Source: an uncultured Oscillospiraceae bacterium
GTDB lineage: Bacteria > Bacillota > Clostridia > Oscillospirales > Oscillospiraceae
Length of the DNA: 35,692 nt
Reading direction: 5' to 3'
Assembly: GCA_949916125.1 (NCBI GenBank)
Contig: CATLEJ010000007.1
Location: 1 to 35,692 of the forward strand
This document shows, in pieces, positions 1 to 35,692 of the stretch. Numbering within the stretch: position 1 is the first letter of the stretch; the number at the start of each line of letters is the position of its first letter. The position numbers and the translations under genes are program-made. The notes below the pieces were generated by a model. That model was not told the origin of the DNA. It was given only the letters and a program-made list of their open reading frames with translations, and ran no database searches.

Positions 1-106
1 CGGCTGAATTGTCCGGCTGTGTCGGGAGGTCGTAGGCAACCCGGCAGCCGGAAAGCAAACACACGGGCAGGCAAACAATTAAAAGTATCAGGCTTTTCCC
101 CCTCAT
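1..106 (-). CDS. Lipoprotein, N-terminal fragment (cut by window edge)
   Basis: This gene is too short for the ORF track. Reading the minus strand from an ATG at 106 gives 35 codons that run off the window without a stop. The peptide starts with MRGK, has a hydrophobic stretch and then a lipobox, LLSGC, so the mature protein should be lipid-anchored on the outer face of the membrane. A GAGGGGG Shine-Dalgarno sequence lies 9 bases before the ATG. It follows the VWA-FHA gene on the same strand after 85 bases, so it is probably the next gene of the type VII operon. Nothing of the mature domain is visible and no function can be given. Confidence 0.7.
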   Translation of the reverse strand, partial: MRGKSLILLIVCLPVCLLSGCRVAYDLPTQPDNSA

Positions 107-191
107 AGACACATCCCCCTCACAGTTTTTGCGCGCCTCCGGCACGGGGTTTTCCTTCCCGCCGCGCCCTCCGCCGCAGGGGGCGGCGGCC

Positions 192-1697
192 TCACCGGAC
201 TTCCACCAGAAGCTCCAAACGGCCCAGCTTGATGACGCTCCCGTTGGAGATCTCCGCCGCGTCCACCACCTGGATCCCATCCACATAGGTGCCGTTCCTG
301 GAATTCAGGTCCCGGATGCGGAATGTGACGCCGTCCAGGTAAATCTCGCAGTGCCTGCCGGAGACTGATCTGTCATAGTCCAACACAATCTGGTTTGCAG
401 AGGCGCGGCCAATGGATACCCTACCCTGCAGGGGGACCTCAAAGTGCCTGCTGGGGTTCGCCCGGTCCGTAAGGCTCAGCGTAATAAGGCGTTCGCTGGT
501 CATCAGGAGCACCGTCCCGCCATCATCTTCCTCGTCCTGTACAAACGTATCGTCCGCGCCGGGAAGGAACTCATCCTCTACCACCGGCTTGATCCGCTCC
601 GCCTCCCTTTTCCGGCGCAGCAGAAAATAGCAGGAAACGCCGGCGGCGGCCAAGACACACACCGCCAGCGCAATCCACGGCAGCGATTTCAGGACGGGGG
701 ACGGTTCGGGTTTGGGGTCCGGCTCCGGAACGGGGGCGGGGGTTGGATCGGGCCGGGGAGAGGGCGCGGGAGCCGGGGTTTCCGTCGGCGTAACGCTGCC
801 AAACGGCATGGTGGCTGTCAATTCTACCACAGCCCCGTCGCTGAAGGTGATCTGGACGCCCCGCGGGGCGCCGTCGCGCATGGCCTCCGGGATTATGACC
901 CGGGCGCACACCGGCAGCTCCGCGCCGCTCAGCTCCCGGGACACGGCAAGGGTATCTTCCAAGCCGGTCAGCGGCCAGCTTTTGGCATTGGTCAACCGGG
1001 ACAGGGAATACATCTCTTTGAGCGCCTGTTCGTTCCCATCCCGTTTACACCCCAATGTGTAGATGGGGATATTTCGCTCCCGCAGGCGCAGGGTCAGCTC
1101 GTCCTTGGTCAGGCCCTCCGGGTTGACGTCCATACCGTCGGAGATCACCACGATGCGGACGAATTCCTGGCCCTCCCGGGCGGCCTCCTCATCCAGGACG
1201 CCCGCCAGCGCGTCCACAAGGAACGCATACTGGTTGCTGTGCTCAATGCTGTCGATCTGGCTTTTCAGCTCGGCGTAGTTCCGGCTGTCCCGGAGTATCA
1301 CATTGAGGCCGGCGCTGAAGGTACACAAATTAAACCGTTCCCCCGGCGCGCCCCCGGCCACCAGGTCGGTAAGCAGCTGCTTGATCTTGGCCCGGTCCGT
1401 CTCGCCGATGGAAAGGGAATTGTCCACCAGCAGCCAGGTGACTACGGGGATATCGCCGTCAGCGCCGGTGACAACAGCGCCGGCCGCGCTCTGCGTCCCC
1501 ACCCGGGCCTCGGCGGACTGGTTCTGTCCGCCGTGCCGGACATAGACCAGCACGGCGTCCTGTGTGACATACCATTCCATTGCATTTGCCCCGGAAGAAG
1601 GCTGGGCGCCCCATGCCGCCGGCGCGGAGCAAAGGGCCAGCAGAACGGCGGCGGCCACACACAGGGCGCGGCCCCAGAGCCTATGCTTTCCGCTCAT
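192..1697 (-). CDS. Secreted VWA domain - transmembrane - cytoplasmic FHA protein of the type VII locus
   Basis: The ORF track starts at a TTG; the ATG at 1697, with GGAGG 7 bases upstream, is preferred (501 residues). Order of parts: signal peptide (about 1-30), VWA domain (about 83-270) with an intact MIDAS start DNSLS near residue 92, a proline-rich linker (about 303-335), a membrane helix (about 340-360), an acidic segment, and a C-terminal FHA domain (about 425-497) with IGRASAN, SGRHCEI and NSRNGTYV, all the usual phosphothreonine-binding features. The predicted topology puts the VWA domain outside and the FHA domain inside. It overlaps the upstream WXG-like gene by 17 bases, so it belongs to the same operon. 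It may be a scaffold that links a surface ligand to phosphorylated cytoplasmic parts of the secretion machine; that role is inference. Confidence 0.85.
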   Translation of the reverse strand: MSGKHRLWGRALCVAAAVLLALCSAPAAWGAQPSSGANAMEWYVTQDAVLVYVRHGGQNQSAEARVGTQSAAGAVVTGADGDIPVVTWLLVDNSLSIGETDRAKIKQLLTDLVAGGAPGERFNLCTFSAGLNVILRDSRNYAELKSQIDSIEHSNQYAFLVDALAGVLDEEAAREGQEFVRIVVISDGMDVNPEGLTKDELTLRLRERNIPIYTLGCKRDGNEQALKEMYSLSRLTNAKSWPLTGLEDTLAVSRELSGAELPVCARVIIPEAMRDGAPRGVQITFSDGAVVELTATMPFGSVTPTETPAPAPSPRPDPTPAPVPEPDPKPEPSPVLKSLPWIALAVCVLAAAGVSCYFLLRRKREAERIKPVVEDEFLPGADDTFVQDEEDDGGTVLLMTSERLITLSLTDRANPSRHFEVPLQGRVSIGRASANQIVLDYDRSVSGRHCEIYLDGVTFRIRDLNSRNGTYVDGIQVVDAAEISNGSVIKLGRLELLVEVR

Positions 1698-1992
1698 TTG
1701 CAAGCCTCCATGCCTCCAGCTCCGCGTTTCGCACCCTCACGGCAATGGTGCGGATCGCCTGGGCGATGTTCTGGAGATTCCTTGCCGTGACGTGCATATC
1801 CTCCCCCACCTTTTCGCCTTTTCTGAGATAGGCCGCTGTGCTGTCGCTTTTCCAGGCGCTGTGGATATCGCCCAGTATGCCTTCCAGGGTCACGTCCGCC
1901 GCGTTGGTAAGCCGTTTGGCGACATCCTCCAGCCGCGCCGCCTGCCCGATGGCTTTATCATAGTTAAAGTAGATTTCGGCTAAGCTGCTCAA
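1681..1992 (-). CDS. WXG100-like small helical protein (divergent, TTG start)
   Basis: This 103-residue protein is mostly helical. Its central turn AWKSDS sits where WXG100 (EsxA-type) proteins have W-x-G, so the glycine is replaced. It also lacks the C-terminal YxxxD/E signal found in most of its neighbours. The only plausible start is TTG at 1992, preceded by a weak purine-rich site; no ATG lies near the N-terminus. The stop overlaps the start of the VWA-FHA gene. Its length and place in a run of small helical genes suggest a helical-hairpin partner of another secreted protein, but without the export motif it may be carried by a partner or stay in the cytoplasm. Confidence 0.7.
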   Translation of the reverse strand: MSSLAEIYFNYDKAIGQAARLEDVAKRLTNAADVTLEGILGDIHSAWKSDSTAAYLRKGEKVGEDMHVTARNLQNIAQAIRTIAVRVRNAELEAWRLANERKA

Positions 1993-2006
1993 CCCGCCTG
2001 CCCCCT

Positions 2007-2324
2007 TTACACAATCTCGTTTGTCTTGAGCGTGGCATTTTTACTGACCGCGGCCCGCTCCGCGTCCCGGTAGATGCCCGCCATAATCAGCAGGTCCAGG
2101 GGATGCTCCTCCAACCGCCGCAGGATGAAACCGATGTCCTCCTGATAGGACGCGTAGCCCTCCCGATCGCGGGCGCCCGCATCGCCCCGCCAATACCCTT
2201 TGGTTTTGGAAGAAATCGATTGGATCCGGTCAAAACGGGCCCGAATATCCCTCACAACGCCGCTGAACTGGTCCGCCTTTGCCTCCAGCGCTTCCGGCGT
2301 TACACGTAATGTCATGTTAGCCAT
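2007..2324 (-). CDS. WXG100 family protein with LKTNEIV tail
   Basis: A 105-residue EsxA-like protein, a substrate or partner of the type VII secretion ATPase. It has a first helix, a YWRGDA turn (W-x-G), a second helix and a YRDAE export motif (YxxxE). ATG at 2324 has AGGAGGGG just upstream. It ends in LKTNEIV, exactly the same last seven residues as the WXG100 protein at 9314-9628, although the codons differ. It lies 8 bases downstream of the previous small gene, consistent with co-translation. Confidence 0.85.
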   Translation of the reverse strand: MANMTLRVTPEALEAKADQFSGVVRDIRARFDRIQSISSKTKGYWRGDAGARDREGYASYQEDIGFILRRLEEHPLDLLIMAGIYRDAERAAVSKNATLKTNEIV

Positions 2325-2332
2325 AGCCCCTC

Positions 2333-2638
2333 CTACACCCTGATGGATGAAACAATCTGGGAAACCGCGCTTTCACACCGGTCATATTCCGCCCGGGCGT
2401 CGGACGTCTTGTTTGTAAACGCCCGCATCGTCTGGATCAACATCTGCAGCCGCCCCACATCGTCCCGGACAGCGGCGGAGAACGCCTGCTTGGCGCTGCC
2501 CTCCCACATGGTCTCCAGCTGCTCCAGCAGGCCTAACAGCTGATCCGCGTCATCGCCGAGCAGCTTCAGTTCCGCCGCAATTTCCTCAATATCCCCTTTT
2601 AAAATGCCGGTATTCACCTCAATGATATTTGATGCCAT
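2333..2638 (-). CDS. WXG100 family protein
   Basis: A 101-residue two-helix protein of the EsxA/WXG100 family. The central turn is MWEGSA (W-x-G) and a YxxxE motif, YDRCE, follows the second helix, so both parts of the type VII export signal are present. ATG at 2638 has GGAGGGAAGGG upstream. Its first 20 bases overlap the end of the preceding gene, which implies translational coupling. It is probably secreted as a dimer with itself or with a neighbouring small helical protein. Confidence 0.87.
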   Translation of the reverse strand: MASNIIEVNTGILKGDIEEIAAELKLLGDDADQLLGLLEQLETMWEGSAKQAFSAAVRDDVGRLQMLIQTMRAFTNKTSDARAEYDRCESAVSQIVSSIRV

Positions 2639-3020
2639 AGCCCTTCCCTCCGCTGTCGATCTGAAGTGTTTTCAATATGCCTGTGTACTTATCTTCGCTC
2701 CCGCCGCCCGGCGCCGCAGCTGTCCCCCGGGCCGGGCCCGGGCAGTCCTCCAAGGCGTCTGCGTTTCGTCGCTCCGCGCCGGAATACAGCCCGGAAATTT
2801 CCCCCAGCGCAGACGACAGGCCCGCCACCCGCGCAGCCACAAGCGCCATGGATTCTTCCATCCTGGAAATGGCGGAACGGCACTCATCCATCCCTGTGAG
2901 CTGCCGGAGCTGGCGCCGTACCGCCTCCGCCTCATCCCGGCACTGCCCCACTGTTTGGGACAGCTCCAACAGTTTCCGGCTGCCCATATCCACTTGCTGT
3001 GTGCAAAACTTGATCCGCAT
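2619..3020 (-). CDS. Small helical protein with YxxxE motif, type VII locus
   Basis: The track ORF begins at 3233, but the upstream part reads as spurious GC-rich peptide. The ATG at 3020 has AAGGGGGG before it and gives 133 residues. The protein is helical with no W-x-G turn, and carries YSGAE (about 79-83), which fits the YxxxD/E export motif, followed by a low-complexity Pro/Gly tail. It sits between EsaB and a run of WXG100 genes. I do not recognise a named family. It may be a WXG100-like partner or a small LXG-type substrate. Confidence 0.65.
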   Translation of the reverse strand: MRIKFCTQQVDMGSRKLLELSQTVGQCRDEAEAVRRQLRQLTGMDECRSAISRMEESMALVAARVAGLSSALGEISGLYSGAERRNADALEDCPGPARGTAAAPGGGSEDKYTGILKTLQIDSGGKGYGIKYH

Positions 3021-3120
3021 GGGCAGCCCCCCTTGATTGATCCGTCCGGCCCCAGGCGCGCCGCGGCCCGTTCCGTCCGCGTCAAACGGCAGCGCGTACA
3101 GGACAGGCGCCATATGGGCC

Positions 3121-3369
3121 CTACACCAGGATGAGCTCCGAGCTGCCGGTGATCCCATAATCGCCCAGGCACCGGTCCCTGTCACACTGCAGGCCGCCCC
3201 CCACATAGCACAGCACCATCTCGTCCAAATCACCGTGAAACGCCAGGTGCTCCTTTTGGATGACCAGCTCCACCACTTCCTCGATCAGGTCGGACACCTT
3301 TGCCTTTTCCTCCACCGAAAAATTGTAGACCTTTTCCAGGGCGGGCACCTTGATATCCACAATCATCAT
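3121..3369 (-). CDS. esaB: EsaB/YukD-like ubiquitin-fold protein
   Basis: An 82-residue protein from the ATG at 3369; the upstream TTG used by the track is unlikely because a GGAGGGG site lies 6 bases before this ATG. The sequence opens MMIVDIKVPALEK, a beta-strand opening of the YukD type, followed by a helix with an acidic core and a C-terminal strand ending SELILV. That order and size fit YukD/EsaB, small ubiquitin-like components of the Firmicute type VII system that act in the cytoplasm and are needed for or regulate secretion. It lies directly downstream of the EssC gene, a common arrangement. Confidence 0.82.
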   Translation of the reverse strand: MMIVDIKVPALEKVYNFSVEEKAKVSDLIEEVVELVIQKEHLAFHGDLDEMVLCYVGGGLQCDRDRCLGDYGITGSSELILV

Positions 3370-3443
3370 GTCTTTCCCCTCCAATCACAATCTGCCAGCG
3401 CATACTCCGAAGCCTGCGCAATGGGTCCGTGCGGCAGCGCCCT

Positions 3444-3463
3444 CCCCCTGTCAGCACAGGGGG
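3444..3463 (-). other. Short perfect hairpin over the EssC stop codon
   Basis: An 8-bp perfect stem (CCCCCTGT/ACAGGGGG) with a CAGC loop contains the EssC stop codon. No T run follows, so it is not a standard terminator. It may protect or tune the mRNA between EssC and EsaB; that is inference. Confidence 0.4.
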
Positions 3464-6400
3464 ACGACAACCTTAACCAGCCGCTCATCCCTATTTTCGC
3501 TTGGGATTACGCCGATCCCCGGCTTCATGGAGCGGCCCTCATCCTGATAGCCCACGTTCTCAAAGGAAAACAGCTTTTGTTCATTGAACCGGCCGCCAAA
3601 CCGGATGCCGGACTGGTACCCGCGCATATTGTCAAAGCACAGATGGCCCATCAGCTCCGCCTCATCGTGGTCGTTTACCTCGGCATACAGGAAAACATTA
3701 TAACCCTTCCCGCGCTCGCACAGCGTCTCAAACAGGTCCTTCGCATCGAACGCCGGGGACTCCGGATCGTACAGCATTCCAATCAGGCCAGTCATATTCC
3801 CCAAGAAAATATCAATCCGCCGGTTTGCCAACGCCGCGGTAAACAGCTCCTGATCTGTGGCCCGGCGGTCAAGGCATTCCTTTTTGATCCCAGCCCTGCG
3901 CACTAACTCGCCGTGGATCCGGGCCAGGAGGTCATACACCCCCTGCCCATCCGTGCCGTGCGGCAGCGACTGTTCCTCGGCAATCTTCGTAAAGCGTTCC
4001 CCGCCGGGCTCCAGGATGACAACCTCATCCCCCCGGTCCAGGCCGGTGAGCATCAGGTTTTCCATCAGTATGGATTTTCCAGACTTTTTGGCGCCTGTGA
4101 TCAAAAAGACATAGTTCTTGATCAAGTCGAAGGAGTAGATATCCGCATACTTAAAGTCATATCCCACGGGCATGATATCCGCGGCGCCCAGCGCCTGCGC
4201 ATACTCGGGAAGCTGCGTGAAAAGCTCCCGGGTGGGATTGGCGGGGATTTGGGGGATCGCGCGGGCTTTTGGCCCCGAATATGCCGCGTTCATTGCGGCC
4301 ACGGACAGCTGGAGCAGTTCCGTGCGCTCGGGGGCATTTTCCGCATGGGCCGCCAAAGCGGTCTGGAATTCCAGAATGCGCCCGTCACAGTACATCAGGC
4401 CGCGGCCATGCGTCCTGTTTTCCGGCAGCACCGGAGGCCGGACTACGCGCAGCACGTCCGCATAGGCGAAGGCGTCCTGCATTTCCAGCGCGATCCCAGT
4501 GCGGAAGGTCTCCGCCAGCCGGCCGGGCAGCTCCTGCATCCCAACCCCCCCGGCGGAGACCAGCAGGAATACGCCATAGCTGTTGCCCTCCTTGGCGATG
4601 CGGTTCATGATGGCCCCGTACGCCTCGCCAGTCTTTTCGTGGAAGCTGCCATAATTATCGATCACGATGAGAATCGCGGGCACGTTCCACCCGTCATGGC
4701 TGACATAGTCCTCAAAGCTGGTGCCGGCAAAGCGGGTCTTCCGTTCATCCAGGATGCGGCCCATCATGGCGAAGAACTTGTCAAAGTGGTCGGTCTCCAG
4801 GTCCGTCTCATCCATATATCCGCCCATATGCTTCAGGCCGGAGAAGACAGAGAGCATCTTGGCGCTGAAATCCAGGCAGTAGACGTTCAGCAAATCCGGG
4901 GTATACGACGAGACCAGGGAGTAGATGATCGTCTGGAGCAGCGTGGATTTTCCGGTGGACACCGTGCCGATGACCATGTGGTGCCCGCCGGTGGCGAAGT
5001 CTACCGAGGCGGGGATCTGCGCCTGGTTGGCCGGGTCGTCCGCCATGCCGATCACCGCGCTGAGGTGGAAGCGCCGGGGCCGGTCCTGCCATTTTTCCCC
5101 ATTGAACGCATTCCGGGTGAACGCGCCCAAAGAGTCCAGATACAGGTGGTCGGGCAGCACGGGCAGCCAAAGTTTCCGCACTTTCTCAATGCCCATCGCC
5201 TCCGCGGTCCTGCGCAGGTAGTCCACGGTTACCTCCATCTGGGACCGGGTCTTGACCTCCGGGATCCGTACGCCTGTGCGGGAAGCTGTGCGGATGATCC
5301 GCTCCGTCAGCCGCCCCCCGCTTTCCTCCCCGGACAGCGCGCGATAAAGGGCGCAGAAATCATCCATGCGGGCAGTATTAAACTGGTTGTTCTCAAAATC
5401 CGGGTGGAGCTCCTGGATTTTTTGATAAAAGAGATCCTGGAAGTCGCGCATTTCACTGAACACAAAATCCGGTGCGACGGCAAAACTCCCGGACTTTCCC
5501 TCGGCCCAGTGCAGCGCGTCCAGCAGCTGGCCGACCCAGCGCCGTTTCAGCTCCTCTTTGCGCTTGACCCTTGCGTGGTTGCCCGCCAAATCCACCTTGC
5601 CGGTGGCGCTGAGCATCTGCGCGATGGTCAAGCCGCTGCCGCCCAAGTCCTCGTCATAATCCGCGCCGGACCAGCCGCTCTGGAACAGCTCAAAAATCTC
5701 GTCGTTTCCAACCTGCAGGTAGCAGCGGCCGGCCTGGGTCAGATAGGCGGCCTCCGTGCGATGGAGCACGTCCAGGGAGTCCTGACGGTCCTGAACCCTC
5801 AGGCACAGGCGGAATTTACTGTTTGCCAGGATGTTCTCATCCACATTACCCGACGGGCGCTGGGTGGACAAAATCAGGTGCACCCCCAGGCTCCGGCCCA
5901 CCTGGGCAACGCTGATGAGTTCTTTCATAAACTCTGATTCTTCCCGCTTGAGTTCGGCAAACTCATCAATAATAATGAACAGGTGGGGCACCGCCTCTAC
6001 CGCGTCCCCGTTTTTGTAAAGGGCGGTATAGCCGTTGATGCTGTTGACGCCATACTCCGTGAAAATCCGCTGCCTCCGGCGGTTCTCCGACTGGATGGAC
6101 ACCATGGCCCGCTTTACCTGGTTCCCGGACAAGTTTGAAATAGAGCCGATCATATGGGGCAGGCCCTCAAAGAGGTTGGCCATGCCGCCGCCCTTGTAGT
6201 CAATGATAAAGAAGCCGATGTCCTCCGGGCTGAAATTGACCGCCAGGGACAGGATATAGGTCTGGAGCGTCTCCGACTTGCCGGATCCAGTGGTGCCGGC
6301 CACCAGGCCGTGGGGGCCATGGTACCGCTCATGTATATCCAGGTAACAGGGGGTATTCCCGCTGCGGAACCCCACCAGGGCCTTCATGGTCGCAATGGTG

Positions 6401-8430
6401 TTGGATTTTTTCCAGCGCTCCGGCACATTGAGCTCCTCGGGGCGCTGAATCCCAAACATATCGAAAAAGGTCAGGGTGCCGGGGATTTCGCCGTCCTGCT
6501 CGGATTCCAACACCTCAATGCGCCCCAGCGATTTGGACAGCCGCCGGAGGCTTTCATGGGAAACGGCGTCAAACTCCAATTCCGTGCCGTAAGAACGGCC
6601 GCATTTCGTATCATAAACGCCCCGGTAACCGTCGTCATTCTCGATGATATACTCGCATTCATTGGGCAGCCGCTCAGGCTTGTCCGCCAAAATCACCGTG
6701 GTCAACCCCACATCCGCCCCGCGGCCAAACACATAATGGGCGATTGGTTCGCCGTCCAGCAGTTCCGGCTCGGCCACAAAGAGGATAAACCGCGGCTTTG
6801 TCACCCGTTTTTTCTCATTTTCCTCTTCACTGCGGACCCGCATAACCTGATCCAGCGCATGGAGCACATCGCCCATTTCGTCTTTGCTGGTGGCGATATA
6901 GCGGATTTTTTTATCCCCGGACCACACATGGGGAAGCCACATGGCAAAATTCCAGGCATTCCGGTCAATATCGCTGGCGCCGTCATAGACCACGCAGATT
7001 TTCACATCTGTATAAGAATTTGCGGTGGCAATCTGCGCAATCATAGCTTGGGCCACAGTGATCGCGCCTTTGCGTTCCTCCCCGCCCGCAATCCCCACCA
7101 GCCTGTGGGCGAGGAGATCCACTGTGACGGGGACATTTTTCAGCATCTCAAAGTTTTCGCGGATCACCTGGGGCTTTTCGGCCAGCGTGTCGTTGATCAT
7201 CGAGAAGCGTTCCTTGGGGACGGAGATCTCCGCCTGGAAGGGGAGCTCCCCAACGCCCAAGCGCACGCCCAGGAAATCGTCATGGGCGGGGTTCCGGTTC
7301 CACAGCAAGGGGCAGCTCCCGTCCATCGCGCAGCATTCCTCTGCGGCCGGATAGCGCTCCCGCAGCGCATCCGCGTTTTCGTGATAGGCTTTTTCAATCC
7401 GGTTGCGCGTCTGGATCAGGTATTCGCTGTAGCTCTCAAACCGCCGGTTTTCCTCCTGCCTGCGGGTTTTTTTGGCGTAGCGCATATTGACAAGGGCCCA
7501 AACGGCGCCGATCAGGGCAGAGGCAAGGGCGGTGACCATCCCCATGTACATGAGCGCCCCGGAGGCGGCCCCGCCCCGGCGGCTGGCCCAGACAGACAGC
7601 GCGCTGCCCAAAAGCATGGGGATGGCCATCGTCAGCGCCGGGCCGATGGTCATAGCCAGCGGCGCCTCCCGGCTGTCCGGGGGCGGGGGCGGCGCCTCGA
7701 TCTCAAAGGGCTCTGTGTTCAGCTTCTTCAGATTGCGCGGGGAGCGCCGGAACAAGACCTTGTTCCCGCCGCCTGTCCCCGCCGGGGACGCGAGCGCCTG
7801 GATCTCCCCGCCGCTCAGCCTGGGCATGGAGACCGTCAAATTGTCGCACTGTTCAATGGCGACCATATTGCCGAGGTAGATGATGTTCAGCCGCATGATC
7901 CGGATGCTGTCGCCATAATTCAGGATGGTGCTGCCATATACCCGCCTGAAATTCACGTAGGTCCCGTTTTTGGAACTGTCGTAGAGCACCGCTTTGCCGT
8001 CCTGCATTTTAATTGAGCAGTGATCGCCGGTAACCAGCTCGTTGCAGTACTGGATATCATTTCCGGGGTTCCGGCCGATCTTGATCTGGTCAACTTCAGA
8101 CAGGGCATATTTCTGGTATACCGCAAAGGGATTGACCTGCTCAAAGCAGATGACTGCGATTCGCAGGCCCTGCCCCGTCTCCGCCTCAAACTTCAACCCG
8201 TCGCTGATTGTGACGCTGTCCTGCCGCAGCACGCCCTTTTCGGGGATAAGAGCGGCATTTCCGGCGGTCAGATGCCAGACGCCGTCCTGCCGGTCCAATG
8301 TAAAGGTGACATCCCGGTCTAAGGCGAACAGCTCCCGCTCGATCTGGATTTTCAAGGTTTCCTCGCCCCGCTCGGGAAGCGTTACCTCGCGAAAGCCCTT
8401 TTGGCTGTAAATCGACAATACCATTCCCAT
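3451..8430 (-). CDS. essC: EssC/YukB-type FtsK/SpoIIIE ATPase, type VII secretion motor
   Basis: ATG at 8430 (1659 residues), with AGGGG 9 bases upstream, is preferred over the track's TTG at 8439. Domain order: an N-terminal degenerate FHA-like segment (about 1-100), a second FHA domain (about 115-170) with IGRNPGND and SSKNGTYV, two membrane helices (about 260-318), then three FtsK-like ATPase modules. Walker A motifs are GTTGSGKSE (Lys about 718), GTVSTGKST (Lys about 1161) and GAKKSGKSI (Lys about 1452). Module 1 has a clear Walker B, LFIIIDE; module 2 has IVIDNY, without the glutamate, so module 1 is probably the main active ATPase. Length and order match EssC of the Firmicute T7SSb, which recognises WXG100/LXG substrates and drives export. 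Confidence 0.96.
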   Translation of the reverse strand: MGMVLSIYSQKGFREVTLPERGEETLKIQIERELFALDRDVTFTLDRQDGVWHLTAGNAALIPEKGVLRQDSVTISDGLKFEAETGQGLRIAVICFEQVNPFAVYQKYALSEVDQIKIGRNPGNDIQYCNELVTGDHCSIKMQDGKAVLYDSSKNGTYVNFRRVYGSTILNYGDSIRIMRLNIIYLGNMVAIEQCDNLTVSMPRLSGGEIQALASPAGTGGGNKVLFRRSPRNLKKLNTEPFEIEAPPPPPDSREAPLAMTIGPALTMAIPMLLGSALSVWASRRGGAASGALMYMGMVTALASALIGAVWALVNMRYAKKTRRQEENRRFESYSEYLIQTRNRIEKAYHENADALRERYPAAEECCAMDGSCPLLWNRNPAHDDFLGVRLGVGELPFQAEISVPKERFSMINDTLAEKPQVIRENFEMLKNVPVTVDLLAHRLVGIAGGEERKGAITVAQAMIAQIATANSYTDVKICVVYDGASDIDRNAWNFAMWLPHVWSGDKKIRYIATSKDEMGDVLHALDQVMRVRSEEENEKKRVTKPRFILFVAEPELLDGEPIAHYVFGRGADVGLTTVILADKPERLPNECEYIIENDDGYRGVYDTKCGRSYGTELEFDAVSHESLRRLSKSLGRIEVLESEQDGEIPGTLTFFDMFGIQRPEELNVPERWKKSNTIATMKALVGFRSGNTPCYLDIHERYHGPHGLVAGTTGSGKSETLQTYILSLAVNFSPEDIGFFIIDYKGGGMANLFEGLPHMIGSISNLSGNQVKRAMVSIQSENRRRQRIFTEYGVNSINGYTALYKNGDAVEAVPHLFIIIDEFAELKREESEFMKELISVAQVGRSLGVHLILSTQRPSGNVDENILANSKFRLCLRVQDRQDSLDVLHRTEAAYLTQAGRCYLQVGNDEIFELFQSGWSGADYDEDLGGSGLTIAQMLSATGKVDLAGNHARVKRKEELKRRWVGQLLDALHWAEGKSGSFAVAPDFVFSEMRDFQDLFYQKIQELHPDFENNQFNTARMDDFCALYRALSGEESGGRLTERIIRTASRTGVRIPEVKTRSQMEVTVDYLRRTAEAMGIEKVRKLWLPVLPDHLYLDSLGAFTRNAFNGEKWQDRPRRFHLSAVIGMADDPANQAQIPASVDFATGGHHMVIGTVSTGKSTLLQTIIYSLVSSYTPDLLNVYCLDFSAKMLSVFSGLKHMGGYMDETDLETDHFDKFFAMMGRILDERKTRFAGTSFEDYVSHDGWNVPAILIVIDNYGSFHEKTGEAYGAIMNRIAKEGNSYGVFLLVSAGGVGMQELPGRLAETFRTGIALEMQDAFAYADVLRVVRPPVLPENRTHGRGLMYCDGRILEFQTALAAHAENAPERTELLQLSVAAMNAAYSGPKARAIPQIPANPTRELFTQLPEYAQALGAADIMPVGYDFKYADIYSFDLIKNYVFLITGAKKSGKSILMENLMLTGLDRGDEVVILEPGGERFTKIAEEQSLPHGTDGQGVYDLLARIHGELVRRAGIKKECLDRRATDQELFTAALANRRIDIFLGNMTGLIGMLYDPESPAFDAKDLFETLCERGKGYNVFLYAEVNDHDEAELMGHLCFDNMRGYQSGIRFGGRFNEQKLFSFENVGYQDEGRSMKPGIGVIPSENRDERLVKVVVPLC

Positions 8431-8478
8431 CTTGAACAACCCCTGTTTTCTCTCTGTAATTTCCCAAATCCTGAGCCG

Positions 8479-9045
8479 TTACGCTTTGAGCAGTTTAAAC
8501 TGGATCTCCGACGTCCCCATCCGGATATGATCCCCATTGTTCAGATAGATGCCGCCGGCACTGACGATCACCGACGTCTTCCCCCGTACCAGCACTGTTC
8601 TTGCCTCCGACAGGCTCCTCACGCAGGGACGCTTCCCATTCATGCGTATCTCGCAGTGCGTTTCCGCCACGCCGTCATAGCGGAGCACCAGCTGGTTGTC
8701 CGCCCCGCTGCCGATGGTGAGGGGCTGGCCGGCACGGAAAACATATTTTCGCCTGGAATATGTGGACAGCTCCACCAGCTCGATCATCCACGAGGCGGAG
8801 GCCTCCTGTTCCCTGACCGCCTTATCATCCCAGCGGACTTCAATCGGGCCCTGCGGCCCGGAGGGGCTCACGCCCGCCTGCGGGTTGCGCAGCGCCTCAT
8901 TGAGGGCCTCGTCCCGCCGCTTGAGCTGGGATATTTCTTCAAACCGCTTTCGGCGGGCCCTGCGTTTTAAGGATATGGACAGCGATACGATGAGGATGAC
9001 GGCTGCCGCGGCGGCCACCGCTATGATAAGGGGCTTTTGCAGCAT
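8479..9045 (-). CDS. Membrane-anchored protein with degenerate FHA domain
   Basis: A 188-residue protein. An N-terminal membrane helix (about 7-27) is followed by a strongly basic stretch (KRRARRKR), which puts the rest inside the cell. The C-terminal 90 residues have an FHA outline: LTIGSGADNQL, ETHCEI and a late strand DHIRMG. Key phosphothreonine-binding positions are changed: the usual GR is GS, the S-x-x-H is ETH, and there is no N-G-T. It may have kept the fold but lost phosphopeptide binding. ATG at 9045 has AAGGAG 9 bases upstream. It lies immediately upstream of essC and may help assemble the membrane complex in place of or beside EssB; that is inference. Confidence 0.78.
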   Translation of the reverse strand: MLQKPLIIAVAAAAAVILIVSLSISLKRRARRKRFEEISQLKRRDEALNEALRNPQAGVSPSGPQGPIEVRWDDKAVREQEASASWMIELVELSTYSRRKYVFRAGQPLTIGSGADNQLVLRYDGVAETHCEIRMNGKRPCVRSLSEARTVLVRGKTSVIVSAGGIYLNNGDHIRMGTSEIQFKLLKA

Positions 9046-9076
9046 ACCCGCTCACTCCTTTTTCGGCGATTTGTCA

Positions 9077-9238
9077 GAACCTGTATTCACAGCCGAAACC
9101 GCCGAATGGCCGAGGGATTTTCCCGTCAGGCAAGGCAAATTTTCGCAGGAATAATGGTGTTTATTTCCAGAAAATTTAACGCGGCATGGCGGGAAAAGAC
9201 CCGGCCAGACGGTGGATTGAGGTTGTGAATACAGGTTC
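9077..9238. mobile_element. MITE-like element, 15-bp terminal inverted repeats, TCA target duplication
   Basis: The ends are exact inverted copies of GAACCTGTATTCACA (9077-9091 and 9224-9238). Directly outside both ends is TCA (9074-9076 and 9239-9241), a 3-bp duplication of the TNA type used by some IS5-family elements. The inside is also roughly palindromic: both arms carry TGGCCG, TTTTCCCG and AAATTTTC in matching order. At 162 bp it has no room for a transposase. It lies between the WXG100 pair and the FHA gene and shows no coding sequence. Confidence 0.75.
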
Positions 9239-9254
9239 TCAAGATGCCAACATA

Positions 9255-9282
9255 CCCGAAGCGCCCTGCGGGGCGCTTCGGG
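9255..9282 (-). terminator. Hairpin after the WXG100 pair (possible partial terminator)
   Basis: A perfect 12-bp stem (CCCGAAGCGCCC with its complement) around a 4-base loop lies 32 bases past the WXG100 stop at 9314. The following minus-strand sequence, TATGTTGG, is only weakly T-rich, so read-through into the FHA and EssC genes is likely. Such a step-down would leave the WXG100 pair more highly expressed than the machinery. Confidence 0.5.
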
Positions 9283-9313
9283 TGACTGTCACAGGAATTG
9301 CCGCCCCCCCCGG

Positions 9314-9628
9314 TCAGACGATCTCGTTGGTTTTCAGGGCGCTGGCGGTCTGGATGTTGGCCTGTTCCGCGGTCTGGTAGACCCGGGCCATGTCCTGGAG
9401 GTCCGTGGTGTGTTCCTGGATCATCCTGTGGAGCTTCTGCATATCCTGCTGGAGGCCTTTGAGCTTGTTGTAGTACCCCATGGCGGCCTCGCCGGCCCAG
9501 GTGGAACTGAGCTGGTTGACGATGTCCATCATGTTCTGGGTCAGGTTGTTTACATTGGTGTCGCTGGTCTGGAACTGGCTGGACATAGAGATCAGCTTTT
9601 CAGGGGTTACCCTCAAATTACCTGTCAT
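9314..9628 (-). CDS. WXG100 family protein (EsxA-like) with LKTNEIV tail
   Basis: A 104-residue helical-hairpin protein with the turn TWAGEA (W-x-G) and YQTAE (YxxxE) after helix 2. ATG at 9628 has AAGGAG 8 bases upstream. It ends in LKTNEIV, shared with the protein at 2007-2324. It is paired with the WXG100 gene at 9691-9987, 62 bases upstream. The two are likely the main secreted pair of the system, comparable to EsxA/EsxB, and sit before the hairpin at 9255, which could set their level above that of the membrane genes. Confidence 0.92.
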   Translation of the reverse strand: MTGNLRVTPEKLISMSSQFQTSDTNVNNLTQNMMDIVNQLSSTWAGEAAMGYYNKLKGLQQDMQKLHRMIQEHTTDLQDMARVYQTAEQANIQTASALKTNEIV

Positions 9629-9690
9629 AATAGATTCTCCTTTTCACGGATGGTTTGTTTTACTGCAAAACGGCGCATTCGGCCTGCCGG

Positions 9691-9987
9691 TTACTTCCGC
9701 TCGGTGGCAATGCTGGTGGCCTTCTGCTCGGCCTCCTCGTATTTCCGCGCATCCTCCTCCAGCGCCTGGATGTAGAGGTCGATGTTGGCCGCAAAGCGGT
9801 CCATCTTATCCTTGTCGCCGTTAAACGCCATACGGAACGCCTTCTGGGCCTCGCCCTCCCACATCTGGGCCAGCTCGCTCTCATAGCCGACCATATTCTG
9901 GATTTCGCCCCGCAGCTTGGCATTGTACTGCCGGAGCATTTCCGCCTTGTTCCTGAGTTCGCTGGGGGTTACCTTAATTTCCGCCAT
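9691..9987 (-). CDS. WXG100 family protein (EsxB/EsxA-like)
   Basis: A 98-residue protein with classic WXG100 features: MAEIKVTPSEL opening, MWEGEA turn, and YEEAE (YxxxE) near the C-terminus. ATG at 9987 with AGGAGG upstream. It precedes the second WXG100 gene at 9314-9628 and probably forms a heterodimer or homodimer exported by EssC. A weak TATAGT box lies about 75 bases upstream, so an internal promoter cannot be excluded. Confidence 0.93.
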   Translation of the reverse strand: MAEIKVTPSELRNKAEMLRQYNAKLRGEIQNMVGYESELAQMWEGEAQKAFRMAFNGDKDKMDRFAANIDLYIQALEEDARKYEEAEQKATSIATERK

Positions 9988-10118
9988 TGTTAGTTCCTCC
10001 TGTTTTTAAGTTGTTTTTATCTTAACCGTGCATCTCCTGATGCTGCTGCAGCACACTATACACGGCCAGAGCCTGTTTCCTGAATGCATTTGGGCGCAGA
10101 CGGACGGCGCCGTTGGGA

Positions 10119-10697
10119 CTACGGCCGCCGGGCAATCTTCACGATGAGGAAAACGCACAGCGCCGCAATCAAAAAGAAGGCGATCGATTTCAGCGCACGC
10201 CCGGCGGCCGTGTCGCCGTTATCATTCAAGCACCGGTATTGCAGCGCTGCCGTTTGGAGGCCGGCCGCCTGGCCGGCCTGGGCGCCGGTCAAGCCGGAGG
10301 CCATACCGTACAGCGCTACGGCTTCCCCCCGGGCCAAGCGCTCGGCCTTCGCGCCGCAGACGCGGACGGCCATGGAAAAGGGCGCCTCCCCCTCCGGCCC
10401 CACGGTGACCAGATAATAGGTATACCTGGTGGAAATAAAGGGGAGAAAAGAGCCATGGAGGCTGGCGGAGCCGAGGCCGGGCCCAATGGAATATTCCCCC
10501 GCCCCCAATGTGTACCAGGTCCCTGTCCGGCCGTCCAGCCCCCCCGCCCCCGTATGCCCCAGGTCCACGGGCTTGTCCAGGGGCAGGGAGATCACCGCGG
10601 CAAATATGGACAGCAGGGCAAAGAGGCCCAGCGCGGCATAGGTCAGTCCCATATTCTTCCGTTTCGCCCCTGTCCCGTCACCGCTTTTGTTTTTCAT
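10119..10697 (-). CDS. Two-helix membrane protein next to the LXG-like effector (candidate immunity/accessory protein)
   Basis: The track ORF starts at 10832, but the ATG at 10697 gives a cleaner 192-residue protein starting MKNKSGDGTG. It has a membrane helix at about 16-38, an outside domain of roughly 125 residues rich in Gly, Tyr and Thr, and a second helix at about 167-188 ending in basic residues, so both ends should be cytoplasmic. It overlaps the DUF4176 gene by 20 bases and follows the effector candidate, the position where immunity genes often lie. A membrane immunity protein would suit an effector with a hydrophobic C-terminal half. I do not recognise a named family, and an accessory role in export is equally possible. 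Confidence 0.7.
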   Translation of the reverse strand: MKNKSGDGTGAKRKNMGLTYAALGLFALLSIFAAVISLPLDKPVDLGHTGAGGLDGRTGTWYTLGAGEYSIGPGLGSASLHGSFLPFISTRYTYYLVTVGPEGEAPFSMAVRVCGAKAERLARGEAVALYGMASGLTGAQAGQAAGLQTAALQYRCLNDNGDTAAGRALKSIAFFLIAALCVFLIVKIARRP

Positions 10698-10968
10698 CGT
10701 AAAACGCGGAAAGCCGGTTGATGAAATTTTCCCGTTCCTGATCCTCGAAGCCCCGGAACACAACTTCCTCAATCCCATCATGCTCAAAAAAGAATTGCAG
10801 CTGTTCCCCCATGTTGCCCTCGGGATAGACAACGCCGATGTAATCGTGCTCCCGGCCGGTGGCAGTGTCCGTCTGCTTGATGCCGAACACCATCACCTTT
10901 TTCCTGCCCTCCCTCAGGCGGACCACAGACCCGATGGGCAGCAAATCCTTTATGCCGCTTCCTTCCAT
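10678..10968 (-). CDS. DUF4176 family protein (LXG effector-associated)
   Basis: The ATG at 10968 is preferred (96 residues), since AAGGAGGAG lies just upstream; the track start at 10989 would place this site inside the gene. The sequence opens MEGSGIKDLLPIGSVVRL, followed by KKVMVFG, DYIGVVYPEGN and a C-terminal FEHDGIEEVVFRGF, the usual order of DUF4176 proteins. Members of this family are commonly encoded in LXG effector operons and have been implicated as accessory or targeting factors for export. Here it lies 57 bases after the effector candidate and overlaps the membrane-protein gene, which supports a shared role. Confidence 0.85.
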   Translation of the reverse strand: MEGSGIKDLLPIGSVVRLREGRKKVMVFGIKQTDTATGREHDYIGVVYPEGNMGEQLQFFFEHDGIEEVVFRGFEDQERENFINRLSAFYDEKQKR

Positions 10969-11025
10969 AACAGCTCCTCCTTGTTCCATAATCTTAACCC
11001 AGCTTACTCGTATCCCCGGGAAGGC

Positions 11026-12177
11026 TTACCACCCGCCGCTTACGGCGGCCCTGCCCCAGCGGCAGCCGCTGAAGAAATCGGAAATTCCCTCTTTCACGCT
11101 ATGGAGGCCGGCGCTCACCTTGTCCGCCACATACCCGACGCCGTCCTTAACCGTGTCCACCGCCTTGGTCACAACAGGTCCCACATGGTCCACAAATTGA
11201 TCCAGCCCTTCAGAAATCTTGCCGCCTGCCCACTCGAGGCCATCGCAGATCCCGTCCGACGCCCACTCGGTCCAGCTGGTATGCGACCCGCCGGTGATCC
11301 ATGTAATGGTCGTGTCCAGCACCCAGTCCGCCGCGAATGTGGCTGCGACCGTAGCCGCCGCCACCCCCAGGGAAACCGGGTTTCCGAACAGCGCCACCGC
11401 GGCGGCGCCGACAATATGGGTGATGACCGCGCCCTCCACCACATCGATCCCGGTCTCCACCAGGGTTTCCTCCCAAAAGCGGCCCTGGGTCCAGCCATCC
11501 GCGCCAAACTCATCCGCGTTGCTCATAAAGCTGCCCAGGAAAGAAGCGCCCCAGTTGGCCGCGGCCCCAACCTTCTTGCCCTCTGTGCTGAAATCAAAGA
11601 CGTCATCCCAAAGGCCGGGGGCCTCTTCCATCCGGTCGAAGCCGTCCGCGCCGAAGCCGAACAGCTCCTGAAACCATTCCGCCCGCGGTTTGTCCAGGAT
11701 CACTTTCCCGGTATCGCCGATCAGTTCAATCAGGTCCTCGGATATTTTGCCCTTGTCGCCGTCCCATAAGCTGACAAGGATCCCAGCGGGGCCCAGCAGC
11801 TCCGACAGTTCCTCCTTTAAGAATTCTTCGACGTCAAATTTGGGGTAATCGATGGGCGCCTGGGCGTTGCCCGCCCACTGCGCCGGCAGCTTCTCCGCCG
11901 CAACGCGCTCCAGGTTCCCGCCCTCTGTCCGTTCGTACTGGGCGATGGCCTGCTCCAGGCCCAGGCACAGCGCACGGATGCCGGCCGCCTCTTGATTGAG
12001 CTGCTCCGCGGCTTCCATCAAGCGGGCGCTGATTGCGTCCTGGCCCCCAATCCTGTAGTTCAGGCCGGATCGGATGTCTTTTACCTCCTGGCACAGCTCG
12101 TTTTGAAGCCTTTCTAACTTGGCATACTCAGGGAGTACCTTTTTTGCCTTTACAGGTTCAATGAATATCCTCACCAT
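11026..12177 (-). CDS. LXG-like type VII effector candidate
   Basis: ATG at 12177 (383 residues) has GGAGG 5 bases upstream; the track start at 12222 is less likely. Residues 1-95 are a long helical hairpin ending in YERTE (81-85), matching the YxxxD/E export motif of type VII substrates. A middle region (about 110-240) is acidic and aromatic. Residues about 246-290 form a hydrophobic Gly/Ala-rich segment (VEGAVITHIVGAAA then GVAAATVAATFAADW), and the tail (300-383) is amphipathic with several glycines. No known nuclease, NADase or protease motif is visible. The layout fits a small LXG-type toxin that acts on membranes, but this is inference. It is the first gene after the strong promoter and is followed by DUF4176 and a membrane protein. 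Confidence 0.7.
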   Translation of the reverse strand: MVRIFIEPVKAKKVLPEYAKLERLQNELCQEVKDIRSGLNYRIGGQDAISARLMEAAEQLNQEAAGIRALCLGLEQAIAQYERTEGGNLERVAAEKLPAQWAGNAQAPIDYPKFDVEEFLKEELSELLGPAGILVSLWDGDKGKISEDLIELIGDTGKVILDKPRAEWFQELFGFGADGFDRMEEAPGLWDDVFDFSTEGKKVGAAANWGASFLGSFMSNADEFGADGWTQGRFWEETLVETGIDVVEGAVITHIVGAAAVALFGNPVSLGVAAATVAATFAADWVLDTTITWITGGSHTSWTEWASDGICDGLEWAGGKISEGLDQFVDHVGPVVTKAVDTVKDGVGYVADKVSAGLHSVKEGISDFFSGCRWGRAAVSGGW

Positions 12178-12315
12178 GTCAACCTCCGGGAAAATACAGT
12201 CCTGTCTCTCGGTTGAACCCAATTTATGTTACTATCGTACTGGGGACAGCTGGCGGCCGGCGGCCCCCAATCCCCCATGGATCGCAGTCTGAGCATCGTT
12301 TCCATTCACGATGTT

Positions 12316-12344
12316 ATTTTACAAAACTGTACCAAATATGTCAA
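12316..12344 (-). promoter_or_regulatory. Near-consensus sigma-A promoter for the type VII locus
   Basis: On the minus strand TTGACA (12344-12339) is followed after exactly 17 bases by TAAAAT (12321-12316). Transcription would begin near 12309, giving a leader of about 130 bases before the effector start at 12177. No riboswitch-like fold was recognised in the leader. Confidence 0.8.
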
Positions 12345-12398
12345 TAGCGTGCCGGTAAGAAGCCGTAAAAGTACCCCTCGCCGTCACCGGCCCAGGGC

Positions 12399-12427
12399 AA
12401 AAAAAGCGGGACGCGTTGCCGCGTCCC
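12399..12427 (-). terminator. Intrinsic terminator after the response regulator
   Basis: On the minus strand GGGACGCG, loop GCAA, CGCGTCCC is followed by GC and seven T residues. It begins 8 bases past the stop codon at 12435 and closes the sugar-uptake locus, separating it from the type VII promoter. Confidence 0.92.
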
Positions 12428-12434
12428 ACCTCTT

Positions 12435-13184
12435 TTATCCATGGCAGTTGCGCCACTCCCCAGGGGAGACCCCCTCCAGCTTCTTGAACACCCGGGAGAA
12501 GTGGGCGGTGTCGGCATAGCCCACCTGCTCGGCGATCTCGCTGATGCGCAGGGCAGGATCCTCCAGCAGCTCCTTGGCGCGGCGCATCCGCTCGGCGTTC
12601 AGCAGGTCGTAAAACGTCTGGCCCAGGTGCTTGTTCAGCAGCTTGCTGAGGTGCCACTGGCTGACGAAGCAGTGGTCGGCCACCTCCTGGAGGGAGAGCT
12701 TTGACCCGCTGTGCTCCGCGATGTAGGCCCGGGCCTGACGGACGATGAAGCTGTTGGCGGCGGAGTCGGGCGGTTCCTCCGCCTTTTCCGACTGGGGCAG
12801 GCGGTCCAGCGCGGCGGTCATGCAGGCCAGGGCCTCCTCCAGCTCGTCCATTTTGGAGGGCTTGAGCAGAAACCGGGCCACCCCCAGCCGGATGGCCCGC
12901 TGGGCGTACTCGAAGTCCCGGTAGCCGGTGAGCACCGCGATCTGCATCCGGGGGAACTCCGCCCGCAGCCCCGCCAGCATGGTCAGGCCGTCCTCCCCGG
13001 GCATTTTGATGTCGGTGAACAGGATATCCGGGCGGTGCTGCCGGATGGCCTGGGCGCCGGAGGCGGCGTCGCAGGCCGTGGCCGCCACCTGGCAGTCGTG
13101 GCCCGCCCAGTCCACCACCTGGCGCAGGCCCTCCACAATCAGGGATTCGTCGTCAACCAAAACCACCTTGTACAGTTCCGTCAC
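12435..13184 (-). CDS. AraC-type response regulator of the sugar-uptake locus
   Basis: Receiver domain (about 5-125) with VDDE, phospho-acceptor Asp about 58 in FTDIKMP, and conserved Thr and Lys (VLTGYRDFEYA, LLKPSKM), then an AraC DNA-binding domain (about 150-247) with two helix-turn-helix units and the signature ISEIAEQVGYADTAHFSRVFKK. The track start at 13343 runs through the upstream permease gene. A GTG at 13184 gives 249 residues, but a CTG at 13175 has a better spaced GGGAGG, so the start is unsure. It is the likely partner of the YesM-type kinase at 16602-18305, the two genes bracketing the transporter. A TATAAT box lies about 60 bases upstream. Confidence 0.93.
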   Translation of the reverse strand: MTELYKVVLVDDESLIVEGLRQVVDWAGHDCQVAATACDAASGAQAIRQHRPDILFTDIKMPGEDGLTMLAGLRAEFPRMQIAVLTGYRDFEYAQRAIRLGVARFLLKPSKMDELEEALACMTAALDRLPQSEKAEEPPDSAANSFIVRQARAYIAEHSGSKLSLQEVADHCFVSQWHLSKLLNKHLGQTFYDLLNAERMRRAKELLEDPALRISEIAEQVGYADTAHFSRVFKKLEGVSPGEWRNCHG

Positions 13185-13245
13185 CTCCCGGTTTTCGGTC
13201 AAGCGTCCCCGTCCCCAAGCCGGGCGAAGGGGACCGCCTGAACTT

Positions 13246-13275
13246 ATTATACCTGAACTGAGGGGAAGCGCGCAA
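13246..13275 (-). promoter_or_regulatory. Possible promoter for the response regulator gene
   Basis: TTGCGC (13275-13270), 18 bases, TATAAT (13251-13246) on the minus strand. The -10 box is perfect and the -35 box poor. A short direct repeat, GTTCAGG/GTTCAGG, flanks the -10 region and could be a regulator contact. Confidence 0.5.
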
Positions 13276-13278
13276 GCC

Positions 13279-14136
13279 TTATCCCTTGATGGCGCCGGCG
13301 GTGAGCCCCTTGACGATGTGCTTTTGCAGCAGGATGTAGACAACCAGCACCGGCACCACGATCAACACCACGGAGGACGCCATCAGGCCGTAGTCCACCC
13401 CGGCCTGGGAGCTGATCTCGTTGAGCAGCAGGGTGATGGTTTTCTCCCTGGGCACCCGGAGGAAGAAGTTCTGGGTGAACAGGTCGTTGTAGCTCCACAG
13501 GAAGGAGAAGATGGCCACCGTGGCGAAGGAGGACTTGGCCGCCGGGATGATGATGTGGAAGTACACCTGGAACACGTTGCAGCCGTCCACATAGGCGCTC
13601 TCCTCCAGCTCGATGGGCACCGATTCGATGAAGCCCATCAGCACGATGATGGCAAAGCACAGGTTGCCCGCGATCTGGGGCAGGATGACGGCCAGCAGGG
13701 ACAGCCAGCGGTTGCCGCTGCTGGCGATGCCCCAGGCGGCCTCCATGCGGAACACCGGGATGATGGTGGAGAACACCGGGAACATCATCCCCGCCATGAT
13801 GAGGCTGTAGCACAGCCCCCGCAGTTTGAACTTGAAGCGCACCAGCCCGTAGGCCGCCAGCCCCGCGATGATCACCACCGCGATGGTGACGGCGACGGAC
13901 ACGATGAGGCTGTTCATGTAGGCGTTGCCGAAGTCGAAGCGGTCCATGGCCTTGGCGTAGTTGTCGCCGGTCAGACCGCTGCCCGGCAGGGGAATGGAGA
14001 AGGAGTCCTTGCGGATCAGCCCCTTGTCCCGGAAGGAGTTCAGGATGACCCACACGAAGGGGTACAGGGTGGTCAGGGCCCAAAAGATCAGCACGATGTA
14101 GGTGCATATCTTGGCGGGCGATACTTTTTTCCGCAC
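13279..14136 (-). CDS. Carbohydrate ABC transporter permease (MalG-like)
   Basis: A 285-residue inner-membrane permease with about six membrane helices. GTG start at 14136 with AAGGGGGG 6 bases upstream. The binding-protein-dependent transport loop that contacts the ATPase is at about 185-205, in EESAYVDGCNVFQVYFHI, matching the EAA motif of MalG-type permeases. It follows the other permease with a 12-base gap. No ATP-binding subunit is encoded here, so the importer probably uses a shared MsmX-type ATPase from elsewhere, as is common in Firmicutes. Confidence 0.96.
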   Translation of the reverse strand: MRKKVSPAKICTYIVLIFWALTTLYPFVWVILNSFRDKGLIRKDSFSIPLPGSGLTGDNYAKAMDRFDFGNAYMNSLIVSVAVTIAVVIIAGLAAYGLVRFKFKLRGLCYSLIMAGMMFPVFSTIIPVFRMEAAWGIASSGNRWLSLLAVILPQIAGNLCFAIIVLMGFIESVPIELEESAYVDGCNVFQVYFHIIIPAAKSSFATVAIFSFLWSYNDLFTQNFFLRVPREKTITLLLNEISSQAGVDYGLMASSVVLIVVPVLVVYILLQKHIVKGLTAGAIKG

Positions 14137-14148
14137 GGTGCTCCCCCC

Positions 14149-15036
14149 TTAAATGTCGTTCCGGGGCTTGAACACCCGGTTGGCCACGTTGGACAGCACC
14201 ACGCCCAGCACCACGATCATAATGGCGATGGTGGAGCCATAGTCCACGTTGCCGCGGTTGAAGGTCTGGTCGTACATATAGGTGCCGGTGAGCCAGCCCT
14301 GGTCCTGGGGCATCCCGGCGCCGAACATGACCCAGGGCAGGTCGAACACCTTCAGCGCGCCGGTGATGGCCAGCACCAGGCAGGTGCACAGCACGTTGCG
14401 CAGCATGGGCAGGGTGATGTGCCGCACCCGCTTCAGCCCCGTGCAGCCGTCCAGGGCGGCGGCCTCATAGAGATCCTGGGGGATGTTGTTCAGCCCCGTC
14501 ACCAGGATGACAAAGTAGAACCCCACGTACTGCCACATCACCGGGGCCAGCATGGTAAAGCGGAAGTGGGAGGCGTCCTTCCAGTCCACGTTGTCCGCGA
14601 TGAGCCCCAGGTTCGTCAGCAGCTGGTTCACCATGCCGCCGTTGTAGAGGAAGATGAGGTTGAACATCAGCCCCAGGGCGGTGGCGGAGATGACGATGGG
14701 GAAGAAGTACAGGGTGCGGAACAGCTGGGCCCCCACCTTGATGGAGTCCACCAGCAGGGCCAGCACCAGGGCGATGCCCACCTGGAACACCACGGTGCAG
14801 ACGGTGAGGATCACGGTGTTCACCAGCGCGGTGCGCAGCTTGGGGTCGGTGAACAGCAGGGCATAGTTGGCGTACCAGGGATCGTTGAGCCCCTTGGCGG
14901 GGGAGCCCAGGCCGGTGATGTCGGAGAAGCTGTTGAGGATATTCTGAAGGAACGGGTAGTACAAGAACACGATCAAAAACACAAAGGCGGGCAGCAGGAA
15001 CACCAGCAGCGGCCCCTTCTTGCGGTACAGCGACAT
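14149..15036 (-). CDS. Carbohydrate ABC transporter permease (MalF/UgpA-like)
   Basis: The ATG at 15036 (295 residues) is preferred to the track's GTG at 15048, which lies on top of the GAGGAG site. It starts MSLYRKKGPLLVFLLPAFVF, has about six membrane helices, and carries the EAA loop LYEAAALDGCTGLKRVRHI (about 205-225), which docks on the ATPase. It pairs with the MalG-like permease downstream to form the channel for sugar bound by the lipoprotein at 15109-16431. A hairpin between that gene and this one probably lowers permease mRNA relative to the binding protein. Confidence 0.96.
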   Translation of the reverse strand: MSLYRKKGPLLVFLLPAFVFLIVFLYYPFLQNILNSFSDITGLGSPAKGLNDPWYANYALLFTDPKLRTALVNTVILTVCTVVFQVGIALVLALLVDSIKVGAQLFRTLYFFPIVISATALGLMFNLIFLYNGGMVNQLLTNLGLIADNVDWKDASHFRFTMLAPVMWQYVGFYFVILVTGLNNIPQDLYEAAALDGCTGLKRVRHITLPMLRNVLCTCLVLAITGALKVFDLPWVMFGAGMPQDQGWLTGTYMYDQTFNRGNVDYGSTIAIMIVVLGVVLSNVANRVFKPRNDI

Positions 15037-15066
15037 AGACGCGCTCACTCCTCTCTGCGGTTTGGG

Positions 15067-15097
15067 AAAAGGCCCCGCCCACCGGGCAGGGCCTTTT
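15067..15097 (-). terminator. Hairpin between binding-protein and permease genes
   Basis: AAAAGGCCCTGCCC pairs with GGGCGGGGCCTTTT around a 3-base loop (14 pairs with one G-T wobble). It starts 11 bases after the binding-protein stop and ends in four T residues on the minus strand. Such hairpins often cause partial termination or stabilise the upstream mRNA so that the binding protein is in excess. Confidence 0.7.
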
Positions 15098-15108
15098 GAG
15101 GCGCAAAA

Positions 15109-16431
15109 TCAGTTGTTGGCGATGGCGGAGTTGACGGCTTCCTCGGCGGTCATGGAGCCGGTGACCACGTTCTGCACGTTGCCGAACAGGTCGGTCTTGG
15201 CCTCGCTGGTGATGGTGTCCTGCACGGCCCCCACCACGCCGGTGATGTTGGCGTTGGCGTCGGCGGCGGACTGCTGGAGGGCGTTGAGGTCGGCGGGGGA
15301 GGCGCCGTTCTTCAGGGCGGTGACCTCGGTGGTGACGAAGGTGGACATCACCTCATCGGAGGTCATGTGCTCCACGAACTTCACCGCGGCGTCCCGCTTG
15401 GCGGGGTCGTCCCAGGCCTTCTTGGTGATGAAGTAGCCCATGGAGATGCCGCCGATGGCCTCGCTGGCCTTGCGCTCGCCCTTGGCGGGGACGTAGGCGA
15501 TGGCGAACTCATCCAGATGCTCGGGGTAGTTGTCCACGAAGTGGGTCACCTTCCAGGAGCCGTCAATGAGGAAGGCGGCCTCGCCGTCCCCAAAGAGCTG
15601 GACGGTCTCCGCGTCGGTGGCGGTGAGGGTGTTGGTGGGGAAGAAGCCCTTCTCGTACAGGTCCTTCATGTCGTTGAGGGCGGCGCACCACTTCTGGCCC
15701 GCGGCGTCGGAGGCGTCGGCGGGGATGTCCAGCTGGTTGGCCAGGGTGCCGTTGTTCATCACGCAGAACTCAAACCAGTAGTGGGGCACCTCGAACAGGG
15801 AGCAGGCGATGGGGGTGTAGCCCTTGTCCTTGATGGCCTGGCAGTCCTTGAGGAACTGATCCCAGGTGTAGTCCGGGCCGGGGACGGCCACGCCGCAGTC
15901 GGCCAGCACCTTGGTGTTGACGAACATATTCTCCCAGAAGCCGGAGGAGGGGACGGCGTAGGTCTTGCCGTCGGAGGCCACCGCCATCATGGAGTCGCGC
16001 ATATTGTCCGCGTAGTCGGCGTACTCGGCGCGGATGGTGGCGATGTCCACCACCTTGCCCGCCTGGATAAAGGGCTCGGCGTCGGCGTTGGTGAAGAAGA
16101 ACAGCACGTCGGGCTCGGTGCCGGTCTCGAAGTCGGTGAGCACCTTGGCCTTCCACTCCTCGTTGGAGGTGGCGGAGGCGTCCTGCACCTTGTTGCCGGT
16201 GGCCTCCTCATAGCCCTTGACCGCGTTCTCATAGTCCTTCCGATGGCCGTCGTCGCCGCCGTAGGACGTGACCACGTTCAGCTCCACGGGCGTGTTGGCG
16301 GGCTTGTCGGTGTTGTTTGCGCCGGGTTCCTTGGTGGGGTTGCCGCCGGTGGGCGTTCCGCCGCAGCCGGCCAGCAGGCCCAGAAGCAGCATTGCGGCCA
16401 GAAGCAGCGCCAGAAGCTTGTTCTTTTTCAT
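15109..16431 (-). CDS. Sugar-binding lipoprotein of the ABC importer (family 1 SBP)
   Basis: The ATG at 16431 (440 residues) has GGAGG 8 bases upstream; the track's earlier ATG overlaps that site. A lipoprotein signal with lipobox LLAGC puts the anchored cysteine at 23, followed by a Gly/Pro/Asn/Thr-rich linker. The rest is a two-lobed extracellular binding protein of the sugar family: TSYGGDDGHRKDYENAV opens the first lobe, and the middle has TDFETGTEPDVLFFFTN. It feeds the two permeases downstream. The GH94 and GH101 neighbours suggest an amino-sugar disaccharide as ligand, but nothing in the sequence proves it. Confidence 0.95.
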   Translation of the reverse strand: MKKNKLLALLLAAMLLLGLLAGCGGTPTGGNPTKEPGANNTDKPANTPVELNVVTSYGGDDGHRKDYENAVKGYEEATGNKVQDASATSNEEWKAKVLTDFETGTEPDVLFFFTNADAEPFIQAGKVVDIATIRAEYADYADNMRDSMMAVASDGKTYAVPSSGFWENMFVNTKVLADCGVAVPGPDYTWDQFLKDCQAIKDKGYTPIACSLFEVPHYWFEFCVMNNGTLANQLDIPADASDAAGQKWCAALNDMKDLYEKGFFPTNTLTATDAETVQLFGDGEAAFLIDGSWKVTHFVDNYPEHLDEFAIAYVPAKGERKASEAIGGISMGYFITKKAWDDPAKRDAAVKFVEHMTSDEVMSTFVTTEVTALKNGASPADLNALQQSAADANANITGVVGAVQDTITSEAKTDLFGNVQNVVTGSMTAEEAVNSAIANN

Positions 16432-16484
16432 CGTATAAACCTCCATATTTCATTGTGTGTCCCTTGCTGTTTTTGTGCAATATC

Positions 16485-16528
16485 ATAATACACCCTTTCC
16501 CCGCCCAGGCGAATAGCCCAAATTGCCA
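16485..16528 (-). promoter_or_regulatory. Putative activated promoter of the binding-protein gene with GGCAATTTG box
   Basis: A TATTAT -10 box (16490-16485) has no good -35 partner. Just above the -35 position lies TGGCAATTTGGG (minus strand, core at 16519-16527), also found in the GH94/GH101 divergent region. The layout fits an activator-dependent promoter, perhaps bound by the AraC-type regulator at 12435-13184. Confidence 0.45.
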
Positions 16529-16601
16529 TTTATTGTACGTCCTTGGGAGGAAGCAAAAACGGACAGGCGGGCAGGGCAAGGAAGGGCAAAAAATGCCAAA
16601 C

Positions 16602-18305
16602 TTAGCCATCCTCTTGGGGGAGGGCCACGGTGAGCCGGGCGGTGACCAGGGGGCCCTCCCCGGGGAAAATGCTGAGCCCGCATTGGGGCCCGTAGAGGAT
16701 GCGCAGGCGCTGGTTCACGTTGGCGATGCCGATGTTGCCGGACGGCTCCCCGGCCATGTCGTAGTCGGGGGAGAGCAGGCGGGCGATATGCCGGGCGTCC
16801 TCGGGGGTGAGGCCACCGTCGTTTTCGATCTCCAGGATGAGGAACTCCCCCTGGCGGTATCCCCGCAGGACGATGTGCCCCTGTCCGCCGGCGCCCACGC
16901 CGTGCTCCACCGCGTTCTCAATGACGGGCTGGAGGATGAGCCGGGGCACCTTGCAGTCCATCAGGCCGTCCGGCAGGTCGATGTCCACCGTCAGGCGCTT
17001 GCCGAAGCGCTGCTTGACAATGTACAGGTAGGCGTTGACGTAGGTCATTTCTTCCGAGAGGCGCACCTCCGGCACCCCCTTGCGGTCCAGGGCGGCGTCC
17101 AACACCGTGGACAGGGCCTCGATCATTTTGGACGCCTTGGCGTCTCCGCTCATCCGGGCCTGCCAGTTGATGATCTCCAGGGTGTTGTTGAGGAAGTGGG
17201 GGTTGATGTGGGACTGCAGCGCCTTGATCTGGGCGTCCCGCCGGGCCAGCTCCTCCTGGTAGAGCCGGTTGAACTGGGTTTGCAGCTGGGCGGACATCTG
17301 GTTGAAGGAGTCGGTGAGGTATTCAAACTCCCGGCTGCCGGCGGCGCAGTCGATCTTCCGCCCCAGATCCCCCTCCCGGATATCCGCCGCACCCTCCATC
17401 AGCGCGTCGATGGGCCGGGAGATCCTCCGGCGGAAGAAACGGAAGGTGAAAACCAGCAGCAGCAGCAGGGACAGCCCCATGGCCGCCAGCACATAGCGGT
17501 AGGCCCCAAAGCCCGCCAGCAGCACCGAGTAGTCCACCTCCGCCCGGCCCCGGAGGGTAAAGTCCGGCCCGTTCACCGTCACATCCAGCGTATCCTCCCC
17601 GTCCCGGGGCAGGGCGTCCCCATGGATGGGGATCACGGTACCCCCGTCCAGCTCCACCGACACCGACGACGCCCAGTTCAGCAGGGACAAATCCTCGAAG
17701 TAGTAGGGCTGGTCCAGGGCCAGGGCCAGCACCCCCACGGGCCTGTAGTCGGAGCCCATCAGGTTGCGCACCAGGTAGAGCTGCCCGTCCCGCTCCAAAA
17801 AGCCCACGGCGGTGTCCAGCCCCGCCGCCAGCTCCAGCACGGCGGGCAGGTGGCTGCGCCACCGCTCCTGCACCTCCCGGGTGGACAGCAGGCCGGAACT
17901 GCCGCTGATTACGGTGATGAACCGCTCCTCCGGGTTGTCCGCCAGGCAGACGACCCCGTAGCGGAACCGGCTGTCCGACTGATACAGGCGGCTGAACAGG
18001 CCGTGGCAGCGGCGGTACAGCACGGCGTAGTTTCCGTCCCGGCGGTACTGGCCCAGGGCCTCCCGGAACTCCGGGTCATAGGAGGGCAGGCGGGACGCCT
18101 CCACGGCGCTGTTCACCCGGTCGGCCCCCATCTGGAGGTTGAGCTGGAACTGCTCGGTGATGGCCTGCCGGGTCTGGCGGCCCAGGCCGAAGGCCAGGTA
18201 GCTGCCCAGGGTGGCCGCCGCCAGCGCCATGGGCAGCAGCCAGCACAGCAGGATGATAAAGGTCATCTGCCCCCGCAGGGAGCGTTTGGCGCGTATGTGT
18301 TCCAT
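16602..18305 (-). CDS. YesM/LytS-type sensor histidine kinase
   Basis: ATG at 18305 (567 residues) with GGAGGG 8 bases upstream; the longer track ORF has no support. Order: membrane helix (about 15-40), extracellular sensor domain (about 45-265) of the dCACHE-like type, second helix (about 270-292), HAMP (about 293-350), His_kinase domain with QSHINPHFLNNTLE (phospho-acceptor His about 370), and an ATPase domain with VIENAVEHGV and NIGIANVNQRL. The family senses extracellular sugars, often with a binding protein, and phosphorylates AraC-type regulators. The matching regulator is four genes downstream. The gene lies between the mutase and the binding-protein gene, separated from each by about 100-170 bases. 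Confidence 0.94.
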   Translation of the reverse strand: MEHIRAKRSLRGQMTFIILLCWLLPMALAAATLGSYLAFGLGRQTRQAITEQFQLNLQMGADRVNSAVEASRLPSYDPEFREALGQYRRDGNYAVLYRRCHGLFSRLYQSDSRFRYGVVCLADNPEERFITVISGSSGLLSTREVQERWRSHLPAVLELAAGLDTAVGFLERDGQLYLVRNLMGSDYRPVGVLALALDQPYYFEDLSLLNWASSVSVELDGGTVIPIHGDALPRDGEDTLDVTVNGPDFTLRGRAEVDYSVLLAGFGAYRYVLAAMGLSLLLLLVFTFRFFRRRISRPIDALMEGAADIREGDLGRKIDCAAGSREFEYLTDSFNQMSAQLQTQFNRLYQEELARRDAQIKALQSHINPHFLNNTLEIINWQARMSGDAKASKMIEALSTVLDAALDRKGVPEVRLSEEMTYVNAYLYIVKQRFGKRLTVDIDLPDGLMDCKVPRLILQPVIENAVEHGVGAGGQGHIVLRGYRQGEFLILEIENDGGLTPEDARHIARLLSPDYDMAGEPSGNIGIANVNQRLRILYGPQCGLSIFPGEGPLVTARLTVALPQEDG

Positions 18306-18348
18306 GGCGGGGCCCTCCTTTCGCGGCTGACAACAGCATACCACACTT

Positions 18349-18363
18349 TGGAAGCGGTTTCCA
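18349..18363 (-). promoter_or_regulatory. Operator-like inverted repeat before the histidine kinase gene
   Basis: TGGAAGCGGTTTCCA is an inverted repeat with 7-base arms, one mismatch and a central G. It resembles LacI/CcpA-type operators but is one base longer than the usual cre site. A weak TATGCT -10 box follows about 10-15 bases downstream on the minus strand. Confidence 0.4.
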
Positions 18364-18372
18364 GAACAGAAG

Positions 18373-18397
18373 CGGGGGGCCGGCAGGCGGCCCCCCG
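18373..18397 (-). terminator. GC-rich hairpin after the phosphohexomutase gene
   Basis: CGGGGGGCCG pairs perfectly with CGGCCCCCCG around a 5-base loop, 7 bases past the mutase stop. There is no good T run on the minus strand, so termination is probably partial. Confidence 0.5.
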
Positions 18398-18403
18398 TTT
18401 GCA

Positions 18404-19837
18404 CTACTCAATATTCCGGCCCTCCAGATCCAGGAAGCGCTCCATGCGCGCCGCCATCTGGGCGGCCCTGTCGGCGGCGTCCATCTCGCAGAATACCCGC
18501 AGCAGCGGCTCGGTGCCGGAAAAGCGGCAGATCATCCAGCCGCCGTTTTTGAAATACACCTTGCAGCCGTCGGCGTAGCTCACCTTCTCGATCTCCGCGC
18601 CGAAGTCGGGCAGCAGCTTGTCCTCCATCAGCAGCTGGTTAATGCGCGCCTTTTCCTCCAGGGAGAAGCGGTAGCCCCGTTCCACCATCTCGTAGGTGCC
18701 GTACCGATCCGTAATCTCCCCGTAGAGCTCGGACAGGCGGCGGCCGGTGGTGGCCAGCATCTCCACCAGCAGGGAGGCGGCGTAGATGCCGTCCTTACCC
18801 TGGATGTGCCCCCGGACGGTGAGGCCGCCGGAGCTCTCGCCGCCGATGACGGCCCCGGTCTCGATCATCTTGCCGGACACGTGCTTGAAGCCCACGGGCA
18901 CCTCGTAGCAGGTCTCGCCGAACTCCCTGGCGATGGCGTCCAGCAGGTGGGTGGTGGCGATGTTGCGCACCGCCGCCCCGTGCCAGCCCTTGTAGCGCAG
19001 CAGGTAGTAGTACAGCAACACCAGAATCTTGTTGGGGTGGAGGAATTCCCCCTTGTCGTCGATGACGCCCAGGCGGTCGGCGTCGCCGTCGGTGGCGATG
19101 CCGATGTCGCAGCCGTTCTCCACCACGAAGGACTGCAGGCCGATGAGGGTCTTGCTGTTGGGGGCGGGAAGCCGCCCGCCGAACAGGGCGTCCCGCCGCT
19201 CGTGGATCACGTCCACGTCGCACCGGGCGGTGATGAGGATGGTGCTCAGGGCCGTTTTGGACACGCCGTACATGGGGTCCAGCACCACCTTCAGTCCCCG
19301 GGAGCGGATGGCGTCCATGTTCACCGACCGGATCACCGAGTCGATGTAGGCGTTCATGGGGTCGATGATCTGGATCTGCCCCGTGCGCACGCCCTCCTCA
19401 TAGGGGACCGCCGGGATCTCCCCGTCAGGCAGGGCGGCGATATACTCCTCGATATTGCCGGTGACCACCTCGTCCGCGTCCCGGCCGCCCTTGGTGAACA
19501 CCTTCACGCCGTTGTAGAGGGCCGGGTTGTGGCTGGCGGTGACCGCCATGCCGTAGGACAGGTCGTAATAGCGCACGGCGAACATGATCAGGGGGGTGGG
19601 GGCCTCCCGCTCCACCACCATGCCGGGCACGCCCGCCCCGGCCATCACCTCCGCCGCCCAGTGGGCGGCCTCTTTTGAGAGGAACCGCCTGTCGTAGCCC
19701 GCCAGGAATCCCCGGCCTGCCACGCCCTCGTCCTTCATCTTTTGGGCTAACGCGGCGGCCAGCCGCTGGACGTTGGCCTTGGTGAAGCCGTCCCCGATGA
19801 TGGCCCGCCAGCCGCCGGTGCCGAATTTGATACTCAT
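18404..19837 (-). CDS. Alpha-D-phosphohexomutase (phosphogluco/phosphomanno/N-acetylglucosamine mutase family)
   Basis: A 477-residue cytoplasmic enzyme that moves phosphate between C1 and C6 of a hexose. All four family loops are present: phosphoserine loop TASHNPALYNG (Ser 102), metal loop TDGDADRLG (Asp 250/252/254), sugar loop GGESSGG (about 332-338), and phosphate-binding RFSGTEPLLR (about 438-447). Its ATG overlaps the GH94 stop (ATGA), so the two are translated together. In this setting it should convert the hexose-1-phosphate made by the phosphorylase into the 6-phosphate for catabolism. If GH94 acts on GlcNAc disaccharides the substrate would be GlcNAc-1-P. The N-terminal FGTGGWRA type is common among phosphoglucomutases too, so the sugar is not settled. 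Confidence 0.95.
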   Translation of the reverse strand: MSIKFGTGGWRAIIGDGFTKANVQRLAAALAQKMKDEGVAGRGFLAGYDRRFLSKEAAHWAAEVMAGAGVPGMVVEREAPTPLIMFAVRYYDLSYGMAVTASHNPALYNGVKVFTKGGRDADEVVTGNIEEYIAALPDGEIPAVPYEEGVRTGQIQIIDPMNAYIDSVIRSVNMDAIRSRGLKVVLDPMYGVSKTALSTILITARCDVDVIHERRDALFGGRLPAPNSKTLIGLQSFVVENGCDIGIATDGDADRLGVIDDKGEFLHPNKILVLLYYYLLRYKGWHGAAVRNIATTHLLDAIAREFGETCYEVPVGFKHVSGKMIETGAVIGGESSGGLTVRGHIQGKDGIYAASLLVEMLATTGRRLSELYGEITDRYGTYEMVERGYRFSLEEKARINQLLMEDKLLPDFGAEIEKVSYADGCKVYFKNGGWMICRFSGTEPLLRVFCEMDAADRAAQMAARMERFLDLEGRNIE

Positions 19838-22233
19838 TCGCTCCCTCTCCTTCCCATAACGACCATGACCTCATTGACGCTCCCTTCGGGCTGGTCAGGG
19901 ATCAGGCCGTCCACAGCCTGCCCGTTGCAGGTGACGGAGGCCACGCCCTTTTCCACCCCGTCCGGGTTGTTCACCGTGATCCGGTATTCCGCCCCCCGCC
20001 ACACCCGGGTGATCTGGAACCCCTTCCAGTCCGCCGGCACGCAGGGGTCTACCAGCAGCCCGCCGAACTGGGGCCGCACACCTAAAATGTACCGGGTGGC
20101 GGCGAAGTAGCTCCAGCCGCCGGAGCCGGTCATGAAGGGGTGCCGCGCCCGGCCGAAGGCGGTGTGATCGGGGCCCATGACAAACTGGCAGTAGGAATAG
20201 GGCTCGCTCTGCCGCGCCTCTATTTTATCATTTTGGGCGGCGGGACACAAGGCTTTGTAGAATTTCATAGCCCGGCCCCCCCGGCCCAGCGCCGCCTCGG
20301 CACACCAGGCCCAGGGGTTGGAGTGGGAGAAGATGGAGCCGTTCTCCTTGACGCCGGGGTACACCCGGGTGATGAAGCCGATGGCGTCGTCCGGCTTGGT
20401 GTAGCAGGGGGCGTTGAGCTTCAGGCCGTACTCGGTGAACAGGTACTGATCCACCGCGTCCATGGCCTTGACGGCCCGCTCGCCCGTGGCCGCGCCGGAC
20501 AGGACGGCCCAGACGTTGCTCTCCAGGTGCACCCGGCCCTCCGCGTCGGCGTGGGTGCCGATCTTCCGCCCGTCGGCGGTGATGCCCCGGAGGTACCAGT
20601 CCCCGTCCCACAGCTCCCGCTCACAGGTCTGGATGACAGCCTGCCGCATGGTTTCGTAGTGCTCGGCGTCCGCCTCCCGGCCCAGGGCCCGGGCGGCGTC
20701 CACAAAGTGGCCCAGTGCCCACACGTGGAGGAAGGACACCATGGCGCTCTCGCCGCCGCCCAAATTGAGGCAGTCGTTCCAGTCCGCCCGCAGGCCCTTG
20801 CAAATGCCGTGGGCGCCCACCTGGGCGGCGGAGAATTCCAGGATCTTCTTCAGGTGTTCGTAGACGGTGCCCTCCCCGCCGTCGGCGTAACCCACAACCT
20901 CGTCGAAAAAGGCCATATCCCCGGTCTCCCGCACATACTCCGCCACCGCCGCCACCAGCCACAGGGCATCGTCGGCGCAGGCGTCTGCCAGTCCGTGGAC
21001 AATGCTGGCCTTGTCCGGGGTGGGGATGACGGTGGGGGACTTGTAGGCGGGTTTCTCGGGCTGAGGGCCGAACCAGGCCGGGTCAAAGAGGTGGAGCCCG
21101 TAGCCGGAGGAGGTCAGCCCCTGCATGAGCTGGAGGATGCGCTTCTTGCAGCCGTCCGGGTTGGAGTGGGGGATGGTCATGGCGTCCTGGGCGGTGTCCC
21201 GGTAGCCCAGGCCGGTGCGGCCCCCCACCTCGATGAAGGAGGCGAACCGGGAGAACATCACGTTGATCTCGCTCTGGTACAGCGTCCAGGTGTTGAGCAT
21301 CACGTCCAGATCCGGGTCGGGGGTGGATACCTGGAGCCTGGACAGCTTCCTGTCCCAGAAGTCCGCCAGATCCGCCAGGGCGGCGTCCACCGCCGCGGGG
21401 TCGCGGTACTTCTCCCGGACGCGCCGCCCCTCCTCCATGCCGCCCTCCCCCAGCATCCAAGTGAGGCGGGCGGTTTCGCCGGGGGCAAGGGTGAGCTTTT
21501 TTTGCAGGACGGCGCAGTGGTTGCCCCCCTTCTCAAAGGAGGAAAAGCACTCCCCCCGCTCCACCGCCAGGGGGTTCGTCTCCGTGCGGTAGGGCCCCAG
21601 GAAGCTGTCCCGGAGGCAGTCGAAGCCGTCCGGCTCAAAGGAGGCCGCCATAAACTGGTGAGCGTGCTCGTAGAACAGCTCGTAGTCGATGATGCCGTCC
21701 TCATAGTCGCTCCCGGCGCAGTACAGGGACATCTGGAAGTTCTGGTTGTCGATGGGGATCTGGTGGTAGGAGAACTCGGCGTAGGAGTATACGCTCAGCG
21801 AGCGGGCCCGCCTTGACCTGTTCTCCAGCGACAGATCCCACAGCTCCACGTTCTCCCCACGGGGGATAAACAGGGTCTGGGCGGCGTTGATCCCGCCGCG
21901 GGTACACTCGTAGACGGAATAGCTCAGCCCGTGGCGGCAGCGGTAGTGGGCCAGATTCCCGCCGCAGGGCTGCCAGGACACGGACCAGTATTCCCCGGTG
22001 TCGTCGTCCCGGAGGTAGAGGTAGTGCCCCGGTCGATCCATGGGCACGCCGTTGGGGCGGAAGCGGGTGATCCGATGGTGCTCCGGGCTCTTGTAAAAGA
22101 GATAGCCCCCGGCGGTGTGGTTGACCACGGCGGCCATGTCCTCCACCCCCAGGTAGTTCGTCCAGGACACGGGCACATCCACCCGGTCGATGATATATTC
22201 CCGTCTCTTTTCGTCGAACTGTCCGTATCGCAT
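19834..22233 (-). CDS. GH94 phosphorylase, closest to N,N'-diacetylchitobiose phosphorylase
   Basis: A 799-residue cytoplasmic inverting phosphorylase (old family GT36). It cleaves a beta-linked disaccharide with phosphate to a sugar-1-phosphate and a monosaccharide. Parts: N-terminal beta-sandwich (about 1-270), helical linker, (alpha/alpha)6 barrel (about 310-720) and C-terminal beta cap. The catalytic acid is expected at Asp 484 in GLRADWNDCLNLGGGES. From memory, this motif, the opening MRYGQFD, the motif GYRDTAQDA and the length all match the Vibrio chitobiose phosphorylase (801 residues) far better than cellobiose phosphorylase, which reads YRDSNQD at that position. Family placement is firm; specificity for GlcNAc disaccharides is likely but untested, and a mucin-derived disaccharide is possible. 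It is the first gene of the minus-strand set and overlaps the mutase gene by 4 bases. Confidence 0.93.
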   Translation of the reverse strand: MRYGQFDEKRREYIIDRVDVPVSWTNYLGVEDMAAVVNHTAGGYLFYKSPEHHRITRFRPNGVPMDRPGHYLYLRDDDTGEYWSVSWQPCGGNLAHYRCRHGLSYSVYECTRGGINAAQTLFIPRGENVELWDLSLENRSRRARSLSVYSYAEFSYHQIPIDNQNFQMSLYCAGSDYEDGIIDYELFYEHAHQFMAASFEPDGFDCLRDSFLGPYRTETNPLAVERGECFSSFEKGGNHCAVLQKKLTLAPGETARLTWMLGEGGMEEGRRVREKYRDPAAVDAALADLADFWDRKLSRLQVSTPDPDLDVMLNTWTLYQSEINVMFSRFASFIEVGGRTGLGYRDTAQDAMTIPHSNPDGCKKRILQLMQGLTSSGYGLHLFDPAWFGPQPEKPAYKSPTVIPTPDKASIVHGLADACADDALWLVAAVAEYVRETGDMAFFDEVVGYADGGEGTVYEHLKKILEFSAAQVGAHGICKGLRADWNDCLNLGGGESAMVSFLHVWALGHFVDAARALGREADAEHYETMRQAVIQTCERELWDGDWYLRGITADGRKIGTHADAEGRVHLESNVWAVLSGAATGERAVKAMDAVDQYLFTEYGLKLNAPCYTKPDDAIGFITRVYPGVKENGSIFSHSNPWAWCAEAALGRGGRAMKFYKALCPAAQNDKIEARQSEPYSYCQFVMGPDHTAFGRARHPFMTGSGGWSYFAATRYILGVRPQFGGLLVDPCVPADWKGFQITRVWRGAEYRITVNNPDGVEKGVASVTCNGQAVDGLIPDQPEGSVNEVMVVMGRRGSE

Positions 22234-22267
22234 GGCAGACTACCCCCGATGATTGGTTGATACTGCT

Positions 22268-22273
22268 ATTATA
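22268..22273 (-). promoter_or_regulatory. -10 box of the GH94 operon
   Basis: A perfect TATAAT on the minus strand 35 bases before the GH94 start. No TTGACA-like hexamer lies 16-18 bases upstream, which suggests activator dependence. Confidence 0.5.
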
Positions 22274-22355
22274 CTCCCTTCCAGGCGGCGGGCCATGGCA
22301 GGCAATGCGTTCTTTTGCCGCTGATTGTTGGATGTGGCGGACGCCCAAACTTTGA

Positions 22356-22383
22356 CGCCGCCCCTCCGGCCGGAGGGGCGGCG
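22356..22383. repeat. 28-bp perfect palindrome
   Basis: Two 14-base arms, CGCCGCCCCTCCGG and its exact complement, meet with no spacer. No T run follows on either strand. It could be a regulator site or a cruciform or hairpin; it lies between divergent promoters, about 80 bases from the GH94 -10 box. Confidence 0.6.
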
Positions 22384-22540
22384 CATCCTCGGCGTCTGGG
22401 TGGCCATGGGAATGGACTGGCTGGCCAGGCAATTTGGCAGGGATATTAACCCACCCGGGTATCTATTTTTACAAAGAAAGCAAAACATTTTTTATAAATT
22501 TCGTCGTTTCATCCAAAATCCTTCTTGGAAAATCGGCGGA

Positions 22541-22571
22541 TTGCAAATTGCCAAAAAAATGTTTGTATGAT
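22541..22571 (+). promoter_or_regulatory. Possible GH101 promoter overlapping a GGCAATTTG box
   Basis: TTGCAA (22541-22546), 19 bases, TATGAT (22566-22571). The spacing is long, so activation may be needed. The complement of GGCAATTTG (CAAATTGCC) overlaps the -35 box. Confidence 0.4.
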
Positions 22572-22681
22572 ATCCTCACAAGGCAGCTGGGAGATTTCTC
22601 CGTCCTCTCCCCTGTGTCGGCGGGTGCGAAAACCCGTCCGGCGGACTTGGACGGGGCAGACAGGAAAGGAAAAGGGATTTT

Positions 22682-25600
22682 ATGAGAAAAACCGGGAAAC
22701 GTTGGCTGGCAGCGTTTTTGTGCCTGATGATGGCACTGACGCTCCTGCCCCTCCAGGCTTTCGCGGCTGAAGCGGATACCGCTCCGGCCGGTATCCTGGC
22801 GGAGTTCAGTAAGGAGGGACTGGCGGAGTTGTCCACCGGCGCCATGAAGGTGTATGTGGACGAGGCGTTCCCTCGTGTCGTGCGGTACGTGCTGAACCCT
22901 GGCACGGACAAGGAGACAGCGGTGGACGGCCAGCCTGATCCGCTGGACGTTGTTATGCTCAACGGCGTGGCCGTGAAGCCTGTTGTCACCAGCTCCAAAA
23001 GCTCCGACGGCAAGACCATCACCTACACCATGACCGTGGACGAGAACGCCAAGAACACGGTGGGAACGGCCCTGGTGAACAAGCTGGACGGTGAAGGCAA
23101 GGCCGTGCGGGACGAAAACAATAAGATCGTCACGGAGGAAAAAACCGTGGACACCGGGCTGAACGTCAGGATTACCGCCCGGATCGCGGTGGGCGGCGAC
23201 GGGGACAACACCCTGGCGTTCTACATCGACAAGGTGGACTACCTGAAGAACGACCGGATGGAGAACCCCCTGGAGACCATTGAGATCCCCAACCACAGCC
23301 TGGTTTCCATGGCCACCGACGGCAAGGACAAGTCCGTGGCCATCACCGGCGGCGTGGCCCGCAATACCTCCGTGGCCACCAACGACAAGACCATTTTCGC
23401 CCATGACAAGATGGGCCAGAGCGAGACGGTGGATTTCTTCGCCGGTTTCCTCTACAACAGCAAGGTCAGCGCCAGTCTGGCCAGCAACTCTGAGTATACC
23501 TCCAATCACCGGCTGGCCGGCTGCGACAACAACCCGGTTCGGGCCGTGTTCTCCCCCGGCGAGGACGGCAAGACCGAGTCCATCGGCCTGGGCAGCACCC
23601 TGTGGTACTACGACCGCAAGATCAGCAGCCTTACCATGTACGACCCCGACGTGTACAAAGCGACCGGCAGCTATCCCACCCTGGGCGAGTGGGAGCTTCA
23701 CGCCATCCCCGCCGAAAAGCTGGTCCATGAGCCCACCGAGCTGCCCCTGTTCGCCAAGGTGGTGCTCACCGACAAGGACGAGAACGGCGACGGCACAATG
23801 GATTGGCAGGACGGCGCCATCGCCTACCGCGGCTCCATTATGCACATTCCCGTCCACAGCGAGCTGGTGCGGGACGCGGTGAACCTGCGCATCAGCATGA
23901 ACTTCGGCGGACAGGCCCAGCACCCCTTCCTGATGGCGCTGGACAACGTCAAGCGGGTGGCCCTGAACACCGACGGGCTGGGCCAGCTGGTTCTGCTCAA
24001 GGGCTATGCCAGCGAGGGCCATGACTCCGGCCACCCCGACTACTGGAACGTGGGCCAGCGCATGGGCGGCGTGAAGGATATGATCACCATGATGGAGGAG
24101 GGCAACAAGCTGGGCGCCCAGTTCGGCATCCACGTGAACTGCTCCGAATTCTATCCCGAGGCGCAGGCCTTCGATGAGAACCGCGTGGGCCGGGACAGCG
24201 ACGGCAACCTTCGCTACGGCTGGAACTGGATCGACCAGGGCGTGAACATGAACGTCGCCTACGACTTCGCCACCGGCGATCGGGCTGAGCGCTTCCAGAA
24301 GCTGTACGACCTCATCGGCGACCGGCTGAGCTTTGTGTACGTGGACGTGTGGGGCAACGGGCAGCACAAGATCAACGAGGACGCCTGGATGACCCGCCAG
24401 CTCACCAAGGAGATCACCGAAAACAAGGGCTGGCGCATTACCCAGGAGTGGTCCTTCGCCAACCCCTATGACTCCACCTTCCAGCACTGGACCTCCGACT
24501 ACACCTACGGCGACTACAGCTACAAGGGCTGGCTGAACAGCGCCGTGCTGCGCTTCCTGCTCAACGGCTATAAGGATTCCTTCCCCGCGGACTTCCCCAC
24601 CTACGGCGGCGCGTGCAACGCCCCGCTGCTGGGCGGCCCCGCCATGCAGGGCTTTGAGGGGTGGCAGAAGGACGATGAGTACAACCTGTCCATCTACAAC
24701 ACCTTCAACCAGATGGTGTACACCAAGTTCCTCCAGCACTATGACATCATGCAGTGGACCAACGCGGAAAACAGCGTGACCATGCCCTACAGCAAGGGCG
24801 CCAACGGCGAGCGCACCGAGACCGCCCAGTGGACCCCCGAGATGCAGATCGTCCTCCAAGACGGCGGCGACAAGGTGGTTGTCACCCGCGGCCTGGACGC
24901 CGAGCTGGACAAGCAGGCCGTCTACTCCGCCAGTGACGAGACCGCCTACCGCTCCCGCGTCATCACCCTGAACGGCAAGGTCATCCTCACCGGCGCCCCC
25001 GCCTCCGCGGGCGAGGACCCCGTGTTCCCGGCGGATCAGGCCACCCTGAAGTACCTGATCCCCTGGTACTGGGACGCCGCCACCGGCGAGCGGGTCAGCT
25101 CCGGCAGCGAGAAGCTCTACCACTGGAACGTCAAGGGCGGCGCGTCCACCTGGGAGCTGCCCAACGGCTGGGAGAACCTCAAGACCGTGGTGGCCTATGA
25201 GCTGTCCGACCAGGGCCGGGGCGAGGCCCAGACCCTCACCGTGACCGACGGCAAGATCTCCTTCCCCGCCGGCACCAAGGCCAACACCGCCTACGTGGTG
25301 GTGAAGGGCGAGTCCGCCAAGGGCCCCCAGATCACCTACAGCACCGGGATGCACGTGGAGGACGCCTACTTCAACACGGACATGGACAGCAGCCCCTGGA
25401 CTTCCACCGGCGCCACCAGCCGCGAGACCAACCCCGGCGGCATCTCCGCCCTGAAGCTGGACGGCGCCGCCTCCGTGAGCCAGAAGATGACCGACCTGAA
25501 GGCCGGCCAGAAGTACGTGACCTATGTGGGCGTGGACAACATGAGCGACGGCAAGGCGTCCGTCACCATCACCGACCAGGACGGCAAGGTGCTGGCCAGC

Positions 25601-27370
25601 AACTACACCATGCGCTCCATCGCCCAGAACTATGTCAGCGCCTATCCCCTGCACACCCTCTACAACAGCACCACCGGAGGCTTCTACGAGAACCGTGAAA
25701 GCCGCTTCCAGAATATGTACATCTTCTTCACCCCCGAGGCGGGTAAGACCTACACCATCACCCTCAGCCACGAGGGCGAGGGCCAGGCCTATTTCGCCGG
25801 GGTGCGTACCCTGGAAACTGCCGCGGACAACTTCACCTATGACAAGGACGGCAATGTGACCGGCTTCTTCCAGGACTTCGAGAACGTGGCCCAGGGCCTG
25901 TATCCCTTCGTGGTCAGCGGCTTTGAGGGCGTGGAGGACAACCGGATCCACCTGTCCGAGCTGCACGCCCCCTACACCCAGGGCGGCTGGGACGTGAAGA
26001 AGCTGGACGACGTGATCGACGGCGAGTGGTCCGTCAAGATCAACGGCCTGGAGGGCGGCGTAGGCCAGATCCTCATGCAGACCGTTCCCCAGAACTTCCG
26101 CTTTGAGCCGGGCAAGACCTACACCGTAGAGTTCGACTACGAGCTGGGCACCACCGGCAGCTACTATGTGGCCATCGGCGAGGGCGAGTGCGGCTACGAC
26201 CACTACGGCTATCCCACCAGCGTGGGCTGCCCGACGGTGGAGCTGACCCAGACCCTGGACAAGGACCACAACTTCGCCACCTCCAGCAAGACGGCCAAGG
26301 CCCCTGTGGGCCACGCCCGCTTCACCGTGGTGGGCGGCGAGTCCGGCCAGACCTGGATTGCCATCGTCTCCGACAAGCCCGCCGATACCCAGGGCACCAG
26401 CGGTAACGCGGCCAACTTCGGCGGTTACCAGGACTTCGTGCTGGACAATCTGAAGATCACCCTCAACGACACCGACAAGAGCGGGCTGTATAATCAGGTG
26501 TGCGTCGCCGGCCGCGTGGACGCGGACAGCTGCGCCAAGGCCGACGGCTATACGGGCACCTTTGGGGAGGCCATTGCCGCTTTTGACACCGCCCTGGACG
26601 AGGCCAAGACCCTGCTGAACGACCCCGAAGCCACCGATGCCGACGCCTTGAAGGCCGCCGCGGACAAACTGGCCGCCGCCCTGGCCAACCTCAAGCCCCT
26701 GCCTGTGGTGGACGTTACCGTCACCCGCGCCGAAAGCAAGGACGGCGTGGATATCAAGGTTGTGGACTCCAAGGACGAGACTTTGGTGGACGTGAGCATC
26801 CCCGCCGCCATTCCCGCCGGCAAGACCTTCACCGACGTACCCGCCAGCCACTGGGCCGCCCAGGCCATCAGCGAAGTCAATGGGCTTGGCATACTCAACG
26901 GCGTCAGCGCGGACGAGTTTGCGCCCAGCGGAACCCTGAACCGGGCCATGGTGGCCACCGCCCTGTTTAACCTGTCCCACGGCCAGAAGGGCTATTCCGC
27001 CAGCTTCACCGATGTACCCGCCGGAATCTGGTACACCGACAGCGTGGCCTGGGCCAGTCGTACCGGCGTGGTTCAAGGCTATGATGGGGACGTGTTCAAG
27101 CCCCTGGATAACATCACCCGGGAGCAGCTTGCCGTGATGCTGTTCCGCTATGCCAAGCTGACGAAGATTGGGACCGTGGGCTTTGGCAGCGAGCTGAATG
27201 ACTTTGACGATGCCGGCGAGGTGCACAGCTGGGCCGAGGAGGCCATGCTCTGGTGCGTGGTCAATGGCATCATCACGGGCAAGACCGAGAAAACCCTGGC
27301 CCCCACCGCCACCGCCACCCGCGCCGAGGCCGCCATGATGCTCCAGCGGCTGGTAGGGCTGATGAAGTAA
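22682..27370 (+). CDS. GH101 endo-alpha-N-acetylgalactosaminidase with three SLH repeats
   Basis: A 1562-residue secreted enzyme. Signal peptide about 1-29 ending QAFAAEA. An N-terminal beta-sandwich leads to the GH101 barrel (about 270-760). The nucleophile is probably Asp 555 in [10 protein letters not shown] and the acid/base Glu 589 in ITQEWSF, 34 residues apart (32 in the pneumococcal enzyme, from memory). Beta-sandwich domains follow (about 880-1270), then a helical FIVAR-like segment (about 1285-1345) and three SLH repeats (about 1383-1435, 1442-1500, 1507-1560) that bind pyruvylated wall polymers. The family releases the disaccharide Gal-beta1,3-GalNAc (core 1), and in some members core 3, from Ser/Thr of mucins. 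AAGGG precedes the ATG by 5 bases. It is divergent from the GH94 locus and probably co-regulated. Confidence 0.95.
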
Positions 27371-27679
27371 GCCTGCTTGTGTGGACCGCGGGATGATCCG
27401 CGCGGTGTTCCGGGTTCAAACAAAGTAACGGCAGGTAAATGGAACAACGTATGCACAGCGGCCCGCCTCCTTTGGGAAATGGAGGCGGGCCGCTGATATA
27501 TCCAAGGAGACGCTGGGGCACTACGCCGAAGGATATGCCTGCCTTGGCGGACGCAGGATTGGTTAAGCCGGGCTGTGCACTGGCCAGACACCCCCTGATA
27601 TGAGAGGACAGAGCGTCCGCCCGAGCCGCCAGCCTGTCGCATAGCCCCGCAGATGAACCGGTACTCCCCGCGTTCCCCA
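27371..27679. other. 309-bp intergenic stretch without a gene
   Basis: Two hairpins are visible: a small one (27385-27406, ACCGCG/CGCGGT) and a strong one (27456-27495, listed separately). The remaining part up to the pseudogene carries only shadow ORFs. Confidence 0.55.
27456..27495 (+). terminator. Strong hairpin downstream of GH101 (possible bidirectional terminator)
   Basis: A perfect 15-bp stem, CAGCGGCCCGCCTCC with its complement, around a 10-base loop, 86 bases past the GH101 stop. It is followed by ATATATCC rather than a T run. It sits between two convergent genes and could serve both strands. Confidence 0.5.
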
Positions 27680-28862
27680 TCAGGCATCGCGCTTCCCTTC
27701 CACATATTTTCTCAACCAGACGGGGTCGCGGTCCTCGTGATATTCCTCCAGCGGACAGCCGTAGCACAGGTCGTCCGCCATCTCCAAAATGACGTCCCGC
27801 AGCTCCAGACCCCGCTTCCATTGATCCTCGATGGCCCCATAGCCCAGCCATGCCCCCAGGATGTTCCCGGTCACCGCGCCGGTGGAGTCGCTGTCGCCTC
27901 CGTGGTTCACCGCGGCAATGACGCCTTTGGAGAAGTCGTCTGGATACCGCAAGGCGCAGTAGACGGCGATCGCCAGCGTCTCCTCCGCCACCCAGCCCTG
28001 GCCCAGGGCGCGGATGTTCTCCTCGTCGGGGGCGCCGTTTCCCGCCAGCGCCTCCGCGCGGCTGATGAGCGCCCGCAATCCCCCGCAGCTTCCCCCGGGT
28101 CTCCCCGAACAGGATGCCGTTGGCGGTGAACAGGGTCATCTGGGTGTCGTCGGAGACCAGCGCAAAGCCCGTCTCCATGTCCGGGTCGTAGCCCTGTATC
28201 CCCACCCCGCCGTACCGGGCCCGGATGCCGTCATAGGACAGAAACTCCACCGGATAGCCCAGGGCGTCCCCCGCAGCGCCCCCCAGCAGGCAGCCCCGGA
28301 TCCTGTCCCGATAGGGCTCCCGCGCCCGCCGCCGCCGCTCCACAAACAGGCGGTCCTTCTCCGCCTCCTTGGCATCCTCCTCATCGTAGAAGTGCCGGAA
28401 CACCTGGTCAAAGCAGTTGAAATTGTATTGGGAGGCGCTCTCCAGGGAGGCCAACAGGGTGCTTTTCCGGCACAGATCCTCCTCCTGGGCCCGGGCGCCA
28501 TACCGTACGCCGCCGCCGGGCCGCACCGGGTTGGCGAAGTTCAGCACCAGCACCCGGCCCAGGGCGATCCGCTCATCGTCGCGCCCATAAAACATATCCT
28601 GTTTGTACCGTTCCCAAGCCATGATCCCCCGCGCGGCGGCAAAGCTGTCCTCGTTGTGTGTGAAATAGGCTCCCCGCCCGTCGAAATAGGTGATTTTCTC
28701 CGGCTCCTCCGCCTTCAGCTCCTCCACCCGCCGGGGGCTCAGGTAGACGGCTTCCCAGCGGTCCTCCGGCGGGAGTTCCAGGCAGAGACGGCGGTCGTTC
28801 CTTGGGTAGCACCCATCGCGGATGATGTCCAGCGTCTCGCTTAAGATCTCAATATGGTCCAA
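27680..28862 (-). pseudogene. Broken PARG-like (DUF2263/TIGR02452) + ADP-ribosylglycohydrolase gene
   Basis: From a TTG at 28862 the frame encodes a microbial PARG-like N-terminal part with [15 protein letters not shown] and the signature GGG-x7-QEE. It then passes directly into the start of an ADP-ribosylglycohydrolase (DraG) domain: [19 protein letters not shown] and [13 protein letters not shown]. Around 28080-28100 the frame is lost. Homology resumes one frame over in the 132-residue ORF 27680-28078, with [15 protein letters not shown], the second metal-binding motif. About 100 residues normally found between the two DraG motifs are absent, so this looks like an out-of-frame internal deletion. 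The C-terminal part of the PARG-like domain also seems missing. In intact form the pair would remove ADP-ribose from proteins or nucleic acids. Confidence 0.8.
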
Positions 28863-28908
28863 TTTGTTCCGCCTGCCTTTCCATACGGTCGTAACTCACT
28901 TGTGCCCC

Positions 28909-29022
28909 TCATCCAGCGGCATCCTTTGGGGCGCTGTACCAGGTCAGGCCCTTCAGCAGCCGGCAGGACAGCTCCGTCATCTCCCGGCGTTCTTCCTTCT
29001 GTGAACCGCGTCTCTTTCCCAC
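28909..29022 (-). CDS. Tiny ORF (37 residues), unknown
   Basis: Not in the ORF track. GTG at 29022, with AGAGGGGAC upstream, gives a 37-residue basic peptide starting MGKRRGSQKEERREM and ending at a TGA (28909). It fills the gap between the kinase remnant and the broken PARG/DraG gene. It could be a real small protein or the leftover end of a deleted gene. No family is recognised. Confidence 0.3.
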   Translation of the reverse strand: MGKRRGSQKEERREMTELSCRLLKGLTWYSAPKDAAG

Positions 29023-29043
29023 CCTGTCCCCTCTTATCAGCAA

Positions 29044-29580
29044 TCAGACGCAGCGCCATTCCACCCGATGGGCCTCAAACCCCTCCGGGGGCGTCAGTTT
29101 GGACAGCATACGCAGGATGGCCTGCTCCGGCACCACGGCGGCGCGGCTTGCGTTGCGCCGCCGTTCTTCTCCCCACTCCGTTTCCAGGTAGACGATACGT
29201 ACCGACGCGTGGTAGTCGGTGAACAGCTCCACCGCCTCCAGCAGCTCCGCCCGATCCCCACAGGCTCGGCCCAAAATATCGGCTTTTGCCAACAGGCACA
29301 ACAGTTCTACGCTGAAATCAGGCAGAAGCTCCCCATCCGCCGCCGCTTTCAAAAGCCGTCTCGCGCCGTCCGCCTCATAAGCCGCGTGGAGGGGCAGGGT
29401 ATGGTAGCGGATGAGGGTGCACACCGTCTCCCGCAGGGCCTGTCGGTCCGGGTCCAGGCTCAACAGCCGGGCGTCTTCACGGAGATGCTCGATATGCGCC
29501 CCCGTGATATAACGGGACGGTCCCAGCAGGGCAAGGAGGGCGCTTTTGTCTTGAAATTCCCCCTCGGCCAGCACCGGCAC
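29044..29580 (-). pseudogene. Remnant of an HD-domain/polynucleotide-kinase-like protein, P-loop lost
   Basis: The frame ending at 29044 has an HD-like helical part (RETVCTLIRYHTLPLH, ELLCLLAKADILGR) joined in frame to the C-terminal lid of a P-loop kinase (VRIVYLETEWGEERRRN then RAAVVPEQAILRMLSKL and FEAHRVEW). In AAA/HD kinases of the RNA-repair type, as I remember them, a G-x4-GK[ST] kinase core lies between these parts; here the join is LLEAVELF-TDYHASVRIVYLE and no P-loop exists. The N-terminal half of the HD domain is missing too, and the upstream end runs into the VWA gene in another frame. This looks like a doubly deleted, non-functional gene. Family identity is from pattern memory only. 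Confidence 0.5.
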
Positions 29581-30217
29581 GGGCACGATAGTCGTGGTCG
29601 ATGCGTTCCTTCCAGTCCGCGCCCAGCGGTGCGCCTGCCCGCACCGCACATACCGCATCGCTGAGCACCTCGTAGTTCAGCGCAGTGCCCTCACTGTCAC
29701 TGTGGTAGTTGGCCGCCCGCTGGGGGGCGATGCCGAAATGGGCGGCGGTCTCCACCGCGTCGATGTTCGCGCCCAGGAACAGGAACTCCCAGCCGTATTT
29801 TTCCCGCTGCCGTTTTACCATCTCTTTTACCTGGGGCGCGTCATAACGGCGGCTGGCGTTTTCCATGCCGTCGGTGGTGATGACCACCAGCGTGTGCTCG
29901 GGCACGTCCTCTTTCCGGGCATATTTGTGGATGTTCCCGATGTGGTGGATGGCTCCGCCCACCGCGTCCAGCAGGGCGGTGCAGCCCCGGACATAGTATT
30001 GCTCCGCTGTCATCGGCGGCACCTCCGCCAGCGGCACCCGGTCATGGAGCACTTCGGTCTCGTTGTCAAACAGCACGGTTGACACCAGGGCTTCACCAGC
30101 CTCTTTTTTCTGCTTTTCCACCAGGGAATTGAATCCGCCGATGGTATCTGCCTCCAGGCCGCCCATGGAGCCGCTGCGGTCAAGGATGAAAACAATTTCC
30201 GTCAAACCTTTTTTCAT
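29477..30217 (-). CDS. VWA domain protein, 3' end fused out of frame into the kinase remnant
   Basis: ATG at 30217 has GAGGAGG 9 bases upstream; the track's start at 30235 is less likely. A cytoplasmic VWA domain fills most of the 246-residue product: metal site FILDRSGSM (Asp 13), the threonine in RGCTALLD, and ITTDGMENAS. No signal peptide or membrane helix is seen. Native-looking sequence ends near PLGADWKERIDHDYRAR (about 29580). The last 35 or so residues are a GC-rich frame shadow of the kinase remnant, so the original stop was probably lost in a deletion. The protein may still fold. Similar small VWA proteins occur with macro-domain and HD/kinase genes in clostridia (recollection), where their role is unknown. 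Confidence 0.75.
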   Translation of the reverse strand: MKKGLTEIVFILDRSGSMGGLEADTIGGFNSLVEKQKKEAGEALVSTVLFDNETEVLHDRVPLAEVPPMTAEQYYVRGCTALLDAVGGAIHHIGNIHKYARKEDVPEHTLVVITTDGMENASRRYDAPQVKEMVKRQREKYGWEFLFLGANIDAVETAAHFGIAPQRAANYHSDSEGTALNYEVLSDAVCAVRAGAPLGADWKERIDHDYRARAGAGRGGISRQKRPPCPAGTVPLYHGGAYRASP

Positions 30218-30267
30218 TCGCACAGGCCTCCTCATAAATCTCCCAGCCTTTCGGAAAGCAAAGTAAT

Positions 30268-30296
30268 ATTATCACATTTTTTCCCTTTTCTGTCGA
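30268..30296 (-). promoter_or_regulatory. Promoter of the VWA gene, extended -10
   Basis: TCGACA (30296-30291), 17 bases, GATAAT (30273-30268) with TGT just before it (extended -10) on the minus strand. It lies about 50 bases before the VWA start. Confidence 0.6.
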
Positions 30297-30340
30297 ACTC
30301 ATTTCTTCCGCCGAAAAGGGGCTGCCGCAAATGCTTCCAT

Positions 30341-30380
30341 AAAAAAGCTGAGGCTGCCGGTTTTCTCCCGACAGCCTCAG
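30341..30380 (-). terminator. Intrinsic terminator after the macro-domain gene
   Basis: CTGAGGCTG/CAGCCTCAG stem extended by three pairs past a mismatch, followed on the minus strand by CTTTTTT. It begins about 45 bases after the stop at 30426. The VWA gene therefore has its own promoter. Confidence 0.88.
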
Positions 30381-30425
30381 TATAGAAGATATCCGCCTGG
30401 ATTTGGTCGCCCGCGATGCGACAAT

Positions 30426-31499
30426 TCATCCGCCCAGCAAAGGCTGGTCGAAAGCAAACAGCGCCTCATTGATCATGAGTATGTCGTAAATACCCTTGGA
30501 AATAAAAAACTCCACAATAATGTCGAACTTGTTGGAGTGGGACAGCGCAAACCCCGCCCGTTTCAGCAGTTCCGCCGTTTCCTCCAAGGATAGCTCCAGC
30601 GCCACGGAAAAGGCCAGAACAGTGGGCTTGCTGGGCCGGTAAGCGGGGTTGCTTCGGATCTTGGAAAACAGCTTCCGGTCTATGTTGGCCTTTTTGTAGC
30701 ACTGGGCATCGGTCATACCTTTTTTGTCGATGAGCCGCAGCAGGGTTTGAGAAAATCCCTCGTCCAGCTGGGCCAGCACATCGTCCAGGCAGGGTGGGAC
30801 AGCCCCCAAGGGCATGGCCGCCTGCGCGGCGAATTGGCCCATACTGTCGAGGAAACGATTTTCCTTTGGTTTGGATTCGGCCGAGGCTTCTATCTTGTCG
30901 GCCTCAGTAGGCTTGCCCTTCAGGGCGGCCCTGTACCGCCGAGCCTGTTCCACAGCGCTGTCCGAGTGCTCATCCACATAATGCTGGTCGATGTATACCG
31001 CGATATCAGCAAACAGCTTTTCCCCAATCCGATAGGTCTCCCGGTCAAAAATCACCAGGTACACTGTCATGTCGTGGCTTAACAAAAATCTGCCTATTGT
31101 CTCCATCGCTACCTGGAGAGCATCTGCCTTGGGGTAGCCATAGGCCCCAGATGAAATCAGCGGGAAAGCCACCGTCTCACACCCATTCTCCCATGCCAAA
31201 CGAAGAGAAGCACTGTAGCACGACTCCAGCAGCGCCCGTTCTCCACAGCGGCCCCCCTTCCAAATCGGGCCCACAGTGTGGACGATGTATTTACATGGCA
31301 GCCGATAGGCCCCGGTCAGCTTGGCCTGCCCCGTCTCACACCCCCCTAACGCGCGGCATTCTTCCAACAGGCCGGGCCCCGCCGCCCGGTGAATCGCTCC
31401 GTCCACCCCGCCGCCTCCCAGCAGGGAGCGGCCGGCAGCATTGACGATGGCGTCCACCTTCATGTCTGTGATGTCGTTTCGTACGATTTGGATCGGCAT
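30426..31499 (-). CDS. Macro-domain (ADP-ribose binding/hydrolase-like) protein with helical C-terminal domain
   Basis: ATG at 31499 (357 residues), GGAGGGGGAGG upstream; the track start at 31541 is less likely. The N-terminal macro domain (about 1-170) is MacroD/YmdB-like: VDAIVNAAG, LLGGGGVDGAIHRAAG, KYIVHTVGPIW and ISSGAYGYP. Such domains bind ADP-ribose and often remove it from proteins or from O-acetyl-ADP-ribose. The Asn that usually ends NAAN is Gly here, which may weaken hydrolysis. Residues about 260-357 form a helical domain with NIDRKLFSKIRSN, YRPSKPTVLAFSVALELS and FDQPLLGG; I remember it as a recurrent unnamed domain in Firmicutes. It is divergent from the regulator at 31700 and heads the ADP-ribose island. 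Confidence 0.88.
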   Translation of the reverse strand: MPIQIVRNDITDMKVDAIVNAAGRSLLGGGGVDGAIHRAAGPGLLEECRALGGCETGQAKLTGAYRLPCKYIVHTVGPIWKGGRCGERALLESCYSASLRLAWENGCETVAFPLISSGAYGYPKADALQVAMETIGRFLLSHDMTVYLVIFDRETYRIGEKLFADIAVYIDQHYVDEHSDSAVEQARRYRAALKGKPTEADKIEASAESKPKENRFLDSMGQFAAQAAMPLGAVPPCLDDVLAQLDEGFSQTLLRLIDKKGMTDAQCYKKANIDRKLFSKIRSNPAYRPSKPTVLAFSVALELSLEETAELLKRAGFALSHSNKFDIIVEFFISKGIYDILMINEALFAFDQPLLGG

Positions 31500-31588
31500 A
31501 CCAGAAACCTCCCCCTCCAATATCTGAGCGATATATACCATATCACATCACGCGCCCTGGCACAACAAAATTTCTCTGATGCGGTAAT

Positions 31589-31603
31589 CCGTTTCGCAAA
31601 CGG
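31589..31603. promoter_or_regulatory. Palindrome in the divergent region, possible operator
   Basis: CCGTTTCGCAAACGG has perfect 6-base arms around CGC. It lies midway between the macro-domain gene and the response-regulator gene, about 25 bases above the regulator's -35 box. Confidence 0.35.
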
Positions 31604-31627
31604 GGCGCAGTCTATCCCGCAAGCCGA

Positions 31628-31656
31628 TTGCAATTATATCCGAGATAACATATAAT
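31628..31656 (+). promoter_or_regulatory. Strong promoter of the RR-HK-SBP operon
   Basis: TTGCAA (31628-31633), 17 bases, TATAAT (31651-31656). The predicted start is near 31663, about 37 bases before the ATG at 31700. Confidence 0.8.
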
Positions 31657-31699
31657 AGGTATTATACAGGGGCAATTCCCTATTTTGAAGGGAGGCAGA

Positions 31700-32983
31700 A
31701 TGATCATGGCGTTCAACACTTTATATACCGTGCTTGTTGCCGACGACGAGGACGAGCTCCGCGAGGCGGTGTGTACCATGATCCCCTGGCAGGAGCTGGG
31801 GTTCCGGCTGGTTGGGAGCGCAAGCAACGGGCTGGACGCGCTCCAGCTGGTGGAGAAACATGAGCCGGACCTTTTGCTGACCGACATCCGTATGCCCTTC
31901 ATCTCCGGGATCGAGCTGGCCCGGCAGGTGCGCGAAATGCGCCCCACGACCAACATTGCCTTCCTCAGCGGTTATGACGACTTTGAGTACGCCCAGCGGG
32001 CCATTCAATATAACATCATCAGTTATATGCTCAAGCCGCTGACCGTGAAGGGCCTCGAAGACGAGCTGCGGATGATCCGCCAGAAAATTGACGTCCAGTT
32101 TTCCATGTTCCGTCAGGCCGTTCCCCGGAGCGATGAGCAGGGCCCTCGGACAAACGAGCTGATGGCCCTGGTGCTGGACGGCTACTCCGATCTGGACGGG
32201 AAGGCGGAGGCCTATGCCCTTCAGTGCGGCCTGCTGCAGAACAAAAACGACAGGCCCTTCTATACCGTGATGGTGTCCGTCCTGGTAAAGGGAGACGGGA
32301 CCTTTGATACGCCCGCATCCTTCGCGGACTCGGTGGACCGGCTGGCCGCCAAATACCTGCGCGGCGCCAGCTTCTTTTCCCTGAACAAGGTGGTGTCGGT
32401 GCTGTTGGGCAGCCCCGCCGATTTTGGGGAATTCCTCTATATTTTAGCCGATGAAATCACCCAGATGTCCGGCCGGGTGCTGGACAGGCGCTGCCGTGTG
32501 GGCGTCAGCCGGATGGTCGGCGACCCCGGCGCGCTTTGTGACGCCTACCGTGAGGCCATGGAGGCCATTCTCCAGGGCGACAGGGCCGAGGCGGGCGCCC
32601 AGTTTATCAGCGACCTGGAACCGGCGGTAAAGGGGGGCGAGCTGTTATGCAAGCGGGCGCTGGAGGCTTTGGAGCAGCACTACATGGATCCGGGACTTTC
32701 TCTGGTGTCGTTGAGCGGGATGCTGGACGTCAGCCCCAACCACCTGAGCGCCTGCATCAAAAAATACGCCGGCGAGACCTTTATCAATACCCTGATCCAA
32801 AAACGGATGGAGGCCGCCCGGGAGCTGCTGTCCACCCCCGGTCTGAAGATCAGGGATGTGGCGGAGCGGTGCGGCTACACGGATCAGCACTACTTCAGCT
32901 ATTGCTTCAAAAAATACTGCGGGGAATCCCCCAACTCCATGCGCCGCAGGCTGGAGGAAGAAAGGAGCGGTGAGGCGCTGTGA
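31700..32983 (+). CDS. AraC-type response regulator (YesN-like)
   Basis: ATG at 31700 (427 residues), GGGAGG a few bases upstream; the track's TTG at 31685 precedes that site. Receiver domain about 8-130: VADDED, phospho-acceptor Asp 62 in LLTDIRMP, FLSGYDDFEYAQRAI and MLKPL. A middle region of about 170 residues (about 150-320) has no familiar motif, as in long YesN-type regulators. The C-terminal AraC domain (about 325-420) carries SGMLDVSPNHLSACIKKY and IRDVAERCGYTDQHYFSYCFKK. It overlaps the kinase gene by 4 bases (GTGA), so it is its direct partner. Targets are probably sugar transport genes beyond the window. Confidence 0.95.
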   Translation: MIMAFNTLYTVLVADDEDELREAVCTMIPWQELGFRLVGSASNGLDALQLVEKHEPDLLLTDIRMPFISGIELARQVREMRPTTNIAFLSGYDDFEYAQRAIQYNIISYMLKPLTVKGLEDELRMIRQKIDVQFSMFRQAVPRSDEQGPRTNELMALVLDGYSDLDGKAEAYALQCGLLQNKNDRPFYTVMVSVLVKGDGTFDTPASFADSVDRLAAKYLRGASFFSLNKVVSVLLGSPADFGEFLYILADEITQMSGRVLDRRCRVGVSRMVGDPGALCDAYREAMEAILQGDRAEAGAQFISDLEPAVKGGELLCKRALEALEQHYMDPGLSLVSLSGMLDVSPNHLSACIKKYAGETFINTLIQKRMEAARELLSTPGLKIRDVAERCGYTDQHYFSYCFKKYCGESPNSMRRRLEEERSGEAL

Positions 32984-34713
32984 GACGCGGTGTTTCCGGT
33001 TCCGGGATGCGAACCACCACGCTTCTGGTCCTTATGGTGGTGGGGGTGGTTTCCATCATTTTGGGCTGCTGCATTACCCTGTTTCTGGACCGCTACCGCA
33101 GCGCCATGGTGCAAAATGCCCGCACCGCCAGCGCCCAGGCCATCTCCCAGGTGTCCAACACGGTGGGCAACTACCTCCTGGATATGGAGAAAGCGATGGA
33201 CTTGGTAAAGCAGGCTATGCGGTCCAGCCCGGACAGCAGGGACGAGCAGCTGTCTACCTTTTTAAAATTCCGCCCTGATGTGGCCGCGGTCACCAGCTAC
33301 TCGGCCGCAGGGGAGCTGCTGGACTGCTGGGCTCCTGGCAGGGAACCAAAGGAGAATATCCTCCTGAATCTCTCTTTCGACCTGGAGCGGGCCCGCTCCG
33401 GCTCTTCTCCCTACATGACCGCCCCCCATGTGGTGACCCTTTTCGAGAGCTGGTATCCCTGGGTGGTCACAATGACCGCACCGCTGGACCCGCCGCCCGG
33501 CGGGGACAATATGGCGGCCTGGGTGTCCCTGGACCTCAGTTTCTCCAACATCTCCGGCTATATCAACAACGTCAGCATCGGCCAGCGGGGCTACTGTTTC
33601 CTGATGGACCGGGCGGGAAACATCGTCTACCACCCCCAGCAGCAGCTGCTGTACTCCGGGCTGAAGGATGAGGACACCGCCGCCCTGTCCGCCCTGGCGG
33701 ATGGCTCCTACGCCGATGACACGGTAATCTACAGCTTGACCGGCGTGGAAAGCAGCGACTGGCGGGTGGTGGGGGTCAGCTATGTGGACGAGCTGGTGAA
33801 CCGCAATGTGCAGGAGATGATCCGGCTGTCCATTGTCCTGGCCGCCGTTGTCCTGGCCGCCGCCCTGCTGACCAGCTGGCTCCTCTCCCAGCTGCTGGGC
33901 CGCCCCCTGCGGGACCTGGCCTCCGCCATGGAAAAATTTGAGGCCGACGCCGACCACTTTACCTACCGCCCGGTGAAGGGAACCCGGGAGGTGTGGGAGC
34001 TCTCCGGCTCCTTTGGGCATATGGTGCTGCGCATCCAGCGGCTGATATCCACCGTACGCCAGGAGGAGGTCAACCTGCGCAAGACGGAACTGAAGGCCCT
34101 CCAGGCCCAGATCAACCCCCACTTCCTGTATAACACCCTGGACTCCATCGCCTGGATGTGCGAACAGGGTCGGAGCGGCGACGCGGTGAAAATGATCCAC
34201 GCCCTGGCCAAGCTGTTCCGCATCAGCATCAGCAAGGGGCATGAGCTGATTCCCATTGCCCGGGAAATCGAGCACGCGGAAAATTATCTGGATATCCAGA
34301 GGTACCGCTATAAAAATCAGTTTACCTACAGCTTTGACGTGGACCCCGGCTGTCTGGACTACTACTGCAACAAAATCACCCTCCAGCCCATCATTGAGAA
34401 CGCTATTATGCACGGCCTGGACCTGATGGTGGATGAGGGCCACATCCATGTTCAGGTGCGCCAGGAGGGGGAGGACGTGGTGTTCCTGGTCCGGGACAAC
34501 GGCGTGGGCATGAGCCGGGAGCAGGTCCGCGCCATTCTGGAAGAGGATACCCAAAACCGCACCGGCATCGGGATTAAGAACGTGAACGACCGGCTTAGGA
34601 TCTACTTCGGCAGTCAGTACGGGCTGCACATTGCCAGCGAGCCGGACGTGGGCACCACGGTGGAGCTGCGGATGCCCAAGGTGAGGGAGGCGGGGGACTA
34701 TGAGACGAAGTAA
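32980..34713 (+). CDS. YesM-type sensor histidine kinase
   Basis: GTG at 32980 overlaps the regulator's stop (GTGA); an ATG at 33007 is an alternative. About 577 residues: membrane helix (about 10-36), dCACHE-like extracellular sensor (about 40-275) with a typical GYCFLMDRAGNIVYHP motif, second helix (about 283-305), HAMP (about 306-360), and a His_kinase domain with QAQINPHFLYNTLD (phospho-acceptor His about 381). The ATPase domain has IIENAIMHGLD, VRDNGVGM and GIGIKNVNDRL. The kinase should phosphorylate the AraC-type regulator encoded just upstream. Its stop lies within the start of the following lipoprotein gene, so sensor and binding protein are made together and may interact. Confidence 0.95.
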   Translation: MRRGVSGSGMRTTTLLVLMVVGVVSIILGCCITLFLDRYRSAMVQNARTASAQAISQVSNTVGNYLLDMEKAMDLVKQAMRSSPDSRDEQLSTFLKFRPDVAAVTSYSAAGELLDCWAPGREPKENILLNLSFDLERARSGSSPYMTAPHVVTLFESWYPWVVTMTAPLDPPPGGDNMAAWVSLDLSFSNISGYINNVSIGQRGYCFLMDRAGNIVYHPQQQLLYSGLKDEDTAALSALADGSYADDTVIYSLTGVESSDWRVVGVSYVDELVNRNVQEMIRLSIVLAAVVLAAALLTSWLLSQLLGRPLRDLASAMEKFEADADHFTYRPVKGTREVWELSGSFGHMVLRIQRLISTVRQEEVNLRKTELKALQAQINPHFLYNTLDSIAWMCEQGRSGDAVKMIHALAKLFRISISKGHELIPIAREIEHAENYLDIQRYRYKNQFTYSFDVDPGCLDYYCNKITLQPIIENAIMHGLDLMVDEGHIHVQVRQEGEDVVFLVRDNGVGMSREQVRAILEEDTQNRTGIGIKNVNDRLRIYFGSQYGLHIASEPDVGTTVELRMPKVREAGDYETK

Positions 34714-35683
34714 ATATCTCCTCCCGGTCCTGCTGCTCGCCTGCCTGTGCGGCTGCGGGCCGGACGCCGGCCTCCCGGTCCGGCACTCGGTGGCGCTGAT
34801 CGTGAAATCCACCGACAGCGAGTTTTTCCTTTCTGTCTTCGCCGGGGCCAGGGCCGCCGCCACGGAGTACAATCTGGACCTGACCATCACCGGCCCCGAG
34901 ACGGAGGAGGACTACGAGACCCAGAATTGGATGGTCTACCAGGCGGTGGAGGACGGAGCGGAGGCCATCGTCTTTTCCGCTATTGGCTACGAGGAGAACG
35001 CCCCCGCCATCGACGCCGCCGCGGCCGCCGGAGTACAGATCGTGTCCATCGACAGCGGCGTGGGCTCAGAGCGGGTGAGCACCTATATCGGAACAGACAA
35101 TTACGCCGCCGGCCAAATGGCGGCCCGGGCGGCGCTGGAACGGATGGAGGGAACGCTGTGTGTGGGGATCGTCAACTACAATGAGGGCACCGCCAACGGC
35201 CAGGAACGGGTTCAGGGGGCGATGGACGCCCTGCGTGAGAGCGGCCGGGCCCGGATCGCAGCTGTGATCACCACTCTGGTGGACGCCCCCCGCGCCCAGA
35301 CGGATACCATCGCCTTGCTGCTGGCCCACCCGGAGGTCAATGTGCTGATGGCCTTTAACGAGCCCACCAGCGTGGGCGCGGCCCGGGCGGTGCGGACCCT
35401 GGACCGCGGGGAGGATATTTTCCTGGTGGGATTTGATTCCAATGTGGTCACCATCGACGGCCTTCAGGACGGCTGTGTGGACGCCCTCATTGTGCAAAAC
35501 CCCTACGCTATGGGATATCTGGGGGTGGAGAGCGCCTACCGGCTCCTGGCCCGGCAGGATGACGGACTGGAACCGGTGGTGGACACATCCACCCAGGTCA
35601 TCGATCGAAACAACCTTTTTACGATGGATGGCCAGAAAGCGCTCTTTGCCTTTGAACAGCCCGGAACTGGTCAAAATAACTAA
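34700..35683 (+). CDS. Periplasmic-binding-protein-like lipoprotein (sugar/LacI-type fold)
   Basis: A 327-residue lipoprotein. Signal with LCGC lipobox, cysteine about 19, then VRHSVALIVKSTDSEFF, the usual opening of type-I sugar-binding proteins (Peripla_BP_4 family). VQIVSIDSGV, YIGTDNYAAGQMA and FLVGFDSNVV are family signatures. It overlaps the kinase gene by 14 bases; GGAGG lies 9 bases before the ATG. Binding proteins in such operons either feed an ABC importer or present ligand to the neighbouring kinase. The gene ends 9 bases before the window edge, so any transporter genes would lie just beyond. Confidence 0.93.
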   Translation: MRRSKYLLPVLLLACLCGCGPDAGLPVRHSVALIVKSTDSEFFLSVFAGARAAATEYNLDLTITGPETEEDYETQNWMVYQAVEDGAEAIVFSAIGYEENAPAIDAAAAAGVQIVSIDSGVGSERVSTYIGTDNYAAGQMAARAALERMEGTLCVGIVNYNEGTANGQERVQGAMDALRESGRARIAAVITTLVDAPRAQTDTIALLLAHPEVNVLMAFNEPTSVGAARAVRTLDRGEDIFLVGFDSNVVTIDGLQDGCVDALIVQNPYAMGYLGVESAYRLLARQDDGLEPVVDTSTQVIDRNNLFTMDGQKALFAFEQPGTGQNN

Positions 35684-35692
35684 ATTCGACAT

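Follow-up and report, generated by a model that had tools for sequence, protein, structure and literature searches.

Type VII secretion systems (T7SSs), which include related machines that let some Gram-positive bacteria poison rivals, have mostly been studied in their a and b forms, in which the ATPase is surrounded by EccB/D/E or by EssB. In T7SSb, the EssB pseudokinase binds the FHA domain of EssC (PMC10765036). Further subtypes, T7SSc to T7SSj, were described by Garrett et al. 2024 (PMC11217815). As set out in the main text of that paper, T7SSe, T7SSf and T7SSj typically carry kinases, PPM phosphatases and FHA proteins, and T7SSi combines an FHA-bearing EssC with a LytR-like protein, TsiN, has no WXG100 protein in a fixed position and keeps its FHA motifs poorly. 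Two accessory modules are also relevant: DUF4176 proteins have a role in LXG export, and streptococcal LXG modules contain a TM protein (PMC11481500); in S. aureus, the immunity lipoprotein TilA accompanies the lipase TslA (PMC10730906).

The window analysed here is a 35,692-nucleotide stretch of DNA from an uncultured Oscillospiraceae bacterium (assembly GCA_949916125.1, here G000; 94.8% complete, 239 contigs). It carries a T7SS of a subtype distinct from T7SSb. As a whole, the locus is probably best explained as a kinase/phosphatase/FHA-linked T7SS of the kind found among T7SSc to T7SSj in PMC11217815, with an exact match to none of those subtypes as they are described in its main text. The genes named in the original prediction (EssC, EsaB, an LXG-like protein, six small helical proteins, the VWA-TM-FHA and TM-FHA proteins and the start of a lipoprotein) were all recovered on the minus strand, where they had been placed:

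1..106, minus strand: lipoprotein N-terminus (35 residues, including the signal peptide and a lipobox Cys); the contig end truncates the gene
192..1697, minus strand: VWA-TM-FHA protein (PF00092 6e-10, PF00498 2e-18, one TM between)
1681..1992, minus strand: WXG100 protein, position 4 of the series (PF06013 3e-5; same-position best matches across relatives)
2007..2324, minus strand: WXG100 protein, position 3 (PF06013 3e-7; synteny in relatives)
2333..2638, minus strand: WXG100 protein, position 2 (PF06013 4e-5; synteny in relatives)
2619..3032, minus strand: predicted helical-hairpin protein without a WXG motif, position 1 (AlphaFold2; syntenic in most relatives)
3121..3369, minus strand: EsaB/YukD-like ubiquitin-fold protein (PF08817 9e-4, sub-threshold; matches the EsaB of G849 and L002)
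3451..8430, minus strand: EssC-type ATPase with N-terminal FHA region, two TMs and ATPase domains (TIGR03928, 1002 bits)
8479..9045, minus strand: TM-FHA protein with N-terminal TM and cytoplasmic degenerate FHA (PF00498 7e-7; orthologue in G849)
9314..9628, minus strand: WXG100 protein, position 6 (PF06013 6e-15; synteny in relatives)
9691..9987, minus strand: WXG100 protein, position 5 (PF06013 2e-14; synteny in relatives)
10119..10697, minus strand: two-TM protein of the LXG module (two hydrophobic segments, no Pfam match)
10678..10989, minus strand: DUF4176 protein, LXG-secretion factor (PF13780 9e-25; role per PMC11481500)
11026..12174, minus strand: LXG-like candidate substrate (no Pfam match; homologues beside DUF4176 in relatives)

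The FtsK-type ATPase EssC, with three intact Walker A motifs (residues 711, 1154 and 1445), and five WXG100 proteins in the window identify the locus as a T7SS. The FHA domain of this EssC (PF00498 3e-13) sets it apart from T7SSc, T7SSg and T7SSh, whose ATPases lack FHA domains. In the EssC tree, the window belongs to a clade of 14 members (support 100) that is separate from the EssB-bearing T7SSb EssCs, and a topology joining the two was rejected (AU p 1.7e-71). In the alignment, the H and NG of the FHA phosphothreonine motif are kept in all 14 members, the S/T in 13 and the Arg in five, having been lost in the other nine. The window EssC keeps the motif, which is wholly lost in the four EssB-bearing EssCs compared. 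A strict-pattern contig scan with EssC yielded two relatives only; whole-genome profile searches found more. A plasmid search for close EssC relatives returned only distant T7SSb and T7SSa sequences.

The original prediction had noted that EssA, EssB and EsaA were missing, and this was borne out by whole-assembly profile searches, by the genomes of four relatives (for EssB and EsaA) and by the inspected clade loci. EssB (PF10140) was absent from G000 and from the clade genomes G467, G468, G733 and G734, and was detected in the B. subtilis control, G416, G008, G701 and G820. EssA (PF10661) was absent from the whole G000 assembly, with a positive B. subtilis control. EsaA (TIGR03929) was found neither in G000 nor in the same four clade genomes. 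This profile matched EssB-bearing genomes below its cut-off and also gave weak matches in genomes without EssB (G066 and the Lactococcus and Corynebacterium controls), so a match is not proof of EsaA, although its absence is still informative. None of the three proteins was found at any inspected clade locus by queries that detect distant EssB at 1e-25. The T7SSb label given to the locus was wrong.

Across the clade the core of the locus is syntenic: EssC comes first, followed as a rule by genes for a LytTR regulator and a ~220-aa protein, then by EsaB, a helical-hairpin protein and five WXG100 proteins. Best matches among the small proteins fell at the same position across relatives in 64 of 66 cases. 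The five window WXG100 proteins match PF06013 with values between 6e-15 and 4e-5. For the remaining small protein, a helical hairpin is predicted with modest confidence (H3-43/H48-95; mean pLDDT 63 in a single-sequence AlphaFold2 model). WXG100 positions 5 and 6 are encoded upstream of EssC, position 6 having moved there in the window and G849. The EsaB assignment, below the PF08817 cut-off, is backed by gene position and by its match to a relative whose own EsaB scores 1.4e-7. The LytTR gene follows EssC in nine relatives; it and the ~220-aa gene are missing from the window, where only ~80 bases separate the end of EssC from the start of EsaB. The ~220-aa protein of the relatives, considered as a counterpart of the EspG-like chaperone of T7SSh and T7SSi (TsiG in the latter), matched nothing in Pfam or the PDB, and its model (pLDDT 38) gave no usable fold. 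This EssB-less type of EssC locus recurs in at least 12 uncharacterised relatives.

Upstream of this core, the LXG-like protein has a helical N-terminus and a Gly/Ala-rich hydrophobic C-terminus, and its gene adjoins the DUF4176 gene, an arrangement shared by homologues in G849, G901, G1002 and G733. The two-TM protein of this module is a possible immunity or accessory protein.

At the other end, the lipoprotein gene runs past position 1, in agreement with the earlier statement that the window ends before the locus does; position 1 is, more precisely, the end of the contig and not of the locus. The locus appears to continue on contig C106 of the same genome, which encodes in order the lipoprotein remainder (L040:9039-9677), a reverse-type lipase, a Ser/Thr kinase-TM protein and a PPM phosphatase. 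The two contigs share no literal overlap longer than 8 bases, so the proposed join rests on the lipoprotein gene, which is cut at both contig ends, and on synteny. The part of the lipoprotein on C106 is similar to that of L002 (27% over 192 aa, 2e-20), lipoprotein and lipase follow in the same order in L002 and G901, and in G901 the VWA-FHA, LXG, DUF4176, lipoprotein and lipase genes are contiguous. The lipase domain (PF11187 4.5e-9) occupies residues 102-198 of 566, which fits the reverse layout of TslA, with an N-terminal lipase and a helical C-terminus as read from the sequence. Since the lipase gene follows it, as TslA accompanies TilA (PMC10730906), the lipoprotein is probably an immunity protein, and its proposed role in the machinery was not supported. 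Another contig considered as part of the locus, C104, carries genes that match an EssC-free island type of other genomes and was provisionally treated as separate.

The C106 kinase has intact HRDIKPGN and DFG motifs, one TM and an LRR and Big_2 ectodomain, and is not the PASTA kinase that had been anticipated. The phosphatase is of the PPM (PP2C) family (PF13672 6e-13), and in G849 a PPM phosphatase gene adjoins VWA-FHA. Ten other clade members have a kinase-like gene on the EssC stretch. Two families were observed, the C106 type in the window genome, G734, G733 and G962, and a TPR type elsewhere. The TPR type keeps the catalytic Asp, with motifs that read H-S/C-D and DFN, and the G962 kinase, encoded on the opposite strand, has HRA and looks dead; kinase activity is therefore unlikely to be uniform across the clade. 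The suggested link to Ser/Thr phosphorylation gains support from this kinase and phosphatase on the putatively continuing contig and from the phosphothreonine residues of EssC, which are lost in the T7SSb EssCs compared.

The VWA-TM-FHA protein has a predicted signal peptide, extracellular VWA, Pro-rich linker, single TM and cytoplasmic FHA with a canonical phosphothreonine motif, a topology that agrees with the expected placement of VWA outside and FHA inside. Its VWA domain keeps DxSxS and an acidic residue and lacks the MIDAS threonine of its relatives, and the suggested surface adhesion was not supported. The protein occurs at the T7SS locus in five of the 14 clade members (window, G849, G901, G1024 and L002) and is absent from the inspected locus in most, and is therefore accessory rather than core. 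No VWA-FHA relatives were found in viral contigs. The TM-FHA protein has an orthologue in G849 (203 bits) and weaker ones in G1024 and G1062. Its FHA domain has neither GR nor NG and is thus unlikely to be a normal phosphothreonine reader.

Compared with T7SSb (Ess/Yuk), the locus shares the EssC architecture, EsaB, an LXG-DUF4176 substrate module and a reverse-type lipase, but differs in its missing EssA, EssB and EsaA, its EssC clade and its kept FHA motif. The lipase resembles TslA of the S. aureus TslA/TilA pair (PMC10730906) in its N-terminal lipase, C-terminal helical domain and neighbouring lipoprotein gene (C106, L002 and G901), but belongs to a different T7SS subtype. Another close likeness, by the main text of PMC11217815, is to T7SSe, T7SSf and T7SSj, which also have an FHA EssC with phosphothreonine residues, EsaB, WXG100, a PPM phosphatase (TsxF) and a separate FHA protein without EssA, EssB and EsaA; T7SSe and T7SSj add a kinase-TM protein (TsxD). 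The counterparts of TsxF and TsxD here lie on C106 and would belong to the locus through the proposed join. Unlike these subtypes, the locus has no DUF6382-FHA TsxJ, five WXG100 proteins in fixed order, VWA-TM-FHA and TM-FHA proteins and, in most relatives, LytTR. Neither G000 nor G468 has DUF6382 (PF19909), and where G467 has it, it lies on contigs other than that of EssC; gene reading at the inspected loci revealed no giant Ig-like TsxI of the T7SSe/j type. T7SSc shares a VWA protein, a kinase and a PPM phosphatase, but in the same main text its VWA protein TscE is cytoplasmic, with no TM reported, and its TscC lacks FHA domains. No VWA-TM-FHA protein is described there.

An ordinary T7SSb whose remaining genes were lost through draft-genome fragmentation could be suspected from the 239 contigs and the contig edge at which the window stops. 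It is, however, hardly tenable: EssA and EssB are absent genome-wide, EssB is also absent from four relatives, the contiguous sister locus in G849 (66-kb contig) lacks these genes too, and the EssC tree places the window outside T7SSb. A more serious alternative, though a doubtful one, would place the locus within T7SSe, f, i or j as a divergent representative. In its favour, T7SSe/f/j typically contain kinases, PPM phosphatases and FHA proteins; T7SSi also comes into question, given its FHA EssC and LytR-like TsiN, as LytTR follows EssC in most relatives (nine, with none in the window). Against it stand the absent or displaced DUF6382, the VWA-TM-FHA protein that the main text of PMC11217815 does not describe, and the fixed WXG100 order and mostly kept FHA motif of the clade, which T7SSi as portrayed there does not share. 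Gene content, compared with the descriptions in that main text, is what would set the clade apart from these subtypes.

Two other readings concern the FHA proteins. In the first, which is unlikely, they belong not to the secretion system but to an independent phospho-signalling cassette that was inserted into the operon. Full-length VWA-FHA homologues do occur in EssC-free kinase-PPM-FHA-PPM-VWA_FHA islands (G008, G815, G699, G659, G545 and G733:C22), and contig C104 of the window genome bears a comparable island that lacks VWA-FHA; yet in five clade members VWA-FHA is encoded within or next to the EssC/WXG100 run, outside the clade it adjoins WXG100, DUF4176 or kinase genes (G512, G524, G551 and G491), and the TM-FHA gene immediately precedes EssC in the window, G849 and G1024. 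The earlier reading, that they are phosphorylation-independent structural adaptors replacing EssB, as is thought for T7SSb FHA-EssB contacts, is decidedly improbable. The degenerate TM-FHA domain (the G849 orthologue also considered) and the binding of EssB by a T7SSb EssC FHA domain without phosphate-binding residues (PMC10765036) fit it, but the EssC and VWA-FHA motifs are intact, kinase and phosphatase genes accompany the locus, and in topology EssB is better matched by the kinase-TM protein.

In the preferred kinase/phosphatase/FHA-linked T7SS, EssC would be the motor and channel and EsaB a small cytoplasmic partner, and the WXG100 proteins would serve the LXG and lipase substrates as secreted partners or as chaperones. 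In the place of EssB, it is probably the single-pass kinase-TM-ectodomain protein that binds the FHA domain of EssC, through a phosphothreonine-dependent contact, and the PPM phosphatase would reverse the phospho-mark. The VWA-TM-FHA protein may act as a sensor outside and a phosphothreonine reader inside, coupling an external cue or cell-wall contact to channel assembly or activity. More tentatively, the clade may be a separate, undescribed Clostridia subtype whose five orthologous WXG100 proteins keep a fixed order. VWA-TM-FHA would then carry a signal in from outside and, together with the kinase/phosphatase pair, gate EssC by way of phosphothreonine-FHA contacts, thereby standing in for EssB.

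With these loci, EssB-less systems are no longer confined to named genomes but include those of many uncultured gut Clostridia, and the series of five WXG100 proteins lends itself well to pairing small partners with substrates. Because the clade keeps EssC and EsaB but has a kinase, a phosphatase and FHA proteins instead, it provides a natural test of the purpose of the EssC FHA domain and of whether phosphorylation can gate secretion.

The T7SS genes occupy roughly the first 12.2 kb of the window, all on the minus strand. All genes listed in the original prediction were recovered there, in this order:

LXG-like candidate substrate
DUF4176 protein
Two-TM protein
Two WXG100 proteins
TM-FHA protein
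EssC
EsaB
Helical hairpin protein
Three further WXG100 proteins
VWA-TM-FHA protein
Lipoprotein, initial 35 codons, last before position 1

Adjoining these genes at 12435-14136 are an ABC-type permease-like gene and a gene for a response regulator of AraC type, both apparently unrelated to them. The source genome is a draft of 2.76 Mb in 239 contigs (94.8% complete), with the window as contig C7; a profile search of it returned three Pkinase matches on two contigs, C106 and C104. C106 starts mid-gene, in a lipoprotein gene at the contig end, and continues on a single strand:

Mbeg1-like lipase with C-terminal extension
Kinase-TM-LRR-Big_2 protein
RCC1/SLH protein
PP2C phosphatase

The C106 lipoprotein product resembles a lipoprotein located 3´ of the WXG100 run in the related locus L002 (27% over 192 aa, 2e-20). 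In genome G901, VWA-FHA, LXG, DUF4176, lipoprotein (186 bits) and lipase (681 bits) genes occur in contiguous order. C106 is likely the continuation of the window locus, since a lipoprotein gene is truncated at each of the two contig ends, one half per contig, and G901 shows this contiguous order; a search for sequence overlap between the two found none, so the join is inferred. On C104, positions 1-9992 (locus L039) form a second phospho-signalling island of this genome:

PPM-TM protein
PPM protein
Trypsin-TM-FHA protein
Zn-ribbon kinase
Zn-ribbon kinase-TM-beta protein

In G008, G815, G699, G659, G545, G716 and G733, comparable islands were observed that include a VWA-FHA gene but no EssC.

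No profile match to EssA, EssB or EsaA was found across the whole genome. The T7SSb label does not hold, as the window EssC falls in a clade separate from EssB-bearing T7SSb EssCs and a grouping of both was rejected (p 1.7e-71). A profile built from the window, L001 and L002 EssCs scored full-length relatives at 1800 to 2800 bits and all other EssCs at no more than about 1000 bits in the class and family samples. In a 61-row tree (quick LG+G4 search, with SH-aLRT as the only support measure), the 14 clade EssCs, designated after sight of an earlier tree, form one group with support 100, and the EssB-bearing EssCs of L. fermentum, G416, G701 and G820 form a second. A first screen covered 28 genomes, namely 24 of the order that carry EssC together with G008, G078 and those of L001 and L002; EssB exceeded the cut-off in only 2 of them, and in only 2 of the 24 screened at class level. 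Thus, EssC without EssB is common among these Clostridia. G008 carries both an EssB-bearing T7SSb (contig C17) and an EssC sister to the clade (C14, locus L161), with a VWA-FHA island without EssC as a third element (C4).

Most clade members share the order EssC, LytTR regulator, ~220-aa protein, EsaB, helical hairpin and five WXG100 proteins. Among four members, the small proteins were most similar to their same-position counterparts in 64 of 66 comparisons. The window locus is without the LytTR and ~220-aa genes. Its sister locus is that of G849 (EssCs 70.5% identical), and in both of them WXG100 numbers 5 and 6 are found on the upstream side of EssC, adjoining the TM-FHA gene. The fast-evolving ~220-aa gene (L147:6015-6677, L002:15689-16366 and equivalents; 10-20% identical), which most relatives carry between the LytTR and EsaB genes, encodes a protein with no match in Pfam or PDB, possibly an EspG-like chaperone.

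The window, G849, G901, G1024 and L002 each have a VWA-TM-FHA gene at the locus; in G512, G524, G551 and G491 such a gene stands in T7SS-like neighbourhoods. Ten other clade members carry a kinase-like gene of either of two types on the same stretch, and a PPM phosphatase was found in G734, G733, G849, G1024, G1002 and G1014. In L002, the VWA-TM-FHA and kinase genes share a contig, the former lying upstream by about 2.4 kb. A kinase-TM-YARHG protein (L002:6569-8656), whose gene is the second one upstream of EssC, reads HQN in place of HRD and GFG in place of DFG, both motifs being lost, and is therefore a single-pass pseudokinase, EssB-like in state and topology, with no EssB-profile match.

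The pairing of an LXG-like gene with DUF4176 is a known T7SS substrate module, in which DUF4176 proteins are required for LXG export (PMC11481500). The lipoprotein-lipase pair resembles TilA-TslA (PMC10730906), a likeness that makes immunity a more likely role for the lipoprotein than a part in the machinery. In G734 (L090), LXG, DUF4176 and Mbeg1-like lipase genes form arrays, with three consecutive lipases downstream of the WXG100 series.

In composition, T7SSe, T7SSf and T7SSj are nearest to this locus and T7SSi is linked through LytTR, but each of these subtypes has defining parts that this locus lacks or has in a different form. By this comparison of composition, the locus may be either a new subtype or a divergent member of one already named.

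In T7SSb, the EssB pseudokinase is bound by EssC FHA domains that have no phosphate-binding residues (PMC10765036; PMC11217815); H, NG, S/T and Arg were all lost in the four EssB-bearing EssCs compared. In the clade, H and NG are retained in 14/14, S/T in 13/14 and Arg in 5/14. The Lys, HRD and DFG motifs of the C106 kinase are intact. The FHA domain of the TM-FHA protein is degenerate, and its role may be structural. The VWA domain lies outside the membrane, where it may serve in sensing or binding at the wall; the predicted role in surface adhesion is doubtful, since the window VWA metal site is without the threonine found in relatives. Kinase and FHA-domain regulation of T7SS subtypes has been proposed previously (PMC11217815). 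In the simplest model, the kinase-TM-ectodomain protein would occupy the topological place of EssB, phosphorylation would switch either the kinase-EssC contact or the contact of VWA-FHA with a phosphorylated partner, and the phosphatase would reset this switch.
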